Shown here piece by piece: positions 1-64,000 of a stretch of DNA of 64,000 nt. Numbering within the stretch: the stretch's first letter is position 1; each line of letters begins with the position of its first letter. Position numbers and translations under genes: made by a program. The notes under the pieces are model-generated. The model was given only the letters and a program-made list of their open reading frames with translations. It ran no database searches and was not told the DNA's origin. Source of the stretch: Asanoa siamensis (lineage in GTDB: Bacteria; Actinomycetota; Actinomycetes; Mycobacteriales; Micromonosporaceae); assembly GCF_016862555.1 (NCBI RefSeq), contig NZ_BONE01000050.1:1-64000 (forward strand), in the 5' to 3' direction.

Positions 1-1615
1 GCACCGGCGCGCCCAGCGCGCGCATGGCCCGCGCGCTGGCGACCGCGTCGTCCGTGCGGAAGGCCACGTGCTGGGGGCTCGGGATCGCGGGCGCCCAGTC
101 GCCACGTCGCAGCGGCGCGGTGTTCAGCGCGATCGTGACCAGGCCGGCCGGGTCACCGGCCGCACGCGTACGGATGAGCCCGAAGGGTGCGGCGATCTCG
201 GTGGACTCGCCGGCCCGCAGGCCGAGGACGGCCCGGTAGAAGAGCGTCGTCTCGTCGAAGTCGTCGACCGGGTCGGTCAGCGAGACGTGGTCCGTGGCCG
301 CGATCCGCCCGTCGCCGGGGGCGGTGTGGCCGGTCGGGGCGAAGTCCCGCAACCAGTTGTCGCCGCCGGAGCCCGCGCCGACGAGGAAGACGGCGGTGCC
401 GTCGGGCGCCGCGACGGAGACGAGCTCGGCCTCCCCGGGTTGCCGCAGGCGGGGCAGCACGGGGGCGAGCAGGCGCTCCGCGCGCCGGGCGGACTCCATC
501 GGGTCGGCGCTCTCCAGGCCCAGGGCGCAGATCGCGGCCGTGCCGGGCGCCACCCGGCTGTGCGGTGCGAAGTTCAGCAGGACCCGTGCCCTGCCCTGTT
601 CCCACAGCTCCACAGGCTTCGAGCGGTGCTGTCCCGTGTGGGCGAACCCGAGTGCCGTCAGGGCGCGCGCCACGGTCGGGCCCGAACGCTCGTCGACCGC
701 GAGCTCGGTGAAGACGTGGCCACCGAGGGCGGGTGCCGGCGGCAGCCCGGCCGGGCGCACGCGGTCGCGCACGGCGGGCGGCGCCGACGTGCCCACCGCC
801 TCCTGCAGCGCGAGCAGGGACCGCATGCCGTCGATGGCGGCGTGCCGCGGGTCGGCCTGCCGGTAGACGTCGTTGAACACCTCCAGCGACAGCGGCCCGG
901 CATAGCCCGTGCTCAGCACGTGACCCGTGAACCCGGTCAGGTCGAACGCGCCGAGGCCCGGGAACAGGCGGTGGTGCCGGCTCCACTCGAGGACGTCCAT
1001 GTTCATCCGTGGGGCGTCGGCGAGCTGGACATGGAAGATCCGGTCTCCCGGAACGACCCGGATGCCGGTCGGGTCGTCGGCGCGGGAGAGCACGTGGAAG
1101 CTGTCGAGGCAGAGGCCGAGCGCGGGATGGCCGGCGCGGCGGACGATCCGCCACGCGTGCGCGTAGGTGTTGACGAAACGGCCCCAGGCGAGCGCCTCGT
1201 AGGCGACGCGTAGCCCGCGCCGGTGCGCGCGGGCCGCGAGCTCGTAGAGCTGCTCGGCCGCGAGGTCGTCGTCGTCGACCGCGTCCGGCGACACCGACGA
1301 GCAGACCAGCAGCGTCGTCGTGCCGAGTCGCTCCAGGACGTCGAAGGTGCGTTCCGCCCGGCGGAGGTTGGCGGCCAGCACGTCCGGCGGGACCGCCTCG
1401 AAGTCGCGGAACGGCTGATAGAGGTCGATCGACAGGCCGCGCCGCGCGCACTCCTCCCGGACCCGCCGCGGAGACCAGGCGGACGCGACGAGGTCGCTGG
1501 CGAAGATCTCGACACCGCGGAAGCGGGCGGCGGCGGCCGCGGCGAGCTTGTCCTCCAGCGTCCCGGAGAGGCAGACCGTGGCGATCGCGGGGTGGTGACC
1601 GATGTCCCGCGGCAT
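1..1615 (-). CDS. QuiC-like 3-dehydroshikimate dehydratase: sugar-phosphate-isomerase domain fused to HPPD-like domain, 3' end outside window
   Basis: Seen: an open frame of 538 codons from ATG at 1615 (MPRDIGHHPAIATVCLSG) runs off the left edge. Residues about 8-270 look like an AP-endonuclease-2/xylose-isomerase-like TIM barrel, with the metal-site strings LCLDSFHVLSR and LSLEVFND. The rest is a vicinal-oxygen-chelate part like 4-hydroxyphenylpyruvate dioxygenase (TDHVSLTDPVDDFDET, then LFYRAVLGL and QHVAFRTDD). Known: this two-domain order is that of QuiC-type 3-dehydroshikimate dehydratase, which makes protocatechuate from 3-dehydroshikimate. Only the C-terminal tail is missing. An AT-rich stretch at 1659-1678 upstream is the likely promoter region. 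No other protocatechuate gene is in the window, so the pathway role is inferred from the family alone. Confidence 0.8.
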   Translation of the reverse strand, partial: MPRDIGHHPAIATVCLSGTLEDKLAAAAAARFRGVEIFASDLVASAWSPRRVREECARRGLSIDLYQPFRDFEAVPPDVLAANLRRAERTFDVLERLGTTTLLVCSSVSPDAVDDDDLAAEQLYELAARAHRRGLRVAYEALAWGRFVNTYAHAWRIVRRAGHPALGLCLDSFHVLSRADDPTGIRVVPGDRIFHVQLADAPRMNMDVLEWSRHHRLFPGLGAFDLTGFTGHVLSTGYAGPLSLEVFNDVYRQADPRHAAIDGMRSLLALQEAVGTSAPPAVRDRVRPAGLPPAPALGGHVFTELAVDERSGPTVARALTALGFAHTGQHRSKPVELWEQGRARVLLNFAPHSRVAPGTAAICALGLESADPMESARRAERLLAPVLPRLRQPGEAELVSVAAPDGTAVFLVGAGSGGDNWLRDFAPTGHTAPGDGRIAATDHVSLTDPVDDFDETTLFYRAVLGLRAGESTEIAAPFGLIRTRAAGDPAGLVTIALNTAPLRRGDWAPAIPSPQHVAFRTDDAVASARAMRALGAPV

Positions 1616-2088
1616 GCGAACCGTGCCTCCCACCGTCGGGCGAGATGTGAACGTACCAGATAGTTAATTATTTTCCCCGTCCATGCAATGGTCGCCTGGG
1701 TCGCCATAGCGGACCCGCATACGTTTGCTCTCAGTGGCGTCAGTCGCCATGATTTGCCTGGCAGTTCATCAGATCCGCTGGATGGACCACCGTGACCCGG
1801 CCAAGGTGAGCGCGAGCCTGATCGTCGCGCTCGCCTGAGGAACGCGGGGCGGATGGCTCGTGCGACCTCCCGGGCCGGCAGCGGCCCGGCTCGCCCGCGC
1901 GCCTCACCGTTCGCGAACGTGCCACAGGCGCGACCGGACGCCCTGTCGCCGAGCCCGCTCGTCGTCATCCGGGCGCGCGCCGTGGCGCTGGCCGCGCCAG
2001 CGCGCGCCCGCCCCTGCCGGCGGGGCGTCGGCTGTCGACGCGTGGCCGGGCGGCGGCGCCCCCTCCGCCCGCCGCCCGGCCACGCTGC
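1616..2088. other. Intergenic region without a convincing gene
   Basis: This 473-bp gap separates the 5' end of the QuiC-like gene from the 3' end of the flavoenzyme gene. It holds the AT-rich stretch 1659-1678 (likely promoter/operator for the leftward gene), an imperfect hairpin at 1808-1832 with an 8-bp stem, and the strong hairpin 2040-2085. The open frames crossing it have no recognisable content. Confidence 0.6.
2040..2085 (-). terminator. GC hairpin terminator of the flavoenzyme gene
   Basis: A perfect 17-bp inverted repeat (2040-2056 pairs with 2069-2085, 12-nt loop; arm GCGTGGCCGGGCGGCGG) lies 3 nt beyond the stop codon of the leftward gene ending at 2089. There is no U-tract, as is usual in actinomycetes. 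Confidence 0.75.
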
Positions 2089-3522
2089 TCACGCCGCTCC
2101 GCCCTGGTGCCGCGCCGGGTCGAAGCGTCCGCGCGGGTCCCATTGCCTTCGCAGGGCCACCAGCCGGTCGTGGACGTCGGCCGGGTAGGCGGTCGCGGTG
2201 TGCTCGGCGCGCCCGTCGCCCGGGGTGAGGAAGTTGGCGAAGGTCCGTCCCGTCGTCCACGGACCGAGCCCGGCCAGGATGCGACCCTGGGCGGCGGTGT
2301 GCGCTGCCACTTCGGCGGCGGGGGCGATGCTCGCGAGGAAGACGAGGAACGGTGCGTCCCGGTTCGCGACCGCGTTCGGTTCCCGGGGCGGTCGGCGCAG
2401 GGCGCCCGCGAGGTGCCGGACCTCGACGAGGGTCACCGGGGCGCCCGGGTTGTCGACGGCGGTGTCGAGCAGCCGGTCCACCGCCTCGGGCGGCAGGTCG
2501 TGCAGCAGCGCCGACCGCTCGTACACCGGCATCGGGTCGACCGGGTCCGCGTGGATCGCCGCGGCGGCGCGGTAGGGCAGCTCGCCGACCGCGTCGAGGA
2601 TCGCCGGGGCGGCCGCGCGGATCGGGGCCAGCAGCCGGGTGCCGTCCTGGACGGTTCCGAGGTAGGCGACGCGGACGTGGACCACCAGGCGACCACGCAG
2701 CGGCTCGGGGACCGGTCCGGCCGGCGGCATGCGCAGGATCGCGATCGACGACGTGAGCTCGTCGGGCGTCGAGTCGACCCAGGCACGCCAGGCGTGCAGG
2801 ACCGCCCGGGCGTTCTCGCCGGGGAAGAAGATGCCCCCACCGAACAGGGTCTCGAGCGGAAAGAGCCGGAACTCGACGGCGGTGACGACGCCGAAGCCGG
2901 TCCTGCCGCCGCGCAGGCCCCAGAACAGGCCGGGCTCGGACTCGGCGGTGACCCGGCGGTGCACGCCGTCGGCGGTGACGAGGTCGATCGCGACGACGTG
3001 GTCGGCGGCGTAGCCCTGGGTGCGGCCGAGGACCGGGCTCAGACCTCCGCCGAGGGTGTACCCGACGACGCCGACCGTCGGCGAGGATCCGTTCGCCGCG
3101 GCCAGGCCGTGGACGGCGGCGGCATCGATCACCTGCTGCCAGCGCACGCCGGCGCCGACCCGGGCGATCCGCGTGTCCGGGTCGACGGTGACCTCGGCCA
3201 TCCGTGCCGTGTCGATCAGCAGTCCGCCGTGGGCGGCCGCAGCCGGTCCGTGGCCGGTGGCCTGGACGACGACGCACAGGTCGTGGTCGTCGGCGAAGCG
3301 GACCGCCTCGGTGACGTCGTCGGCGTTGGCCGCGGCCACCACCACGGCCGGCCGGTGCTGGACCGCGACGTTGAAGCCGGCGCAGGCCGAGGCGTACCCT
3401 TCGTCGCCCGGCTGGAAGACGGCGCCCGCCTCGGACAGGCGTCCGGCGAGCAGCGTCGCCGCCGCGGTCGCGACCGTTTCGGCTGGTGTCAGGGTCTCGG
3501 TGCGTGTCGTTGGTGTGGTCAT
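2089..3522 (-). CDS. FAD-linked oxidase of the berberine-bridge/PCMH family
   Basis: A 477-aa flavoprotein. Residues about 55-225 form the PCMH-type FAD-binding domain: AVVVAAANADDVTEAVRFA, the histidine region VVQATGHGPA, and the glycine-rich GVVGYTLGGGLSPVLGR. The C-terminal end WDPRGRFDP is the berberine-bridge (BBE) motif that closes over FAD. Such enzymes oxidise alcohols, sugars or secondary-metabolite precursors with O2, making H2O2. The GH of the histidine region is kept, but no cysteine for bicovalent attachment is obvious. The gene is divergent from the SARP regulator across an intergenic region with five 11-bp repeats, so it is the likely target. ATG at 3522 is chosen because the longer upstream frame overlaps the regulator side. 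Substrate unknown. A second family member lies at 7552-8889. Confidence 0.88.
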   Translation of the reverse strand: MTTPTTRTETLTPAETVATAAATLLAGRLSEAGAVFQPGDEGYASACAGFNVAVQHRPAVVVAAANADDVTEAVRFADDHDLCVVVQATGHGPAAAAHGGLLIDTARMAEVTVDPDTRIARVGAGVRWQQVIDAAAVHGLAAANGSSPTVGVVGYTLGGGLSPVLGRTQGYAADHVVAIDLVTADGVHRRVTAESEPGLFWGLRGGRTGFGVVTAVEFRLFPLETLFGGGIFFPGENARAVLHAWRAWVDSTPDELTSSIAILRMPPAGPVPEPLRGRLVVHVRVAYLGTVQDGTRLLAPIRAAAPAILDAVGELPYRAAAAIHADPVDPMPVYERSALLHDLPPEAVDRLLDTAVDNPGAPVTLVEVRHLAGALRRPPREPNAVANRDAPFLVFLASIAPAAEVAAHTAAQGRILAGLGPWTTGRTFANFLTPGDGRAEHTATAYPADVHDRLVALRRQWDPRGRFDPARHQGGAA

Positions 3523-3542
3523 GCACCCAGCTAACGCGAACC

Positions 3543-3597
3543 CGATCGATGTCCGGTCAGCGCGCGATCGAGCCCCGATTGACGTCCGATTGACGAC
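3543..3597 (+). promoter_or_regulatory. Five tandem 11-bp repeats, candidate SARP operator
   Basis: Heptamers TCGATGT (3546), TCAGCGC (3557), TCGAGCC (3568), TTGACGT (3579) and TTGACGA (3590) recur exactly every 11 bp, each preceded by a CGA- or CGG-like spacer end. SARP proteins are known to bind heptameric direct repeats (TCGAG-type) at 11-bp spacing. The array lies between the flavoenzyme and the SARP gene. The distance to a -10 box is not clear for either gene. Confidence 0.6.
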
Positions 3598-3658
3598 CGC
3601 GGTTCGGCGCGCGCCGCCGTGGCGGCTAGCGTTGTCGCAGCTAACGCTTGGGGGAGAG

Positions 3659-5521
3659 ATGTCGACGCGGCCCGACGTGCGGTTCGGGGTCCTGGGTCCG
3701 GTGCGGATGTGGCACGGCGGTCAGCGGGTGCCGATGGGTTCACCGCAGCAACTGACGGTGTTGTCGGTGCTGTTGTTGCGCGCCGGTCATCCGGTTTCGC
3801 TCGACGAGCTGACGAGCGCCATCTGGGGCGACGAGCCACCGCGAGCGGCGACCAGCACGGTGCGGACATACCTGTCCCGACTGCGGCGGGCGATCGATGG
3901 CGGCCCGGCGATGATCGAGACCGTCGGAGACGGGTACGCCCTGCGGGTGCCGCCGGAGTCCGTCGACGTGTCGCGGTTCCACCGATCCACCGCGCACGCC
4001 CGTGAGCTGCTGCGGGACGGCGACGCCCGCGGCGCGGTGGACGTTCTGGAGGAGGCGCTGGCGCTGTGGCGGGGGCCCGCGCTCGCGGGGCTGCCCGGCC
4101 GGTTCGCGACCGCGCAGCGCGCACGGCTCGAGGAGGGCCGGCTCGCCGCCGACGAGCTGCGGCTCGCCGCGCTGCTCGACGCCTTCCCGCACCAGCACCC
4201 CGCGGTGGTCCCGGAGCTCACCGCCATGGTCGACGCCTACCCGCTGCGCGAGGGGCCGCGCGTGCTGCTCATGCGCGCGCTGCACGGCAGTGGCCGTCCG
4301 GCCGACGCCCTCGCGGTCTACCGCGAGGGCCGCGCCCGCCTCGACGCCGACCTCGGCCTGGAGCCCGGGCCGGCGCTGCGCCGGCTGCACGAGCGGATCC
4401 TGCGCGGGGAGGCCGTCGTCACCGCCGAGCCCGCTCCTCCGGTCCGGCAGGGAGCCGGGCCGACGCACCTCCCGCAGGACCTGGTCGACTTCACCGGGCG
4501 CGACGCCGAGCTCGCCGCCATCGGCACCGGTCTGTTGGACGGGTCGGGGTGGGTCGGTATCGCGGGGGTCGACGGCATCGGCCGCACCGCTGTCGCGGTC
4601 CGCGCGGCCCACCTGTTGCGCGACCGGTACGTCGGGGGACAGCTTTACGCGGATGTCCGCAGCTCCCCGGACCTCGCCGACATCCTCGCCGGCTGGCTGC
4701 TCGCCTTCGACGTGCCGCGGACCGAGCTGCCCACCTCCGTGCACGCGCGGCTGGCGCTGTTGCACCAGGTGGCCGCCGGTCGGCCGCTGCTGATCGTGCT
4801 CGACAACGTCGACGATGCCGCGCCGTTGGAGCCGCTGCTGCGGGCCAGGCCGGCGGGCGGTCTCCTCATGACCGGCCGACGCCGACTCACCAACCTGTCG
4901 GCCACCTGGATCACCATCGGCGGCCTGCGCCTCGACGACTCGATGGTGCTGCTCGAGCGGATCGCGGGACCGGAGCGCGTCGCCTCCGATCGGGCCGCCG
5001 TGCGGCGTCTGGCCCGGCTCTCGGCGGGTTGGCCGTTGCCACTGCGCCTGCTCGCGGGCCGGCTGCGGGACCGGCCGATGTGGAGCATCACGGCCATCGC
5101 CGACGAGCTGGACCGCGAGCTGCACAACGTGACCGGGGTCCTGCACGACGAGTGCCTGGCGGCGGAGGCACCACTGGTCCGTGCCTACCACCGGCTCCCA
5201 CCGTCGCAGGCGCGGGCGCTGCGCATGGCCGGCGCCATCGAGCAGGACGAGTTCAGCACGCACGACATGGCCGCGGCGCTCGCCCTGCCCTACGGCGCGG
5301 CGTTCAGCGCCGTCGACTCGCTGGTGGACCTCGGCCTCCTCGAACAGACCGCGCAGCCCCACCACTACCGCGTGCACCCGATCGTCCGGGCGTTCGCCCG
5401 CAGGCTGGCCCAGACGGTCGAGGGCACCGCGGGCGTCACCGCGGCCCGCGACCGACTTTCCGCCCTCCGCGACGGCGCTGACCTCGAAGCATTCGAAACC
5501 GCCCTGGCCGCCAGCACCTGA
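3659..5521 (+). CDS. SARP-family regulator with NB-ARC-like ATPase region (AfsR-like)
   Basis: A 620-aa regulator from ATG at 3659, preceded by GGGGGAGAG; an in-frame extension further upstream lacks a ribosome-binding site. Order: winged-helix DNA-binding domain of OmpR/PhoB type (about 15-95, PVSLDELTSAIWGDEPP), bacterial transcriptional activation domain (about 100-245, ending DLGLEPGPALRRLHERIL), then an NB-ARC-like region with P-loop GVDGIGRTAV and Walker B LLIVLDNVDD, and a C-terminal helical part to 620 without clear TPRs. Known: SARPs switch on antibiotic or other secondary-metabolite genes by binding direct repeats. Odd: the P-loop lysine is replaced by Arg309, which argues against normal ATP hydrolysis. 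Likely target: the divergent flavoenzyme and perhaps itself. Confidence 0.9.
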   Translation: MSTRPDVRFGVLGPVRMWHGGQRVPMGSPQQLTVLSVLLLRAGHPVSLDELTSAIWGDEPPRAATSTVRTYLSRLRRAIDGGPAMIETVGDGYALRVPPESVDVSRFHRSTAHARELLRDGDARGAVDVLEEALALWRGPALAGLPGRFATAQRARLEEGRLAADELRLAALLDAFPHQHPAVVPELTAMVDAYPLREGPRVLLMRALHGSGRPADALAVYREGRARLDADLGLEPGPALRRLHERILRGEAVVTAEPAPPVRQGAGPTHLPQDLVDFTGRDAELAAIGTGLLDGSGWVGIAGVDGIGRTAVAVRAAHLLRDRYVGGQLYADVRSSPDLADILAGWLLAFDVPRTELPTSVHARLALLHQVAAGRPLLIVLDNVDDAAPLEPLLRARPAGGLLMTGRRRLTNLSATWITIGGLRLDDSMVLLERIAGPERVASDRAAVRRLARLSAGWPLPLRLLAGRLRDRPMWSITAIADELDRELHNVTGVLHDECLAAEAPLVRAYHRLPPSQARALRMAGAIEQDEFSTHDMAAALALPYGAAFSAVDSLVDLGLLEQTAQPHHYRVHPIVRAFARRLAQTVEGTAGVTAARDRLSALRDGADLEAFETALAAST

Positions 5522-5542
5522 TGGCCGCCGGCTACCGGTGTC

Positions 5543-5558
5543 GTCGGCCGGGGCCGAC
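5543..5558. terminator. Small GC hairpin between convergent genes
   Basis: GTCGGCC (5543-5549) pairs with GGCCGAC (5552-5558) in the 123-bp gap between the SARP gene and the convergent haloperoxidase gene. The loop is very short, so the outer base pairs must open. It could serve both genes. Confidence 0.35.
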
Positions 5559-5644
5559 AAGCGGCATATGGTCGGGGCTGCCCAGGCGCACGCCCGCAGG
5601 AAACCGGTAGCGAGCGAGCGGCGTTCAGCGAAGCGCGACGCCAG

Positions 5645-6907
5645 TCATCGGCGCCGGCCGAACTCCTTGGCCAGGACCTCCCGTGTGACCGCCTCGCCTA
5701 GTCGGTCGCCGTGCACGGTCGCGCCGCGGTAGTGGACCCCGGCCCAGATCCGCGCCTCCATCAGTTCGGCGCGGGCGGCGGACAGGCTGTCGAAGTGTCT
5801 GGTGGTGCCGGACTCGGCGCTGTAGGCGCTGAACGACAGGTTGTCACGGCCGAAGAACGTCCGCAGCGCCGTCATGATCGCGGACGTGTAGCAGGCGTGT
5901 CCGGAGGGCCACTCCGGTGACGGGGCCGTGACGCGTAGCGGCGTCCAGGTCGGGTCCGCCACGGTGGCCGGGTTGCCGTCGGTGTCGGCCAGCGGGATCG
6001 CGGTCACCGGCCGCCAGAGGCTCCACTGTCGCTTCTGCCGGTAGCAGGAGATCATCGCGTCGACGGTCGAGACGTCGACCATCGCCAGCATGCGGGCCGT
6101 CTCCAGTGGGCTCAGCCGGTGGTCGGCGGCGAGCCCGCGCTTGATGTGCCACTCGACCTGGCGGTAGTCGTCCCACCACGTCGCCGACTCGGTCTGGTCC
6201 GGTGTGCGGGTCGTGCTGGTGGCCGAGCCGAGCGACCTGACCTCGTTGAGCTGACGGGCGTAGGCCGCGCTGTCCAGCCGCGGCGGCGCGGGCACACCGA
6301 AGTCGGCGGCGTCGTCGACGGCGAACGGCTCCAGGAAGGGGAACCACCCGCCGGCCTGGACGAACCCGGGCGGAGTCAGCCGGTAGACACCAGGAGCCGT
6401 GCCGACCGGCCACGTCTGCGGGCCGAACGCGCCGTCGCCGGTGCGCGCCGCGAGCATCGCCGCCGCGGTGGCCTCGCCGACCCGGATGCCGCCCCGCTTC
6501 GCGCGGCCGTCGGGCACGGCGGCCAGCGCCTCGTCGTGCTGGGCCCGCAGCGCGTCGGCCTGGGCCGGGAACAGGGAGAGCAGGACGCGGTGGGCCGCGG
6601 TGGCCACGGCCGCCGCGGTCGAGTCGCCGCGGTCTGCTCGCGGTGCGACCAGGTAGGGCTTGTAGGGCGTACCGGCGATGGCGTTGACCGCGTCGTAGAC
6701 CGCGCCCTGCACCATGGCGAAGCTGCGCGTGCCCGCGGTGGGCGACTGCCGGGCGACCTCGTAGATGGCCGTCTGGGCGTGGACGTTCCAGGTGAGCACG
6801 GCGTTGGGTGGTGCGGCCGCCGCCGCGGTGGGCGTCAGGACGACGGCGCCGAGTGCGGCGGCGACCGCCGCGCCGAGCAACTTGCGCAGAGCAGCACGAT
6901 GTCTCAT
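5645..6907 (-). CDS. Secreted vanadium-dependent haloperoxidase / PAP2-type phosphatase
   Basis: A 420-aa protein with a Sec signal peptide (about 1-32, AAAAAPP cleavage region). The vanadate/phosphate site motifs are all present in order: KRQWSLWRP (K-x6-RP), PSGHACYT (PSGH), and RIWAGVHYRGATVHGD (R-x5-H plus the catalytic His region). Known: this all-helical fold is shared by vanadium haloperoxidases, which oxidise halides with H2O2, and by acid phosphatases. The length fits bacterial vanadium haloperoxidase-like proteins. Start ATG 6907 follows GGGGGACC. The neighbouring H2O2-producing flavoenzymes make an oxidative pairing possible, but this is inference. Chloride, bromide or phosphatase activity cannot be told from sequence. 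Confidence 0.85.
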   Translation of the reverse strand: MRHRAALRKLLGAAVAAALGAVVLTPTAAAAAPPNAVLTWNVHAQTAIYEVARQSPTAGTRSFAMVQGAVYDAVNAIAGTPYKPYLVAPRADRGDSTAAAVATAAHRVLLSLFPAQADALRAQHDEALAAVPDGRAKRGGIRVGEATAAAMLAARTGDGAFGPQTWPVGTAPGVYRLTPPGFVQAGGWFPFLEPFAVDDAADFGVPAPPRLDSAAYARQLNEVRSLGSATSTTRTPDQTESATWWDDYRQVEWHIKRGLAADHRLSPLETARMLAMVDVSTVDAMISCYRQKRQWSLWRPVTAIPLADTDGNPATVADPTWTPLRVTAPSPEWPSGHACYTSAIMTALRTFFGRDNLSFSAYSAESGTTRHFDSLSAARAELMEARIWAGVHYRGATVHGDRLGEAVTREVLAKEFGRRR

Positions 6908-6995
6908 CGGGTCCCCCGTAGACCGAAATCAGGACACAGCTCAGGATCGACCGCCGCCGATGATGAGGCAAGCCCCTGGGGGAGAAACGGTTATG

Positions 6996-7499
6996 TCAGA
7001 TCGGGAGGGAGATCGGCTCGTCGGGTACGCCGTCGGTGACCAGCGCCGTCAGCGGCGTGCCCAGATCGCGCGGACCGAACAGGTCCGGTCCCCGGTACGC
7101 GACGACGTCGGCCAGGGACCACCACCGGAACTCGGTGATGTTCTCCGCGGCGAGCAGGTCGGCGGCGTGCGTGCCCCGCGGGGTGAACACCTCGGCCCGG
7201 ACGAGGAAGTAGTCGTGGACCGCGCCGTCGTACCCGGGAACGTATCCCGGCCGGACGACCTCCCGGTGCCACACGTGCGGCGGGCTGCCGTCGAGGTCGA
7301 AGCCCACCTCCTCCCGCAGTTCGCGGCGCAGGGCGGCCAGCGGCGTCTCGCCGGCCTCGATCCCGCCACCCGGCACCGTCCAGACCGCCCCGAAGGGCGG
7401 CCCCGGGAGGAGGTGCCGGCAGAGCAGCACGCGGTGGTCGTCGGTCAGGATGATCGCGCGAACCGAGTGACGCAGAGCGGGCGAGGGCACACCGGCCAT
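6996..7499 (-). CDS. Nudix hydrolase
   Basis: A 167-aa Nudix protein. The full Nudix box G-x5-E-x7-REUxEExGU is present ([20 protein letters not shown] region at about residues 52-74). It hydrolyses a nucleoside diphosphate linked to another group, substrate unknown. ATG at 7499 sits too close to GGAGA; a GTG three codons later has better spacing and may be the true start. It is a paralogue of the Nudix protein at 30912-31409: both share PPHVWH, DYFLVR and a matching C-terminal end (GPxLFxPRDLxTPLT). It is separated from the upstream flavoenzyme gene by hairpin 7508-7538. Confidence 0.85.
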
Positions 7500-7507
7500 T
7501 CTCCGCC

Positions 7508-7538
7508 GCGCGGCGGCCCAGGAAACGGGCCGCCGCGC
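7508..7538 (-). terminator. Hairpin terminator downstream of second flavoenzyme gene
   Basis: A perfect 12-bp stem (GCGCGGCGGCCC, 7508-7519, with 7527-7538) and a 7-nt loop lie 13 nt past the tandem TAGTAG stop of the leftward gene ending at 7552. Confidence 0.7.
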
Positions 7539-7551
7539 GCAGAAAACTCTA

Positions 7552-8889
7552 CTAAGGACGGACGTTGTGGTTGCGCGAGAACAGGTTGCCCGGGTCGTAG
7601 CGCCGCTTGACCTCCACAAGCCGCCGGTACGTCGCCGCCGGGTAGATCCCGGCCACGTCCTCCGCCGCGGCCGACGAGAGGAAGTTCGCGTAGAACCCGC
7701 TCACGTGCGGCGCCAGCCGGTCCCAGATCGCCGCCAGGCCCGGACGGGCCGCCTCCACCACGGGCGTCGGCCCGCCGGTCGTCGTCACGACCATCAACTC
7801 CGCGTGCCGATGTGCGTACGCGGTGGCCTCGACCGGCACGTCCGCGACCGCACCACCCACGCTGCGCACGGCGATGTACGGCGGCCGCTCCCCGGCACCG
7901 ACCTCCGCGAGGATCCGCAGCACGTCCTCCACCGCCTCCCGCTCGACGAACGCGCCCCGCGTCACGAGCGACATCCCCGGCGGCGGCGTCATGCCGTCCA
8001 CGAGCGTGTCCGCGTACGGCGTGCGCGCCACGTCGTCGTCGAGCACCGTCCCGAGCCGACGGATCGGTTCGAGCGCGGCCGCCGCGGCCGAGGGATCGTC
8101 ACCGTCGAACGCGACGTGCACCTCGAGGGGCGCCGCCGGCCCGCCGGCGAACGGGTTGGCGAAGCTCGCGATCGAGGTGAGCTCCGGCGGAGCGTCGCGC
8201 AGGTAGTCGGCCCACCCCCGCAACACACCCGGGACCGCGGCCGCCGGGAACACGATCCGGCCGAAGAAGACGTCGGTCGTCGGGTGCGCCGCGAACCAGA
8301 ACGCCGTCACGATCCCGACGTTGCCGCCACCACCGCGCAGCGCCCAGAACAGGTCGGCATGCTCCTGCGCACTCGCCCGCACGACCGACCCGTCCGCGGT
8401 GACCACCTCCGCGCCGACCACGTTGTCCAGCGCAAGCCCGTACTTGCGCACCTTCCAGCCGATCCCACCGGTCAACGTGAGCCCACCGACACCGACGCTC
8501 CTGGTGTCACCGGACGAGATCGCCAGCCCGTGCGGCGCCAGCGCCGCCGCTACCTGCCCCCAGGTGGCGCCGCCGCCGATCCGCACGACGTGCCGCGACG
8601 GGTCGACGACCTCGACGGACGAGAGCGCGCCGAGGTCGATCACCGCCCCGCCGGAGTTGGTGGCGAACCCCGGGAACCCGTGCGAACCGCCCCGCACGGA
8701 CAACACCAGCCCGGCCTCGGCGGCGAACCGCACGCCGGCCCGCACGTCACCGACCGACTTGGGCCGCAGCACGACCGCCGGGTTGCCCGCGACCAGCAGC
8801 GATCCGCTGGCCGAAGGGTAGTCGGCCATACCCGGTTCGATGATGTCGCCGCCGAACTCACCGCGCAGCTTCTCGAGCGCTGAAGTCAT
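7552..8889 (-). CDS. FAD-linked oxidase of the berberine-bridge/PCMH family (second copy)
   Basis: A 445-aa flavoprotein: FAD-binding PCMH domain at about 30-205 ([34 protein letters not shown] with the GSH that can carry 8-alpha-histidyl [18 protein letters not shown]) and a terminal BBE motif ([13 protein letters not shown]). It belongs to the same family as 2089-3522 but is clearly diverged. Start ATG 8889 follows GGAAGGA at good spacing; the longer frame upstream has no support. It carries two tandem stop codons and a hairpin. It is divergent from the ABC exporter, so both may share control. Substrate unknown; a role in tailoring a small molecule is inferred from the neighbourhood. Confidence 0.88.
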
Positions 8890-9036
8890 GATTGTCCTTC
8901 CGCAGGATGCGTACACCCCTCCGACGAGGTGGCGCCGCGGGGTGTGAGGTCCGCCGGAAATTGAGCGGCGGCGCGGCCCCGATCGGCCTAGCCTCAGCGG
9001 GGAGAACGACGAACCCGCACCCGGAGGAGAACGATC

Positions 9037-9147
9037 ATGAGGACGCCCGGCGGTACCCCCGGTTTCCTGACCGTCTCCGCCGCCGGAAAGGCGCTTCGTG
9101 TTCGCTCTCTTCGAGAATCCCGTCAATCCCTTCCCCGACTACGATGA
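9037..9147 (+). CDS. Possible 36-aa leader peptide overlapping the exporter start
   Basis: ATG at 9037 is preceded by an excellent ribosome-binding site (GGAGGAGA, 9023-9030) and encodes 36 residues beginning MRTPGGTPGFLTVSAAGKAL, ending in TGA inside the exporter gene in another frame. The real exporter start (GTG 9098) lies inside this frame, so translation of the peptide could gate the exporter. It has no recognisable family. It may be only a relic of the exporter leader. Confidence 0.35.
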   Translation: MRTPGGTPGFLTVSAAGKALRVRSLRESRQSLPRLR

Positions 9148-10936
9148 CACCACGCCGGCGGCCGGCGTCCGCCGGTTCCTCCTGCGCGAGCTGAGGCCGC
9201 TGCGCGCCGTCGTGCTCGTGGCCGTCACGCTCACCGTCCTCTGTGCCTCGATCGAGGTCTGGCTCATCGGGTACGCGGGCCGCCTGGTCGACACCCTCGC
9301 CGCCGGCAGCTCCGACACGCTCTGGGCCGACCACGGTGCCGAGCTGCTCGCCGTCGGCCTGTTCCTGCTGCTCGTCCGCCCGCTGATCACCTTCGTCGGC
9401 GAGGCGCTGGACGACATCGCGTTCCGGGCCAACGCGCGCCCGCTGGCCCGCTGGCGGGCGCACCGGTACGTGTCGCGGCAGTCCGTCGGCTGGTTCCGCG
9501 ACGACCTCGCCGGGCGCATCGCGAGCTGGGTCAAGGACGGTGGCGACGCCGCCAGCACCGCGGCCTACAGCGTCATGCACACGCTCGTCTTCGTCGTCGC
9601 CTACATCGTCGGCTCCGTCTGGGTCATGTCCGCGATCGACGCGCGCCTGCTGCTGCCGCTGGGTGGCTGGATCGTCGCGTACGCCCTGGTGATGTGGTGG
9701 GCCGTGCCGCGCTACCGGCGCGCCTCCGAGCGCCTGCAGGACGCGGAGTCGGCGCTGACCGGCCTGCTGGTCGACTCCTACGCGAACGTCGACACGCTCG
9801 CCCTGCTCGGCGACGGGCAGGGCACCCGCACCGCGTACGACCGGAAGGTCTTCGAACAGGCCCGGCGCGCGCACCTCGACCTCCAGCGCGTCGAGGTGAC
9901 CATCAACAGCACCATGATGGCGCTCGGCAGCGCCCTGCTCGTCGGCCTCGCCGGCTACGGGATCGCATTGTGGCGCACCGACGACGCGCCGATCGGCCTC
10001 GTCGCCGCCGCGCTGGCGCTCAGCTTCCGCATCACCTCGATGGCGGAATGGCTGCTGGACGCGGTCTCCGCGCTCTTCGGAAACGTCGGCACCCTCCGCC
10101 GCGCCCTGCGCACCATCGCCCAGCCGCTCACCGTCGCCGACAAGCCCACGGCGACGACACTGCGCGTACGCGAAGGGGCCATCAGCTTCGCGAACATCAC
10201 CCACCACTATGGACGAGACGGCGGCGGACTCGACCGCCTGAACCTCGACGTGGCCGCGGGCGAGCGCGTCGGCATCGTCGGCCGCTCCGGCGCCGGCAAG
10301 TCCACCATGGTGAGCCTGCTGCTCCGCTTCCACGACGCCGAGTCCGGCACCATCACGATCGACGGCAACGACATCACCGACGTGACGCAGGAGAGTCTCC
10401 GCCGCCAGATCGCCATGGTCGCCCAGGAGGCGACGCTGCTGCACCGCTCGGTGCGGGAGAACGTCGCCGGCCCCGGCGCCACCGACGACACGCGCGTCGC
10501 CACCGCCCTGCGCCGCGCCGCCGCCGACGGTTTCGTCGCCGCGCTGCGGGACAGGGACGGCCGCACGGGCCTCGACGCCCACGTCGGCGAGCGCGGCGTG
10601 CGCCTCTCCGGCGGCCAGCGGCAACGGATCGCGCTCGCCCGGGCGTTCTACCGCGATGCGCCGATCCTCGTGCTGGACGAGGCGACGTCCGCACTGGACT
10701 CCGAGGCGGAGGCGGCTATCCACGACACGCTCGGCGAGGTGATGACCGGCCGTACCGTCATCGCGATCGCGCACCGCCTCTCGACCATCGCCCACCTGGA
10801 CCGGATCGTGGTGCTCGACGAGGGCCGCATCGCGGAGCAGGGCACCCACGCCGAGTTGCTGGCGAGCGGCGGCCGCTACGCCGACCTCTGGTCGCGCCAG
10901 TCGGGCGGCTTCCTCGGCGCCGGCGCCTTAGCATAG
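9098..10936 (+). CDS. ABC exporter, fused permease and ATPase (MsbA/multidrug type)
   Basis: A 612-aa half-transporter: six membrane helices (about 35-320) followed by an ATPase domain with Walker A GRSGAGKST, Q-loop VAQEATLLHRS, signature LSGGQRQRIALARAF and Walker B LVLDEATSALDSE, then the H-loop IAHRLST. It acts as a homo- or heterodimer in the cell membrane to expel lipids, drugs or peptides. GTG 9098 is chosen because the protein start FALFENPVNPFPDYDDTTP matches the usual start of this actinobacterial subfamily and GGAAAGG lies 8 nt upstream. It has no peptidase or substrate-binding domain. The neighbouring oxidases and SARP make export of a tailored metabolite plausible. An iron-box-like palindrome overlaps its stop codon. 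Confidence 0.88.
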   Translation: MFALFENPVNPFPDYDDTTPAAGVRRFLLRELRPLRAVVLVAVTLTVLCASIEVWLIGYAGRLVDTLAAGSSDTLWADHGAELLAVGLFLLLVRPLITFVGEALDDIAFRANARPLARWRAHRYVSRQSVGWFRDDLAGRIASWVKDGGDAASTAAYSVMHTLVFVVAYIVGSVWVMSAIDARLLLPLGGWIVAYALVMWWAVPRYRRASERLQDAESALTGLLVDSYANVDTLALLGDGQGTRTAYDRKVFEQARRAHLDLQRVEVTINSTMMALGSALLVGLAGYGIALWRTDDAPIGLVAAALALSFRITSMAEWLLDAVSALFGNVGTLRRALRTIAQPLTVADKPTATTLRVREGAISFANITHHYGRDGGGLDRLNLDVAAGERVGIVGRSGAGKSTMVSLLLRFHDAESGTITIDGNDITDVTQESLRRQIAMVAQEATLLHRSVRENVAGPGATDDTRVATALRRAAADGFVAALRDRDGRTGLDAHVGERGVRLSGGQRQRIALARAFYRDAPILVLDEATSALDSEAEAAIHDTLGEVMTGRTVIAIAHRLSTIAHLDRIVVLDEGRIAEQGTHAELLASGGRYADLWSRQSGGFLGAGALA

Positions 10937-10946
10937 GCAACCCTTA
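10928..10946 (+). promoter_or_regulatory. Iron-box-like palindrome (IdeR/DtxR type)
   Basis: TTAGCATAGGCAACCCTTA matches 14 of 19 positions of the known IdeR/DtxR box TTAGGTTAGGCTAACCTAA by my hand alignment. It overlaps the stop of the exporter gene and lies 116 bp before the phoX-like start. PhoX enzymes are known to use Fe3+, so iron control would make sense, but the site is unproven. Confidence 0.35.
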
Positions 10947-11062
10947 CGGACGGTGACTATAGACCGAGCGTTAACGCGCTCGTCGCCTGGATGGTGCGGC
11001 GCTGTTCGCCCGCGGGAGTTTGCTCAGGCCGTTGGCTCATTCGGAACATAGGAGCAATTGAC

Positions 11063-12511
11063 GTGCCTACTTCTCGTCGCGCCCTGCTCAGCGGCGGTGC
11101 CGCCGGGGTTGTCGGCCTCGCCGTGGCGGGTGCCGTGCCCTCGCTCGCGCAGGCCCACCCGCGCTCACCGCGCCCGTCCGGCGACCACAAGCCGTTCCCG
11201 CCGCTGAAGAAGGACCCGAAGGGCATCCTGGCGCTGCCCGAGGGCTTCAGCTACACGATCGTCACCCGCACCGGCGTCACCAAGCTCGACCGCGGTCAGG
11301 GCCTCACGCCGGCCGACCACGACGGCATGGCCGTCTTCGACGCCGGCCACGGCCGCTACACGATCATCCAGAACCACGAGATCGACCCGGGCGCCGAGCA
11401 CGGCGTGCCGCACGTCAAGGGCACCGTGTACGACCCGGGCGCCGTCAACGCCGGTGGCTGCACCGTCATCACCACCGACCGCGCGGGCCGCAACTACGGC
11501 GAGTTCGTCGCGATCTCGGGCACCGTCGGCAACTGCGCCGGCGGCCCGACCCCGTGGGAGACCTGGCTCACCTGCGAGGAGACCGAGGACAAGGCCGGCG
11601 ACGAGTGGGAAGAGGGCGACGTCTCGGGCACCTTCCAGAAGGACCACGGGTACGTCTTCGAGGTCACCTCGGACGGCAAGGCCGACCCGCGCCCGATCAA
11701 GGCGTTCGGCCGGTACGCCCACGAGGCGCTGGCGATCGGCAAGGACCGCACGAGCGTCTACCTGTCGGAGGACGCCGGCGAGCCCAACGGCCTGTTCTAC
11801 CGCTGGACCGCGCCGCGCGGCGTGAAGCTCGGCCCCGGCGTGCTGACCCGGCTCGCCCCGAACGCGGGCACGCTCGCCGCGATGGCGATCATCATGGACG
11901 ACGGCTCGGTGCTGCCGGACGTGGCCTACCTGACCTCCGCCCAGATGGGCCGCCCGTTCCCGGTGCGCTGGATCGAGGTGCCCGAGCGCGACGCGCAGAC
12001 GAAGCCGGTCCGGGAGCAGTTCAAGGACGGCCAGGTCACCCGCGGCAAGAAGTTCGAGGGCGTGTGGGCCACCGACGAGGGCGTCTACGTCGTCAACTCG
12101 TACGCGTGGGAAGAGGGTGACCTTCCCACGGACGCGACGCCGCACGACGGCATGGTCTGGTTCTACAACTTCAAGGACCAGACGATCCAGCTCGTCACGT
12201 ACTTCCCGCACGCGGCCAGCACCGAGGACGGTTCGGCGCCGAAGTACACCGACCTCACCTTCGACGGCCCCGACAACGTGACCGTCACGCCGTGGGGCAG
12301 CCTGGTCCTGGCCGAGGACGGCGAGGGCGCGTCGCACGTGCTCAGCTCGTTCCCCGGCGGCCCGACCTACGCGATCGCCCGCAACGAGCTCAACGACTCC
12401 GAGTTCTGCGGCCCGACGTTCACGGCCGACGGCAAGGTGCTCTTCGTCAACATGCAGGACCCCGGTCTCACGCTGGCCATCACCGGCCCGTGGGACACGT
12501 ACCTGGGCTGA
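11063..12511 (+). CDS. PhoX-family alkaline phosphatase (DUF839), Tat-exported
   Basis: A 482-aa protein from GTG 11063 (GGAGC upstream). The twin-arginine signal SRRALLSGGAAGVVGLAVAG is followed by AQAHP. The body is the DUF839/PhoX beta-propeller, with NHEI, GGPTPWETWLTCEETED, YAHEALAIG and the acidic SEDAGEPNGLFYRW, typical of the calcium/iron site. Known: PhoX releases phosphate from organic esters outside the cell, uses Ca2+ and Fe3+, and is folded before Tat export. A perfect hairpin follows at once, so it is monocistronic. No clear PHO box was found upstream, but a candidate iron box and a perfect palindrome GCGTTAACGC (10969-10978) are present. Confidence 0.88.
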   Translation: MPTSRRALLSGGAAGVVGLAVAGAVPSLAQAHPRSPRPSGDHKPFPPLKKDPKGILALPEGFSYTIVTRTGVTKLDRGQGLTPADHDGMAVFDAGHGRYTIIQNHEIDPGAEHGVPHVKGTVYDPGAVNAGGCTVITTDRAGRNYGEFVAISGTVGNCAGGPTPWETWLTCEETEDKAGDEWEEGDVSGTFQKDHGYVFEVTSDGKADPRPIKAFGRYAHEALAIGKDRTSVYLSEDAGEPNGLFYRWTAPRGVKLGPGVLTRLAPNAGTLAAMAIIMDDGSVLPDVAYLTSAQMGRPFPVRWIEVPERDAQTKPVREQFKDGQVTRGKKFEGVWATDEGVYVVNSYAWEEGDLPTDATPHDGMVWFYNFKDQTIQLVTYFPHAASTEDGSAPKYTDLTFDGPDNVTVTPWGSLVLAEDGEGASHVLSSFPGGPTYAIARNELNDSEFCGPTFTADGKVLFVNMQDPGLTLAITGPWDTYLG

Positions 12512-12518
12512 TCCGGAC

Positions 12519-12557
12519 CGGTTCGGGGGTCAGGTGGTGCGCCTGACCCCCGAACCG
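12519..12557 (+). terminator. Strong hairpin terminator after the PhoX gene
   Basis: A perfect 16-bp stem (12519-12534 with 12542-12557; arm GGTTCGGGGGTCAGG) and a 7-nt loop begin 7 nt past the stop codon. Confidence 0.85.
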
Positions 12558-12582
12558 CACCAATCAGGCTAAATTACGCGCC

Positions 12583-12909
12583 ATGGCGAAGTACCTGTTC
12601 ATCGCGGCCTACACCGCCGAGGGCATCCGGGGGCTGCTCGCGGACGGCGGGAGCGGCCGCGTCGACGCCGCCCGGACCACGTGCGAGAGCGTCGGCGGCC
12701 GCCTCGAGTCGATGTACTACAGCTTCGGCGAGCAGGACGCCTACATCACCTGCGACCTGCCCGACAACACGGCGGCGGCCGCCGTGTCGCTCGCCGTGGC
12801 CGCGACCGGCGCGCTGGACACGCGGACGGTGGTCCTGCTGACGCCCGACGAGATCGACGAGGCGACGCGCACAGCCGTCAGCTTCCGCGCACCGGGCGCG
12901 AAACCCTAG
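12583..12909 (+). CDS. GYD-domain protein
   Basis: A 108-aa protein with the GYD-family pattern: MAKYLFIAAYTAEGIRGLL, the VESVGG-like CESVGGRLESMYYSFG, and DAYITCDLPDNTAAAAVSLAVA. These are small alpha/beta-barrel proteins of unknown biochemical role, often near redox or transport genes. The stop codon shares the palindrome CTAG (12906-12909) with the convergent serine hydrolase gene. Function not assigned. Confidence 0.8.
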   Translation: MAKYLFIAAYTAEGIRGLLADGGSGRVDAARTTCESVGGRLESMYYSFGEQDAYITCDLPDNTAAAAVSLAVAATGALDTRTVVLLTPDEIDEATRTAVSFRAPGAKP

Positions 12910-13994
12910 AGGAACTCGTCGAACAGCGGCTGCAGCCGCTCGCCGATCTCGACCTGGGTCAGCAGCACGCCGGCCGTGCCGTCCGGGTCGACGAAGAACG
13001 TCGTGCCGAGTCCGCCGGACCACCCGTAGCGGCCCGTCCCGCGCACCCCCACCCCGAAGCCCCAGCCCTCGTCGTCCCAGAAGCCGGGGAAGAAGCTGTC
13101 CGGGGTCTTGGCGGCGGCCGGCACCTGGTCGGTGGTCATCAGCCGGAGATGCTCCGCGGAGACGATCCGCCCGCCCTCGAACCGGCCGCCGTCGGCCAGC
13201 ACCCGGACGAAGCGGGTGTAGTCGACCAGGGTGGACACGAGTTCGCCGTGGCTGACGTCGTGCGGCGGCGGCCCGGCGTAGTCACCGGCCCCGGCCGGGT
13301 CGATCTCCGTCAGGCCGTCGTCGTGCCAGTAGCTCGCCGCCAGCCGCGCCACGCTGCCCGCGGGCACCCACAGCCCGGTGTCGTGCAGGCCCAGCGGTCG
13401 CAGCAGGTCGTCGGTCAGGTGGTCCTGCAGCGGCCGGCCGGCCACCCGCGCGACGAGGATGCCGAGGACGCCGAAGGAGTGGTGGTAACGCCAGCCCTCG
13501 CCCGGCTGGAAGGCGAGGGGGAGGGCCGCGAGCCGGGTGAGCCAGTCGTCGGCCGCGTACCGGCGCTGGTCCAGGCCGATGTCGAGCCCACCGTCGACCA
13601 TCGCCTGCCGCAGCGGAGAGTCGGTGAGCACCATGCCGTACCCGGATGTGCAGGTCAGCAGGTGCCGAAGGGTGATCGGCCGGACCGCCGGCCGCGTGTC
13701 GGTGAGGTCCGCCGTCGGCGTCCGGAGGACCCGCCGGTCAGCGAGTTCCGGCAGCCACCTGTCCACGGGCTCGTCCAGCGCCAGGTGGCCGGACTCGACC
13801 AGGCGCAGGGCCGCCACGGCGGTGACGGCCTTGGTCATCGACTTGATCCGGACGATCGTGTGCGCACGCATCGGCTCACCGCCGACCGCCAGCGCGCCGG
13901 CGACCGCGGTCTCGGGGCCGAGGCTCGCGGCGGCACCCGGCACGGCGCCACCCGCCACGTGCCGCGCGAGCAGGTCGCGCAACGCGCCGGTCAC
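12906..13994 (-). CDS. Serine hydrolase of the beta-lactamase/penicillin-binding class C type
   Basis: A 362-aa protein from GTG 13994, which sits 2 nt after the stop of the upstream reductase gene and so is probably translationally coupled. The catalytic SxxK is SMTK with Ser52. The second motif position reads YHHS in place of the usual Y-S/A-N, and the third region is WSGG in place of KTG/HxG. There is no signal peptide, so it acts in the cytoplasm as an esterase, amidase or peptidase rather than a beta-lactamase. The 3' end is convergent with the GYD gene. Substrate unknown. Confidence 0.85.
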   Translation of the reverse strand: MTGALRDLLARHVAGGAVPGAAASLGPETAVAGALAVGGEPMRAHTIVRIKSMTKAVTAVAALRLVESGHLALDEPVDRWLPELADRRVLRTPTADLTDTRPAVRPITLRHLLTCTSGYGMVLTDSPLRQAMVDGGLDIGLDQRRYAADDWLTRLAALPLAFQPGEGWRYHHSFGVLGILVARVAGRPLQDHLTDDLLRPLGLHDTGLWVPAGSVARLAASYWHDDGLTEIDPAGAGDYAGPPPHDVSHGELVSTLVDYTRFVRVLADGGRFEGGRIVSAEHLRLMTTDQVPAAAKTPDSFFPGFWDDEGWGFGVGVRGTGRYGWSGGLGTTFFVDPDGTAGVLLTQVEIGERLQPLFDEFL

Positions 13995-13996
13995 GC

Positions 13997-14632
13997 TCAG
14001 GCCGCTTCGCTGGTGGTGTCGAGCGTGGCCGTCTCGTACCGCGGGCGGCCGGTGGTCCGGTAGGTCTGCATCATCACGCCCGACGGGGTGGACCGCGTGT
14101 CGACGAGTTCGAGTGCCACGTCGGGGCCCGCGTCGGCGAACAGCCGCGTGCCCTGCCCGAGCACGACCGGGCAGATGAGCAGGATCATCTCGTCGACGAG
14201 GTCGTTGGCGAGCAGCCACCGGACCAGGTCGCCACTGCCGTGCACCTGCAGCTCACCGGAGTCGCCGGCCTTCAGCTCACGGACGGCGGCCGCGAGGTCT
14301 CCGGAGAGGACGGTCGTATCAGTCCACTTCGGATCGGTGAGGGTCGTCGACGCGACGTACTTCGGCTTGGTGTTCAGCGCGGTCCAGACGGGGTTGTCGC
14401 CGGGGTCGGCCCAGGTGCCCCAGGAGCCCGCGAAGATCTCGTAGGTCCGCCGCCCGAACAGGAACGCGTCCGCGCGCCGGTAGACCGCGTTGAGGAAGGC
14501 GCCGCCCTCCTGGTCGAACATCGGTGTGATCCACCCGCCGCGCTCGAACCCGCCCCTGCGGTCCTCGTCGGCGCCGCCGAGGCCCTGCATGACCCCGTCG
14601 AGGGTGACCATCGTCGTGGTCGTGAGCTTCAT
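13997..14632 (-). CDS. RibD C-terminal/dihydrofolate-reductase-like protein
   Basis: A 211-aa protein with the RibD-C fold: TTTTMVTLDGVMQG at the start, AFLFGRRTYEIFAG, TLTDPKWTDTTVLSGD, LQVHGSGDLVRWLL and the end GVMMQTYRTTGRP. Members are NADPH-dependent reductases, mostly uncharacterised. ATG 14632 is preferred over ATG 14641 because GGGAG lies 9 nt before it but touches the other. It forms a two-gene unit with the downstream serine hydrolase. Confidence 0.85.
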   Translation of the reverse strand: MKLTTTTMVTLDGVMQGLGGADEDRRGGFERGGWITPMFDQEGGAFLNAVYRRADAFLFGRRTYEIFAGSWGTWADPGDNPVWTALNTKPKYVASTTLTDPKWTDTTVLSGDLAAAVRELKAGDSGELQVHGSGDLVRWLLANDLVDEMILLICPVVLGQGTRLFADAGPDVALELVDTRSTPSGVMMQTYRTTGRPRYETATLDTTSEAA

Positions 14633-14774
14633 GATCGTCATCTCCCGTTCCGGCCGCGCCGTGGGCGACCGCTCACCCGTGCAACGAACGTATCGGGGTT
14701 GATCCGACACCGTCGCCGGGATTTTCTCGACGGCCGCGGGCGAACAGGTCCGACGTCCGGGGAACGCACGACGA

Positions 14775-14810
14775 CGGCCGCCGGTCCGGGCGATCCCGGA
14801 CCGGCGGCCG
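14775..14810 (-). terminator. Hairpin terminator of the DMT transporter gene
   Basis: A perfect 16-bp stem (CGGCCGCCGGTCCGGG, 14775-14790, with 14795-14810) and a CGAT tetraloop lie 10 nt beyond the stop at 14821. Confidence 0.85.
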
Positions 14811-14820
14811 CGAAGGGCGG

Positions 14821-15765
14821 TTACGGTACGACGACGTCCTTGCGGTCGAGGGTGACCCCGCCGGCCGCCGCCTCGCCGCGCTTCTCGTCCGCGTACACCA
14901 TCAGGGTCGAACCGATGATGGCCAGCACGATGCCGATCGTCGCGTAGACCGACGGCACCTTCTGGTAGACGATCAGCGAGAGGATCACGGTCAGCACCGG
15001 CGCGAGGGCGTTGGTCGTGGGAGCCACGATCGAGGCCTTGCCGCGGCTGAACGCCATCACCAGGAACAGGGCGCCGACGGCGTTGAGCACCTGGGTGACG
15101 GCCGCCAGGGTCGGTGCCTGCCACGGCGCGTCCAGCGCCAGGCCGCCGGCCATCCAGATGGCGATCGGCACCAGCAGCAGGCCGCTGATCGTCATCCAGG
15201 TGAAGGTCGTGGCGTCGTTGACGCCGACGGTGGCCGCCTTGCGCATGAAGTACGCCTGCACGCCCCAGGCCACGCAGACCACGATGGCCAGCAGCAGCCA
15301 CAGCCCGCCCGTGGCGGAGCCGTCGCCGTCGCTGACGCTGAACAGCACGACCGCGACCAGCGCGGCGATCGCGCCGATGATCGCGAGCCGCGGGATGCGC
15401 TCCCGCAGCAGCACCATGGCCATCAGCACGGTGATCGCCGGGGAGAGCGCGATCAACGGGAAGATGAGGTACGCCGGACCGATGGTGAGCGCCTTGAACA
15501 GCAGCAACTGGCCGCCGGCGCCGGTGAGGCCGACCAGCAGGCCGTAGGTCGTGGCGACCGGGCGGCGGTCGATGCGGTTGCCGCGCAGCGCGGCGACGGC
15601 CGGGATGATCATGGTGATCGACCAGACGACGTACACCATGCCGTCGGGATATCCGTAGTCACTGGTCGGGACGGCGGAGAAGGCTCCCCACACGCCCCAG
15701 AACAGCACGAGCAGTCCCGCGTACGGGATCCAGCTGCTTCTGATGCGGGAAATTGTCGTTGGCAT
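14821..15765 (-). CDS. DMT-family (EamA-type) transporter
   Basis: A 314-aa polytopic membrane protein with about ten helices in two repeats (first from YAGLLVLFWGVWGAFSAV, second from LWLLLAIVVCVAWGVQAYF). ATG 15765 follows GAGGAGG. It follows the kinase gene closely (10 nt) on the same strand, so it is the last gene of the amino-sugar operon and ends at the hairpin 14775-14810. Transport of an amino sugar or a breakdown product is an inference from position; the family also moves amino acids and metabolites. Confidence 0.85.
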   Translation of the reverse strand: MPTTISRIRSSWIPYAGLLVLFWGVWGAFSAVPTSDYGYPDGMVYVVWSITMIIPAVAALRGNRIDRRPVATTYGLLVGLTGAGGQLLLFKALTIGPAYLIFPLIALSPAITVLMAMVLLRERIPRLAIIGAIAALVAVVLFSVSDGDGSATGGLWLLLAIVVCVAWGVQAYFMRKAATVGVNDATTFTWMTISGLLLVPIAIWMAGGLALDAPWQAPTLAAVTQVLNAVGALFLVMAFSRGKASIVAPTTNALAPVLTVILSLIVYQKVPSVYATIGIVLAIIGSTLMVYADEKRGEAAAGGVTLDRKDVVVP

Positions 15766-15775
15766 CTGCGCCTCC

Positions 15776-16753
15776 TCAGGCAGCGGTGGCGGTGGGGGTG
15801 GTCCGCAGGCGCTCGAGCGCCCCCGCGCCGAGCGGGCTGCGGGCCTGTCTCGCGGCATAGAGCGCCGCGCCGACGACCGGTGAGTACAGGGGCTGACGAA
15901 GGTCGTACCGGTCGTGCAGTTCGTGGAGGTGCGCGCGGAACGCGTCGTGCACCCGAGGTGCGTTGAACGTGCCGCCGGAGTAGGAGACCGGCACCCGCTC
16001 GTCGGCCGCGAAGCCGAGTCGGGTGCGCGTGGTGTCCACCAGCAGGGCCAGCTCCCGGCCCGCCTCGGCGAGGATCGCCGCGGCCGCCGCGTCGCCGCGG
16101 TCGGCGGCGGTGACGACCTGCGGGCAGAGCGCGGCGATCCGGCCCCGGTCGCCCTGCCACCGGTTGAGCACGACGTCGATGAGGTCGAGGTCGCCGGTCA
16201 GCCCCAGGTGCTCGCGGAGCACGTCCAGGAGCGGGCCCGCGGGCGCCCGGCCGTCGCTCATGCGCGAGAACGCCTGCAGGCCGCGGGCCGCGATCCAGTA
16301 GCCGGAGCCCTCGTCGCCGAAGACCTCGCTCCAGCCGCCGACGCGGTGGCCGCGACCGGCCCGCTCGCCGTACGTCATCGATCCGGTGCCGCTGATGACG
16401 TTGATGCCGTCCACGGCGCCGAGCGAACCCGACCAGCCGCAGACCATGTCGTTGTCGACGCGGTAGCGGTCGTGGCCGAGGACCTGCCGCGGGGCTGCGT
16501 CGAGCGCGGCGACGTCCCCGCTCGACTCGCCGTAGGCCGGCAGGCCGAAGAACGCGAAGTCGACGTCCGCCGGGGTGATGCCGGCCGTCGCGCAGACGGC
16601 GCCCACGCCCTCCGCGAGGACGCGACCCACGAGGTCGATGCCCTCGCTGAAGTAGTAGCTGCTCGCGGCCGAGGCCTCGGCCGCGATCGAGCCGTCCGGC
16701 CTCAGTAGACAGAAGGCGGTCTTGGTGCCACCGCCGTCGACGCCGAGGAACAT
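15776..16753 (-). CDS. N-acetylhexosamine kinase (BadF/BadG ATPase fold)
   Basis: A 325-aa ASKHA kinase: phosphate-1 loop FLGVDGGGTKT (residues 2-12), adenosine-side ISGTGSMTYG and GDEGSGYWIAARG, typical of N-acetylglucosamine kinases of the BadF/BadG/BcrA/BcrD family. It phosphorylates an N-acetylated amino sugar at C6. Start ATG 16753. Placed between the agaS-like gene and the DMT transporter, it supplies the sugar phosphate used by its neighbours. Whether GlcNAc or GalNAc is the substrate is not visible. GalNAc fits the gatZ- and agaS-like partners. Confidence 0.82.
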   Translation of the reverse strand: MFLGVDGGGTKTAFCLLRPDGSIAAEASAASSYYFSEGIDLVGRVLAEGVGAVCATAGITPADVDFAFFGLPAYGESSGDVAALDAAPRQVLGHDRYRVDNDMVCGWSGSLGAVDGINVISGTGSMTYGERAGRGHRVGGWSEVFGDEGSGYWIAARGLQAFSRMSDGRAPAGPLLDVLREHLGLTGDLDLIDVVLNRWQGDRGRIAALCPQVVTAADRGDAAAAAILAEAGRELALLVDTTRTRLGFAADERVPVSYSGGTFNAPRVHDAFRAHLHELHDRYDLRQPLYSPVVGAALYAARQARSPLGAGALERLRTTPTATAA

Positions 16754-16766
16754 TGTCCAGCCTTCG

Positions 16767-17909
16767 TCAGGGGTGCAGGGGATGCATGATCGCGCCCTGG
16801 ACGACGCGGTTGACCTCGCCGCCGGGGAAGGGGTTGTCGGGTGTGCGCCCGAGCGCCAGGGAGAAGTGCAGGCCGATGAGTTGCGCGCAGACGACGGCGG
16901 GCAGCGCCAGCGCGGTGTCGGCCACGTCGGCCACGCCCGGCACGGTCCAGGCGCCGTCCCGTGGCTGGGCGCTGACCGTGACGACGTTGCGCCGCGGGAC
17001 GACCCGCAGCAGTTCGGCCACCATGTCCCGGTCGTACCGGCTGGTGTAGGGATCGTTGGACTCGTAGATGACGACCAGGGTCTCGTCGTTCAGCACCGAC
17101 TTCGGCCCGTGCCGGAAGCCCAGCGCCGACTCGGCCAGGCCGACCGCCCGGCCCGCCGTCAGCTCCAGGACCTTCAGCGCCGATTCCTTGGCGACGCCGT
17201 GCATGGTGCCGCTGCCCAGATAGACGATCCGGGAGTAGCCGCGGGCGGCGAGGTCCGCCGCCGCGGCCGGCCCGGTCGCCAGGACGTGCTCCGCGGCCGC
17301 GGCGAGCCGGTCCACCAGTCCGTCGTCCGTGTCGCCGAGGGCCAGCAGCGCGGCCAGCACCATGCCGGTGAAGCTGGACGTCATCGCGAAGCCCCGGTCG
17401 TTGGCCGCCTCGGGCAGCAGCACGACGTGCACAGTGGACGGATCAGCGTGCTGGGTGGCGAGCCGGCCCTGCGCGTTGCAGGTCACCACGAGGTGCCAGC
17501 AGTCGGTCAGCGCCTGGTTGGCCAGCTCGACCGCGGTCAGGCTCTCCGGGCTGTCACCGGAGCGGGCGAACGACACCAGCAGCGTCGGGACGTCCTGGGC
17601 GAAGCAGGCCAGCGGGTCGGCGACGATGTCGGTCGTGGCGAGGGTGTCGACGCGCCGGCCGAGCCGCCGGCGCAGCGCGGGCGCCAGCACCTCACCGACG
17701 TACGCGGAGGTGCCCGCGCCGGTGAGCACGATCCGCAGGTCCGGCCGCTCCAGCAACGGCTTGAGGAACGCGTCGGTGTCGGCGGCCGACTCCTGGCGCT
17801 GCCGGGCGATCTGCCGCCAGACGGCCGGTTGCTGCGCGATCTCGCGGCTGGTGTCGAGGGCGCCGAGCCGGCGCAGGTCGTCGACGTCGTGACCGAGGAA
17901 GGTGCTCAT
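16767..17909 (-). CDS. agaS: AgaS-like SIS-domain sugar isomerase/deaminase
   Basis: A 380-aa protein with two SIS domains: GAGTSAYVGEVLAPAL and SFARSGDSPESLTA in the first, GSGTMHGVAKESALKVLELT in the second. Length and order match AgaS, which deaminates and isomerises galactosamine 6-phosphate to tagatose 6-phosphate. The start overlaps the stop of the upstream aldolase-subunit gene by 4 nt (ATGA), so the two are coupled. GlmS-like or fructoselysine deglycase activity cannot be excluded by eye, but the neighbours favour AgaS. Confidence 0.8.
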   Translation of the reverse strand: MSTFLGHDVDDLRRLGALDTSREIAQQPAVWRQIARQRQESAADTDAFLKPLLERPDLRIVLTGAGTSAYVGEVLAPALRRRLGRRVDTLATTDIVADPLACFAQDVPTLLVSFARSGDSPESLTAVELANQALTDCWHLVVTCNAQGRLATQHADPSTVHVVLLPEAANDRGFAMTSSFTGMVLAALLALGDTDDGLVDRLAAAAEHVLATGPAAAADLAARGYSRIVYLGSGTMHGVAKESALKVLELTAGRAVGLAESALGFRHGPKSVLNDETLVVIYESNDPYTSRYDRDMVAELLRVVPRRNVVTVSAQPRDGAWTVPGVADVADTALALPAVVCAQLIGLHFSLALGRTPDNPFPGGEVNRVVQGAIMHPLHP

Positions 17910-19207
17910 GCCGCCTGCTGCCGCTGCGAAGGGGTGGAGGCGTCGCGGTAGTCGCGCAGGACGTCGCGGACGCGGTCGAGGACGAGCGACACGGGGTCGT
18001 CGGCGAGGCTGCCGTCCCGGACCCGCCGGTACTGGTCGGGCAGGTGCTGGCTGAGCAGTGGCAGCGGGACGGGCCGCTCGCCCAGGTTGGCCAGCAACCG
18101 CCGCTCGGCCGCCTGGATCTCCGGATCCGGCCAGTAGTAACGCATCCGGTCGCTGTAGCTGTAGCGCCGGGCGAGCCGCTGCTCGTCGGCGTCGCCGGTG
18201 TAGTACTTCGCCCACTGCTCCGGCTCGGCCCGCATCCGGTCCTCGACCACCTCCGGCAGGCGCGAGCGGTCGGGCGCCGGCACGACCTCCGCCTCGATCG
18301 CGGCCAGTGCGAACAGGGCCTCCCGCAAGGCGAACGTGAGGCCGGGCCCGACCTTGAGCACCGCCCAGTGGTCCTCGACCAGGGCGGCGAGCCGCGGCAC
18401 CGTCTGGTAGTCGGTGGAGTGCGCCTCGAAGACCATCGCCGGCTCGTCGTCCAGCACCCGGCGCAGGTCCCGGGTGCGGTCGCGGTCGTAGTCGACGACG
18501 CGGAGGTGGTCGAACTCGACGCCCGGCTGCACGACCAGGGCCAGCACCCGCGGCCAGACGTGGGCGAGGCCGCGCGCCGCGAAGGCCTCCCGGTGCCGGG
18601 CCAGCGTCGTCCGGGCCGACTCGGCCGTGGTGGGGCGCAGGTCGTCGATCGTCTCCTCGGCGCCGCCCGGCACGGGGACCTCGGTGCCGATGACGTACCG
18701 GAGATCGCCGGCGCGGCCCACGGCGGAGGCGGTGCACTCCGCGACCTCGAGCATGCGGGCCGCGCGGGCGGCCATCACCTCGTCGGCCAACGGGGTCGCG
18801 TCGTCCGCGCAGGGATAGCTGCAGTCGAGGTGGATCTTCGTGAAGCCGGCCTCGACGTAGGCGCGCACGAGCACGTCGACGTGGGCCATCGCCTCGTCGG
18901 CCGGCAACGCGCGCCACCGGTTGGGGCCGAGGTGGTCGCCGCCGAGCACGACCCGTTCGCGGGGGAGGCCGGCCTCGTCGGCGGCCCGGTGCACGAGGTC
19001 CCGGAAGTCGGCCGGCCGCATTCCGGTATAGCCGCCGGTCTGGTCGACCTGGTTGGAGGTCGCCTCGATCAACACCAGGTCGCCGTCGGCCCCGGCCTGC
19101 GCCATCGCGGCCCGCAGGACCAACGGATGGGCGGAGCAGATCGAGGTGACGCCGACCGGCTCCCCGCGTTTGTGCCGGGCGATGACGATGTCGAGCGGGT
19201 TAGCCAC
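17906..19207 (-). CDS. Tagatose-bisphosphate aldolase non-catalytic subunit, GatZ/KbaZ type
   Basis: A 433-aa protein: VTSICSAHPLVLRAA, LIEATSNQVDQTGGYTGM, LGGDHLGPNRW, TKIHLDCSYPC and YSYSDRMRYYWPDPE are hallmark strings of GatZ/KbaZ. Known: in enterics this protein stabilises the class II aldolase GatY/KbaY that splits tagatose 1,6-bisphosphate. GTG 19207 follows GGGAGGA. Odd: no gatY/kbaY or tagatose-6-phosphate kinase lies nearby, so the protein may work with a distant partner or act on its own. It is the first gene of the leftward operon, with GntR-like elements in its upstream region. Confidence 0.85.
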   Translation of the reverse strand: MANPLDIVIARHKRGEPVGVTSICSAHPLVLRAAMAQAGADGDLVLIEATSNQVDQTGGYTGMRPADFRDLVHRAADEAGLPRERVVLGGDHLGPNRWRALPADEAMAHVDVLVRAYVEAGFTKIHLDCSYPCADDATPLADEVMAARAARMLEVAECTASAVGRAGDLRYVIGTEVPVPGGAEETIDDLRPTTAESARTTLARHREAFAARGLAHVWPRVLALVVQPGVEFDHLRVVDYDRDRTRDLRRVLDDEPAMVFEAHSTDYQTVPRLAALVEDHWAVLKVGPGLTFALREALFALAAIEAEVVPAPDRSRLPEVVEDRMRAEPEQWAKYYTGDADEQRLARRYSYSDRMRYYWPDPEIQAAERRLLANLGERPVPLPLLSQHLPDQYRRVRDGSLADDPVSLVLDRVRDVLRDYRDASTPSQRQQAA

Positions 19208-19247
19208 GGGGCGGTTCCTCCCAGCCGTTCACAAGGTGAACTGGACC

Positions 19248-19301
19248 ATACTGGTATTCGAACTGGCCGGCTACTGCTTGATTGGTATGTAATCCGGTAT
19301 G
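19248..19301. promoter_or_regulatory. GGTAT elements between the aldolase-subunit gene and GntR-1
   Basis: ATACTGGTAT (19248-19257, ATAC-TG-GTAT dyad) and two GGTATG copies (19284-19289 and 19296-19301) lie in the 103-bp divergent region. The same core recurs on the other strand at the second GntR gene (20891-20906). This suggests operators for the UTRA-type GntR pair. Confidence 0.5.
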
Positions 19302-19310
19302 CTCTGCCGC

Positions 19311-20096
19311 ATGGTCGCCTCCGAACCGTCCCCGGCCCTGCCCGCCAGCTCGTCGGCCCTGCTCTCCGGACGCACCGCCAGCCGGCTGGTCGACGACCTC
19401 GTCGCGGGCGGCTACCGTCCGGGTGACCGGCTGCCGTCGGAGCGCCTGCTGTCCGAGCACTACCGGGTGTCCCGGTCGACGTTGCGGGCAGCCTTGACGC
19501 AGCTCGCCGACCAGGGCGTCGTCGCGCCGTCACCGGCCCGCGGCTGGTTCCTCACCGACCTGACCGCGGGCGAGCGGCGCACGCCGGAGCCGGGCGACGG
19601 CCGGCCGTCGGGCCACGTGGTGCAGGGCTTCGCCGACTACGCCGCGGCGCACGGGCTGACCGCCCACGCCGTGGTCCTGGAGTCGCGGGTGCGGCCCTGC
19701 TCGGTCGGCGAGTCCGAGACGCTGCGCATCGCGCCGGGCGCCGAGCTGTTCGAGATGCGGCGGTTGCGCTACCTCAACGACCTGGTCGTGGTCGTGGAGA
19801 ACAACCGGCTGCCGCTGGCCATCTGCCCGGCGCTGGCCGAGACCGACTTCACCACGGCGTCGCTGTACGCCACGCTGCGCCGCGCCGAGCCGCCGCAGCT
19901 TCCGCGGCTGGCACAGTACACAGTGGAGGCCCGGCAGCCGGACGACGAGGAGCGGCGGCTGCTGGAGGTCGACGGGACGGTGCCGATGCTGGTCGCGACC
20001 CAGCTCAGCTTCAACCAGGGCGGCCAGCCGATCGAGCTGACGGTCCAGGTCTACCGCGGTGACCGCTACCGCTTCCGCGGGTCGATAACCGACTAA
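19311..20096 (+). CDS. GntR-family (HutC/UTRA) regulator 1 of the amino-sugar module
   Basis: A 261-aa protein: N-terminal winged helix (about 25-90, [20 protein letters not shown]) and C-terminal UTRA effector domain (about 105-255, ending [18 protein letters not shown]). UTRA regulators are usually repressors released by a sugar phosphate. It is divergent from the gatZ-agaS-kinase operon and convergent with a close paralogue at 20093-20893, with which it shares [14 protein letters not shown] and [20 protein letters not shown] 19311 is preferred over an ATG 12 nt upstream, because the family N terminus begins near here and the upstream ATG lies within the GGTATG element. Confidence 0.88.
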
Positions 20097-20893
20097 GGCC
20101 GGTTCGTGATCGAGGCCCGGAACCGGTAGCGGTCGCCCCGGTAGACCTGCACGGTCAGCTCGATCGGCCGCCCGGCCTGGTTGAACGTCAACTGCGTCGC
20201 CACCAGCATCGGCATGATCTCGCTGATCTCGAACAGCTCGATCTCGCGCGGCGTCGGGTGCCGGGCCTCGACCGAGTAGTCGGCCACCCGGGGGAGCTGG
20301 GGCGGGTCGGCGGCGCGCAGCGTGGCGTACAGCGAGGCCGTGTTGAAGTCGGTCCCGGCCAGGGCGGGGCAGACGGCCAGCGGCAGCCGGTTGTGCTCGA
20401 ACGCGACCAGGAGCTCGTCGAGGAAGCGCAACCGGTGCAGCTCGAAGAGGTCGGCGCCGGGCGCGACGCGCAGCTCCTCGGCCTCGGAGACCGTGGCCGG
20501 CCGGACCGTGGCCGAGAGGACCCGGCTGCTCGGCGTCAGGCCGTGTGCCGCGGCGTAGTCGGCGAAGCCCTGCACCTGTGGCTGGGGCGGCGGTTGCGGT
20601 GCGGTCGTCGTGGCCGTCGCCGGCGCGTGCGGCTCGAGGTCGCCGACGAACCAACCCCGGGACGACGCCGGCCGGACGATGCCGCGCGACTCGAGCTCGG
20701 CCAGGGCGGCGCGCAGCGTCACGCGGGACACGGCGTACCGGGTGGCCAGCGCGCGTTCCGAGGGCAGTCGGTCGCCGCTGCTGGCGGCGTTCGCGCGCAG
20801 GTCGTCGAGGAGCTGCGCGGCGGTGCGCTCGTAGAGCGGGAGCGCCTCGTCGGCGAACAGGCGACGCGGTGTGCGCGTCGTCGCAACGGTCAT
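20093..20893 (-). CDS. GntR-family (HutC/UTRA) regulator 2 of the amino-sugar module
   Basis: A 266-aa paralogue of regulator 1: winged helix SERALATRYAVSRVTLRAAL, a Pro/Thr-rich linker, then UTRA with the same blocks. Start ATG 20893 lies inside CATACC on the complementary strand, so the operator-like repeats (20891-20896 and 20901-20906) overlap the start codon. This suggests a very short leader and strong self-control. It is divergent from the GH36 gene. The stop shares CTAA (20093-20096) with the convergent paralogue. The two copies probably arose by inverted duplication and then diverged. Confidence 0.88.
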   Translation of the reverse strand: MTVATTRTPRRLFADEALPLYERTAAQLLDDLRANAASSGDRLPSERALATRYAVSRVTLRAALAELESRGIVRPASSRGWFVGDLEPHAPATATTTAPQPPPQPQVQGFADYAAAHGLTPSSRVLSATVRPATVSEAEELRVAPGADLFELHRLRFLDELLVAFEHNRLPLAVCPALAGTDFNTASLYATLRAADPPQLPRVADYSVEARHPTPREIELFEISEIMPMLVATQLTFNQAGRPIELTVQVYRGDRYRFRASITNRP

Positions 20894-20906
20894 ACCAGAC
20901 CATACC
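20891..20906 (-). promoter_or_regulatory. Repeated GGTATG operator at the start of GntR-2
   Basis: CATACCAGACCATACC (two CATACC copies 10 bp apart) overlaps the start codon of regulator 2. The GGTAT core equals the elements before regulator 1. Confidence 0.5.
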
Positions 20907-20945
20907 AATCCCTGACCGCACCAGAAAACTACCAGAGCCAGACCA

Positions 20946-20974
20946 TTGACAAGCCAATCGCATGCCACTTACGT
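20946..20974 (+). promoter_or_regulatory. Promoter of the GH36 gene
   Basis: A perfect -35 TTGACA (20946-20951), 17-nt spacer and TTACGT (20969-20974) precede the GH36 gene, giving a leader of about 85 nt. The complementary strand reads TTGTCA at the same place, a possible -35 for regulator 2. Confidence 0.5.
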
Positions 20975-21065
20975 TCGTCGAACAACCAGCCCCCGCCTTC
21001 CATGCCGTACGCGGAGCGTCTCGGCGTTAGTTGATCTTGACCGTATGCCCCGAAGGGAGCTCGAC

Positions 21066-23132
21066 GTGACCGACCTGAAGCGGCGGACCGTACTCAAACT
21101 GGCACTGGGTGGAGCCGGCCTGGCCGCCCTGCCCGCGGTGGCCGTGGGCGCGACGCCGGCGGCCGCCAAACCGAAGCACGGCCCCGACGTCGTCGGCGTC
21201 GGCGACACCTCCATCACCCTGGAGTTCGACGACAAGCTCCGTACCCGGGTGGCGTTCAAGGACGTCGCCGTCACCGCCTTCGACGCCAGCGAGGCGCTGC
21301 TGCTCGGCGCGACCGCGGTCGAGGAGTTCGCCTACCGCGGGCACGAGACCCGCAGGACCAGGCATTCCCGGCACGGCTCGGGCGTCGAGGTCACCGTCTG
21401 GGGCGACTCCGTCGACGGCGTGCGCAAGACGGTTGAGCTCACGTCCTTCCAGCGGCTCACCGGCATGATCGTCATGAAGGTGACCTACACCAACCGCTCG
21501 CGGGCCGACCTCGCCGTCACCGGCTGGCGCAGCGGCGCGCACGAGATCCTGGAGCAGCCGGAGGGCTTCTACACCTTCTCCGGCACCACCTACCGCAACC
21601 GGCGTGACTGGGTGCGGCAGGTGACGCCGACCTTCAACCAGCGCAACTCGCTGGGGATGGACTCCTCGGACTACGGCGGCGGTACGCCCATGGCGTCGGT
21701 CTGGCGCCGCGGTGCCGGTGTCTCCGTCGGGCACGTCGAGCCCGTCGCCCGGATCCTGGCGCTGCCGGTGCGCAAGTCGACCAACGGCGCGAGCATCGCG
21801 GTCGAGGGCGACGCCGTGCGTACCCTCGCCCCGGGCGGCCGGTTGACCACCGACACCACGTTCCTGATCGCCCACTCCGGTGACCACTTCGGACCGTTGC
21901 GGATCTACCGCGACTACATGAGTGACATCGGCCAGCGCGCGCCGAAGTCGCCGAAGTCGGCCTTCGACCCGGTCTGGTGCGCCTGGGGCTACGAGCGCGA
22001 CATGACCGTCGAGCAGGTCGTGGCGACGCTGCCGAAGGTGCGCGAGGTCGGCCTCGTCTGGGCGGGCCTCGACGACGGCTGGCAGACCAACGAGGGCGAC
22101 TGGGACATCAACCTGGCGAAGTTCCCCGGTGGTGAGGCCGACATGAAGGCCTTCACCAGGAAGATCCGGGACGCCGGCCTGAAGCCTCGGCTGTGGTGGG
22201 CGCCGCTCGCGGCCGACCCCGAGAGCAACCTGTTCAAGGAGCGCCCCGACATGCTCCTGCTCGACCGCAACGGGCAGATGCAGCGGGTGACGTGGTGGAA
22301 CGCCTGGACGCTGTGCCCGGCGTACGAGCCCGTGGTGGACTACTTCGCCGCGCAGGCGCGCAAGTACATCAAGGAGTGGGGCTACGAGGGTCTCAAGATC
22401 GACGGTCAGCACCTCAACGGCGTGACGCCCTGCTACAACCCGGCGCACGGGCACAAGCGGCCCGAGGAGTCGACCGAGGGCCTCGCGCGGTTCTGGAAGG
22501 CCGTCTACGACGCCGCGCACAAGGCCAACCGCAACGCCGTCGTCGAGCTGTGCCCGTGCGGGACCGCGTTCGCCTTCCACAACCTGCCCTACATCGACCA
22601 GTTCCCGGGCTCCGACCCGACGTCGTCGTACCAGGTCCGGCACAAGGGCAAGACCATGCACGCGATGATGGGTGCCGGCGCCAGCTACGCGGGTGACCAC
22701 GTCGAGCTGAGCGACAACGGCGACGACTTCGCGTCCACCTACGGCGTGGGCGGGGTCCTGTCGACGAAGTTCACCTACCCGGTCGGCCCCGACAACGACA
22801 CCCTGCTCACGCCGGAGAAGGAGGTCGTCTGGAAGAAGTGGGTGGCGCTCTACAAGAAGAACATGCTGCCCACGGGGGAGTACCGCGGCGACCTGTACGA
22901 CATCGGCTTCGACAAGCCCGAGGCGCACGTCGTCGAGAAGGGCGCGAAGCTGCACTACGCGTTCTACGCCGACGAGTTCGACGGCACGGTGGAGCTGCGC
23001 GGCCTGGGCCGCGGCCGGTACCGCCTGACCGACCCGTTCAACGGCGGGTCCTTGGGCGTCGTCGACGCCCGGCACAACACGGTGAAGCTGACCTTCTCGA
23101 AGTTCCAGCTGATCGTGGCCGAGCCCGCCTGA
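21066..23132 (+). CDS. GH36 alpha-galactosidase/alpha-N-acetylgalactosaminidase, Tat-exported
   Basis: A 688-aa glycoside hydrolase of clan GH-D. GTG 21066 is chosen because AAGGGAG lies 6 nt before it; an ATG seven codons upstream is possible. The twin-arginine signal KRRTVLKLALGGAGLAALP implies folded export. The catalytic barrel carries WAGLDDGWQTNEGDWDIN, RLWWAPLAADPESNL and the nucleophile motif LKIDGQ with Asp446; GSDPTSSYQVRHKG is the likely acid/base region. A small beta domain ends the protein. Known: GH36 includes alpha-galactosidases and alpha-N-acetylgalactosaminidases. The neighbouring agaS-, gatZ- and kinase-like genes lead me to infer GalNAc release from outside polymers or glycoproteins. 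Confidence 0.85.
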   Translation: MTDLKRRTVLKLALGGAGLAALPAVAVGATPAAAKPKHGPDVVGVGDTSITLEFDDKLRTRVAFKDVAVTAFDASEALLLGATAVEEFAYRGHETRRTRHSRHGSGVEVTVWGDSVDGVRKTVELTSFQRLTGMIVMKVTYTNRSRADLAVTGWRSGAHEILEQPEGFYTFSGTTYRNRRDWVRQVTPTFNQRNSLGMDSSDYGGGTPMASVWRRGAGVSVGHVEPVARILALPVRKSTNGASIAVEGDAVRTLAPGGRLTTDTTFLIAHSGDHFGPLRIYRDYMSDIGQRAPKSPKSAFDPVWCAWGYERDMTVEQVVATLPKVREVGLVWAGLDDGWQTNEGDWDINLAKFPGGEADMKAFTRKIRDAGLKPRLWWAPLAADPESNLFKERPDMLLLDRNGQMQRVTWWNAWTLCPAYEPVVDYFAAQARKYIKEWGYEGLKIDGQHLNGVTPCYNPAHGHKRPEESTEGLARFWKAVYDAAHKANRNAVVELCPCGTAFAFHNLPYIDQFPGSDPTSSYQVRHKGKTMHAMMGAGASYAGDHVELSDNGDDFASTYGVGGVLSTKFTYPVGPDNDTLLTPEKEVVWKKWVALYKKNMLPTGEYRGDLYDIGFDKPEAHVVEKGAKLHYAFYADEFDGTVELRGLGRGRYRLTDPFNGGSLGVVDARHNTVKLTFSKFQLIVAEPA

Positions 23133-23145
23133 CGTTTCGGTTCGC

Positions 23146-23179
23146 GCGCGCGAGGTCCCGATCCCGGGGCCTCGCGCGC
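23146..23179. terminator. Bidirectional hairpin terminator
   Basis: GCGCGCGAGG (23146-23155) pairs perfectly with 23170-23179 around a 14-nt loop that itself folds. It lies in the 50-bp gap between the GH36 gene and the convergent membrane-protein gene, and is followed by CTTT. Confidence 0.75.
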
Positions 23180-23182
23180 CTT

Positions 23183-23968
23183 TCAGCGTGGCCGGTCGGG
23201 CTGCGCGTCGGGGATGACGGTGCCGTCCCGCAGGGTCAGGTCGTAGGTAATGAACAGCGTCGGGCCGGCCTCGCCGCTGGGCCGCGGCGCGTCGTGGTCG
23301 AACGCCGGCCCGGGCCACCAGGCGACGTACCGGCCGTTGGCCACCGAGGCCTGCACGCTCAGGTTCCGGGCGTGCACGGTCACGCCGGTCACGTCGGCGC
23401 CGACCGCCCCGTCGGTGATGGAGGCGTCGCCGAAGTCGGCGATCCCGCCCTGGGTGTAGCCGCGCGGCGGCGCGGTCAACGCCGGCCCCGAACTGCCGGT
23501 CACCCCGGACGCGACGTCGTCGACGTCGTCGCTGCCGGCGACGTGGTGGGCCAGGCACGCGCCGGACACGTCGGGGTTGTCGGTGCGGTACAACAGGACG
23601 GCGTACTCGCCGCGGCGCTCGGCCAGCACGAGCTTGGCGCGCGCCAGGTCCAGCACGCGGCTCCCGCCCAGACGGTCTTGGCACTCCGGCGCGATGAGGG
23701 CGATCTCGGCGTCGGTGAGCGGTGCCGGGGTGGGGGTCCAGGACGCGTACGCCCGGCCGCCACCGACGCCGCCCGGCAGCACGAACGCGGCCCCGGCCAC
23801 CGCGACGACGCCGGCCGCCGTCGCCAGGACGAGACGACGCCGGGGCCGTCGTACCCGTTCCGGTGGGGTCGAGATGATATGGTCCAATGTGGACGCCGCC
23901 CGCCGTCGCTGCGCGTCGGTCAGGGGAGTGGCGGCATCCAGCGACCGCAGGGTCTCGTCGAGCGTCAC
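23183..23968 (-). CDS. Single-pass membrane protein, likely anti-sigma partner
   Basis: A 261-aa protein with a cytoplasmic N terminus of about 45 residues (TLDETLRSLDAATPLTDAQRRRAAS), one membrane helix (about 46-65, LVLATAAGVVAVAGAAFVLP) and an outside domain of unknown fold with a Cys pair. ATG 23968 overlaps the stop of the sigma gene by 4 nt, so the two are co-translated. Position, topology and size fit an anti-sigma or sigma-associated sensor, but no zinc-binding anti-sigma motif is present. Role inferred from context only. Confidence 0.6.
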   Translation of the reverse strand: MTLDETLRSLDAATPLTDAQRRRAASTLDHIISTPPERVRRPRRRLVLATAAGVVAVAGAAFVLPGGVGGGRAYASWTPTPAPLTDAEIALIAPECQDRLGGSRVLDLARAKLVLAERRGEYAVLLYRTDNPDVSGACLAHHVAGSDDVDDVASGVTGSSGPALTAPPRGYTQGGIADFGDASITDGAVGADVTGVTVHARNLSVQASVANGRYVAWWPGPAFDHDAPRPSGEAGPTLFITYDLTLRDGTVIPDAQPDRPR

Positions 23969-24522
23969 GGGGTCTCCATCCTGGTGTCCAGTCCGAGGCC
24001 GGCCAGGGTGCTGGGCTCGACCTGGTCGAGGTGGCGGCGCAGGGCCCGGCGGGCACGCAGGAGCCGCAACCGGTACGACGCGGCGGTGATCCCGAGCACC
24101 CGGGCCGCCTGCGGGGAGGTGAGGTCGTCGAAGACGGTCAAGGCGAGCGTCTCCTGCTCACGGGCGCTCAACCGGCGCCAGGCCGCGACGAGGTCGAGCC
24201 GCTGCGCGGTCGCCTCGTCCTCGACGGTGTGGTCCAGGGTCGTTACCAGGGCGATCCGAACCGCGAGGGCGTCCTGCCGCCCGAGCCCACGGCGGGCGTT
24301 GAGCAGGCAGTTGCGCACGATGCCGAACAACCAGGCCCGCGCGTCGTCGGGCCGGCCCGGCGCCTCCTCCAGCCGCCGCCAGGCGACCAGAAAGGCCTCG
24401 GCAACGGCGTCCTCGGCATGGCTGGGATGAACGCGGCGCTGGGCATACCGCAAGACGTCGGCGTACGAGCCGGCGTACAGCGCCCGGAAGCGCCCCTCCC
24501 GATCCGGCTGGGATGTCCTCAC
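23965..24522 (-). CDS. ECF-type RNA polymerase sigma factor
   Basis: A 185-aa sigma-70 family protein. Region 2 (about 15-85): RFRALYAGSYADVLRYAQRR, HAEDAVAEAFLVAWRRL and RAWLFGIVRNCLLNARRG. Region 4 (about 115-170): LVAAWRRLSAREQETLALTV and the helix-turn-helix SPQAARVLGITAASYRLRLL. GTG 24522 is the only credible start. It is co-transcribed with the membrane protein that follows. The stimulus is not visible, and no cognate promoter was recognised. Confidence 0.88.
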   Translation of the reverse strand: MRTSQPDREGRFRALYAGSYADVLRYAQRRVHPSHAEDAVAEAFLVAWRRLEEAPGRPDDARAWLFGIVRNCLLNARRGLGRQDALAVRIALVTTLDHTVEDEATAQRLDLVAAWRRLSAREQETLALTVFDDLTSPQAARVLGITAASYRLRLLRARRALRRHLDQVEPSTLAGLGLDTRMETP

Positions 24523-24553
24523 ACCCGATACCTGTCCGGCACCGCGCCCGCTG

Positions 24554-24784
24554 TTACGGGCCGGCGGTCGGAACGCGCGGCGGCACAGGGGTGGCCACGA
24601 CGAATGAGCTGTGCGTCTGGCCGTACCGGAGAAACTGGTCGAGGACCGCCTCGAGGTCAGCGATGGCCGGCACGTGCAGCTTGAGCAGGAAACAGTCCTC
24701 ACCGGAAATGCGGTGACACTCGCTGACCTGGGGTGTGCGGGCGGCCAGGTCGGCGATCTTCACGTGCGCGGGCTCGTGACCGGA
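24554..24784 (-). pseudogene. Lrp/AsnC-family regulator remnant (effector domain only)
   Basis: The stretch HVKIADLAARTPQVSECHR, GEDCFLLKLHVPAIADLEAV, FLRYGQTHSSFVVATPVP is the C-terminal ligand-binding half of an AsnC-type regulator. The N-terminal helix-turn-helix that should precede it is gone; upstream residues have no family match. The pseudogene lies beside a decayed EamA transporter on the opposite strand, the usual divergent partner of such regulators. Confidence 0.65.
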
Positions 24785-24935
24785 GCCGGAGCCCTGGATG
24801 ATCGACACCTTCGGGAGTGTGTACTTTCCCGCCGGAAGGCGGATCCGGCTGTCGCTTTCCCGAGGCGCCATAACTGGGTGCCCGCACCTTCGATCGCTCA
24901 TGGCCTCATGCCGGTGGTCTTCCGAGAATAGAACC

Positions 24936-25115
24936 ATGGTGCCGCCGCACGTGTACTTCGTCGTCAGCGCGGTGTTCCACTACCTCGGGCTGGCGCTGGC
25001 GGTGCTGCCGTTCGCCCGGGTCGACGTGCTCGGCGTCGCCTGGCTGAAATCCCGTGGAACAGGCACGCGGAGGTCTCCCGCCGGGTTCGTTCGCGAGCTA
25101 GCTTCCGGTGAATGA
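24936..25115 (+). pseudogene. EamA/DMT transporter remnant (first helix pair only)
   Basis: From ATG 24936, about 38 residues (VPPHVYFVVSAVFHYLGLAL, VLPFARVDVLGVAWLK) match the start of EamA-type transporters. After about position 25050 the frame continues in unrelated sequence and stops at 25115; the remaining eight or so helices are absent. With the Lrp remnant it marks one decayed regulator-transporter pair. Confidence 0.6.
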
Positions 25116-25541
25116 GGCACTCCGCGCTTCTGACGATCGTCGGGCTGCTCCTCGCTCGCCGCGTGCGGGGTCGTCCCGCCGCCGCACCCGTTGGTGCCGA
25201 CGCTGCCGTCGCGGACGGCGGATCTCAGCCTGTGTGCCGTCGCGGCACGTCATTTCAGTCAGTGGTCGCAGACCGCGCCGCGGAGCGCGAGCGAGGTGGA
25301 GCAGGCGACGCCGGACGAGATCGCCGAGTTCGCGGCGGCGGCGGACGAGTTCCTCGCCCAGACGGCCGGCTATCCCGCCGGACCCGCGGCGGCGCTGCCG
25401 GGTCTCGTCGGTGAGTACCGGTTCGACCTGTCGATGGCGGGCCGCGGCCCGACCTGGGCGCGCGGCGTGGCCGCCTCGGCGGACCTCGTCCGCACCCGCT
25501 ACGGGATCTTCCGCGTGGCCGCGAACTGCGGGTCGCCCTGA
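25112..25541 (+). pseudogene. Small lipoprotein gene with a frameshift in its signal peptide
   Basis: ATG 25112 encodes MRHSALLTIVGLLLA, a good signal-peptide start, but that frame then turns to Arg-rich nonsense. One base off, the next frame reads SLAACGVVPPPHP, a lipobox with Cys, and continues openly to the stop at 25541 (ATPDEIAEFAAAADEFLAQT, TRYGIFRVAANCGSP). No start codon precedes the lipobox in that frame. Removing one base near 25155-25165 would give a lipoprotein of about 140 residues. Either a real mutation or a sequencing error. Function unknown. Confidence 0.6.
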
Positions 25542-25664
25542 CAGGAGGCCTACCAGTCGCGGGTGTTGTCCAGGCCTTCGGCGAGGCTCTCGCGGGCCTA
25601 GGCCGGTATCGGGGGTGCGGGCGCCATGGCGCCGACGATAGCGTCCCGTGGCACAGTCACGGTC

Positions 25665-26111
25665 ATGGACTGTTTCTCGTGTGTGCGGACCGCGCGCATC
25701 GGCACGCTGCCGCCGCGGGAAGTGGTCGGGGTCGACGGGCACTGGCGGGTCGCCCACGCCTTCGACACCTCCCTGCCCGGCTGGCTGGTGCTCGTCCCGC
25801 GCCGGCACGTGACGTCGGTCGCCGAGCTCACCGACGCCGAAGCCGCGGGCCTCGGGCCGTGGCTCGTCGGGCTGTCCCGGGCCTTGCGGGCGGTGACCGG
25901 GTGCGCGAAGACCTACGTCGTGCAGCTCGCCGAGAAGGAGGGCTTCGCCCACGTGCACTTCCACGTGGTGCCCCGCATGCCCGACCTGCCGCCGGAGCGC
26001 CGCGGGCCCGGCGTTTTCGGCTTTCTCGGCCTGCCCGAGGACCGTCGCGTCAGCGACGAACGACAGGACGCCCTCGCGCTCGCGCTGCGCGCCGCGCTCG
26101 GGCCGGCCTGA
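25665..26111 (+). CDS. HIT-family nucleotide hydrolase/transferase
   Basis: A 148-aa protein: zinc-type start MDCFSCVRTA, HAFDTSLPGWLVLVPRRHV, and the histidine triad HVHFHVV near residue 100. HIT proteins cleave nucleoside phosphoramidates or dinucleotides. The start is uncertain: ATG 25665 fits the family N terminus but lacks a clear ribosome-binding site, while ATG 25626 would add 13 residues. It is convergent with the agmatinase-like gene. Confidence 0.85.
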   Translation: MDCFSCVRTARIGTLPPREVVGVDGHWRVAHAFDTSLPGWLVLVPRRHVTSVAELTDAEAAGLGPWLVGLSRALRAVTGCAKTYVVQLAEKEGFAHVHFHVVPRMPDLPPERRGPGVFGFLGLPEDRRVSDERQDALALALRAALGPA

Positions 26112-26126
26112 CCGCGCGCCGAACGA

Positions 26127-27242
26127 CTAGCCCGGCGGGCGGCCCAGGTGGCCGTGTTCCACCAGCGTGGCCAGTGTGTCCATGATGACCCGGGCGCCTA
26201 GTTGCGAGGTCGTGTCCGCGACGTCGTACGGCGGCGCGATCTCGACCACGTCCATCCCGATCAGGCCCTCGCGCGCCACCGTCCGGACCGCCCGCAGCGC
26301 CTCCCGTGGTGTCATGCCGCCCGGCTCGGGCGTGCCGGTGCCCGGCGCGTACCCGGGGTCGATCACGTCGATGTCGAACGACAGGTAGACCGCGTCGGCG
26401 TCCCGCCACGCGATCTCGAGGGCGATCTCCATCGCGCGGTCGATGCCGAGCTCGTCGACGTCGAACATGCTGATGACCGTCGTGTCCAGCTCGTCGGCCA
26501 CGTGTACGCCAGCGTGGTTGCCGATCCAGCCGCCGATGCCGATCTGCACCAGGTTGGACGGTGGGACGTTGGGCAGCTTCGTCGCGTGCGACCAGTGCGT
26601 CGTGTGCATCCGCTCGTCCATTGTGGTCACCGCGGTGTCGATGTGCCGGTCGAAGTGGATGATGCCCAGCCGACCGTCGACGTGTTTCGCCAGCGCGGTG
26701 GCGTCGGGCAGGCCGATGCTGTGGTCGCCGCCCACGATGACCGGGAACGCGCCCGCGTCCAGGATGTGGCCGACCCCGAGCTCGATCTGGTCGATGGTCT
26801 TCTCGATGTTCGCGGGGATGACGAAGATGTCGCCCGCGTCGCCGATGGTGATCTCCTCGAGCAGGTCCATGCCCAGATCCGGGCTGTACGAGTCGTAGAG
26901 CGCCGAGATCCGCCGCACCGCCTGCGGCCCGAACCGCGCCCCGGCCCGGTAGGTGGTGCCCATGTCGAACGGCGCGCCGACGAACGCCACGTCGTAGCGG
27001 CCGATGTCGCGCACGTTCTCGACGTAGGGCGACTTCAGGAACGTGTTGATGCCGGCGAACATCGGGTCCAGCGACCGCGAGAACAACGAGATGTCCCGGT
27101 CGTTGATCGACCGGGCGGCGGGCAGACCGAGGTCGAGGGCGCGTTCGACCAGCTCACGCCGCTTGCGGTCGGACACGTCCCGCAGCTTCCGCCGCGCCCG
27201 CATCCCGGAGAGGTTGGACCGCACATCGTCGTCCGGGCTCAC
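26127..27242 (-). CDS. Ureohydrolase of the agmatinase/arginase family
   Basis: A 371-aa protein from GTG 27242. Metal-binding motifs: GGDHSIGLPD, IHFDRHIDT and LSFDIDVIDPGYAPGTGTPE, coordinating two Mn2+. The second motif has Arg in place of the usual Ala (canonical DAHxD), which marks a divergent guanidine-acting subfamily. The N-terminal extension of about 70 residues (RKLRDVSDRKRRELVERAL, then NDRDISLFSR) also sets it apart from SpeB. It hydrolyses a guanidino compound to urea and an amine. Agmatine is only one option; guanidinobutyrate or guanidinopropionate are others. Confidence 0.82.
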   Translation of the reverse strand: MSPDDDVRSNLSGMRARRKLRDVSDRKRRELVERALDLGLPAARSINDRDISLFSRSLDPMFAGINTFLKSPYVENVRDIGRYDVAFVGAPFDMGTTYRAGARFGPQAVRRISALYDSYSPDLGMDLLEEITIGDAGDIFVIPANIEKTIDQIELGVGHILDAGAFPVIVGGDHSIGLPDATALAKHVDGRLGIIHFDRHIDTAVTTMDERMHTTHWSHATKLPNVPPSNLVQIGIGGWIGNHAGVHVADELDTTVISMFDVDELGIDRAMEIALEIAWRDADAVYLSFDIDVIDPGYAPGTGTPEPGGMTPREALRAVRTVAREGLIGMDVVEIAPPYDVADTTSQLGARVIMDTLATLVEHGHLGRPPG

Positions 27243-27324
27243 GTCCCCACGGTACGGGCGGCCCGCGGGAAGCCGGGGCGGAACGGCGCGCAACCGACGC
27301 ACCGCCGGCCACGTTGACATCAGC

Positions 27325-28017
27325 ATGCACGCACAGTCGATTCTGGAACGGCCCCGCACGACCCGGACGACGACAGCCGCCGGCGCGCTGATCGTCCTGT
27401 GCGCCGTCGGCGCGGCCGGTGCGGCGGCGGTGCCCGGCCGCAATGACCGGCCAGACATGTCGATCGTCCGCTTCGACTGGCTCTATCCCTCCGCCTTCTG
27501 GCCGCTGGCGCTGAGCCTCGCCGCCGCCGGCGTGTGGACGATCGTCCGGCCGTCACACGCCCGCCGCGCCGGCGTCGCCGCCGCGATCCTCGCCGCCCAG
27601 CTCGCCGGCTACGGGCTCGTCGCCGTCCGCGACTGGTTCAACGCCTGGGGCGCAGGCGGCATGGCCACCCACAACCTCGCCACGGTGGTCACCGTCGCCG
27701 CCGGGCTCGCCGTCCTCGCGACCGTCGCGGCCTGCGTGGGCGTCGGCATCGCCTGGCGGGAGCCGGAGCGGTGGCGCCCGGCCCGACCGCGCCTCGTGCT
27801 CGCCGCCGCGGCGATCGCCGGCGCGCTCCCACCGATCATCGCCGCCGCCCAGCACGACCTCGACATCACGAGCCTTGGCCAGTACGCCCTGACCTACTCG
27901 ATCCCCTGGGGCGCCGGCCTCGCGAGCGCGGGCTGGCTCGACCGCCCACTGTCGACGGTCGCGACCGGCACCGTCGCCGGCTCGGCCGCGATCACCGCGC
28001 TCCTCGCCTACTGGTGA
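27325..28017 (+). CDS. Polytopic membrane protein of unknown function
   Basis: A 230-aa protein with about six hydrophobic helices (TAAGALIVLCAVGAAGAAAV, AFWPLALSLAAAGVWTIV, AAILAAQLAGYGLVAV, LATVVTVAAGLAVLATVAAC, LVLAAAAIAGALPPIIAAA, and a final one). No family recognised. ATG 27325 is the first in-frame start after the divergent agmatinase gene. The 3' end overlaps the decayed MocR gene by 10 nt. Confidence 0.7.
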   Translation: MHAQSILERPRTTRTTTAAGALIVLCAVGAAGAAAVPGRNDRPDMSIVRFDWLYPSAFWPLALSLAAAGVWTIVRPSHARRAGVAAAILAAQLAGYGLVAVRDWFNAWGAGGMATHNLATVVTVAAGLAVLATVAACVGVGIAWREPERWRPARPRLVLAAAAIAGALPPIIAAAQHDLDITSLGQYALTYSIPWGAGLASAGWLDRPLSTVATGTVAGSAAITALLAYW

Positions 28018-28715
28018 TGTGCGGCGCCGAGCGCCCGCGCGATCCGGACATGCTCGTCGTGCCCGACGGTCGTCGCGATCCGGACGTGTGAGCCGCCGTC
28101 ACCGTCCACCGTGAACGCGGCTCCCGAGGCGATCCCGATGCCCTCCGCGGCCAACAGCTTGATCGCCATCGCGGCGTCGCGGACCGGCACCCAGGTCGAC
28201 AGACCGGCCACCCCTGTCGGGTGCAGGCCCTGCTCCCGCAGCGCCCGCACGAGCTGCTGCCGGCGCTGCCGGTAGGTGGCCCGGGCCAGCCGCACGAGCT
28301 CCCGGGTCTGCGGGTCGGTCAGCATCTGGGCCAGCGCGCGCTGGGTCAGCACCGACGGCCACCCACCGGTCGCCCGCTGCCGTGCCCGTACCCGCGCCAC
28401 CACCCGCTGGATCCCCGCCAGCGCGCCCACCCGCAGGTGCGGCCCGTGTGACTTGCTCCAGCTCCGTACCAGCAGGGTCTGCCCGGGCAGGAACTCGCCG
28501 AGCGACACGCCCGGGGTGGGCGCCAGCTCGTGGGCCGCGTCGTGCTCGAGGATCACCAGGTCCTGGTCGGCGAGCAGGCGCGCCAGCACCGCGGCCCGCC
28601 GGCGGGACAGGGCGTGCCCGTACGGGCTGGCCATCCGCGTCTGCAGCAGCAGCATCCCGGGCCGGGTGGCCAGCGCCGCCGCCAGCGCGTCCGGCAGCGG
28701 GGCTGGACCGAGCTC
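28008..28715 (-). pseudogene. MocR-type GntR/aminotransferase, C-terminal half only
   Basis: Residues LPDALAAALATRPGMLLLQT, ILEHDAAHELA, SWSKSHGPHLRVGALAG (the lysine that holds pyridoxal phosphate is in the SWSKSHGP loop) and SWLAxEGIGI-like SNLxxxGV region match the second half of the aminotransferase domain of MocR regulators. The GntR helix-turn-helix and the first third of the aminotransferase domain are missing. At about 28705-28715 the homology ends and a different gene fragment begins on the other strand. Confidence 0.65.
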
Positions 28716-28886
28716 CGGACGTTCGTCGAGGACGGCGGCACGCTGCTGGCCATCGGCGACTCGGTGGCGACCGCGCGTACGCTCGCGAACCTGCCCATCA
28801 CCCCGGCCCTGCCGGGCGACGAGCACGAGTTCTGGAAAGACCTCCGGAACGTTGAGGCGCGAGGGTGGCGGTTTGATACAACCTAG
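28710..28886 (+). pseudogene. C-terminal fragment of an unidentified secreted hydrolase-like gene
   Basis: The frame WTELRTFVEDGGTLLAIGDS, VATARTLANLPITPALPGDE, HEFWKDLRNVEARG to TAG at 28886 looks like the LRxFVxxGGTLLAIGDS segment of peptidase-associated or GATase-like domains (M14 peptidase tail or ThuA-like); I cannot decide which. It has no start or upstream part of its own: the text before 28710 belongs to the MocR remnant. The stop shares CTAG with the lipoprotein gene. Confidence 0.45.
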
Positions 28887-29629
28887 GCGGGCGGCAGGGC
28901 CTTCGTGAGGGCGATCGCCGTGGTCATCGCCTTCGCCTCGGCCGCGGCCGTGATGTCGGTCGGTGCGTTCGCCTTGCGGGACCGGAACGCCACCGCCTCG
29001 ACGCTGATCAGCAACGGTCCGCGGGCGAAGGTGACGCGGGCGTCGCCCGGCAGGTAGTCGGCCTCCGGTTTGACGTCCTTGAGGGTCATCGTCGTCAGCC
29101 GCGCCGGCGTCGCACCGACCTCAACCGTGCGCGAGCCCCGCTTGGCGGTCGCGAAGCCGATGGAGAGGGGAGCGTCGGCCCGCGAGCACGGCGCCGTCCG
29201 GGCCTTCGTGGCTGCCGCCTCGGCCGCGGCCGCGTCCTTCAGGTGGAACACCTTGACGTCCATGACCGTCTTCGGACCGTGCAGGCTCCCGAAGGAGGAC
29301 ACGGGGTTGACCTCGAGGCCGGACGACCAGTCCGACTCGAGCTTCAGCCAGTTCGCCTTGTCCGGCTCGACGACGAGCAGATCACAGGGGGCGTACGACG
29401 TCCGGCCGTCGTCGATCTCACCGAGCCGGACGTCCTCACCGAAGGCGGCGTCCTCGATCGCTTGGCCGATGGTCGCCATGAGCGCCTCAGGCCCGCTCGT
29501 CGACGGCGACGGCGCGGGACTCACCGGAGGAGCCGGTGCCGGCGGCGGTGGCTCCGCGACACATCCGGCGAGTCCGGCCGCCACCACCAGCAGGCTCACG
29601 AGCACCGATCCCGTACGCAACCCAGACAT
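28883..29629 (-). CDS. Secreted lipoprotein of unknown function
   Basis: A 248-aa protein with signal peptide and lipobox (SLLVVAAGLAGCVAEPPPP, Cys about 24), a Pro/Ser-rich linker and a folded domain with YAPCDLLVVEPDKANWLKLE and TAPCSRADAPLSIG (a likely disulfide pair). ATG 29629 follows GGGGGAA. It resembles small actinobacterial DUF3558-like lipoproteins in layout, but I cannot assign it firmly. It probably sits on the outer face of the cell membrane. Confidence 0.72.
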   Translation of the reverse strand: MSGLRTGSVLVSLLVVAAGLAGCVAEPPPPAPAPPVSPAPSPSTSGPEALMATIGQAIEDAAFGEDVRLGEIDDGRTSYAPCDLLVVEPDKANWLKLESDWSSGLEVNPVSSFGSLHGPKTVMDVKVFHLKDAAAAEAAATKARTAPCSRADAPLSIGFATAKRGSRTVEVGATPARLTTMTLKDVKPEADYLPGDARVTFARGPLLISVEAVAFRSRKANAPTDITAAAEAKAMTTAIALTKALPPA

Positions 29630-29677
29630 TGATTCCCCCGTTCGTGCTCGCCGTCCGGGCCGGAGCATACGGGGCCG

Positions 29678-30742
29678 TCAGCGGCGGCCGTTGAGGGAGT
29701 CGAGGAACCGTTGCTCGAAGGCGGCCCGGTCGGCGCCGAACGCGGCCCGGACCGGCCACCCGCGCGGCGCGCGTACCGTCCGGCCGGACTGCTCGCCGGC
29801 CAGCACCACGTCGAGCCGGACCCGCCGCGGCGTGGTGACGATGCCGTCGTGCACCGCGGACACGGCGGCCGCGGCGTCCCACCAGTACATGATGCCGAGA
29901 TCGATGAGGGCGGCCATCTCGGGATGACTGGCGATGCGGTACGTGATCCGCGCGCCGGGCGCGTGCTGGTCGGCCGCGAGCCGCGCGACGTAGTCCTGCG
30001 TGATCGGCACGGACGCGGTGGCGTCGAGCGGCACGAGGTGGACGGTCCCGGGCCGCGCGTCCCGCAACACCGCCCGCGCGGCCGGCGGGTCCATCCACAT
30101 GTTGAACTCCTGGGAGTTGTCGAACCCGGGCAGGGCGGACCCGTACAGGTTGCCGGGCACGTCGATCGCGCCACCCATGATCTGGATGCGCCCGATCCGC
30201 TCGGCCACGCCGCGCTGCCGCAGCGCACCGGCGAGGTTCGTCATGGGCCCGGTGGCGATGACGGTGACGGGCGGCCCGGCCTGCCGGACGGCGCGAGCGA
30301 TGAGCCCGGCCGCGGTGCCGGGCGCCTGATACGGCGGCCGCGCACCGTCCCCGAGCGCACCGCTGAGCACGGACTCGATCGTCGCGACCAACTCGGCGGG
30401 GGCGGGATTGACCCCCGCTCCGGTGCCGCCCTCGGCCACCGGCACCCCTGGCAGCCCACACTGCTCCAACACACTGCGCGCATGCCGCAAGGTCCGCTCA
30501 GGATGCCCGAACCCGTTGTTGGCAACGGTAACGGCCCGCAACTCGACCCGCCGAAGCTTGTGCTCCTCACACAGATACGCAAGCGTCGAGGCGTCGTCGA
30601 AGTCCATGTCACTGTCATAGACCACCGGCACGGGCCGCCCGCCCGCCGCACCACCGGCAGCGAAGGCGCCGGACGAGATGACACCACCTGAAACCAGCAC
30701 GACGGTCGCGACGGCAGCCGCCGTCCAGAGTGAGAATCGCAC
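29678..30742 (-). CDS. Exported nucleoside hydrolase
   Basis: A 354-aa protein of the inosine-uridine-preferring nucleoside hydrolase family: calcium-binding VVYDSDMDFDDAST near the start, TVIATGPMTNLAGALRQRGV, QIMGGAIDVPGN and SQEFNMWMDPPAARAVL. A signal peptide precedes (SLWTAAAVATVVLVSGGVI). GTG 30742 is chosen because AAGGGCG lies upstream; the ATG at 30796 would add 18 residues. It releases free bases from nucleosides outside the cell. Base preference not visible. Confidence 0.88.
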   Translation of the reverse strand: MRFSLWTAAAVATVVLVSGGVISSGAFAAGGAAGGRPVPVVYDSDMDFDDASTLAYLCEEHKLRRVELRAVTVANNGFGHPERTLRHARSVLEQCGLPGVPVAEGGTGAGVNPAPAELVATIESVLSGALGDGARPPYQAPGTAAGLIARAVRQAGPPVTVIATGPMTNLAGALRQRGVAERIGRIQIMGGAIDVPGNLYGSALPGFDNSQEFNMWMDPPAARAVLRDARPGTVHLVPLDATASVPITQDYVARLAADQHAPGARITYRIASHPEMAALIDLGIMYWWDAAAAVSAVHDGIVTTPRRVRLDVVLAGEQSGRTVRAPRGWPVRAAFGADRAAFEQRFLDSLNGRR

Positions 30743-30911
30743 TACGTCGCCCTTCGTCCGCGCGGTCCGGATTGACCTCACATCCGAGGATGACATTCAC
30801 CGACCTCATTGACGTACGTCGAGCTGCGTATCACGAACTCCGAACGTCCGGTGGTTGGTAGTCTGCGGCGGTGCCGGTCATCATCAGCCTCGCCACCGCG
30901 TCCGACGCGCC

Positions 30912-31409
30912 GTGACCCGCCGCGCCGTCCGCGCGGTCATCCTTGATGAGGACGACCGCATCCTGCTCTGTCGGTTCGACTTTCCCCACCCGGCGGTGCC
31001 CGAGCAGGCGAAGGCCGTCTGGGCCGCGCCAGGCGGCGGCATCGAACCCGGCGAGGACCCGCTGACGGCTCTGCGCCGTGAACTGCGGGAGGAGACCGGT
31101 CTGGTGATCACCGCCGATCCACCGCACGTCTGGCACCAGGAAATCTCGGCTGCCGAGCATCCGCGGGCGTCCGGCGGCATCATCAACGATTACTTCCTCG
31201 TCCGCGTGAACCACTTCGAGCCCCGCGGCGACCTGACCGACGACCAACTCGCCACAGAGGAGAAGCTGGGCGCGTTCCGCTGGTGGCGGCTCTCGGAGAT
31301 CGCCGACCATACGGGACCCGAGCTGTTCTCGCCCCGCGACCTCACCACACCCCTGACATCGCTGCTCACAGCGGAGGCTCCGGACCGCCCGGTGCACCTC
31401 GGCCTCTAG
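30912..31409 (+). CDS. Nudix hydrolase (paralogue of the gene at 6996)
   Basis: A 165-aa protein with a complete Nudix box ([20 protein letters not shown], then ETGL). It shares PPHVWHQE, NDYFLVR and LFSPRDLTTPLTSLL with the Nudix protein at 6996-7499, so they are paralogues. GTG 30912 is chosen at the family N terminus TRRAVRAVILDEDDRILL; the frame opens 19 codons earlier without a binding site. Substrate unknown. Confidence 0.83.
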   Translation: MTRRAVRAVILDEDDRILLCRFDFPHPAVPEQAKAVWAAPGGGIEPGEDPLTALRRELREETGLVITADPPHVWHQEISAAEHPRASGGIINDYFLVRVNHFEPRGDLTDDQLATEEKLGAFRWWRLSEIADHTGPELFSPRDLTTPLTSLLTAEAPDRPVHLGL

Positions 31410-31590
31410 CAACCGGCGCCGCGACGGGGCCGGCGTGTTCCATCCGATTTCAAGTGCTGGTCACCGCCGTCCGGCAGGCTCTGGAGTCGATTTACGGGCC
31501 GCAGTCGGAGGTTGGTACGCGTAAACGATCGCACTGGTTCTAACCGCATTGGTGCTGACGACAGCACGCCCGCCCGGGTCGGGGGCACGG

Positions 31591-31869
31591 TCAGGCGCGG
31601 GCAAGGGCCTCCTGGCGCCGCAGTTCCGCCACCTGGGCGCAGGCCTTGTCCAGGTCGGCCTGGCTCACGGCGACCTTGCCGAAGGTCTTCACCGCCTGGT
31701 AGTAGGTCCAGGCGAGACCGTCGCAGATCGGCTTCCAGCCCGAGCCGTAGGTCGCGCAGACCCGCTTGAGGTCCTCGTAGAAGGCGGGGGGTGCCGCGCT
31801 GTGGGGGCCCTCGGCGGCGGCCGAGGTGATCCACAGTCTTCGAGCCGGCCGGTACGGAGGCTCGAACAC
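31591..31869 (-). CDS. Small hypothetical protein
   Basis: A 92-aa frame with GC-rich third positions and the sequence FYEDLKRVCATYGSGWKPIC, GLAWTYYQAVKTFGKVA. No family recognised. The N terminus (PPYRPARRLWITSAAAEGPH) looks non-homologous, so this may be the C-terminal end of a larger gene that was lost. The regions on both sides (31410-31590 and 31870-31970) hold nothing convincing. Confidence 0.4.
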   Translation of the reverse strand: MFEPPYRPARRLWITSAAAEGPHSAAPPAFYEDLKRVCATYGSGWKPICDGLAWTYYQAVKTFGKVAVSQADLDKACAQVAELRRQEALARA

Positions 31870-31970
31870 ATGGTGTAGGCCAGATTGCAGAGATGTAAAT
31901 GCATGAATATCCGTGGGCTGTGCGCGAGCACACCGCCACGGCGCCGTGATCGCGACATAGAGTGGGAAGG

Positions 31971-32501
31971 GTGGCCGATGAGCTGAAGACCGAACGGTTG
32001 ACCCTGCGCCCGTGGCGGGTCGACGACGCGGAGGCGGCGCTGCCGATCTACAGCGCCTCGAACGTCGCCCGCTGGCTCAGTCCGGCGATGGACGACGTCC
32101 CGGACGTGGACGCGATGCGCCTGGTGCTGCAGCAGTGGGTCGCCGAGGACGCCCGGCTGCCGGAGCCGGCGGGCCGGTGGGCGGTCGAGCTGGCCGAGGA
32201 CGGCCGGCTGGTCGGCGGGGCCGTGCTGCTGCCGCTCCCGCCGCGCGGCGAGGACCTCGAGATGGGCTGGCAGCTCCACCCCGACTACTGGGGCCACGGG
32301 TACGCGTCGGAGGCCGGCCGGGCCGTCGCGCGCTGGGCCTTCGACCAGGGCTACGACGAGATCTTCGCGGTCGCCCGGCCCAACAACACCCGCGCCCAGG
32401 CGACCGCGCGCCGCATCGGCATGGAGTGGGTCGGCGAAACCGAGAAATACTACGACCTGCGCCTGCAGGTCTTCCGGCTCCGCCCGGCCGACCTGCCGTA
32501 A
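31971..32501 (+). CDS. GNAT-family N-acetyltransferase (RimJ/RimL type)
   Basis: A 176-aa protein: TERLTLRPWRVDDAEAALP at the start, the acetyl-CoA motif GWQLHPDYWGHGYASEAGRA and the last part NNTRAQATARRIGMEWVGE. It transfers acetyl from acetyl-CoA to an amine or protein N terminus. GTG 31971 is used; GTG 31962 is equally possible, and neither has a well-spaced binding site. It ends 8 nt before the convergent RDD gene. Confidence 0.85.
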   Translation: MADELKTERLTLRPWRVDDAEAALPIYSASNVARWLSPAMDDVPDVDAMRLVLQQWVAEDARLPEPAGRWAVELAEDGRLVGGAVLLPLPPRGEDLEMGWQLHPDYWGHGYASEAGRAVARWAFDQGYDEIFAVARPNNTRAQATARRIGMEWVGETEKYYDLRLQVFRLRPADLP

Positions 32502-32509
32502 CGACGCGG

Positions 32510-33031
32510 TCAGGCGTGCCGCACGACCGAGTTCACCATCTTGTCGTGCAGGGTCCGCTGCCGCTCGCCGAAGACCATGCACGCGTCGACCAGGCCGTAG
32601 ACGCCGCAGGTGACGGCGCCCAACAGGAAGCCGAGCAGGCCCTTCACGCAGAACTCGCGCAGGGCCATCTGACCCCAGTCGAGCGGCTGGCCCGTGTGCG
32701 CGTCGGCGGTCACGTGGTTGAGCAGCTTCTTGCCGGGCGTCTGCCCGTCGGACCAGGTGATCATCGACCAGACCAGCCAGCCGACGTAGAGCGTGACGAA
32801 CGCGAGCAGCACGTCGAGCAGCGCCGCGCCGAGCCGCTCGCCCGGGGAGACGAGCGGGTGGGCGCCGCCGTACGGGGCGGGCGCCGGCTGGCCGTAGGGG
32901 AGCGGGGGAGCGGCGGGCTCGTACGGCTGCAGCGCGCCGCCGCCGGTCGGGTAGGGCGGCGGCGCCTGGAAGGGCACCGTCGGCGGGTACGGCGTCCCGT
33001 GCACGGGAGCGCCGGAGTCAGGGTCGGTCAC
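32510..33031 (-). CDS. RDD-family membrane protein
   Basis: A 173-aa protein with a Pro/Tyr/Gly-rich cytoplasmic head (about 1-60, repeated PY-type strings) followed by the RDD domain: PGERLGAALLDVLLAFVTL (R and D of the family), SDGQTPGKKLLN and LREFCVKGLLGFLLGAVTCG. Two or three membrane helices. Function of the family is unclear; some are ion exchangers. Confidence 0.85.
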   Translation of the reverse strand: MTDPDSGAPVHGTPYPPTVPFQAPPPYPTGGGALQPYEPAAPPLPYGQPAPAPYGGAHPLVSPGERLGAALLDVLLAFVTLYVGWLVWSMITWSDGQTPGKKLLNHVTADAHTGQPLDWGQMALREFCVKGLLGFLLGAVTCGVYGLVDACMVFGERQRTLHDKMVNSVVRHA

Positions 33032-33090
33032 CGGGTCAAGGGTTCTGGAGAAAACGGCCGTACGCGATCCCCTGAACGAGTGGCAAAGCC

Positions 33091-33804
33091 CTAGAACGCG
33101 TCCCGCGGCGACAGCGCCTGACCCTTGGCGTACGCGGACGCGAAGTCGGCCTCGCCGAGCGCGGAGACGGCGGCGGCGCGCACAGCCGCGAGCTCGGCGG
33201 AGTCGTCGGGATCCGGCACCTGGCCGAGCGCCGCGAACGCCGCGTCGGTCACTGCGAGCAGCAGGGCGGCGCGGGCCTGGTCGCCCTCCGCCGAGGCCAG
33301 CGCGGCGCCCGCCACGCAGACGTACGGCACGAAGTCGTCCCAGCCGTTGGCGAAGACCGCTTCGCGGCTGGTCGTGAACATCGCTCGCGCCGAGTCGAGC
33401 CGGCCGAGACCCAGCTCACAGAACGCCAGGTTGTGCAGCTCCGAGTTGACCGCCGCCGGCTGGCCGAGCTCCTCGTTGAGCGCCATGCTCTCCCGGTAGA
33501 GGACCTCGGCGCCGAGCAGGTCGCCGGACATCCGGGTCACGCCGGCCAGCACGTGCCGGGGCCGTTCCTCCAGCCGCCGGTCACCGGAGGCGACGGCGAC
33601 CGCGAGCGCCTGCCGGGCCAGGTCGGCGCTGCCGGCGAGGTCGCCGCGGCGGATCGCGACCCGGGCGAGGCTGTAGACGGCCTCCACCTCGCCGGCGGGG
33701 TCACCGGCCGCGCGGGCGCGGGCGATCTCGGCCTCGCTCATCCGCACCACGGCGTCGGTCTCGCCGCGCCGGAACGCGGAGCGCACATCGTTGCTGAAGC
33801 TCAC
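33091..33804 (-). CDS. Tetratricopeptide-repeat-like protein
   Basis: About 237 aa of helical repeats: EVEAVYSLARVAIRRGDLAG, ADLARQALAVAVASGD, VLYRESMALNEELGQPAAVN, LHNLAFCELGLGRLDSARAM. TPRs of this kind act as protein-binding scaffolds. The start is uncertain between GTG 33804 and GTG 33813, both just after the stop of the GntR gene (33815), so the two are probably co-transcribed. A link with the FCD regulator is inferred from spacing only. Confidence 0.7.
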   Translation of the reverse strand: MSFSNDVRSAFRRGETDAVVRMSEAEIARARAAGDPAGEVEAVYSLARVAIRRGDLAGSADLARQALAVAVASGDRRLEERPRHVLAGVTRMSGDLLGAEVLYRESMALNEELGQPAAVNSELHNLAFCELGLGRLDSARAMFTTSREAVFANGWDDFVPYVCVAGAALASAEGDQARAALLLAVTDAAFAALGQVPDPDDSAELAAVRAAAVSALGEADFASAYAKGQALSPRDAF

Positions 33805-33814
33805 CGCACCCACG

Positions 33815-34486
33815 CTACCCAGGAAAGCGAACGGTCCTCGCGGCGCCGTGCATGTCGTGCGGCAGGTCCGCGTACGCCCACTGGTGCGCGCGGGCGTGCA
33901 GGCAGGCCGCCTCGACGTCGCCGGCCGCCAGGACACCCAACAGATCCTCGTGCTCGTCCGCCACGTGGTCCAGCGCCGGCTTCGTCAGCGCCAGCGTGAT
34001 CGCCGTCCGGGCCTCGATCTGCAGGCCCTCCCAGGCCCGTTCGAGCAGGAAGTTCTCGGCGGCCAGCACCACCCGGCGGTGGAACCGCGCGCTGGCCAGG
34101 CCCATGGCCCGGGCGTCGTCGGCGGCCGCGCACCGGCGCATCTCCGCGACGTCGGTGCGCATCGCGTCGAGGGGGAGACGCCGGTTGAGCATCGCCAGGC
34201 GGGTCGCCGCCTCTTCCAGCGCCGCCCGCACGACGTACGCCTCGCGGATGGTCTGTTCGACGAACGGCAGCACGTGTCGCCCGCGGCGCGGCCGGCTCTC
34301 GACCAGGCCGAGGCCCTCGAGCTCGCGCAACGCCTCGCGTACCGGTGCCTGGCTCGTGCCGAAGTCCGCCGCGATCCGGGTCTCGATCAGCCGCTCACCG
34401 GCCTTGATCTCGCCCGACACGATCAGTTCGACCAGGCCGTCCCGGATGCTCTCGCTGAGGGTCGGCTTCGTCTTGTTGACCAACAT
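33815..34486 (-). CDS. FadR/FCD-type GntR regulator of the molybdenum-hydroxylase operon
   Basis: A 223-aa protein: winged helix (about 10-75, GERLIETRIAADFGTSQAPV then REALRELEGLGLVESRP) and an FCD effector domain (about 85-210) with the metal-site pattern FHRRVVLAAEN and DEHEDLLGVLAAGD. FCD regulators mostly repress catabolic operons and respond to an organic acid or related ligand. It is divergent from the hydroxylase operon, with two palindromes in the 48-bp region between the starts. ATG 34486 lies 2 nt before the first palindrome arm, so self-repression is likely. Confidence 0.9.
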   Translation of the reverse strand: MLVNKTKPTLSESIRDGLVELIVSGEIKAGERLIETRIAADFGTSQAPVREALRELEGLGLVESRPRRGRHVLPFVEQTIREAYVVRAALEEAATRLAMLNRRLPLDAMRTDVAEMRRCAAADDARAMGLASARFHRRVVLAAENFLLERAWEGLQIEARTAITLALTKPALDHVADEHEDLLGVLAAGDVEAACLHARAHQWAYADLPHDMHGAARTVRFPG

Positions 34487-34523
34487 GTGAACGACCGTAT
34501 ACGTTCATTATCGATATCGATAA
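34487..34523. promoter_or_regulatory. Double palindromic operator of the hydroxylase operon
   Basis: TGAACG (34488-34493) and CGTTCA (34502-34507) form an inverted repeat around GTATAC (34497-34502), matching the T-GTATAC-A type of FCD-GntR operators. Directly beside it lies the perfect 16-bp palindrome TTATCGATATCGATAA (34508-34523), which overlaps the purine-rich run before the first gene. Confidence 0.7.
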
Positions 34524-34534
34524 AGGGGGCCCAC

Positions 34535-35323
34535 ATGCTGACCGAGGTACATGTCCCCGACGACGTCGACGCCGCGGTGCGCCTGGTCAGCTCGGGTGCC
34601 CGGGCTCTGGGCGGTGGCACGAGCCTGATGCCGTGGCTCAACGACTACGCGTCGCCGCCGACCGAGCTGGTCAGCCTGCGCCGCGCGGGCCTGGCCCGGA
34701 TCGACGTCGCGGGGGAGGCGGTGACGATCGGTGCGGCGACCACGTTGGCGCAGGTCGAGCAGGACGAACGCCTCGAGATCCTGAACCCGGTCGTACGCTC
34801 GATCGCGTCGGTGCCGGTCCGCAACCTCGCGACCGTCGGCGGAAACCTGTTCGCCCGCCAGCCGCACGGCGACCTGGCCGTCGCGCTCGTCGCCCTCGAC
34901 GCGCGGGTCACGCTCGTCGGCGCCGACGGCTCCCGCGAGCTGCCGGCGGGCGACGACCTGCCGCCGTTCATCGTCACGCGGGTCGCCTTCGCACTGCCGG
35001 CCGCCGGCACCTTTAGGTACGTGAAGGCGGCCCGCCGCCGCTGGAACTCCGCCTCCATCGTCACCGTCGCCGCGGTCGTCACCGAGTCCGACGGCGTCGT
35101 GACGGCCGCGCGGGTCGCCCTCGGGGGCGTCGGCCCGCGGGTGGTCCGGGCGCACGCCGTCGAGGCGGCGCTCGTCGGCGGCCCGCTGACCGAGCAGGCG
35201 ATCGGTGTGGCGGCCGAGGCCGGCCGCAGCGAGCTCGCGCCGGCCGACGACGCCTACGCCTCCGCCTGGTACCGCGCCCGCGTCTTTCCCGTCCACCTCC
35301 GCCGCGCGTTGCTCGGCCGCTGA
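34535..35323 (+). CDS. Molybdenum hydroxylase FAD-binding (medium) subunit
   Basis: A 262-aa protein of the CoxM/xanthine dehydrogenase FAD-subunit family: ARALGGGTSLMPWL near the start, VPVRNLATVGGNLFARQPHG (FAD pyrophosphate-binding TVGGN type), and a C-terminal CO_deh_flav_C part (RWNSASIVTVAAVVTESDG, RVALGGVGPRVVRA). It passes electrons from the iron-sulfur subunit to an external acceptor. ATG 34535 follows AGGGGG. First gene of an eight-gene operon controlled by the divergent FCD regulator. About 20 residues shorter than CoxM. Confidence 0.9.
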   Translation: MLTEVHVPDDVDAAVRLVSSGARALGGGTSLMPWLNDYASPPTELVSLRRAGLARIDVAGEAVTIGAATTLAQVEQDERLEILNPVVRSIASVPVRNLATVGGNLFARQPHGDLAVALVALDARVTLVGADGSRELPAGDDLPPFIVTRVAFALPAAGTFRYVKAARRRWNSASIVTVAAVVTESDGVVTAARVALGGVGPRVVRAHAVEAALVGGPLTEQAIGVAAEAGRSELAPADDAYASAWYRARVFPVHLRRALLGR

Positions 35324-35334
35324 CAGGAGCCCCG

Positions 35335-35841
35335 ATGTCGGTGAAGATCGTCAATCTCAAGGTCAACGGCGTCGACAAGGCGTTCATGGCCAGACCTGAG
35401 ACGACCCTGCTGCTGGCGCTGCGGGAGCAGCTCGGCCTGATGGGTGCCAAGCGCGGCTGCGCGCAGGGCGCCTGCGGCTCGTGCACCGTGCTGCTCGACG
35501 GCGCCCCGGTGGTCTCCTGCCTCGTGCCGGCGGCCACTGTGGACGGCGGCGACGTGGCCACCGTCGAAGGCCTCGCCGACGGCCGGCGCCTGAGTGACGT
35601 CCAGCAGGCGTTCATCGACGGCTTCGCGACCCAGTGCGGATTCTGCACGCCCGGCATGATCATGTCGGCCGAGGCGCTGCTGGCCCGCAACCCCGACCCC
35701 ACGGCCGACGAGGTCAATGAGGCGATCAGCGGCAACGTCTGCCGGTGCACCGGCTACGCGCCGATCGTCAGCGCGATCCTCGACGCCGCGCAGCGACGCC
35801 GCGAGCGCGCGGAAGGCGCAGACCAGGAGGCCACGCTCTGA
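35335..35841 (+). CDS. Molybdenum hydroxylase [2Fe-2S] (small) subunit
   Basis: A 168-aa protein with the two [2Fe-2S] clusters: plant-ferredoxin type (GCAQGACGSCTVLLDG, residues about 43-58 plus a later Cys) and the four-helix type (CGFCTPGMIMS and CRCTGY). Carries electrons from the molybdenum site to FAD. It starts 11 nt after the FAD-subunit gene. Its stop overlaps the next start by one base (TGATG). Confidence 0.92.
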   Translation: MSVKIVNLKVNGVDKAFMARPETTLLLALREQLGLMGAKRGCAQGACGSCTVLLDGAPVVSCLVPAATVDGGDVATVEGLADGRRLSDVQQAFIDGFATQCGFCTPGMIMSAEALLARNPDPTADEVNEAISGNVCRCTGYAPIVSAILDAAQRRRERAEGADQEATL

Positions 35842-37229
35842 TGCCACGCGTCAACCCGATCGATTCCTCGTTCTTCAAGGACGAGCGCGGCCCCGGCGAC
35901 TTCACTGTGATCGGCAAGACGGTGCCGCGGTCCGACGCGCTCGGCCACGTCACCGGTCGCACGCAGTTCTTCGAGGACCGGACGTTCCCGGACCTGGCCC
36001 ACCTCAAGATCCACCGGTCGCCGCACCACCACGCGCTGATCGACAGCGTCGACACCTCCGAGGCGCTCCGCGTGCCCGGCGTGCTGCGGGTCCTGACCCA
36101 CGAGGACGTTCCGGCCAACTGGTACGGCGTGCTGCGGCTGATCGGCATCGGGCCCGACGACGAGGTGGTGCTGGCCGAGGACCGGGTCATCTACAGGGGC
36201 GAGCCGATCGTCGCCGTGGTCGCCGACTCGGAGGCGGCGGCGCTCGAGGGCGCCAGCAAGGTGAAGGTCAGCTACACCGTGCTCCCGGCCGTGCTCGACG
36301 TCGAGGAGGCGATGTCGCCGGACGCCCCGGTCATCAAGAAGGCGGGCACCAACTACTTCGTGTACGAGGGCCACCACGCGCGCCGGATCCGGTTCGGCGA
36401 CGTCGAGGCGGGGTTCGCGCAGGCGGACCACGTCTTCGAGTGGCGCTACAGTTCCGCGCCGATCGAGCACGCGCCGACCGAGACCACCGGCTGCATCGTC
36501 GAGCCGAAGCCCGACGGGCGGCTGCTCATCCACAGCAACACGCAGGCGGCGTTCTTCACGCTCGACAACACCGCCCTGATCATCAACCGGGCGCCGACGG
36601 ACCTGCAGGTCAAGGGCGGCACCGTCGGCGGCGGGTTCGGCGGCAAGGTCGACGTGATGGTCGAGCCGCTCGCCTGCATCGCGGCCACGCTGACCAACCG
36701 TCCCGTGAAGTTCGTCTACACGCGCGAGGAGGAGATGCAGGTCTCGTCGCCCCGGGCGGCGGAGCGCATCTACATCAAGGACGGCGTGATGAACGACGGC
36801 CGGATCGTGGCGCGCAAGATCATGCTCTATGTGGACGCCGGCGCGTACGCGCGGCACTCGCCCTACGGCGCGACCAAGGCGGCGGCGCACCTGCCCGGCC
36901 CGTACACGATCCCCAACGTCTATGCCGACTGTCACTGCGTCTACACCAACCGGACGCCGTCGAGCGCCATGCGCGGTTTCGGCGTCACCATCGCCGACTT
37001 CGCCATCGAGTCGCAGATGGACCGGGTGGCGCGGGCGCTGGGGATGGACCCGCTGCAGTTCCGGCTCGTCAACGCCTACCGCGACGGTGACATGAAGGCC
37101 CACCGCAAGGAGGCCTCCGGCACCGCGCTGATCGAGGTCATCCAGCGGGCCGCCGCGCTCGTCGGGCACGACCTGCCGGCGGAATACCAGGCCATGTCGT
37201 CCTCGACCCCGAGAGGAGCCATCGCATGA
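35841..37229 (+). CDS. Molybdenum hydroxylase large subunit, N-terminal part (split)
   Basis: A 462-aa protein covering the a/b hammerhead domain (about 20-130, GKTVPRSDALGHVTGRTQFF) and the first molybdopterin-binding domain: GGTVGGGFGGKVDVMVEP, the RGFG loop (SAMRGFGVTIADFAIE) and FVYTREEEM. The usual single large subunit is about 780 aa; here the frame ends after the first MoCoBD domain and the rest is a separate gene that overlaps by 4 nt (ATGA). The CO-dehydrogenase active-site cysteine loop is absent (SSAMRGFG instead), so it is not a CO dehydrogenase. The split matches the layout known from Eubacterium barkeri nicotinate dehydrogenase (NdhL/NdhM). Confidence 0.85.
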   Translation: MPRVNPIDSSFFKDERGPGDFTVIGKTVPRSDALGHVTGRTQFFEDRTFPDLAHLKIHRSPHHHALIDSVDTSEALRVPGVLRVLTHEDVPANWYGVLRLIGIGPDDEVVLAEDRVIYRGEPIVAVVADSEAAALEGASKVKVSYTVLPAVLDVEEAMSPDAPVIKKAGTNYFVYEGHHARRIRFGDVEAGFAQADHVFEWRYSSAPIEHAPTETTGCIVEPKPDGRLLIHSNTQAAFFTLDNTALIINRAPTDLQVKGGTVGGGFGGKVDVMVEPLACIAATLTNRPVKFVYTREEEMQVSSPRAAERIYIKDGVMNDGRIVARKIMLYVDAGAYARHSPYGATKAAAHLPGPYTIPNVYADCHCVYTNRTPSSAMRGFGVTIADFAIESQMDRVARALGMDPLQFRLVNAYRDGDMKAHRKEASGTALIEVIQRAAALVGHDLPAEYQAMSSSTPRGAIA

Positions 37230-38236
37230 CGCTGCTGCACGGCCGAGGCTTCGCTTCCGTCAACTACCCCACGGGCATGAACCTCGGCGGCGACCCGTCG
37301 CAGGCGCTGGTCCACGCGACGACGATGGGCGGCTTCGTGGTCAGCCTGTCCTCCGTGGACCTCGGGCAGGGCCTCAAGACCGTGGTCGCCCAGTGCGCCG
37401 CGGAGACGCTGGGCATCCCGATGGAGAACGTCATCGTCGACACCGCCGACACCGACACCGGGCCGCACTGCATGGGCACGTTCGCGAGCCGCGGCACGCA
37501 CCGCGTCGGCAACGCCGTCATCATGGCCGCCCGCGAGGCGCGCGAGGTGATGCTCCAGGTGGCGGCGGACGAGCTCGAGGTCGACGCCGGTGACCTGGAG
37601 ACCGACGGCACGGGCTACGTCGCGGTGAAGGGTGCGGCCGCGAAGCGGATCCACATCTCGGACATCGCCCTGGCGGCGCACTTCAAGCAGGGGAAGACCA
37701 TCTCGGGGCGGGGCATCTTCCTCAAGGAACGGTCATACCCCGTGCCGGAGACCGGCGAGATGGACCCGGACTCCTGCCAGGCCCACGCCTGCACGGTGGC
37801 CGAGGTGGAGGTCGACGACGAGACCGGCGTGGTCACCGTCCTGCGGCTCTACAACACCTACGAGATCGGCCGGGCGCTGAACCCCGCGATGGTCGCGCAG
37901 CAGGTCGAGGGCGGCGCGTGGATGGGCGTCTCGCACGCCATCTTCGAGTCGACCGAGCCCTACTACCCGGCGTCGCGGGAGCACGGACCGGTGGACTTCT
38001 CGGAATACCTCATGCCGGGGCCGGGCGAGAGTCCCGAGCAGACCAGCGTGATCCTGGAGCGGCCGGCGTCCAACGGGCCGTTCGGCGCCAAGGGCATCGG
38101 CGAGATGACCGCGAACGCCCCGATCCCGGCGATCGCGAACGCGATCTTCGACGCCTGCGGCGTACGGCTGGCGACGATGCCCTTCACGCCGGAGTCCGTC
38201 CTGCGTGGACTGGACGCACTGCGCGATGCTGCCTGA
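37226..38236 (+). CDS. Molybdenum hydroxylase large subunit, C-terminal part (split)
   Basis: A 336-aa protein with the second molybdopterin-binding domain: VDLGQGLKTVVAQCAAETLG, FASRGTHRVGNAV, VVTVLRLYNTYEIGRALNP and FGAKGIGEMTANAPIPAIAN; the Glu of GIGE is the catalytic base of the family. It has its own ATG (37226) within the ATGA overlap, so the two halves are made in equal amounts. The domain boundary is clean, which points to a functional split rather than a frameshift. The catalysed reaction is hydroxylation of a C-H next to a ring nitrogen or carbonyl, with oxygen from water. Confidence 0.85.
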   Translation: MTLLHGRGFASVNYPTGMNLGGDPSQALVHATTMGGFVVSLSSVDLGQGLKTVVAQCAAETLGIPMENVIVDTADTDTGPHCMGTFASRGTHRVGNAVIMAAREAREVMLQVAADELEVDAGDLETDGTGYVAVKGAAAKRIHISDIALAAHFKQGKTISGRGIFLKERSYPVPETGEMDPDSCQAHACTVAEVEVDDETGVVTVLRLYNTYEIGRALNPAMVAQQVEGGAWMGVSHAIFESTEPYYPASREHGPVDFSEYLMPGPGESPEQTSVILERPASNGPFGAKGIGEMTANAPIPAIANAIFDACGVRLATMPFTPESVLRGLDALRDAA

Positions 38237-39092
38237 GCACGCGACCCTGCGGCGGCAGCTCGAGGAGCACCGGTACTTCGCCGACCAGGGCCTGCTGACC
38301 GCGATCCGGCTGTCGATCGCGCTGCGGCGGCCGCTGCTGCTCGAGGGCGAGCCGGGCGTGGGCAAGACCCAGGTCGCGCACGTCCTGGCCGCCGCGCTGG
38401 AACGCGAGCTGATCCGGGTGCAGTGCTACGAGGGCATCGACGCGTCGCAGGTGCTCTACGAGTGGGACTACCTCAAGCAGCTGCTGCGCCTGCGGACGGC
38501 CGAGGCCGAAGGCCACACGGTCGGCAACCTGTACGCGGACGAGTTCCTGCTCGAACGGCCCCTGCTGCGCGCCTTGCGCAGCGCGACCGGCTCCGTGCTG
38601 CTGATCGACGAGATCGACCGGGCCGACAGCGAGTTCGAGGCGTTCCTGCTGGAGTTCCTCGACGGCTTCCAGATCACGATCCCGGAGGTCGGCACGATCG
38701 GCGCCACGGTGCCGCCGCTCGTGGTGCTCACCTCCAACCGCACGCGCGAGCTGCACGACGCGCTCAAGCGGCGCTGTCTCTACCACTGGATCCCGTTCCC
38801 GGACGCCGAGCGTGAGCGGGCGATCGTCGAGGCCCAGGCGCCCGGGCTCAGCGCCCGCGCCGCGGCCCGGCTGGTCGCGTCGGTCAACGTCATCCGGTCG
38901 CTGGGACCGACGAAGCGGCCCGGCATCGCCGAGTCCATCGCCTGGGCGCAGGGGTCGCTGGCCCTCGCCGACGAGGGCACCGAATGGTCGCAGGCGCTGC
39001 GGGCGTCGCTCGGGCTCGTGCTCAAGTCCGAAGAGGACGGTGCGCTCGTCGCGGCGCACGCGAGCGAGGTCTTCGGTGCCGACGACCGTTGA
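38226..39092 (+). CDS. MoxR-type AAA ATPase (CoxD-like)
   Basis: A 288-aa AAA+ protein: Walker A GEPGVGKTQVAH, Walker B LLIDEIDRAD, sensor TSNRTRELHDALKRRC. CoxD-like ATPases are known to help insert sulfur or finish the active site of CO dehydrogenase. ATG 38226 overlaps the large-subunit gene by 11 nt, so it is tied to its expression. The next gene, a CoxE-like VWA protein, is the usual partner. Confidence 0.9.
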   Translation: MLPEHATLRRQLEEHRYFADQGLLTAIRLSIALRRPLLLEGEPGVGKTQVAHVLAAALERELIRVQCYEGIDASQVLYEWDYLKQLLRLRTAEAEGHTVGNLYADEFLLERPLLRALRSATGSVLLIDEIDRADSEFEAFLLEFLDGFQITIPEVGTIGATVPPLVVLTSNRTRELHDALKRRCLYHWIPFPDAERERAIVEAQAPGLSARAAARLVASVNVIRSLGPTKRPGIAESIAWAQGSLALADEGTEWSQALRASLGLVLKSEEDGALVAAHASEVFGADDR

Positions 39093-40236
39093 GCCGCCGC
39101 TCGTCGCGCGTACGCGAGAGCACCTGTTCGGGTTCCTGCGGGGGTTGCACACGGCCGGCCTGCGCGTCCCGGCCGACAAACAGGGGGCGTTCTTCGCCGG
39201 CATCGACACGCTGGCGCCGGCGACGACCGGTCAGCTCTACTGGATCGGCGCCGCGACGCTGCCGGCGTCGGAGCCCGACCAGCGCGTCTACGACGAGGTG
39301 TTCCGGCGGTTCTTCGGGGTGCCCGAGGACGGGCTGGTGGTCACGGAGGACGTGCCTGCCCCGAACGGCGACGAGGACGAGCCCACCGCGATGCCCGGCT
39401 CCCGCGACACCGACGAGGCGCTCCTCGACCAGGCCGGCGCTGACGGGCTCGCGGCGAGCGGGCTCAGCCCCGACGGTGTCAAGCGGTTCGCACCGACCGC
39501 GCCGCACGCGCACGGGACGCTGGCGGAGATCCGCCGCGAGCTGCCCCGGGCCGTGCCACCGACCCGGTCCCGACGGCGCCGACCCGGTGGCCGGCGCGAG
39601 GAACTCGACCTGCGCGCGATCTACCTCGCCTCCCGGCACACCTACGGCGAGATCACCCGGCTGCGCTGGCGGCACCGGCCGGCCCGCGAGCGGCGGGTGC
39701 TGCTGCTCGTCGACGTCTCCGGGTCGATGAAGCAGCACAGCCCCGACTACCTGCGCTTCGCCCACGCCGTCGTGGCGACCTGCCAGCGGGCCGAGGTCTT
39801 CACATTCGGCACGCGGCTCACCCGCGTCACCCCGGCGCTGCGCGCGTCCGATGTGGACGCGGCGCTGGCGTCGCTGGCCGAGGTCGTGCTGGACGCCGAC
39901 GGCGGCACGCTGATCGGGCCGAGCCTGGCGGAGTTCCTCGGCAACGCCCACCACGCGGCGATGGCCCGCGGTGCCCTCGTGGTCGTGCTCTCCGACGGGC
40001 TGGAACGCGGCGACTGCACGGCGATGGTGGCCGCCACCCGCCGGCTCTCGCTGCTGGCGCACCGGCTGTGCTGGTGGTCGCCGCTGGCCTGCGACCCGTC
40101 GTACCGCCCGGTGACCCGCGGCATGTCGGCGGTGCTCGGCCACCTCGACGCCCTCACCGGGGTCCGCGACCTCGACACCGCCCTCGCCGCGCTGCGCGCG
40201 AAGTTCACCTCTAGGAGAGACCATGTACTCCGGTGA
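39076..40236 (+). CDS. VWA-domain protein, CoxE-like
   Basis: A 386-aa protein with the metal-ion-dependent adhesion site DVSGSMKQHS at about residue 212, GGTLIGPSLAEFL (MIDAS threonine) and VVVLSDGLERGD. The first 180 residues are family-typical, with RRELDLRAIYLASRHTYGEI-like text before the VWA fold. CoxE proteins pair with CoxD ATPases as chaperones for molybdenum hydroxylases. GTG 39076 overlaps the ATPase gene by 17 nt. The 3' end overlaps the amidohydrolase start by 14 nt. Confidence 0.88.
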   Translation: MPTTVEPPLVARTREHLFGFLRGLHTAGLRVPADKQGAFFAGIDTLAPATTGQLYWIGAATLPASEPDQRVYDEVFRRFFGVPEDGLVVTEDVPAPNGDEDEPTAMPGSRDTDEALLDQAGADGLAASGLSPDGVKRFAPTAPHAHGTLAEIRRELPRAVPPTRSRRRRPGGRREELDLRAIYLASRHTYGEITRLRWRHRPARERRVLLLVDVSGSMKQHSPDYLRFAHAVVATCQRAEVFTFGTRLTRVTPALRASDVDAALASLAEVVLDADGGTLIGPSLAEFLGNAHHAAMARGALVVVLSDGLERGDCTAMVAATRRLSLLAHRLCWWSPLACDPSYRPVTRGMSAVLGHLDALTGVRDLDTALAALRAKFTSRRDHVLR

Positions 40237-41137
40237 CATCGTCGACTGCCACCACCACGTCTGGCGGCAGGCCGACATGCCGTGGCTGTCCGGGCCGATG
40301 GTCCCGCGCATCTTCGGCCCGTACGAGCCGATCCGGCGCGACTACCTCGTCGAGGAGTACATCCGCGACGCCACGTCGGCCGGCATCGGGGCGTCGGTGT
40401 ACGTGCAGCCGAACTGGCCGCTGGACAAGGTCGTCGACGAGGTGCGCTGGGTCGCCGGCCTGCACGCCCGCACCGGCTGGCCGATGGCCGTGGTGGGCTG
40501 CGCCGACCTGTTCGCGCAGGACGCCGTCGAGGTCATGCGGACCCAGCAGCGGATCAGCCCGCTCGTCGTGGGCACCCGGCTGCAGCTCCACTGGCACGAG
40601 CGCCCCGAGTTCCGGTTCGCCGACGGCCCGGACCGCATGAAGGATCCCGTCTTCCGCCGTAACATCGCCGCCCTGGCCGACCTGGGCTGGCTGTTCGAGC
40701 TCCAGGTCTTCGCCCCGCAGATGCACGACGCCGCCGCGCTGGTCGCGGAGCACCCCGACGTGACCTTCGTGCTGGTGCACGCCGGGATGCTCACGGACCA
40801 CACCGACCCGGCGACCGTCGCGCAGTGGCAGGCCGGCATGCGCGAGCTGGCCGCCCTGCCGAACGTGGTCGTCAAGCTGACCGGCCAGGGCACGTTCGTG
40901 CACCGCGTGGACCCGGACCTGCTCCGCTTCGTCGCGGACGAGGTCCTCGACGAGTTCGGCGCGACGCGCGCGATGTTCGGCACCAACCTGCCCGTCGAGA
41001 CACTGTGGACGAACGCGGCGGAGCTGACCGACGCGTGGCGGGTCGCGGTCAGCCACCGCACCGCCGACGAGCAGGCCGACGTGTTCTCCCGCACAGCCCG
41101 CCGGGTCTACGGATTCGGCGAAACCAACGAAAGGTGA
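40223..41137 (+). CDS. Amidohydrolase-2 family metal-dependent hydrolase
   Basis: A 304-aa TIM-barrel protein: metal motif DCHHHVWRQADMPWL near the start, VQPNWPLDKVVDEVRWV, VLVHAGM and the end FGTNLPVETL. The family includes 2-pyrone-4,6-dicarboxylate lactonase (LigI) and lactone or amide hydrolases. ATG 40223 follows AGGAGAG. Place in operon: it probably opens the ring or hydrolyses the lactam/lactone made by the hydroxylase. The exact substrate is unknown. Confidence 0.82.
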   Translation: MYSGDIVDCHHHVWRQADMPWLSGPMVPRIFGPYEPIRRDYLVEEYIRDATSAGIGASVYVQPNWPLDKVVDEVRWVAGLHARTGWPMAVVGCADLFAQDAVEVMRTQQRISPLVVGTRLQLHWHERPEFRFADGPDRMKDPVFRRNIAALADLGWLFELQVFAPQMHDAAALVAEHPDVTFVLVHAGMLTDHTDPATVAQWQAGMRELAALPNVVVKLTGQGTFVHRVDPDLLRFVADEVLDEFGATRAMFGTNLPVETLWTNAAELTDAWRVAVSHRTADEQADVFSRTARRVYGFGETNER

Positions 41138-41144
41138 CACCCCG

Positions 41145-41417
41145 ATGGCCCACTTCCTCCTCACGTACGGCTACAACGACACCCCGCTGCGCGCGGAGCG
41201 CCGCCCGGACCACCTGGCGCACCTCGACAAGCTGAAGGCGGACGGCTCGCTCGTGCTGGCGGGGCCCCTCGCCGACCTCAGCGGCGGCGTCATCGTGCTG
41301 TCCGCCGCCGACCTGGGGGCCGCGCAGGCGCTCGTCGACCAGGACCCGTACACGCAGCTCGACGTGACCAGGGACCGCAAGCTCCAGGAATGGAAGATCA
41401 CGGTCGGCCTCTCCTGA
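41145..41417 (+). CDS. YciI-family protein
   Basis: A 90-aa ferredoxin-like-fold protein: FLLTYGYNDTP, RRPDHLAHLDKLKADGSLVL and AGPLADLSGGVIVL with the family His (DHLAH) and Asp. YciI proteins resemble muconolactone isomerase and some act as dehalogenases or isomerases in ring catabolism. It starts 7 nt after the amidohydrolase gene and is followed at once by a hairpin, so it closes the operon. Confidence 0.85.
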   Translation: MAHFLLTYGYNDTPLRAERRPDHLAHLDKLKADGSLVLAGPLADLSGGVIVLSAADLGAAQALVDQDPYTQLDVTRDRKLQEWKITVGLS

Positions 41418-41424
41418 CGACCGC

Positions 41425-41459
41425 GGCGAAGGGCCAGGCCCGCGGGCCGGCCCTTCGCC
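41425..41459 (+). terminator. Terminator of the molybdenum-hydroxylase operon
   Basis: GGCGAAGGGCC (41425-41435) pairs perfectly with 41449-41459; the loop contains the palindrome GGCCCGCGGGCC. It begins 7 nt after the last stop. Confidence 0.8.
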
Positions 41460-41470
41460 CCGGCGCCGCT

Positions 41471-42370
41471 ATGGTGGTCGATGTGTTGCGCAGGGATCTG
41501 GTCGACCGCTGGCGGGTCGGTGTCGGCTGGGAGACCGCGCAGGAGGTCTTTCGGCGGCTGGGTGACGGCTCGTCCCTCGCCGACCTCGGACTGCCCACCG
41601 TGGACGGGCGACTCGACCTGCGTGGCCTCCCCGCCGGCGGCCTCGACGCCCGCGACGCGCGGGTCGACGGCGTCGATCTCAGCTACGGCTGCCTGTCCTC
41701 GGCCCACCTGTGGAACGTGCACTTCCGCGACTGCCGGTTCGACCACGTCGACGCCTCCCGGGCCGTGTTCTCCGGTGGCTCCGTCGTCGGGTCGAGCCTG
41801 GCGCGGGCCGACCTGCGGGACGCGATCGTCGCCGACGCCGGCTGGTCGTCGATCGACCTGTCGCGGGCGAAGACCAGGCGCCTCACCGGCCAGCACAGCA
41901 CGTTCACCGAGGTCACGTTCGGGGCCCTGGCCAAGGTCGACTTCACCGGCTGCGCCTTCGTGGACTGCCGGTTCACCGGCGCCCTGAACGAGGCGCGGTT
42001 CCTCGGCCGCGGCCGGGCGGGGGAGCACCCGCCCGTCGTCCTGCGGCGCGTCACGTTCGAGTCGAGCGACTTCCGCTACGCGGAGTTCGACGGCATGGAC
42101 TTCGACGACGTCACGTTCCCGGCCGACGACGCGCTGATCGTCGTGCTCGCGCGGTTCCGGGCGGTGGCCGACCGGGCCGGCGCCGACTCCTTGCCCCGCC
42201 GCGACGAGGTCGGCAAGGCGCTGCGGCGGTTGCTCTCCGAGCAGTCGCTGCGACCGGGACTGAGCGAGACCGCAGGTTGGGTCATCGCCCGCCGCGACCT
42301 GAACGACGAGCCGGACCTCGCCGACTTCGCCGCCACGACCCTCGCCGCGGCGGCGCGCCAGCTTTCCTAG
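41471..42370 (+). CDS. Pentapeptide-repeat protein
   Basis: A 299-aa protein. About residues 45-210 form pentapeptide repeats (A-D/N-L-x-x type): LDLRGLPAGGLDARDARVDG, VDLSYGCLSSAHLWNVHF, SSLARADLRDAIVADA, FTEVTFGALAKVDFTGCAFV, SDFRYAEFDGMDFDDVTF. These build a right-handed beta helix. Some members mimic DNA and block gyrase, others have unknown roles. ATG 41471 follows no strong ribosome site. Stop codon shares CTAG with the convergent gene. Confidence 0.85.
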   Translation: MVVDVLRRDLVDRWRVGVGWETAQEVFRRLGDGSSLADLGLPTVDGRLDLRGLPAGGLDARDARVDGVDLSYGCLSSAHLWNVHFRDCRFDHVDASRAVFSGGSVVGSSLARADLRDAIVADAGWSSIDLSRAKTRRLTGQHSTFTEVTFGALAKVDFTGCAFVDCRFTGALNEARFLGRGRAGEHPPVVLRRVTFESSDFRYAEFDGMDFDDVTFPADDALIVVLARFRAVADRAGADSLPRRDEVGKALRRLLSEQSLRPGLSETAGWVIARRDLNDEPDLADFAATTLAAAARQLS

Positions 42371-42966
42371 TCGGAGAACCAGCGGCGCTTGGGCAGGCGT
42401 ACGGTCACCGAGCCGAAGACCACGTTGCAGCGGACGTCGAGCACCGGGGCGCCCGGTGGGGGTGTGCCGCGCAGCTTCGACTCCTTGCTGCCGAAGACCG
42501 CCCGGCCCGACATGCGGACCTCGACCCCTTCGGGGACGAAGATGGTCACCGAGCCGAAGACCGCCGTCGCGTCGATCGTCGTGACCTGGGCCTGCAACTG
42601 CGCTTCCTGCATCTCCAGGTGGCAGTCGCCGAAGACCGAGCGGGCCTCCAGGTGGGCCGGGACGATCCAGTGGCCCTTGCGGGTCTCGTTGCCGAAGACC
42701 GCGACCAGGCGTTCCTGGGCCGTGCTCACCGGCGCCGCGCCGGGGCGTTGGACGGGCAGCGGGGCGGCGGCCACCGGCAGGTCGTCGGTGACCCGGGCCA
42801 ACTCGCCGCGCGTCTGGGCGGCGTGCGCGGCACCGACCCTCTCCGTGTATTCGTCCAGCGTCAGCCGGCCCTCGGTCGTCGCCTGGCCGAGCAACTCGAC
42901 GATCTGCTCCCGCTCCCGGTCGGAGACCCGTAGCCGGTCGGGCTCGTTACGCGGTTCCAGCTCCAC
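42367..42966 (-). CDS. DUF1707 protein with LiaF-like C-terminal domain
   Basis: A 199-aa protein. N-terminal DUF1707 (RVSDREREQIVELLGQATTE, GRLTLDEYTERVGAAHAA), then a region like the cell-wall-active antibiotics response domain of LiaF: VAVFGNETRKGHW, ARSVFGDCHLEM and ATAVFGSVTIFVPEGVEV, repeated beta strands. No membrane helix. In Firmicutes LiaF acts in envelope-stress signalling; the role here is unknown. Confidence 0.8.
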   Translation of the reverse strand: MELEPRNEPDRLRVSDREREQIVELLGQATTEGRLTLDEYTERVGAAHAAQTRGELARVTDDLPVAAAPLPVQRPGAAPVSTAQERLVAVFGNETRKGHWIVPAHLEARSVFGDCHLEMQEAQLQAQVTTIDATAVFGSVTIFVPEGVEVRMSGRAVFGSKESKLRGTPPPGAPVLDVRCNVVFGSVTVRLPKRRWFSD

Positions 42967-42982
42967 GGTTGCAGAGCATAAC

Positions 42983-43011
42983 CGCGCGGCGTGCGCCCGA
43001 CCGGCCGCGCG
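42983..43011 (-). terminator. Hairpin terminator after MetQ gene
   Basis: CGCGCGGC (42983-42990) pairs with GCCGCGCG (43004-43011) 3 nt after the leftward stop codon at 43015. Confidence 0.6.
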
Positions 43012-43014
43012 CGT

Positions 43015-43842
43015 CTAGAAGGCGGGCAGCACCGAGCCCGCGTACTTGTCCTCGATGAACTTCTTGACCTCGGGCGAGTGCAGCAGCTTCTCGAGCTTCA
43101 CGATGCGCGGGTCGTTCTCGTCGCCGGTGCGGACAACGACCAGGTTCGCGTACGGGTTGTTCTCGCCCTTCTCCAGCGCCAGCGCGTCCTTGGCCGGGGT
43201 GAGGCCGGTCTCGATGGCGTAGTTGCCGTTGATGACCGAGATCGCGGTGTCGTCCAGGCTGCGCGGAAGCTGCGCCGGCTCGAGCGGCTCGAACTTCAGG
43301 TTCTTCGGGTTGCCGGTGATGTCGGCCTCGGTGGCCTTCACACCCGCGCCGTCCTTGAGCGTGATGACACCGTTGGCGGCCAGCAGGTTCAGGGCGCGGC
43401 CGGAGTTCGACGGGTCGTTCGGCACGGCGACGATTCCACCGGAAGGCAGGTCGGCCAGGTTCTTGATCTTCTTGGAGTAGACGCCCAGCGGCTCGATGTG
43501 CACCGGCTTCAGGGGGGTGAACTTGTAGCCCTTGGACGCGACCTCCTCCTCCAGGTACGGGATGTGCTGGAAGTAGTTGGCGTCGAGCTGCTTGTCCCGC
43601 AGGGCCACGTTCGGCTGGATGTAGTCGTTGAACTCGACGATGTCGATCTTCAGGCCCTCGGCCGGAGCGAGCTTGTCCGAGACGTACTTGAGGATCTCGC
43701 CGTGCGGGACGGGGCTGACGCCGACCTTCAGCGGCGCGTCCGCCGAGGCGGGGGCGGCGTCCGAGTCCGAGCCGCAGGCAGCCATGCCCAGCCCGAGGAC
43801 GAGGCCGGCGGTGGCTAGGACGGTGGCGATGGTGCGACGCAC
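43015..43842 (-). CDS. metQ: MetQ/NlpA-family substrate-binding lipoprotein
   Basis: A 275-aa lipoprotein: signal with lipobox GLGMAACGS (Cys about 23), then PVPHGEILKYVSDKLAPAEG, FNDYIQPNVALRDKQLDAN, VAVPNDPSNSGRALNLLA and SVINGNYAIETGLTPAKDAL. These are NlpA/MetQ family blocks that bind D- or L-methionine or related sulfur compounds outside the membrane. It is the last gene of a leftward run with metI and metN and ends at a hairpin. Confidence 0.9.
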   Translation of the reverse strand: MRRTIATVLATAGLVLGLGMAACGSDSDAAPASADAPLKVGVSPVPHGEILKYVSDKLAPAEGLKIDIVEFNDYIQPNVALRDKQLDANYFQHIPYLEEEVASKGYKFTPLKPVHIEPLGVYSKKIKNLADLPSGGIVAVPNDPSNSGRALNLLAANGVITLKDGAGVKATEADITGNPKNLKFEPLEPAQLPRSLDDTAISVINGNYAIETGLTPAKDALALEKGENNPYANLVVVRTGDENDPRIVKLEKLLHSPEVKKFIEDKYAGSVLPAF

Positions 43843-43854
43843 GGTGGAGCCCTT

Positions 43855-44511
43855 CTATTTGTGGGAAAGACGCTTGGCGAGGAGGTCGCCGAGCATCTGG
43901 GCGAGCTGCACGAAGACGACGAGCAGCACGACGGTGGCGATCATGATTCCGGTCTCGAACCGCTGGTAGCCGTAGCGGATGGCCAGGTCGCCGAGCCCGC
44001 CGCCGCCGACCACGCCCGCCATGGCGGAGTAGCCGACCAGCGCGACGACGGTGATGGTCAGGCCCGCGATCAGCCCGGGCCGGGCCTCGCGGAGCAGCAC
44101 CTTGACGACGATCTCCCGCCGGGACGCGCCCATCGCCCGGGCCGCGGCGACGACGTCGCGGCTGACCTCGCGGATCGCGGTCTCGACGATCCGGGCGTAG
44201 AACGGGATCGCGCCGACGGTCAGCGGCACGATCGCGGCCGACGTGCCGATCGTGGTGCCGACGATCGCCCGCGTGAACGGGATGATGGCGACCAGCAGGA
44301 TGATGAACGGCAGTGACCGCCCGACGTTGACGACCAGGCCGAGCAGCGCGTTGACCGGGCGGGCGGCCAGCAGCCCGCCGCGGTCGGTCAGCACGAGCGC
44401 GACGCCGACGAGCAGGCCGCCGACCGCGGTGAGCAGCGTGGCGACGAGCACCATGTAGGCGCTCTCCTTGGTCGCCTCCCACAGCAGCGGGACCATCTCG
44501 GACCAGGTCAC
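43855..44511 (-). CDS. metI: MetI-type ABC permease
   Basis: A 218-aa permease with five or six helices and the permease EAA-type loop AARAMGASRREIVVKVLLRE. FIILLVAIIPFTRAIVGTTIG and GVVGGGGLGDLAIRYGYQRF are MetI family strings. GTG 44511 overlaps the metN stop (GTGA). Forms the membrane channel of the methionine importer. Confidence 0.92.
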   Translation of the reverse strand: MTWSEMVPLLWEATKESAYMVLVATLLTAVGGLLVGVALVLTDRGGLLAARPVNALLGLVVNVGRSLPFIILLVAIIPFTRAIVGTTIGTSAAIVPLTVGAIPFYARIVETAIREVSRDVVAAARAMGASRREIVVKVLLREARPGLIAGLTITVVALVGYSAMAGVVGGGGLGDLAIRYGYQRFETGIMIATVVLLVVFVQLAQMLGDLLAKRLSHK

Positions 44512-45482
44512 GGGTGCACCTCCACGGCGACCGCCGCGGCGCGCAGGTGGTCGAGCGCGGCCGCGTTCGCCGCCGCCGTGCCCGGCAGGGCCAGCCGCAG
44601 CCGGCCCGCCCGGCCGCCGGCCAGCGTCTCGACGGCGCCGTCGAGGATGCGGACGTCGACGTCGTGGGTGCGGGCGAGGTCGGAGATTAGGGTGTCGTCG
44701 CCGACGACGGTCACGTCGACGACCGTGGTGTCGTCGAGCGCCGGCGGCGGGCCCAGCCGGAAGATCCCGCGGGCGAGCGCCGAGTCCGGTTTCGCGAGCA
44801 GTTCGTGCACCGGCCCGGCCTCGGTGATCCGGCCGTCGGTCATGATCGCGACCGAGTCGCAGATCCGCTTGACGACCTCCATCTCGTGCGTGATCAGCAG
44901 GATGGTCAGGCCGAGCCGCTGGTTGAGGTCGCGCAGCAGCGTGAGGATCGAGCCGGTGGTCTCGGGGTCGAGCGCCGATGTCGCCTCGTCGGAGAGCAGC
45001 ACCTTCGGCTCGCCGGCCAGCGCGCGGGCGATGCCGACCCGCTGCTTCTGGCCGCCGGAGAGCTGGGCCGGGTACGCGTCGGCGCGGTCACCCAGGCCCA
45101 CGAGGTCGAGCAGTTCGGCGACGCGGGCGGCCCGCTGCCGGCGCGGCACCCCCATGACCTCGAGCGGGAACGCGACGTTGCCGGCCGCGGTCCGCGACGA
45201 GAGCAGCGCGAAGTGCTGGTGGATCATGCCGATCCGCTGCCGGGCGGCGCGCAGGTCGGCTTCGCGCAGGGTGCTCAGGTCGACGCCGTCGACCGTGACG
45301 GTCCCGGCGTCGGGCCGCTCCAGCAGGTTGACGCAGCGCAGCAGCGTGCTCTTGCCCGCACCGCTGCGGCCCAGCACTCCGTAGATCTCACCGGCACGTA
45401 CAGTAAGGTCGACGCCCGCTACGGCTTCGACGTCGCCACCGCGACTGCGGTACGTCCGGCGTACCCCGTCGATGCGGATCAC
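44508..45482 (-). CDS. metN: MetN-type methionine importer ATPase
   Basis: A 324-aa ATPase: Walker A GRSGAGKST, Q-loop IHQHFALLSSRT, signature LSGGQKQRVGIARALAGEP, Walker B VLLSDEATSALDPET, H-loop LITHEMEVV; the C-terminal domain (about 245-324) is of the ACT-like MetN regulatory type. GTG 45482 is chosen at VIRIDGVRRTYRSRG; the frame is open 33 codons further, without a better start. Its leader contains a perfect hairpin, and the 140-bp gap to the flavin reductase gene may hold an own promoter. Confidence 0.9.
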   Translation of the reverse strand: MIRIDGVRRTYRSRGGDVEAVAGVDLTVRAGEIYGVLGRSGAGKSTLLRCVNLLERPDAGTVTVDGVDLSTLREADLRAARQRIGMIHQHFALLSSRTAAGNVAFPLEVMGVPRRQRAARVAELLDLVGLGDRADAYPAQLSGGQKQRVGIARALAGEPKVLLSDEATSALDPETTGSILTLLRDLNQRLGLTILLITHEMEVVKRICDSVAIMTDGRITEAGPVHELLAKPDSALARGIFRLGPPPALDDTTVVDVTVVGDDTLISDLARTHDVDVRILDGAVETLAGGRAGRLRLALPGTAAANAAALDHLRAAAVAVEVHP

Positions 45483-45520
45483 GGGCTCTGTCGACCGACT
45501 CTCTCTGTAGACGTGGCGAT

Positions 45521-45541
45521 GGACCCGCCACACGCGGGTCC
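45521..45541 (-). other. Leader hairpin before metN
   Basis: GGACCCGC (45521-45528) pairs with GCGGGTCC (45534-45541). It lies in the leader of metN, together with CTAATTAG (45609-45616). It could attenuate or terminate. I could not fit a SAM riboswitch core around it. Confidence 0.35.
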
Positions 45542-45622
45542 AAGGCCCTCCACCGTGCCGGGTGCGTCGGAGGTTCCTCAACCGAACGTGATCAAACCCA
45601 CATGTCCTACTAATTAGATGGA

Positions 45623-46129
45623 CTATTGGGTCCAGCGGTGCTGGAGGTCCGCGTAGCCGCCCTGGTGGTAGAGCAGCGGGCGCCCGCCGGATTCGGCGTA
45701 TCCGCCGGTCAACGGCGTTGCCAGGACGATGGTGTGGTCGCCCGCGGTCACCTGGCCGGCCACCCGGCAGACCAGCTGGACGAGGGCGCCGCCCAGCAAC
45801 GGCACCCCCTCGGGACCGGTCCGCCAGTCACCGTGCGCGGCGAAGCGGTCGATGCCGCTCGTCGCGAAGGTCCGGGCCACCCGCTCCTGCCGCGCGCTGA
45901 GCACGTGCACGGCCACGTGGTCGGCGGCGGACACCGCGGGCCAGGCCGACGCGGTGCGGGACAGGCTGAACGCGACGAGCGGCGGGTCGAGCGACACCGA
46001 GGTGAACGACGTGGCGGTGAACCCGGCCGGCGGGTCACCCGGTGCGGTGACCACCACCACGCCGGCGGCGTGCAGCCGCCGGAACAGCTCGCCATCCACC
46101 GTGGACGGTCGCACGGGAGTGGCGGTCAT
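45623..46129 (-). CDS. Flavin reductase (FMN-dependent monooxygenase partner)
   Basis: A 168-aa protein of the flavin-reductase-like FMN-binding family: AAGVVVVTAPGDPPAGFTAT, SFTSVSLDPPLVAFSLSRTA (flavin loop), VHVLSARQERVARTFATSG and GDHTIVLA. Makes FMNH2 from NAD(P)H for two-component monooxygenases. ATG 46129 overlaps the carbonic anhydrase stop (ATGA), linking it to the upstream monooxygenase of the same operon. Confidence 0.9.
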   Translation of the reverse strand: MTATPVRPSTVDGELFRRLHAAGVVVVTAPGDPPAGFTATSFTSVSLDPPLVAFSLSRTASAWPAVSAADHVAVHVLSARQERVARTFATSGIDRFAAHGDWRTGPEGVPLLGGALVQLVCRVAGQVTAGDHTIVLATPLTGGYAESGGRPLLYHQGGYADLQHRWTQ

Positions 46130-46617
46130 GAGACTTCGCGCAGCTTGCCGGTGTGCACGTCGTAGACGAACCCGCGGATCGAGTTCTTGACCGGTATGAA
46201 CGGGTCGGCCTCGATCCGCCGGATGGACTGGCGGACGTCCTCGTCGAGGTCCGTGAACGCCTCGGCCGCCCACGCCGGCTTCTGCCCGGTCTCGGCCTGG
46301 ATGCCGGCCTTGAACCCGTCGTCGGTGAAGGTCAGCATCCCGCAGTCGGTGTGGTGGATCAGGATGATCTCGGTGGTGCCGAGCAGGCGCTGGCTGATCG
46401 CGAGGCTACGGAGCTGGTCGGCGGTGACCACTCCGCCGGCGTTGCGGATCACATGGGCGTCGCCTTCGGCGAGACCGAGCAGGCCGTACGGGTTGAGCCG
46501 CGCGTCCATGCACGCGAGCACCGCCACCTGCCGGGCGGGCGGCAGCGGCAGGTCGCCCTTGTCGAAGCTCTCCGCGTAGCGGGTGGCGTTGGCGATCAGG
46601 TCGTCAGTGGCGGTCAT
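46126..46617 (-). CDS. Beta-class carbonic anhydrase
   Basis: A 163-aa beta-carbonic anhydrase: zinc motif ACMDARLNPYGLLGL (Cys-x-Asp-x-Arg) and HHTDCGMLTF (His-x2-Cys). Interconverts CO2 and bicarbonate. ATGA overlaps on both sides place it firmly in the sulfur operon, an unusual site. CO2-forming cleavage or a pH need of the monooxygenase are possible reasons, both inferred. CS2/COS hydrolases are sister proteins of this fold, so COS or CS2 hydrolysis is an alternative. Confidence 0.9.
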   Translation of the reverse strand: MTATDDLIANATRYAESFDKGDLPLPPARQVAVLACMDARLNPYGLLGLAEGDAHVIRNAGGVVTADQLRSLAISQRLLGTTEIILIHHTDCGMLTFTDDGFKAGIQAETGQKPAWAAEAFTDLDEDVRQSIRRIEADPFIPVKNSIRGFVYDVHTGKLREVS

Positions 46618-47396
46618 CGGGTTACCTCCGGGACGGGGGTGCGGGACACGGGGCGGTCCGGGTCGCCCGACCACGCGGAGAACGACCCGACGAACAGGGC
46701 TGTCTCGATGCCGAGCGAGGCGAGCACCGCGGCCTGGTGCGCGGCCGCGACGCCGCCGCCGCAGTAGAGGCCGACGGGGCGCCGGCCGTCGATGTCGAAG
46801 GCGGCGAACCGGGCCCGCAGCACGGGCTCGGGGAGCAGCCGGCCGGCGTGGTCGAGGTTGTCGCGGGTCGGCACCGAGATCGCGCCGGGGATGTGGCCGG
46901 CGGCGAACGCCTCCGCGCCCCGCGCGTCGAAGAGCCGGCCCGCGGCCGCGTACTCCGCGGACCGCTCGGCGTCCAACTCCCGCAGGTGCCCGGGGGAGAG
47001 CACCACGTCGCCCGGGACGGGCGCCGGCGCGGCGTCGGTGACCGGCCGCCCGGCGGCGGACCAGGCCGCCAGACCACCGTCCAGCAGCCGCACGTCGGCG
47101 AGGCCGGCCCACGTCAGCACCCACCACGCGCGCCCCGCCCGCGTCCCGCCCACGGCGTCGTAGACGACCACAGTGGAATCCCGCGAGATGCCCCAGGAGC
47201 GGGCCGACGCCTGCAGATCCTCGATCGACGGCAGCGGACGCTTGCCATCCACAGTGGAGGGCGGGCTTTGGAGGGCGGCGAGGTCGACCGTCACCGCGCC
47301 CGGGATCCGGCCGCCGAGCCCGTCGCCGACGTGCAGGACCACCGGCGGCCGCGGCGACGCCGCCAGCGCGGCCGCGGAGACGAACACGGCGCTCAT
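46614..47396 (-). CDS. Two-domain rhodanese-type sulfurtransferase
   Basis: A 260-aa protein with two rhodanese domains: the first (about 5-110) is inactive-like (VVYDAVGGTRAGRAWWVL, LLDGGLAAWSAAGRPVTD), the second carries the catalytic loop GLYCGGGVAAAH with the active Cys and IPGAISVPTRDNLDHAGRLL. Such enzymes move sulfane sulfur, for example from thiosulfate or 3-mercaptopyruvate, to a thiol. ATGA overlaps with the monooxygenase gene and the carbonic anhydrase gene. Serves sulfur release or storage in the operon. Confidence 0.88.
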   Translation of the reverse strand: MSAVFVSAAALAASPRPPVVLHVGDGLGGRIPGAVTVDLAALQSPPSTVDGKRPLPSIEDLQASARSWGISRDSTVVVYDAVGGTRAGRAWWVLTWAGLADVRLLDGGLAAWSAAGRPVTDAAPAPVPGDVVLSPGHLRELDAERSAEYAAAGRLFDARGAEAFAAGHIPGAISVPTRDNLDHAGRLLPEPVLRARFAAFDIDGRRPVGLYCGGGVAAAHQAAVLASLGIETALFVGSFSAWSGDPDRPVSRTPVPEVTR

Positions 47397-48748
47397 GCCG
47401 CGGCCATGGCGGCGGCGGTGAACTGGTTCTCCGGCTTGCGCAGCCCGAAGAACTCGCGGAAGGTCCGCTCGCTGCCGTACTCGGTGCGGAACAACCCCCG
47501 TCGTTGCAGCTCCGGCACGACCAGGTCGACGAACGCGTCCAGCGGCCCCGGCAGGTACGGCGGGAACAGGATGAACCCGTCGACCGTACGCTCGCGGAAC
47601 TGCTCCTCGATGTAGTCCGCCACCTGCGCGCCGGACCCGACCGCGACCTGCTTCCCGTGCGTGCGCTTGAGGAACAGCGCCACCTCCCGCAGCGTCGGCG
47701 ACGCGTCGCCGTAGGCGTGCCGCGCCCGGTCGAGGATCAGCGCCGGCCGCCCGGTCAGCCCCGCCAGCGCCGGCACCTCGTCGATCGGCGCCTCCGGCCG
47801 CTGGCCGGCCAGGTCGACCCCCAGCGCCGCCGACAGCGGCTCCAGCCGGGCCTCCGCGACCGTCAGGTGCTGGATCTCGCGGAACTTCGCGTGGGCCTCC
47901 CGCGCCGTCTCGGCCACGTAGACAGGCAGGCCGGCCACGAGTGGCTGGTCCTCGGTCCGCCCGTACGCGGCGAGCCTGCCCTTGGTCTCCCGGTAGTAGA
48001 CCTTCGCCTCCGGCGTGTCCTTGAGCAGCACGAACCGGATGTCCGCGTACCTGGCCCCGAACTCGTGGGACTCCTCCGACGACCCGGCGTGCAGGATCGG
48101 CACGTGCCCCTGCGGCGGACGGGCGATGTTGAGCGGCCCGTCGACGGAGAAGTGCTGCCCGCGGTAGTCGATCCGGTGCACCTTGCGCTCGTCGACGAAC
48201 GTGCCGCCGGTCTTGTCGGCGACCAGCGCGTCGTCCTCCCAGCTGTCCCAGAGCGCCCGGGCGACCTCGACGAACTCGCTGGTCCACTCGTACCGCTTGG
48301 TGGCGTCCCAGTGCGACGCGCGCCCGAAGTTGCCGGCCGCCTCCTCGTTCTTGCCCGTCACGATGTTCCAGGCGATCCGGCCGTCGCTGAGGTGGTCGAG
48401 CTGCGCGGTCGCGCGGGCGATCGTGTACGGGTCCGCGTAGGTCGTGTTCACCGTCGTCACGATGCCGATCCGGCTCGTCACCGCCGCGACGAACGCGGCC
48501 GTGGTGAGGGCCTCCGGGCGCAGTACCTCGTTGGGCGCCTCGTGCTGCGAGGCGGGCAGCCCGACCACCCGGTCGCCGATGAAGTAGAAGTCGAGCTTGC
48601 CGCGCTCGGCGGTCTCGGCCGTCTGCCGCAGGAACGCCCGGTCGAACGTGCCGTGCGCGTTCGCCTCCGGCAGTCGCCACCCGGCGGGATGGAACCCGCT
48701 GGCCCAGATCGAGAAGCCCAGCTTCACGTGTCGTCGATCGTCGCTCAT
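47393..48748 (-). CDS. NtaA/DszA-type flavin-dependent monooxygenase (LLM family)
   Basis: A 451-aa luciferase-like monooxygenase of the NtaA/SnaA/DszA/SoxA group: KLDFYFIGDRVVGLPASQHE, NTTYADPYTIARATAQLDHL, RIAWNIVTGKNEEAAGNFG, RYEWTSEFVEVARALWDSWE and HFSVDGPLNIARPPQGHVPI are family blocks. It uses FMNH2 and O2 to oxygenate a C-S or C-N bond. Upstream ABC and downstream sulfurtransferase and flavin reductase genes favour an organosulfur substrate such as a sulfone or sulfonate. Overlaps both neighbours by 4 nt. Confidence 0.88.
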   Translation of the reverse strand: MSDDRRHVKLGFSIWASGFHPAGWRLPEANAHGTFDRAFLRQTAETAERGKLDFYFIGDRVVGLPASQHEAPNEVLRPEALTTAAFVAAVTSRIGIVTTVNTTYADPYTIARATAQLDHLSDGRIAWNIVTGKNEEAAGNFGRASHWDATKRYEWTSEFVEVARALWDSWEDDALVADKTGGTFVDERKVHRIDYRGQHFSVDGPLNIARPPQGHVPILHAGSSEESHEFGARYADIRFVLLKDTPEAKVYYRETKGRLAAYGRTEDQPLVAGLPVYVAETAREAHAKFREIQHLTVAEARLEPLSAALGVDLAGQRPEAPIDEVPALAGLTGRPALILDRARHAYGDASPTLREVALFLKRTHGKQVAVGSGAQVADYIEEQFRERTVDGFILFPPYLPGPLDAFVDLVVPELQRRGLFRTEYGSERTFREFFGLRKPENQFTAAAMAAA

Positions 48749-49527
48749 GGAGTGTCCTTCGTGGAGTGCGTGAAGCCGAGGTCGGCCCGGATGGTCTCGT
48801 GCAGGTCGAGGAGCGCCGCCGAGCGCAGGTCGCGGGGGCTGGGGTGGTCGCGCAAGGAGTGGTCGCGCAGCACCCGGCCGGGGCGCGGTGCCAGGGTGAC
48901 GACCCGGTCGGAGAGGCTCAGGGCCTCGTACACGTCGTGGGTGACGAGCACGGTGGTGGTGCCGAGCTCCGCGCGGACGTCGAGGAGCACCTCGTGCAGT
49001 GCCTCGCGGGTCCAGGCGTCCAGCGCCCCGAACGGCTCGTCCATCAGCAGCACGGCCGGCCGGTAGACCAGCGCCTGGGCGATCGACACCCGCTGCCGCA
49101 TCCCGCCGGAGAGCTCGTGCGGCCGGCGGTCGACCGCGTCGGCCAGCCCGACCCGGGCCAGCAGCTCGCGGGCGCGCTCCAGCCGTTCCCGCTTCGGCAC
49201 GCCGTGCAGCTCCAGCGGGAACGCGACGTTCTGCAGCGCCGTGCGCCAGGCCAGCAACCGGTCGTCCTGCGTGATGTAGGCCCGCCGGGGCAGCGCACCG
49301 CTGATCGTGACGGTGCCGCTGGTCGGGGTGAGCAGCCCGGCGATGACGTTCAGCAGCGTCGACTTGCCGCAGCCGCTGGTGCCGACGAACGAGACGAACT
49401 CGCCCGCCGCGATGTCCAGGTCGACGTCGCGTAACGCCTCGACGGTGCCGAAGGCGTGGCCCAACCCGCGGATGGCGATCGACCCGCCCCGCACGTCCGG
49501 CGCCGCCGGCGCCACGACAGTGGTCAT
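48745..49527 (-). CDS. SsuB/TauB-type ABC importer ATPase
   Basis: A 260-aa ATPase: Walker A GTSGCGKSTLLNVIAGL, Q-loop ITQDDRLLAWRTALQNV (nitrate/sulfonate/taurine-type), signature LSGGMRQRVSIAQALVYRP, Walker B LLMDEPFGALDAWTRE. Energises import through the permease made by the gene upstream. ATG 49527 follows AAGGAG and overlaps the permease stop. Confidence 0.9.
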   Translation of the reverse strand: MTTVVAPAAPDVRGGSIAIRGLGHAFGTVEALRDVDLDIAAGEFVSFVGTSGCGKSTLLNVIAGLLTPTSGTVTISGALPRRAYITQDDRLLAWRTALQNVAFPLELHGVPKRERLERARELLARVGLADAVDRRPHELSGGMRQRVSIAQALVYRPAVLLMDEPFGALDAWTREALHEVLLDVRAELGTTTVLVTHDVYEALSLSDRVVTLAPRPGRVLRDHSLRDHPSPRDLRSAALLDLHETIRADLGFTHSTKDTP

Positions 49528-50339
49528 CGTTTCTCCTTGGGAATCCACCGCAGCAGCCGCGTCTCGACGAACGCGGCGACCAGCGAGAGCACCTGCACCA
49601 GCGCGGTCAGCACCACGACGGCGGCGAACAGGGCCGGGATGTCGAGCAGGTTGCTGGCCCGGACGACCAGGTAGCCGACGCCGCGGTTGGAGCCGAGGAA
49701 CTCGGCGATCACCACGGCGAGGGCGGTCTTCGGCAGGGCCATCTTGAACGCGGAGGCGAGGAACGGCAGGGCCGCCCAGAGCCGGATCTTGACCAGCACC
49801 TGCCAGCGGCTGGCCTCGAGGATCCGGGCCAGCTCCAGATAGCGCGCGTCGGTGTTGCGCAGGCCCTGGAACGCCGCGATGAACACGATGAACGACGCGG
49901 TCAGGTAGGCCATCAGGATCTTCGTCGCGATGCCGAACCCGAACCAGACGATGAAGATCGGCACGAGCGCGATGTTCGGGATCGCGTTGAAGGCGATGAT
50001 GTACGTCTCGGCGAAGCGGCCCAACCGCGGCAGCTCCGTGAACAGCACCGCGAGCAGGAACGCGGCGACCGAGCCGGCGACGAAGCCGATCAGCAGCGCC
50101 TGCAGCGTGAACGACAGGTGGAAGACCAGCCGCCCGTCCTGGACCCACTCCAGCAGTTGCCGCCCCACCGAGAGCGGGTCGGTGACCAGCAGCGGGTCGA
50201 TCCACCGGCCGGAGGCCACCTGCCAGAGCACCAGGAAGGCGGCGACGACGGCCGTGTGCTGCGCCGCGCGTACCAGTGGGGCCTTCGATCGTGGCGGGCG
50301 CGGCGCCGAGACGGGCGCGGCCTCCGTGAGGACGGTCAT
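49524..50339 (-). CDS. SsuC/TauC-type ABC permease
   Basis: A 271-aa permease with six helices: AFLVLWQVASGRWIDPLLV, ALLIGFVAGSVAAFLLAVL, FNAIPNIALVPIFIVWFGFG and the EAA loop region LELARILEASRWQVLVKIRL. BPD_transp_1 fold of the sulfonate/nitrate/taurine importers. ATGA overlaps with neighbouring genes on both sides. Confidence 0.9.
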   Translation of the reverse strand: MTVLTEAAPVSAPRPPRSKAPLVRAAQHTAVVAAFLVLWQVASGRWIDPLLVTDPLSVGRQLLEWVQDGRLVFHLSFTLQALLIGFVAGSVAAFLLAVLFTELPRLGRFAETYIIAFNAIPNIALVPIFIVWFGFGIATKILMAYLTASFIVFIAAFQGLRNTDARYLELARILEASRWQVLVKIRLWAALPFLASAFKMALPKTALAVVIAEFLGSNRGVGYLVVRASNLLDIPALFAAVVVLTALVQVLSLVAAFVETRLLRWIPKEKR

Positions 50340-51400
50340 GGCGCGACCGGAGGCAGATAGGCGTCGGTGTATGCCTCCTCGACCGTGAAGGTCTTCTTGA
50401 TGTTGCCGCTGGCGACCGCGAACGCCACCTGGGCCGCGATCGCCTCCGTCGAGTGCCGGCTGTCCGGCGGCGTGTTCTTCTTGTTGGCCTCGACGATCGC
50501 CGTGATCCGGGCGTCCGACAGGTCCGGGTAGACCTTGCCGAGCGAGGCGATGATCTCCGGCACCGGATGCGCGACCACGAACTCCGCGCCCCGCTGGTAG
50601 GCCTTGAAGAACCGCTTCGCGACCTCGCTGTTCCGGTCGGCCCAGTCCGCGTTGATGATCGTCTCGGCCGATCGGGCGTTGGCGACCAGCGGCGTCTCGG
50701 CGACGATCTCGTCGTGGGTCAGCAGCTCGACCGCGTCACCGGACGTGACCAGCAGGTGGTTGTTGGGCGGGCTGGCCAGCCAGACGTTGACCGAGCCGTT
50801 CTTCACGCCGGCGACCTGGTTGACCTGGTCCAGCGGGATGATCTCGATGTCCCGCTCGGGGTCGAGCCCGTAGTGCCCCGCGAGGTAGGCCGTCGCCCGC
50901 TCGTAGAGGCCGCCGGCCGCGTTGACCGCCCACACGCTGCCCTTGACCTGGGCCAGCCGGTCGCGCGGCGGCAGCTTCACGAACGCGGCGGGGTCGATGC
51001 CCTTCTTCCGCAGGTACGCGACCGAGATGATCGGCGTCCAGTCGTTGGTGATCTGCACGGCGGCGCCGAGCTTGATGTTCTTGCCGTGCTCGCGCCCCTG
51101 CAGCGCGGTCGACAGCGACAGGAAGCCCACGTTGGCCTGGTCGTTGATGAGCGCCTGGAGGATCAGCGGGGCGCCGTTGACCTGCACCTCCTCGACCTCG
51201 ATGCCCTCGGCGGCGAAGTAGCCCTCGGCCCGGGCGATGTTGTAGGCGAGCTGCGTGCCGGCCGAGTCGCCGGAGGTGCCGACCAGCACCCGGTCCCGGC
51301 CGGCGGCGGAGGCGGCGCCGGGCTCCACGTCGTCGAGGCCGCAGGCGGCGAGGGACAGGACCAGGGCGAAGGCGGCCAGGGTACGGAGGGGTCTGGGCAT
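50336..51400 (-). CDS. SsuA-like sulfonate/organosulfur-binding lipoprotein
   Basis: A 354-aa lipoprotein: lipobox LSLAACGLDD (Cys about 20), then YNIARAEGYFAAEGIEVEEV and INDQANVGFLSLSTALQG, the NMT1/SsuA-like binding fold, then SVNVWLASPPNNHLL and RSAETIINADWADRNSEVAK. It captures the substrate outside the membrane for the SsuBC-type importer. The start ATG 51400 lies 14 nt after the aldo-keto reductase stop, the only small gap in this stretch. Confidence 0.87.
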   Translation of the reverse strand: MPRPLRTLAAFALVLSLAACGLDDVEPGAASAAGRDRVLVGTSGDSAGTQLAYNIARAEGYFAAEGIEVEEVQVNGAPLILQALINDQANVGFLSLSTALQGREHGKNIKLGAAVQITNDWTPIISVAYLRKKGIDPAAFVKLPPRDRLAQVKGSVWAVNAAGGLYERATAYLAGHYGLDPERDIEIIPLDQVNQVAGVKNGSVNVWLASPPNNHLLVTSGDAVELLTHDEIVAETPLVANARSAETIINADWADRNSEVAKRFFKAYQRGAEFVVAHPVPEIIASLGKVYPDLSDARITAIVEANKKNTPPDSRHSTEAIAAQVAFAVASGNIKKTFTVEEAYTDAYLPPVAP

Positions 51401-51414
51401 GTCGATCCGTTCGG

Positions 51415-52395
51415 TCAGGCCGGCGCCGGGGCCGGTGCGTGGTGACTGTCGTGGCGGCCCGGTCGGCCGCTCAGGCGGGTGGTGAACAGGGCGCCGATCT
51501 CGACCAGCTCGGCCGGGGAGGGTCGCCACCGGGCCGCGGCCACGTTGGCGTCGAGCTGGGCGACGCTGGTGACCCCGGTGACGAGGCTGCTGACGCCGGG
51601 CTGGCCGAGCAGCCACCCGTACGCCAGGTGCACCTCGGTCAGGCCACGGTCGCGGGCGTACGCGCTGAACCGGTCGAGCTCGGCCCAGGACGCGTGGTCG
51701 AGCAGGTGGGACTTGAAACGGGTCACCTTGCCGTCGGCCGGCGCGACGTCCCGCCGGTACTTGCCCGTCAGCAGGCCGTTCTGCAGCGGGAAATAGGCGA
51801 GCAGATCCAGCCCGTACGCGTTGACGGCCGGCAGGATCTCCTCCTCGGGCTTACGCCAGAGCAGGTTGTACTCGTGCTGCGCGGAGACGAACCCGCGGTA
51901 ACCGCGGGCCCGGGCGACGTGCTCCGCGTCGGCGACCTGCCAGCCCGCGAAGTTCGAGCTGCCCGCGAAACGGATCTTGCCGGCGATCACGAGTGCGTCG
52001 AGCGCGGCGAGGGTCTCCTCGATCGGCGTCGTCGGGTCGGGCGTGTGGATCTGGTAGAGGTCGATCCAGTCGGTGCGCAGCCGCCGCAGCGAGGCGTCGA
52101 CGGCCCGCCGGACCTCGTCGCGTCCGCCCGCGCGGAACTTGGTCGAGATGACCGCGCGGTCCCGCCGACCGGCCAGGGCGTTGCCGAGCAGCTCCTCGCT
52201 GGCACCGGGCGCGTCGCCGTAGGACTCGGCGGTGTCGAAGAGCGTGACGCCGAGGTCGAGGGCGCGGTGGACGATCGCGTCGACGCCGCGCTGCCCGTCG
52301 TGGATCCGGCCGGCCTTGCCGAACGGCGCCGCGCCGACGGCGAGCTCGGAGACGACCAGCGTCGAGTCGCCGACGTGGCGCTGCCCGGCGCTCAC
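51415..52395 (-). CDS. Aldo-keto reductase
   Basis: A 326-aa TIM-barrel reductase: SELAVGAAPFGKAG at the start, LFDTAESYGDAPGASEELLG (catalytic Asp and Tyr), AVISTKFRAG (Lys), DWIDLYQIHTPDPTTPIEET (His), and the cofactor end LAYGWLLGQPGVSSLVTGVT. Uses NADPH to reduce a carbonyl. GTG 52395 overlaps the upstream gene (GTGA). It may reduce an aldehyde released when the monooxygenase splits a C-S bond. Confidence 0.88.
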   Translation of the reverse strand: MSAGQRHVGDSTLVVSELAVGAAPFGKAGRIHDGQRGVDAIVHRALDLGVTLFDTAESYGDAPGASEELLGNALAGRRDRAVISTKFRAGGRDEVRRAVDASLRRLRTDWIDLYQIHTPDPTTPIEETLAALDALVIAGKIRFAGSSNFAGWQVADAEHVARARGYRGFVSAQHEYNLLWRKPEEEILPAVNAYGLDLLAYFPLQNGLLTGKYRRDVAPADGKVTRFKSHLLDHASWAELDRFSAYARDRGLTEVHLAYGWLLGQPGVSSLVTGVTSVAQLDANVAAARWRPSPAELVEIGALFTTRLSGRPGRHDSHHAPAPAPA

Positions 52396-53339
52396 GGCAC
52401 CAGCACGATCTTGCCGCGGACGTGCGTCGTCTCGCTGTGGCGGTGCGCCTCGGCGACCGCGTCCAGGGGATAGCCGGCGGCGATCTCGATGCTGAACCGG
52501 TCCTGCCGCGCGAGGTCGACCGTCACCTGGAGGGCTTCGGCCCGCCAGGCGCGTTCCTCGTCGGAGAGCCAGCCAGGGCGCGAGCCGCTGAACGCCCGGA
52601 TGCCCAGGGTCGCGGCCTGCTCGACCGCGACGACGGTGGCGATCCGGTCGGGGTCGCGGGTCAGCGTGAGCGAGGTGAGCAGCGCCTCGTCGGTGCCGGC
52701 CGCGTCGAGGGTGGCGTCGAAGCCGCCCGGAGCGACCCTTCGAAGCCGGTCGAGCAGGCCTTCGCCGTACGCGACCGGGGTGGCGCCGAGCGCGCGGAGC
52801 CGGTCATGGTTGGCGGGGCGGGCCGTCGCGACGACCGTGGCGCCCCACAGCCGGGCGAACTGGACGGCGGCCTGGCCGACGCCGCCCGAGCCGGCGTGCA
52901 CGAGCAGCGCCTCGCCCTCGGTGAGCTTGAGGGAACGCAGCACCTGGTAGGCGGTGCCGGCCGGGACGCCGATCGCGGCACCCTGGGTGTGGCCCAGCGC
53001 CGGCGGCCGGCGGACGAGGTGCGCGGACCCGGCGGCGACGTGGGTCGCGTACGCCCCCGTCAGCCCGCGCGCGACCACCTCGTCGCCGACCGTCCAGCGC
53101 GTCGTCGCGGGACCGACCGCGACGACCACGCCGGCCGCGTCGGACCCGAGCCCGATCGGCAGGGGGCCGTTGCCGCGCAGCCCGCGACGCACCTTCGTGT
53201 CGACCGGGTTGACGCCGGCGGCCCGGACCTCGATGACGACGCCGTCGTCCGGCGGCGCGGGTCGCTCGACGTCGACGACCTCGAGCACCTCGGGTCCGCC
53301 GAACCGCCTGATCCGCACGGCCCGTGATCGCGTTGGCAA
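52392..53339 (-). CDS. Zinc-independent NADPH:quinone reductase-like oxidoreductase (MDR family)
   Basis: A 315-aa protein of the quinone oxidoreductase family: RAAGVNPVDTKVRRGLRG, GLGSDAAGVVVAVGPAT and the nucleotide-binding VHAGSGGVGQAAVQFARLWG. TTG 53339 is chosen because GAGGAG precedes it at 6 nt; a GTG 21 nt downstream has no site. It is the first gene of the sulfur run. The 146-bp region upstream holds an AT-rich stretch and a possible leader peptide. Confidence 0.85.
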   Translation of the reverse strand: MPTRSRAVRIRRFGGPEVLEVVDVERPAPPDDGVVIEVRAAGVNPVDTKVRRGLRGNGPLPIGLGSDAAGVVVAVGPATTRWTVGDEVVARGLTGAYATHVAAGSAHLVRRPPALGHTQGAAIGVPAGTAYQVLRSLKLTEGEALLVHAGSGGVGQAAVQFARLWGATVVATARPANHDRLRALGATPVAYGEGLLDRLRRVAPGGFDATLDAAGTDEALLTSLTLTRDPDRIATVVAVEQAATLGIRAFSGSRPGWLSDEERAWRAEALQVTVDLARQDRFSIEIAAGYPLDAVAEAHRHSETTHVRGKIVLVP

Positions 53340-53357
53340 GGCTGGCTCCTCGGGACT

Positions 53358-53408
53358 CTACTGTGGACACGGAAGGTGCCCGCATCCACTGTCCCGAGCC
53401 GGGTTCAT
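53358..53408 (-). CDS. Possible 16-aa cysteine-containing leader peptide
   Basis: ATG 53408 encodes MNPARDSGCGHLPCPQ and stops at TAG (53358-53360), 18 nt before the TTG start of the first gene in the sulfur operon. Short Cys-bearing leader peptides upstream of sulfur genes are known in actinomycetes as sensors of cysteine supply. This one has no strong ribosome-binding site; leaderless initiation would be needed. Confidence 0.3.
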   Translation of the reverse strand: MNPARDSGCGHLPCPQ

Positions 53409-53409
53409 G

Positions 53410-53452
53410 AAGTCAATAAATTCTATAGATTTACTAGGATATTAAACGGTGT
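53410..53452 (-). promoter_or_regulatory. AT-rich promoter/operator of the sulfur run
   Basis: An AT-rich island of about 40 bp contains TCTATAGA and TTGACT (complementary strand) plus TATAGAAT as a possible -10. It stands out against the surrounding GC-rich DNA. Probable promoter and operator for the leftward operon; the regulator is not in the window. Confidence 0.45.
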
Positions 53453-53485
53453 GGCAACAGGTCTGTCGCAATCCACCGCGCGGGA

Positions 53486-54913
53486 TCAGGGGAGCTTCGC
53501 GCCGATGTGCAGCGCCACCGCGTCGTGGGCGGCGATGTTCGCGCTGAACCATCCGCCCGCGTCGACGGTGATCGTCGGGCCCGTGCAGGTGCTGCCGCTG
53601 CGCTCGCCGTGGATGACGTCGCAGTAGCGGCCCGCGGGCAGGTTCGAGTCGTACGAGCGGCCGTTGACCGCACCGTCCTCGTCGTTGATCGTCAGGTAGC
53701 CCGCCGAGCCGCGGCCGAAGGCGATGTGGTTGTTGCCGTTGTCGTACCACTTGACGACCGGCTGGCCGTTGACCGCGTTGCGGAAGCCGACCATGTTCGC
53801 GATCACCTGCCAGCGGTGCTCGCACCGCCAGCCGCCGCTGAAGCAGGTGCTGTTCTGCGTGCGCCCGGCGCTGTCCGACGGCGGCCCCTGGTCGCGCGAG
53901 GAGAACTCGTAGCTCGACATCACCGTCGGCGACCCGTACGGCCAGGCCAGCATGAACGCGTTGGCCAGCGCGTAGATCCCGTTGTCGCGATGGGTGAGCA
54001 CGCCGGCGACGTCGCGTTGGGTGTCGTGGTTGTCGACGAACACCGCCGCCGACCCGGTCGGCAGGTAGCCCCAGGCCTCGCCGAAGTCCCGCAGGTACGC
54101 CAGCCGCTCCGACCGGAACATCCGGGCCAGGTCCTTGCCGTACCGGAACTCGTGCACGTCGCCGTTGCCCGTGTACTCGCCCGGCGTGATCGGCTCACCC
54201 GCGCCGAAGATGACCTCCTGGACCAGATAGGCGGGCCGGGACAGCCGGGACCTCAGGTTGGCGATGTCGGCCGCCGGCATGTGCTTGCTGGCGTCCATCC
54301 GGAACCCGTCGACCCCGAGGCTGAGCAGGTCGTTGAGGTACGCCGCGAGCCGCCCCCGCACATAGGACGCGCCCGTGTCCAGGTCGGCGAGGTTGACGAG
54401 CTCGCAGTTCTGCACCTCGTACCGGTCGCCGTAGTTCCTGATGTCGTCGTTGCCGTTGCGTCCACAGTGGTGGAAGTCCTGGACCTGGTAGACACCGGGA
54501 TAGTTGTAGTGGCTCCAGGCCGACCCGGCCCAGCCCGGCCCCGTCTTGTCCTCGTTGGCCATGTGGTTGACGACCGCGTCGACGATCACCTTGACGCCCG
54601 CGGCGTGGCACGCGTTGACCATCGCGGCGAACTGCGCCCGCGTGCCCTTGCGCGACTCGATGCGGTAGCTCACCGGCTGGTAGGCCACCCACCACTCCTG
54701 CCCGCGCACGTGCTCCTGCGGCGGGGAGACCTGCACGTAGCCGTAGCCGCGCGGGCCGAGGAAGGTCGTGCACTCGGTGCCCACCGACGGCCAGTTCCAC
54801 TCGAACAGGTTCGCGATCACCTGCCGCGGCCCTGCCGGCGCGGCGGCCACCGGGCCGGCCGGCACGACGAGCAGGGAGGCGAGCACGAAGGTGACAAGAG
54901 CCAGCCGCTTCAT
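53486..54913 (-). CDS. Secreted alpha-amylase (GH13)
   Basis: A 475-aa protein: signal peptide (ALVTFVLASLLVVPAGPVAA), then the four GH13 regions: VIVDAVVNHM, VDGFRMDASKHM (nucleophile Asp), YLVQEVIF (acid/base Glu) and VFVDNHDTQRD. The C-terminal beta domain (about 385-475, AGYLTINDEDGAVNGRSYDS, CDVIHGERSGSTC) is the all-beta domain C. Typical of actinomycete alpha-amylases of subfamily 32. ATG 54913 follows GGAGG. Breaks internal alpha-1,4 links of starch outside the cell. Confidence 0.92.
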   Translation of the reverse strand: MKRLALVTFVLASLLVVPAGPVAAAPAGPRQVIANLFEWNWPSVGTECTTFLGPRGYGYVQVSPPQEHVRGQEWWVAYQPVSYRIESRKGTRAQFAAMVNACHAAGVKVIVDAVVNHMANEDKTGPGWAGSAWSHYNYPGVYQVQDFHHCGRNGNDDIRNYGDRYEVQNCELVNLADLDTGASYVRGRLAAYLNDLLSLGVDGFRMDASKHMPAADIANLRSRLSRPAYLVQEVIFGAGEPITPGEYTGNGDVHEFRYGKDLARMFRSERLAYLRDFGEAWGYLPTGSAAVFVDNHDTQRDVAGVLTHRDNGIYALANAFMLAWPYGSPTVMSSYEFSSRDQGPPSDSAGRTQNSTCFSGGWRCEHRWQVIANMVGFRNAVNGQPVVKWYDNGNNHIAFGRGSAGYLTINDEDGAVNGRSYDSNLPAGRYCDVIHGERSGSTCTGPTITVDAGGWFSANIAAHDAVALHIGAKLP

Positions 54914-54975
54914 CGCGGACCTCCACACATCGACAGACACCACTGCCGATGGTACGCAGGTCCGGCCGGTTCGTG

Positions 54976-54994
54976 GGAGCGTAGCCTTGCCTAA
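54976..54994 (+). promoter_or_regulatory. Iron box (IdeR/DmdR type) before the siderophore-interacting protein gene
   Basis: TAGCCTTGCCTAA (54982-54994) matches 11 of 13 positions of the conserved part of the DtxR/IdeR box; the left six bases are poor. It lies 29 bp before the SIP start, the usual place for iron control. Confidence 0.55.
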
Positions 54995-55022
54995 CGGGAT
55001 GTGACCGCCGAAGGGATACGCC

Positions 55023-55841
55023 ATGGCAGCAGCGCCGGAGCGGCAGCCGCGCCGTCAGTTCGTGCTGACGGTGGAGTCGACCGAACAGCTGACCCCGCAC
55101 ATCGTGCGGGTCGTCGCCGGCGGCGAGTCGCTGGCCAAGTTCGGCGGCAACGGCCACACCGACGCGTACGTGAAGCTGCTCTTCGTCGATCCGGCCCTCA
55201 ACCTGGAGCCGCCGTACGACCTCGCGGCCCTGCGGGCGACGCTGCCGCCGGGGCAACTGCCCGTGGTGCGCACCTACACGGTCCGCTGGGTCGACCGCAC
55301 CGCCCACCGGCTGGCGATCGACTTCGTCACGCACGGTGACACCGGGGTGGCGGCGCCGTGGGCGATGCGGGCCGTGCCCGGCGACCGGCTCGTCCTGTCC
55401 GGACCCGGCGGTGCGTACGCGCCGGATCCGGCGGCCGACTGGCACCTGCTCGCCGGCGACCTGTCCGCGCTGCCCGCCATCGCCGCGGCGCTCGAGGCCA
55501 TGCCGGGGCACGCCCGCGGCGCCGCGTTCGTCGAGATCGAGAGCCCGGCCGACATCCTCGACCTGAAGTGTCCCGAGCAGGTCACCCTCGACTGGCTGGT
55601 CAACCCCGACCCGGCCGACACCGGCTTCCTCGCCCGCGCCGTCGACGCCGGGCACTGGCCCGTCGACGGCGTCCAGGCGTTCGTGCACGGCGAGCGCGAG
55701 TCCGTGAAGGCCGTCCGCGCCGTGCTGCGTACCCGTGGCGTCCCGCGCGAGTCGATCTCGATCTCGGGCTACTGGGCGCGCGGCCGCACCGAGGACACGT
55801 TCCAGGCCGAGAAGCGGGAACCGATCGGACGCATCGACTGA
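55023..55841 (+). CDS. Siderophore-interacting FAD/NAD(P)H reductase (SIP family)
   Basis: A 272-aa protein: FAD-binding domain (about 15-130, with ITPHIVRVVAGG-like text, PVVRTYTVRWVD as the RxYTxR flavin motif, DFVTHGDTGVAAPWA) and the NAD(P)H part (YAPDPAADWHLLAGDLSALP, VHGERESVKAVRAVLR). Known: SIPs such as ViuB release iron from imported siderophores by reduction in the cytoplasm. The iron box upstream supports iron-starvation control. No siderophore or importer genes are nearby. ATG 55023 follows AAGGGA. Confidence 0.92.
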   Translation: MAAAPERQPRRQFVLTVESTEQLTPHIVRVVAGGESLAKFGGNGHTDAYVKLLFVDPALNLEPPYDLAALRATLPPGQLPVVRTYTVRWVDRTAHRLAIDFVTHGDTGVAAPWAMRAVPGDRLVLSGPGGAYAPDPAADWHLLAGDLSALPAIAAALEAMPGHARGAAFVEIESPADILDLKCPEQVTLDWLVNPDPADTGFLARAVDAGHWPVDGVQAFVHGERESVKAVRAVLRTRGVPRESISISGYWARGRTEDTFQAEKREPIGRID

Positions 55842-56437
55842 TGATCGACCTGACGGGGGAACCACCGCCGCGCCTGGACGCGGCCGCCGACCCGGCCGTC
55901 GCACGGTGGTCGCGGCGGCAGGTGCTGCTGGGGACGCTGGGCGGGCTCGTCGCCGGTGGCGTGGGCGCGTACGGTGCCGTGGCCCTGACCGCGCCCGACC
56001 CGCTGAGCCCGGCCGCCGCCAGCGTCACCGTGGTCGACCCGGCGGGGGAGGCCGACGAGTTCGTCGACCTGGCCCGGGCGGGGCCGACCGTGACCGTGTC
56101 GATCGGGCGGTCGGGGCGGTGTGCGGTGACCGTCGGCGCCACCATCGAGTACGGGTCGACGGAGGACGCCGTGCTCTCCCAGGCGGGCGCGATGTCGTTC
56201 GCGGCGTCCGGTGCCAACGACCTGCCGCCGAGCCTCGACCGCGCGGCCCGGTCGTTCCTGTCGCTGAGCGGCACCCGCGGCCCGTTCACCGTCACCCAAC
56301 CCGTCGCCTCGACGTCGGTGCTGGAGGGCCTGCGGCCCGGCGCGACGACGTTCACGGCGAAGTACCGGGTCGAGGGCGGCTCACGCGTGCCGGTCTTCTT
56401 CAGCCACCGGTCGATCGTCGTCACGCCGCTGCCCTGA
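55841..56437 (+). CDS. Hypothetical Tat-type membrane-anchored/exported protein
   Basis: A 198-aa protein. Residues 22-45 read WSRRQVLLGTLGGLVAGGVG, a twin-arginine signal or anchor. The outside part is rich in Val/Ser/Thr beta strands (VTVSIGRSGRCAVTVGAT, SHRSIVVTPLP). No family recognised. It overlaps the SIP stop by one base (TGATG) and so is co-transcribed with it. Confidence 0.65.
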   Translation: MIDLTGEPPPRLDAAADPAVARWSRRQVLLGTLGGLVAGGVGAYGAVALTAPDPLSPAAASVTVVDPAGEADEFVDLARAGPTVTVSIGRSGRCAVTVGATIEYGSTEDAVLSQAGAMSFAASGANDLPPSLDRAARSFLSLSGTRGPFTVTQPVASTSVLEGLRPGATTFTAKYRVEGGSRVPVFFSHRSIVVTPLP

Positions 56438-56451
56438 TAGAAGTAGACGGC

Positions 56452-57474
56452 ATGAGCTTTGACAACCTCGCGGGCACGCTGCACCAGGAGACCATCGAGT
56501 CGGCTCTGCTGCGCGACAACCCCCTCGGTGACCCGTACGTCCGGCCGCTCTGGGTCTACACCCCACCCGGCTACGACGAGTCGTCGCAGCGGTACCCCAG
56601 CATCTACGTGATCCAGGGCTACAGCGGCCAGGTCGAGATGTGGGGCAACCAGCAGCCGTTCCGGCAGCCCTTCGTGGTGACCGCCGACCAGGTGTTCGCG
56701 TCCGGCCAGGCGCCGGGCTGCGTGCTGGTCTACGTGGACGCGTGGACCGCGTACGGTGGCTCCCAGTTCGTCGACTCGCCCGGCACGGGGCGCTACCACT
56801 CGTACCTCTGTGACGAGGTCGTGCCCTGGGTCGACGCCCGTTTCCGGACCATCGCCGACCGCGAGTCGCGCGCCATCTCCGGCAAGTCGTCGGGCGGCTT
56901 CGGCGCGATGATCACCCCGATGCTCCGCCCCGACCTGTTCGGCGCGCTCGCCACCCACGCGGGCGACTCCCTCTACGAATACTGCTACCTCAACGAGTTC
57001 GCGAAGGCCGTGCGGTCGCTGCGCGACTACGACCACGACATCCAGCGGTGGTGGAAGGACTTCCAGAGCCGGGTGGCGTTCACCAAGGAGGAGGACATGC
57101 TCCTCTGCCTGGTGCTCGGCTGCGCGGCGGCGTTCTCCGCCGACCCCGACGGCACCCCGCGGCTGCCCGTCGACACCCGCTCGGGGCAGATCATCCCGGA
57201 GCTGTGGGACCGCTGGCTGGCCTGGGACCCGATCCGGATGATCGACCGGTACGCGGACGAGGTGCGCTCCCTGCGCGCGGTCTGGATCGACGCGGGTACG
57301 CGCGACGAGTGGTTCCTCGACCTCGGCGCCGAGGCGTTCAAAGCGGGCCTGGAACGCGTCGGCGTCCCGTCGGAGAAGATCGCGTTCGAGCTGTTCCCGG
57401 CGGCCCACGGCGGCATCGACTACCGCTACCCGCTCGCGGTCGCCTGGCTCGCCAACCGGCTCCAGCGGGCCTAG
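56452..57474 (+). CDS. Putative esterase (esterase D/feruloyl-esterase-like)
   Basis: A 340-aa alpha/beta hydrolase: PLWVYTPPGYDESSQRYPSI at the start, nucleophile elbow ISGKSSGGFGAM (G-x-S-x-G), the acid region AVWIDAGTRDEWFLD and the His at FPAAHGGIDY. No signal peptide. Esterase D family members cleave small carboxylic esters. The stop shares CTAG with the convergent metacaspase gene. Substrate unknown. Confidence 0.85.
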   Translation: MSFDNLAGTLHQETIESALLRDNPLGDPYVRPLWVYTPPGYDESSQRYPSIYVIQGYSGQVEMWGNQQPFRQPFVVTADQVFASGQAPGCVLVYVDAWTAYGGSQFVDSPGTGRYHSYLCDEVVPWVDARFRTIADRESRAISGKSSGGFGAMITPMLRPDLFGALATHAGDSLYEYCYLNEFAKAVRSLRDYDHDIQRWWKDFQSRVAFTKEEDMLLCLVLGCAAAFSADPDGTPRLPVDTRSGQIIPELWDRWLAWDPIRMIDRYADEVRSLRAVWIDAGTRDEWFLDLGAEAFKAGLERVGVPSEKIAFELFPAAHGGIDYRYPLAVAWLANRLQRA

Positions 57475-59678
57475 CGGGTCGCTGCCGTCACACCGGTCGC
57501 TTCGCCTATCGGTCGGGTGGCGCCGAGGCCCAGGCCGGCCAGCAGGAGGGCGTAGCCGGTCATGCCGAGGACGAACGCGGAGTGCAGCCCGTTGGACCAG
57601 CTCTCCGCGTTGTCGAGGGCGCTGAGCAGCACGTCGGTGCCGACGGCCACGGTCAGGAACGCGCGGGTCGGCTCGTCGGCGGCGAACAGGGCGAGCAGGG
57701 CCAGCGCGGTGACCGCGGGCGGCCCGGCGACGCCGACGCCGCTGGTGACACCGAGCCAGGTGACGCCGTTGAGGCCGACGGCGATGTGCGCGACGGCGAA
57801 CCCGCCGCCGACGACCACGAGGATGGTGGCGAGCGGGTTCGCCGGCCGGGCGCGCAGGGCGATCGGCCGGGCCTGGAGGATCGCGGCCGCGACCAGCGCG
57901 GCGGCCACCGGGACGGTGACGGACCAGGCCCAGGTCTGGTCGTCGGCGACGCCGCCCAGCAGGATGATCAGCCCGATGCCGGCGAGGAACAGCCCGCCAC
58001 CGGCGAGGACGCCTAGCCCGAACCGCCTGGTCGCGCCCCTGCTCAGCGCGGCCGTCAGCGTTCCACCGAGGGCGAGCAACGAGCCGACGATGTAGGGGTC
58101 GGTGGCGCGCCGGAACATCCGCCAGCCGGTGTCGGGATCGTCGTCCCGCCACGACAGCCGCCCGTCGACGGGCCAGTTGACGACGATGAGCGCGGCGACC
58201 CCGGCCAGCAACGCGGCGACGAGCCACAACGACAGGTGACGGCCGGGTCGGGCCGGTGGCGCATCCCTGGACTCGTCGGCCCGCGGTGATCGCGAGGCCG
58301 GAATGACGGGCGCGGCTGTGGGCGACGCCGACGGGGGCGCCGGTGCCGGTGCGGGCGCCGGTCGGGCCGCGACCGCCGCCTGCCCGCCCGTCGACGGCGC
58401 GGTTCCCGTGACCGTGGGGCCCGGCGGCGTCGGGGCTGTCGTGGGCTCCGGCGGATGCGGCGTCGGTGTCCCGTACACCGGCAGCACGACCTCGCCCGTG
58501 GGCCCGGACACGGTGATGGAGCCGCGCGCTTCCGCCTCCGCGCCGGGCCACGGCATGACCACGAAGCTCGACCCGGTCTCCATCACCCAGATCCAGTCGG
58601 CCGACGCGCGGACCGTGCAGGCCCGGGCCAGCGGCGGCCCGGCCAACATGACGAGCCCGCTGTCGGTGCCGAGGTGGATCTCCTTCGGAACGACCCGGAT
58701 CGCGACCTCGTCCAGGGCCTTCCTGGCGGGATCGGCGACGTACGGGATGTCGGTCTCGGCGATCTCCCGCAGTGCCTCGAACGCGGCGGTCGCAGCGGTC
58801 AGGTCCTCGCCCACCAGGCGCGACCGCAGTTCGGTGACCGCGCCGAGCCGGGTGAACATGTTGGCGTCGGTGACCGCGTCGTGCAGGTCTGCCGGGACGT
58901 TCCGGACGCGGCGGTGGCGGCTGCGGGCCACGTACAGCTCACCCTGCACCTCGACGTCGCGGCTCGGGGTCTGGTTGGGGTTGCGGGCGCGGACCTTGTC
59001 GAAGACGTAGTCGTAGAGTTCGTTGAGCGAGACCAGACCGTCGCCGTCGCGGTCGGCGTCGCCGGATTCCAGGCCCTCGACGAGCGCCGCCGTGAAGACC
59101 GACGGTGCGCGGGTCGACTCGTCGGCGAGATGGTCGCCCTCGAAGGCGTACTCCATGGCGCTCGACGCCGTGATGACCGCCCGGCCGCGGCCCCCGCCCA
59201 GCCGGGGCCCGCCGAAGCTGTCGAGGACGTTGACGTCGCCGGCCGCCCGCACGGCCACGCCCTGGCCGAACGCGCCGCCGTAGCAGCAGTCCAGCAGCAG
59301 CACGATGCTCCGCGACCGGCAGCGCCGCATCGCCTGCTCGACGAAGGCCGCCGCCACCGCCGTGGAGCCCAGGCGGTCGGGCCGGGTGTTGGTCGCGGCG
59401 AAATAGAGGTCGCCGGCCTCGTTCTTCAACCCGTGGCAGGAGAAGTGCAGCAGCAGCACGTCGTCGCGGCGCGCGTCGGAGAACAGGTCCTCGACGTGGC
59501 CGTTGACGACGTACGACGGCTCGTTGCGGACCACCCGCACGTCGAACCCGCCGATCTCGGCGTCGCCCAGGACGCGGCCGAGCGCGTCGGCGTCGGCGGC
59601 TGCCGACAACAGCCGTCGCAGCCCCTCCTGCTCGTACTCGTCGATGGCGACGATCAGCGCCTTACGCTGCCCGTCCAC
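57471..59678 (-). CDS. Metacaspase-like peptidase C14 with EF-hand loop and C-terminal membrane domain
   Basis: A 735-aa protein. Caspase domain at about 1-245: catalytic His in LLHFSCHGLKNEAGD (about 78-82) and Cys in IVLLLDCCYGGAF (about 126). Within it, DADRDGDGLVSLNEL contains a full 12-residue EF-hand loop (D-R-D-G-D-G-L-V-S-L-N-E), so calcium control is likely. Then helices, a beta region, a Pro/Thr/Ala-rich linker (about 405-500) and a polytopic membrane domain of about seven helices (510-735). GTG 59678 is chosen at the family start. Bacterial metacaspases cut after Arg/Lys; many are tied to stress or defence, but no partner is beside it. Confidence 0.85.
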   Translation of the reverse strand: MDGQRKALIVAIDEYEQEGLRRLLSAAADADALGRVLGDAEIGGFDVRVVRNEPSYVVNGHVEDLFSDARRDDVLLLHFSCHGLKNEAGDLYFAATNTRPDRLGSTAVAAAFVEQAMRRCRSRSIVLLLDCCYGGAFGQGVAVRAAGDVNVLDSFGGPRLGGGRGRAVITASSAMEYAFEGDHLADESTRAPSVFTAALVEGLESGDADRDGDGLVSLNELYDYVFDKVRARNPNQTPSRDVEVQGELYVARSRHRRVRNVPADLHDAVTDANMFTRLGAVTELRSRLVGEDLTAATAAFEALREIAETDIPYVADPARKALDEVAIRVVPKEIHLGTDSGLVMLAGPPLARACTVRASADWIWVMETGSSFVVMPWPGAEAEARGSITVSGPTGEVVLPVYGTPTPHPPEPTTAPTPPGPTVTGTAPSTGGQAAVAARPAPAPAPAPPSASPTAAPVIPASRSPRADESRDAPPARPGRHLSLWLVAALLAGVAALIVVNWPVDGRLSWRDDDPDTGWRMFRRATDPYIVGSLLALGGTLTAALSRGATRRFGLGVLAGGGLFLAGIGLIILLGGVADDQTWAWSVTVPVAAALVAAAILQARPIALRARPANPLATILVVVGGGFAVAHIAVGLNGVTWLGVTSGVGVAGPPAVTALALLALFAADEPTRAFLTVAVGTDVLLSALDNAESWSNGLHSAFVLGMTGYALLLAGLGLGATRPIGEATGVTAATR

Positions 59679-59761
59679 CCTGCAAACCTGCACCCCGCAC
59701 GCGTCCGCTGGCAATCGCACGAAGGGCGGACGGCGCGCGGATTTCCGACAGCGGGTGCAGC

Positions 59762-60637
59762 ATGAACGGCAGGATGCGCTTCACGAACGACGGCCTGACG
59801 TTCGCCGTCACCGACACCGCCGGCGGGCCGGGCCCGCTCGTGGTGCTGCTGCACGGGTTCCCGCAGGACCGGCGCTGCTGGGACGGGGTGGCGCCGGCGC
59901 TGGCCGCGGCCGGGTACCGGGTGGTCGCCCCGGACCAGCGCGGCTACTCCCCGGCGGCCCGGCCGACGCAGCGGTCCGCGTACACCCTGCCGCAATTGGC
60001 CGGCGACGTGCTGGCGTTGGCCGACGCGGCCGGCGCGCGGCGGTTCCACCTCGTCGGCCACGACCTCGGCGCGTCGGTCGCCTGGCATCTCGCGGGCCAC
60101 CACCCGGACCGGCTGCTCTCGCTGGCCTGCCTGTCGGTGCCACACCCGGCGGCGTACGCGCGGGCGCTGCTCACCGGCGGTCAGGCGGTCCGCTCCTGGT
60201 ACGTGGCGGCCTTCCAGGTGCCGCGGCTGGCCGAACGGGTGCTCTGCCGGGGTGGCGGTGCCGGCCTGCGGGCCGCGCTGGTCCGCGGCGGCCTGAGCGC
60301 GGAGCATGCCGACCGGTACGCCGCGCGGGCCGCGGATCCGGCCACGATCCGGGGTCCACTCGCCTGGTACCGGGCCGCCCTGCGCGCGCGGAGGACCGGC
60401 CCGATCGACGTGCCGACGCTGTTCGCCTGGAGCGACGGCGACCGGTTCGTCTCCCGCGCGGCCGCCCGGCGCTGCGGCCGGTACGTCCGCGGCCCGTACC
60501 GGTCCGAGGTCTTCGAAGGTGTCTCGCACTGGCTGCCGGAGGAGGTGCCGGAGCGCGTCGCGGCCAGCCTGCTGGCGCATTTCGCGCGCTTCGGCGAGGA
60601 TGCTTCGCCTTCGCCCGCCGGGAAAAGGGGCCCTTGA
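59762..60637 (+). CDS. Alpha/beta hydrolase (epoxide hydrolase/haloalkane-dehalogenase-like)
   Basis: A 291-aa alpha/beta hydrolase: oxyanion region VVLLHGFPQDRRCWDGV, nucleophile elbow LVGHDLGASVAW with Asp as nucleophile (GHDLG), acid region LFAWSDGDRFVSR and His in EGVSHWLPEE. The Asp nucleophile points to epoxide or halide hydrolysis rather than an esterase. ATG 59762 is the first in-frame start. It is divergent from the metacaspase gene. Substrate unknown. Confidence 0.87.
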   Translation: MNGRMRFTNDGLTFAVTDTAGGPGPLVVLLHGFPQDRRCWDGVAPALAAAGYRVVAPDQRGYSPAARPTQRSAYTLPQLAGDVLALADAAGARRFHLVGHDLGASVAWHLAGHHPDRLLSLACLSVPHPAAYARALLTGGQAVRSWYVAAFQVPRLAERVLCRGGGAGLRAALVRGGLSAEHADRYAARAADPATIRGPLAWYRAALRARRTGPIDVPTLFAWSDGDRFVSRAAARRCGRYVRGPYRSEVFEGVSHWLPEEVPERVAASLLAHFARFGEDASPSPAGKRGP

Positions 60638-60681
60638 GCGTCGATGCCGGGCGGAGGACTCTGGGCTGTGGGGGAGGGGCC

Positions 60682-62220
60682 ATGGTGCGCAGGGGTGTCG
60701 CGGTCGCGGTGGGTGTGGCGCTGGTGGTGCTCGGGCTGGTGGTGCCGGGGCAGGCGGCTGCTCTCCCGGTGCCGCCCGGCTATCCGATCACCGGTGTCGA
60801 CGTCTCCTATTTCCAGGGGCCGTTGCTGGACTGGGCCGGGCTGGCGCGGGGCGGCGCGCGGTTCGCCTACATCCGGGCCAGCGAGCAGGACGGCCGGGTC
60901 GTGCCCAACAACAACCCGGACCCGTTCCTCGCCACCAACCTGGCCGGTGCGTGGGCCAACGGGCTGTACGCCGGCGCGTACCACCGGGCCCGGCCCGATC
61001 AGAGCAGCGGCCGGCAGCAGGCCGGGGTGCTGCTCGCGCACGCGCCCTACGTGGCCGACGGGCGCACCCTGCCGCCCATGTTGGACATCGAGTGGCCAAG
61101 GTCCGACTGGGGTGTCGGTGACTGCTACGGCCTGACACCGGCCCAGATGGTGGCCTGGATCCAGGACTTCGTGTCGGAGATCGCGGCGCGCACGGGGCGG
61201 CCGGCCATGATCTACACGAACACGAACTGGTGGAATCCGTGTACGGGCAACAGTTCCCGGTTCGCGGCCCATCCGCTGTTCATCGCGAACTACTCGCAGA
61301 ACCCGCCGCCGCTGCCGCCGGGCTGGCCCTCGTTCGCGATCTGGCAGCACGCGGCCGGCGCGCCGATCCCGGGCTCGGCCTGGTCGTCGCCCGACCTCGA
61401 CGTGTTCAAGGGCGACGACGCCGCGCTCGCCCGGCTCGTCGGTGGCACCGAGGTGAACCTGGTGGCTTCTGTCAACAACCGGTACGTGACCGCGGACCGG
61501 GCCGGTGCCGCCCCGCTGATCGCCAACCGCACCGCGGCCGGCCCGTGGGAGCGGTTCGACCTGCTGGACATCGGCGGCGGGCTGGTCGCGTTGCGGTCCC
61601 GGGTCAACGGCCGCTTCGTGACCGCGGACCGGGCCGGGGCGGCGCCGCTGATCGCCAACCGCGCCGCGATCGGCGCGTGGGAGAGGTTCCAGGTCGTCGA
61701 CAACGCCGACGGTACGACGAGCCTGCGCGCCACGGTCAACGGCCGGTACGTCACGGCCGAGCGGGCCGGCGCCGCCCCACTGATCGCCAACCGCACGGCC
61801 ATCGGCGCGTGGGAGAAGTTCCGTGTGGTCCGCCCGACGGTGGTCGGCTTCCTGGCCAACGCCAACCTCCGCTACGTGACGGCCGGCGCGGCGCCGCTGG
61901 TCGCCGACCGCGTGGCGCTGGGCGCGGCGGAGCAGTTCGAGCAGGTCGACGCCGGCGGCGGCATGGTCGCGTTCCGGTCGCGCGCGAACGGCCGCTACGT
62001 CACCGCCGAGAGCCGCGGCACCGCCCCGCTGGTCGCCAACCGCACGGCGGTCGGCCCCTGGGAGAGGTTCACGGTGCTCACGAACGCGGACGGCACGATC
62101 AGTTTGCGCGCGAACGCGAACGGGGCCTACGTCACCGCCGACCGCGCGGGCGCCGGCCCTCTGATCGCCAACCGCACGGCGATCGGCGCCTGGGAGAAGT
62201 TCTTCCGCGTCGTCGGTTAG
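60682..62220 (+). CDS. Secreted GH25 lysozyme with six fascin-like repeats
   Basis: A 512-aa protein: signal peptide (AVAVGVALVVLGLVVPGQAA), then GH25 muramidase at about 30-245 (ITGVDVSYFQGPLLDWAG with the catalytic Asp, LPPMLDIEWPRSDWG with Glu, MIYTNTNWWNP). Residues about 258-512 are six repeats of about 40 residues with the core RYVTADRAGAAPLIANRTA; three repeats make one beta-trefoil, so two trefoils are expected. ATG 60682 follows GGGGAGGGG. GH25 cuts peptidoglycan; the repeats may bind polysaccharide. Stop shares TTAG with the SDR gene. Confidence 0.9.
   Translation: MVRRGVAVAVGVALVVLGLVVPGQAAALPVPPGYPITGVDVSYFQGPLLDWAGLARGGARFAYIRASEQDGRVVPNNNPDPFLATNLAGAWANGLYAGAYHRARPDQSSGRQQAGVLLAHAPYVADGRTLPPMLDIEWPRSDWGVGDCYGLTPAQMVAWIQDFVSEIAARTGRPAMIYTNTNWWNPCTGNSSRFAAHPLFIANYSQNPPPLPPGWPSFAIWQHAAGAPIPGSAWSSPDLDVFKGDDAALARLVGGTEVNLVASVNNRYVTADRAGAAPLIANRTAAGPWERFDLLDIGGGLVALRSRVNGRFVTADRAGAAPLIANRAAIGAWERFQVVDNADGTTSLRATVNGRYVTAERAGAAPLIANRTAIGAWEKFRVVRPTVVGFLANANLRYVTAGAAPLVADRVALGAAEQFEQVDAGGGMVAFRSRANGRYVTAESRGTAPLVANRTAVGPWERFTVLTNADGTISLRANANGAYVTADRAGAGPLIANRTAIGAWEKFFRVVG
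61450..62215 (+). repeat. Six in-frame coding repeats of about 120-135 bp
   Basis: Repeat units in the lysozyme gene share the amino-acid core RYVTADRAGAAPLIANR and a GAWE/GPWE-F end. Unit 4 is shorter and most diverged. Repeats suggest expansion by unequal crossing over. Confidence 0.8.
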
Positions 62221-63007
62221 CGGTCGTTGACGAGGTCGTCGAAGCTGAGCGGGCCGGTCATGGCGCCGCCGTCCACGGGGAGGACGATGCCGGTGATCCA
62301 GGACGCGTCGTCGGAGGCGAGGAACGCGACGGCCGCCGCGATGTCCTCGGGCTCGCCGACGCGGCCGGCCGGATACTGGCGGGCGAGGCGGTCCAGCGAC
62401 GCGGGCCGCTCACCCCACGCGGCGGTCCGCACGGTGCCCGGCGCGACGAGGTTGAACCGGATCCCCTTCGAGTCGGACCCCCGGCGGGCAAGCTCACGCC
62501 GCGAGTAGAGCACGGCGAGGTTCTGGGTGAGGCTCTGCAGCCCGGCCTTGGCGGCGGAGTAGACGATGTCGCCGAAGGCCGCGAGCCCGTTCACCGAGCC
62601 GATCGTCACGACACTCCCACCGGCCGGCGCGGCCAAGAGATGAGGCAGAGCCGCCTGTACGCAGCCCACCGCACCGTGCAGCGTCGGCCCGGCCTGCTCT
62701 TGCCACGCGGCGGCGTCGATCGCCTCGAACGGCGTACCCAGCGAAACGCCGACGTTGTTCACCAACACGTCTAACCGCCCGTACCGCGCGACGACCGCCG
62801 CCACGGCAGCATCCACGGTGGACCGATCGGTCACGTCGCAGGTCAGCGCGAGCCCACCGATCTCTTCGGCGGCAGCGGCGACGGCCGCCTCGTCACGATC
62901 GACGAGCGCCACCGCGGCACCCTCGGCGCCCAACCGCGCGGCGACCGCCCGCCCGATCCCGCGGGCCGCCCCGTCACCAACGCCACCCGTCCCTCGAAAC
63001 GTCGCAT
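62217..63007 (-). pseudogene. Short-chain dehydrogenase/reductase gene with a frameshift in the Gly-rich loop
   Basis: The frame from 62217 back to about 62970 is a good SDR: the loop GAARGIGRAVAARLGAEG, DRDEAAVAAAAEE, RLDVLVNNVGVSLG (NNVG), the catalytic region TIGSVNGLAAFGDIVYSAAK (Ser, Tyr, Lys) and SWITGIVLPVDGG. But the family start MRRFEGRVALVTG lies in the next frame, from ATG 63007. The two join if one more G is put into the G-run at 62969-62972. In the present frame the upstream residues (MIFSHATFRGTGGVGDG) do not match SDRs. Either a pseudogene or a sequencing error in a homopolymer. Confidence 0.72.
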
Positions 63008-63087
63008 GACTGAAGATCATGGCCGCTCCACCCCGATTAGGCCACCGCCGGCGCCGAGCCCGCACGGGCCCGGCGCCGGCGCGTGGA

Positions 63088-64000
63088 TCAGGCACGCATG
63101 AACTTGTCGACCGGGAGCGCGCGGTCGGCGATGCGGACGTCGCCGATCCAGCCGTAGAAGGCCGACTCGACGATGCGGTCGTAGTGGTAGGCGCCGAGGA
63201 ACCACGGCTCGTGCGAGGTGGCCAGGCCCTTTGCCGGGGTCGACGGGTTGCGCAGCAGCTCGGCGCCGTCGACGTAGAGGGTGGTGACGCGGCCGTCGTT
63301 GACCACCGCGACATGGAACCACTCGTCGGCGCGCATCTCGTGGCCCCAGTTGGTCGACATGCCGTCGACGGTGAGCGGGAAGACCGCCCACTGCAGCGCC
63401 ATGCCGTCCGACATGCCCAGCGTGGCGATCGGCTCGGCCGGGTCGCCGCCGGTCTTGCCCGCGTCGGCGCCCGCGCCGAACCGGCTCAGGATGCTCATCC
63501 AGGCGTGGTTGGTCCCGCGGACGTCGGCCGGCAGCTTGACGAACGCCTCGATCGTGTAGCCGTTGGCGAACGTCGCGTCGTTGATGGGCGCGCCGTCGAT
63601 CGTACGCAGGTAGGCACCGCGGGCCGGCTTCTTGCCACCGTCGAAGAAGAGGCTCGCGTGCGCCGGCTGGTCCCCGTCGTGCTCCACCGACCAGCGCAGC
63701 GTCTCCGGCGCGCTGCCCGCGATCGTGACCCGCTCGAGGTGGTTGCCCTTGCCCGACAGGTCCAGCACCCGGAAACCCTCGGGCACCGGCGTGCCGTCGG
63801 CGCGACCCTGGTCGAACCGCCAGTACGCGACCGTGCCCTTGGTCAGCATCGCGGCCAGCCCGCGCGGCGGACGCGGCGCCACCGGGGCGAAGCCGGCGAA
63901 CCGCTCCGCGAAGTCGATGCCCAGGCTGAAGCGGTTGGTCGGGTCGGTCAGCTCGATCTCGCGCTGCTCGAGCTCGTTGCGCTTCTCCGGCGCCTGTCCG
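63088..64000 (-). CDS. LamG/concanavalin-like domain, C-terminal part of a larger protein (5' end outside window)
   Basis: The frame stays open to the right edge, reading EKRNELEQREIELTDPTNRF then SLGIDFAERFAGFAP before the LamG-like domain. The visible 304 codons end with a jelly-roll: VAYWRFDQGRADGTPVPEG, DLSGKGNHLERVTIAG, YTIEAFVKLPADVRGTNHAW, HEMRADEWFHVAVVNDGRVT, LYVDGAELLRNPSTP. Such domains bind carbohydrate or protein and often follow a metallophosphoesterase or hydrolase domain, which would lie beyond 64000. The internal GTG at 63882 is not a real start. Confidence 0.7.
   Translation of the reverse strand, partial: GQAPEKRNELEQREIELTDPTNRFSLGIDFAERFAGFAPVAPRPPRGLAAMLTKGTVAYWRFDQGRADGTPVPEGFRVLDLSGKGNHLERVTIAGSAPETLRWSVEHDGDQPAHASLFFDGGKKPARGAYLRTIDGAPINDATFANGYTIEAFVKLPADVRGTNHAWMSILSRFGAGADAGKTGGDPAEPIATLGMSDGMALQWAVFPLTVDGMSTNWGHEMRADEWFHVAVVNDGRVTTLYVDGAELLRNPSTPAKGLATSHEPWFLGAYHYDRIVESAFYGWIGDVRIADRALPVDKFMRA

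Follow-up and report, generated by a model that had tools for sequence, protein, structure and literature searches.

Which reaction is served by a molybdenum hydroxylase with a divided large subunit in Asanoa siamensis, and how far does the genetic unit around it extend? The question arises from a gene cluster in the window analysed here, i.e. the whole stretch of 64,000 nucleotides at positions 1 to 64,000 of contig NZ_BONE01000050.1, in which an eight-gene operon had been predicted. Gene calls and Pfam analysis confirmed that all eight genes (F-S-L-M-D-E-A-Y) are present on the + strand (34535-41417). The cluster was compared with the best 80 of 258 relatives found, ranked by score, and close relatives therefore weigh most in the counts given below. 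Operons were regarded as complete (68/80) when both F and A were found, with flanking sequence on both sides.

The first four genes encode the subunits of the hydroxylase: F, the FAD-binding subunit of 262 aa (34535..35323; FAD_binding_5, 1.1e-29; CO_deh_flav_C, 2.1e-21); S, the [2Fe-2S] subunit of 168 aa (35335..35841; Fer2_2, 2.9e-32; Fer2, 4.8e-09), each with a match in 79/80 relatives; L, the first half of the Mo subunit, 462 aa with the hammerhead and MoCoBD_1 domains (35841..37229; MoCoBD_1, 6e-72); and M, the second half, 336 aa (37226..38236; MoCoBD_2, 1.4e-57). The Pfam scores of all four exceed the cut-offs and the domain set of the xanthine oxidase family is complete (FAD, two 2Fe-2S domains and MoCo-binding). 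In this family the electrons taken up at Mo reach FAD by way of two [2Fe-2S] clusters. As originally predicted, the FAD and FeS subunits are encoded by separate genes, the L/M division coincides with the border between MoCoBD_1 and MoCoBD_2, and the 4-nt overlap (ATGA) is exact. A sequencing frameshift as the origin of the split was ruled out, because all 80 relatives encode L and M separately, in any relative frame (relative to L, M is in frame in 27, shifted by +1 in 20 and by +2 in 33). The catalytic Glu of the GxGE motif (E293 of M) was kept in 87/87 aligned M proteins. The sequence data support the assignment of F-S-L-M as a predicted four-subunit molybdenum hydroxylase with a split of the nicotinate dehydrogenase (NDH) type. 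The hydroxylase reached the NCBIfam cut-off of no named enzyme, which is a weak test because the models expect an unsplit subunit.

Genes D (MoxR/CoxD-type AAA+ ATPase, 38226..39092; AAA_5, 7.4e-16; match in 73/80 relatives) and E (CoxE-type VWA protein, 39040..40236; VWA_CoxE, 3.4e-46; match in 67/80) follow; the end of E is firm at 40236 and its start codon is uncertain, with GTG at 39040 being possible. D scored 252.8 bits against the NCBIfam MadB family, below the cut-off of 475. Across the relatives these CoxD/CoxE-like genes and the amidohydrolase-fold gene A are kept together with the split hydroxylase, in agreement with the original prediction. The arrangement resembles the coxMSLDEFG cluster of Oligotropha carboxidovorans, in which a CoxD-like AAA+ ATPase gene and a gene for a VWA protein of the CoxE kind likewise come after the molybdenum hydroxylase genes; two published accounts place coxDEF directly downstream of coxMSL (PMC3471820, PMC4240915). 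In contrast to the cox cluster, the large subunit is split here, the amidohydrolase and a small protein are additional, and Pfam detected no CoxF-like protein among the eight gene products. The identity of the enzyme as a CO dehydrogenase was rejected by motif: the copper-site motif CSFR is missing from all 80 L proteins, in each of which AMRGFG is present instead. By analogy with CoxD, D and E together would help to finish the Mo site, most likely by sulfuration, the contribution of E being less certain. According to one account, the enzyme of an Oligotropha coxE mutant contains sulfur and no copper (PMC3471820), which argues against a sulfuration role for E. The pair does not seem strictly needed, since D had no match in 4/68 complete operons, E likewise none in 4/68, and both are absent beside M in two relatives (L082 and L098). 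The operon offers a handle on CoxD/CoxE-like pairs outside CO dehydrogenase.

Divergent from F lies gene R (33815..34486, - strand), encoding a GntR regulator with an FCD ligand domain (GntR, 5.9e-15; FCD, 3.3e-14). A match to R was found in 67/80 relatives, including two weak ones (29% and 36%) located on the opposite strand; in 64 relatives R is divergent and less than 600 nt from F. Upstream of F, a perfect palindrome, TTATCGATATCGATAA, was read in the sequence (34508..34523) and is proposed as the operator of R. With up to 2 mismatches allowed, it was found nowhere else in the 8.78-Mb genome and the reversed control gave 0 sites; its core, TATCGATA, occurred in 56 of the 64 R-F intergenic stretches (200 Markov resamplings: mean 0.37, maximum 3). 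A dedicated putative operator, present once in this genome, is a new observation. The uniqueness of the site speaks against a wider R regulon, which was rejected. From these sequence features, the operon, R and the palindrome very probably form one self-regulated unit, so the original count of eight genes, each of which is indeed there, appears too low. R would sit on the palindrome and repress the operon until an acid of the pathway frees it. A pentapeptide-repeat gene downstream of Y was rejected as a further member, having no tblastn match at E 1e-6 across the 80 loci. The promoter scan ahead of F gave no sigma-70-type site under its strict rule, and no terminator was found by the scan 3' of Y.

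The layout had been called rare in actinomycetes, which proved half right. Within the genus, M was found in 6/6 genomes (E limit 1e-80), but in 14/200 of the family and 4/394 of the class (1e-60 each) and 3/396 of the phylum (1e-80), the own genome being included in every case; in the family, class and phylum draws the number of candidates scored per genome was capped at 5 or 10. Of the three carriers drawn from the phylum, two are distant members without A (50% and 47% identity). In a plasmid collection, five records showed 62-86% identity to M and the remainder less than about 37%; the genome search yielded two M members inside that gap (50% and 47%). The operon is patchy but extends across Actinomycetota, Alphaproteobacteria and Thermomicrobiales and, in part, to a haloarchaeal plasmid. 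A search for the same gene order, as suggested with the original prediction, revealed that F-S-L-M-D-E-A with divergent R is conserved from Asanoa to Mesorhizobium. No account of this operon was found in openly licensed papers, and a description may exist in print elsewhere.

The last gene, Y (41145..41417; YCII, 1e-14), encodes a YciI-family small protein, which had been counted as an operon member. This position is not fixed: YciI is present in 25/68 complete operons, never alongside EthD, ABM or SRPBCC, one of which is found in the others. Exactly one of these four interchangeable families, which were picked as seeds after viewing the same loci that were counted, occurs in 66/68 complete operons and none in 2/68, an observation that is new. 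The 12/80 incomplete loci were left out of this count (7 with EthD, 5 with none seen). At least eight label changes between the families were recorded on a quick 79-row tree, in which the SRPBCC label of L082 rests on a 34% match. Proteins of the YciI, EthD and ABM families are very common, and for most of them no reaction has been assigned. Since the operon nearly always carries one such protein behind a known enzyme class, a shared role becomes testable. The small protein, whichever its family, would process an unstable hydroxylation product, e.g. by isomerising it.

Gene A (40223..41137; Amidohydro_2, 5.1e-34; match in 70/80 relatives) encodes a COG3618-type amidohydrolase-fold protein of 304 aa, which lies well above the curated cut-off of Amidohydro_2 (PF04909; 118.8 bits versus 26.4) and, at 104.7 bits, below an NCBIfam cut-off of 400. 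The best fold match of its predicted model (pLDDT 93.5) was 4dlf, with a TM score of 0.82 (query length). A has the fold and the strand-1 HxH motif in common with L-fucono-1,5-lactonase (COG3618, 4dlf) and the 2-pyrone-4,6-dicarboxylate hydrolases: D8, H10 and H12 were found in 68 of the 69 aligned rows (the single miss, L022, has a start shortened in the gene call) and H186 in all 69. It differs from both at the strand-8 position, where Asn255 replaces the usual Asp in every one of the 69 rows. This change of the catalytic residue throughout an amidohydrolase group is a further new observation. The strand-8 Asp is the general base in COG3618 lactonases, and A, lacking it, may therefore not hydrolyse anything. 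The "complete hydroxylate-then-hydrolyse route" of the original prediction is, partly on this account, not supported as complete.

Accordingly, the Asn-type barrel could instead be a decarboxylase, lyase, isomerase or binding protein, with the ring being opened elsewhere. We regard this as rather unlikely; it would be compatible with a Mo-dependent hydroxylation. It would fit the contrast with the same-genome paralogs used as a control (L107-L111 and L113-L116, with L117 left out), as six of the nine have Asp, two yielded no motif and L115, which contains an in-frame stop, gave a doubtful match with Asn; moreover, Amidohydro_2 decarboxylases match the fold of A about as well as LigI-type lactonases do. 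It is opposed by the conservation of D8, H10, H12 and H186, by the lactonase 4dlf, whose E-value in the fold comparison surpasses all others by many orders of magnitude, and by the solved structure 6uvz, which likewise has Asn at this position. A hydrolase-type family also replaces A in L082 and L098: in both, a search for A at E 1e-3 gave no match, and a gene of the PF04199 cyclase family (59% alike between both) adjoins M. This exchange rests on two loci, because L099 lacks the cyclase as well as A, and a further gene annotated as an amidohydrolase lies about 7 kb from F in L082.

Further genes for ring or amide opening were found around distant relatives; their names derive partly from Pfam or record annotation, the remainder having been read by eye. 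L083 carries an SMP-30-isochorismatase fusion 3' of A, and L081 has one in the vicinity of A; in L098 the SMP-30, isochorismatase and FAH genes are separate, and L099 has an SMP-30 gene at a distance of about 9 kb from M. PF04199 cyclase or AHL-lactonase-type genes also accompany distant relatives. The idea of hydroxylation followed by hydrolysis gains weight from these neighbours. Neither SMP-30 nor isochorismatase was found near any of the 68 complete close relatives. The own genome contains an FAH homolog (59% identity) on C33 and gave only partial matches to the fusion; the best of these, at a contig end, covers a portion of the SMP-30 domain with 43% identity.

Our preferred reading, which we consider probable on the basis of sequence comparison, is that of a self-contained catabolic module for Mo-dependent heterocycle hydroxylation followed by hydrolytic ring opening. 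It is favoured because (i) the domain content, NDH as the best solved match and the conserved active-site residues agree with it, (ii) the gene order with divergent R is conserved over such distant hosts, (iii) a cyclase stands beside M in L082 and L098, where A is missing, and ring- or amide-opening genes recur around distant members, (iv) the fold of A is nearest to the fuconolactonase, and (v) the operator is single in the genome, with its core in most R-F intergenic stretches, and one small protein is present in nearly all complete operons. F-S-L-M would hydroxylate a small heterocycle, probably a carboxylated one, at a carbon beside the ring heteroatom to give a lactam or lactone, and A, with its lactonase fold and Asn-containing site, would open the ring by hydrolysis. 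Later hydrolysis and C-C cleavage (SMP-30, isochorismatase, FAH) would be encoded next to the module in some lineages only. The lumichrome catabolic cluster of Nocardioides simplex similarly unites a xanthine-oxidase-type step with a pyrone hydrolase; its description (PMC12746152) also lists P450, Rieske and extradiol dioxygenase enzymes, none of which Pfam detected among the eight gene products here. Thus read, the operon is a handle on a ring compound whose breakdown by soil bacteria is unmapped. More tentatively, it may represent an undescribed, horizontally spread module for a common but unrecognised heterocycle, with an Asn-type barrel of a mechanism unlike that of COG3618 lactonases and one nearly obligatory step taken over repeatedly by the four small-protein families. 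If so, the little-understood EthD, YciI, ABM and SRPBCC proteins would have one reaction in common.

A sugar-type route, in which the Mo enzyme would be an aldose or aldehyde dehydrogenase converting a cyclic hemiacetal to a lactone opened by A or SMP-30, and FAH a sugar-acid dehydratase or hydrolase, is unlikely. The kinship of A to L-fucono-1,5-lactonase would suit it, and so would the neighbours of some operons: FAH is found near 7/68 complete operons and a further FAH-like gene near 3/68 (10/68 together), and sugar-type transporters near a few, including ribose-type ABC genes 3' of A in L021 and L056 (named by eye), which would also fit sugar-acid chemistry. The best NCBIfam match of F and S was archaeal glyceraldehyde dehydrogenase, but with scores (130.9 and 177.7 bits) far under the cut-offs of 350 and 290. 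L matched best to xanthine dehydrogenase (264.4 bits versus a cut-off of 780, in a model built on the unsplit subunit) and M to 4-hydroxybenzoyl-CoA reductase, and among solved structures both matched best to NDH; isochorismatase and the PF04199 cyclase in distant relatives suit a nitrogen ring better.

The likeness to Eubacterium barkeri NDH (PDB 3hrd) that had been pointed out originally holds for the split layout and the active-site residues, whereas a closer kinship was not borne out by the tree. NDH carries its FAD and 2Fe-2S centres on separate chains and has selenium at Mo, and its operon partners differ from those of F-S-L-M. That the enzyme is a strict nicotinate (or isonicotinate, picolinate) dehydrogenase that supplies a known pyridine pathway is highly unlikely: NDH is the nearest solved relative (3hrd_A for L, 2.2e-66; 3hrd_B for M, 9.5e-45), its two Mo chains are divided at the same place and active-site residues match, but identity is only 34.6% (L) and 33.2% (M), most of the shared residues are common to the xanthine oxidase family in general, NDH joins own_C30 (84/63 support, long branches) with no supported sister relation to the operon proteins that would set both apart from fused homologs, and to our knowledge none of the eight genes is a nicotinate follow-on gene. 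The residues in question, Q208, R351 and F353 of NDH (Q235, R378 and F380 of L) and Y13 and E289 (Y14 and E293 of M), are almost invariant among the 87 aligned proteins: Q235 was found in 85, R378 and F380 in 86, and Y14, like E293, in all 87, the misses being gaps or X.

The original prediction of an eight-gene operon around a split molybdenum hydroxylase was confirmed: eight genes, overlapping or almost abutting, occupy positions 34535-41417 of the + strand. They encode F, the FAD subunit (Pfam FAD_binding_5 and CO_deh_flav_C), S, the 2Fe-2S subunit (Fer2 and Fer2_2), L and M, the two halves of the molybdenum subunit (Ald_Xan_dh_C with MoCoBD_1, and MoCoBD_2, respectively), D, a MoxR/CoxD-type AAA+ ATPase (AAA_5), E, a CoxE-type protein (VWA_CoxE), A, a COG3618-type amidohydrolase-fold protein (Amidohydro_2), and Y, a YciI small protein (YCII). 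A GntR/FCD regulator gene, R (33815-34486), is located before F and is divergent from it. F-S-L-M is probably a xanthine-oxidase-family hydroxylase with the layout of Eubacterium barkeri nicotinate dehydrogenase (NDH), within a conserved catabolic module that is probably self-regulated. The strongest new facts are that the small protein is exchangeable and that A is a barrel of Asn type. The genome (8.78 Mb, 219 contigs, the window belonging to contig C50) also encodes a pentapeptide-repeat protein (41390-42370), in a reading frame that overlaps with the last part of Y; this gene had no match beside the operon in 80 relatives, and is thus not an operon member.

The end of L and the start of M are joined by an ATGA overlap. 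A scan using one genome per species detected relatives of M in 258 stretches; the top 80 (69-93% identity) were retained, and every one of them was examined. The predicted division of the large subunit into two genes was borne out, since L and M were separate in 80/80 of these best relatives. The two genes share a frame in 27 loci and differ in frame in 53, so no single frameshift accounts for the split, which is real and old. Several loci showed individual peculiarities. The L gene of Sinorhizobium sp. BG8 plasmid pEMPC1 (L084 10631-11997) appears as two fragments in separate frames, suggestive of a disrupted gene or a sequencing error; the S match of Yoonia (L081 9673-10148), where there is no gene annotation, likewise consists of two fragments that differ in frame; and the M gene of a relative of the same genus (L094, G396:C1:5278423-5279421) contains an in-frame TGA. 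Longer L reading frames, with an additional C-terminal stretch ahead of M, were found in Yoonia (615 aa, L081 10154-12001) and Shinella (545 aa, L083 10362-11999).

NDH (PDB 3hrd) was the best solved relative of both L and M. Residues 20-438 of L align with 4-412 of the NDH large chain (34.6% identity over 408 positions), and residues 5-329 of M with 4-325 of the medium chain (33.2% over 322 positions). The residues which we take to form the NDH active site (Q208, F353, Y13, E289) have identical partners in Q235 and F380 of L and Y14 and E293 of M. Among 87 sequences (the window and 86 relatives) these were conserved in 85, 86, 87 and 87, respectively, the exceptions all being gaps or an X. 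In a tree built from 30 concatenated L+M sequences, the window's family formed a single clade of 22 sequences with firm support (100/100), and NDH was not confidently placed beside it (84/63, long branches).

Members among the best 80 of 258 came from Actinomycetota (including Solirubrobacter), Thermomicrobiales and Alphaproteobacteria, the closest named relatives being Asanoa species (M 93% identical), and the genome studied very probably comes from this genus. The haloarchaeon Salinigranum rubrum also has F-S-L-M, on a plasmid. In the plasmid collection M was found at 62-86% identity in five records, the remainder being below about 37%; two genomes of the same phylum, G118 (50%) and G175 (47%), fill this gap. 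Including the genome studied, M was detected in 6/6 genomes of the genus (E limit 1e-80), 14/200 of the family and 4/394 of the class (both 1e-60), and 3/396 of the phylum (1e-80), two of these three being of the distant kind. The module is patchy within the phylum; the low counts and broad taxonomic reach indicate that it is rare per genome, yet widely spread.

A perfect 16-base palindrome, TTATCGATATCGATAA, is located at 34508-34523, eleven bases ahead of the F start codon. With up to 2 mismatches allowed, it occurs once in the genome (reversed control, 0). Its core, TATCGATA, was present in 56/64 R-F intergenic stretches, whereas 200 Markov resamplings averaged 0.37 such stretches and never exceeded 3. 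The single genomic palindrome and the recurrent core suggest that R is likely a dedicated switch of the operon, acting via this candidate operator. A strict sigma-70 scan before F revealed no promoter.

In Oligotropha, as described in two papers (PMC3471820, PMC4240915), CoxD has a role in sulfuration of the Mo site that is independent of CoxE and CoxF, CoxE and CoxF together are required for copper, and the enzyme of a coxE mutant contains sulfur and lacks copper. Unlike the Oligotropha CO dehydrogenase cluster, which has CoxF, the eight genes include no CoxF-like member by Pfam, and no CSFR motif was found among the L proteins examined (80 relatives); by analogy, D would therefore more likely serve sulfuration. 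D and E were both absent from 4 of the 68 complete operons (those of the 80 relatives with F, A and flanking sequence on either side). Neither was found in the stretch examined of G118, nor beside M in Salinigranum, where the only D match was weak, far from M and on the opposite strand. Two CoxD paralogs of the window's genome (contigs C14 and C88, 52-53% identity to D) lie within about 4 kb of fused molybdenum hydroxylase genes.

Y is not constant across lineages: those without YciI carry EthD between M and D, ABM after A, or SRPBCC before F. The 68 complete operons contained EthD (28), YciI (25), SRPBCC (7), ABM (6) or none of these (2; L030 and L069), and never two of the four families (0/68), the families having been assigned by Pfam on examples only and otherwise from the table of matches across loci. 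On a 79-row quick tree these labels require at least 8 changes overall (counted singly, EthD 6, YciI 2, SRPBCC 3, ABM 1). EthD, YciI and ABM have a common dimeric alpha-beta barrel fold, which SRPBCC does not share. We infer that the four families serve one shared step; as they were chosen after viewing the same loci, this is a pattern for testing and not a planned result. In the mechanism proposed for the module, which is plausible, this step would perhaps be isomerisation or protection of the hydroxylation product.

Members of the amidohydrolase superfamily have an Asp at the end of strand 8 that serves both as the base and as a ligand to the metal. At this position A carries an Asn (Asn255) in 69/69 aligned sequences, which comprise that of the window and those of 68 relatives (70 had a match, and two short sequences were left out); D8, H10 and H12 were conserved in 68 of these and H186 in 69. 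A is thus an unusual amidohydrolase. Nine further Amidohydro_2 proteins of the genome were examined: six show Asp within a motif that could be read, two yielded no motif, and the last, which contains an in-frame stop, gave only a doubtful Asn match. The Asn is not unique to the family of A, as it also occurs in a Ruegeria protein (36% identical) and in the solved structure 6uvz. The predicted model of A was confident (pLDDT 93.5), and its nearest fold was fuconolactonase 4dlf (E 7.7e-21, TM 0.82). Next came 6uvz and a pair of putative 2-pyrone-4,6-dicarboxylate hydrolases, and decarboxylases occurred together with LigI-type hydrolases at rank 9 and below.

Of the 68 complete operons, 7 have FAH nearby, 3 another FAH-like gene and 7 XdhC. 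Ring hydroxylation followed by hydrolysis fits the surroundings of distant members, where lactone-, lactam- and amide-opening enzymes recur; the FAH genes, and sugar-type transporter genes next to A in L021 and L056 (gene names read by eye), are also compatible with a sugar-acid route. An SMP-30 (SGL) and isochorismatase fusion lies directly behind A in Shinella (L083 15924-17489) and one gene further on in Yoonia (L081 16823-18418). G118, in whose locus A was not found, has both as separate genes, together with FAH, an EthD match and a PF04199 cyclase 59% like that of Salinigranum. In G175 neither A nor the cyclase was found; this genome has an SMP-30 match at a distance of about 9 kb and, on the opposite strand, matches to D, E and XdhC. 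SMP-30, isochorismatase and cyclase genes were near none (0/68) of the complete operons. The Salinigranum locus, also without A, carries a different gene annotated as an amidohydrolase, roughly 5 kb ahead of F. On this haloarchaeal plasmid the split molybdenum hydroxylase genes stand behind ABC transporter genes and before the PF04199 cyclase and an SRPBCC gene.
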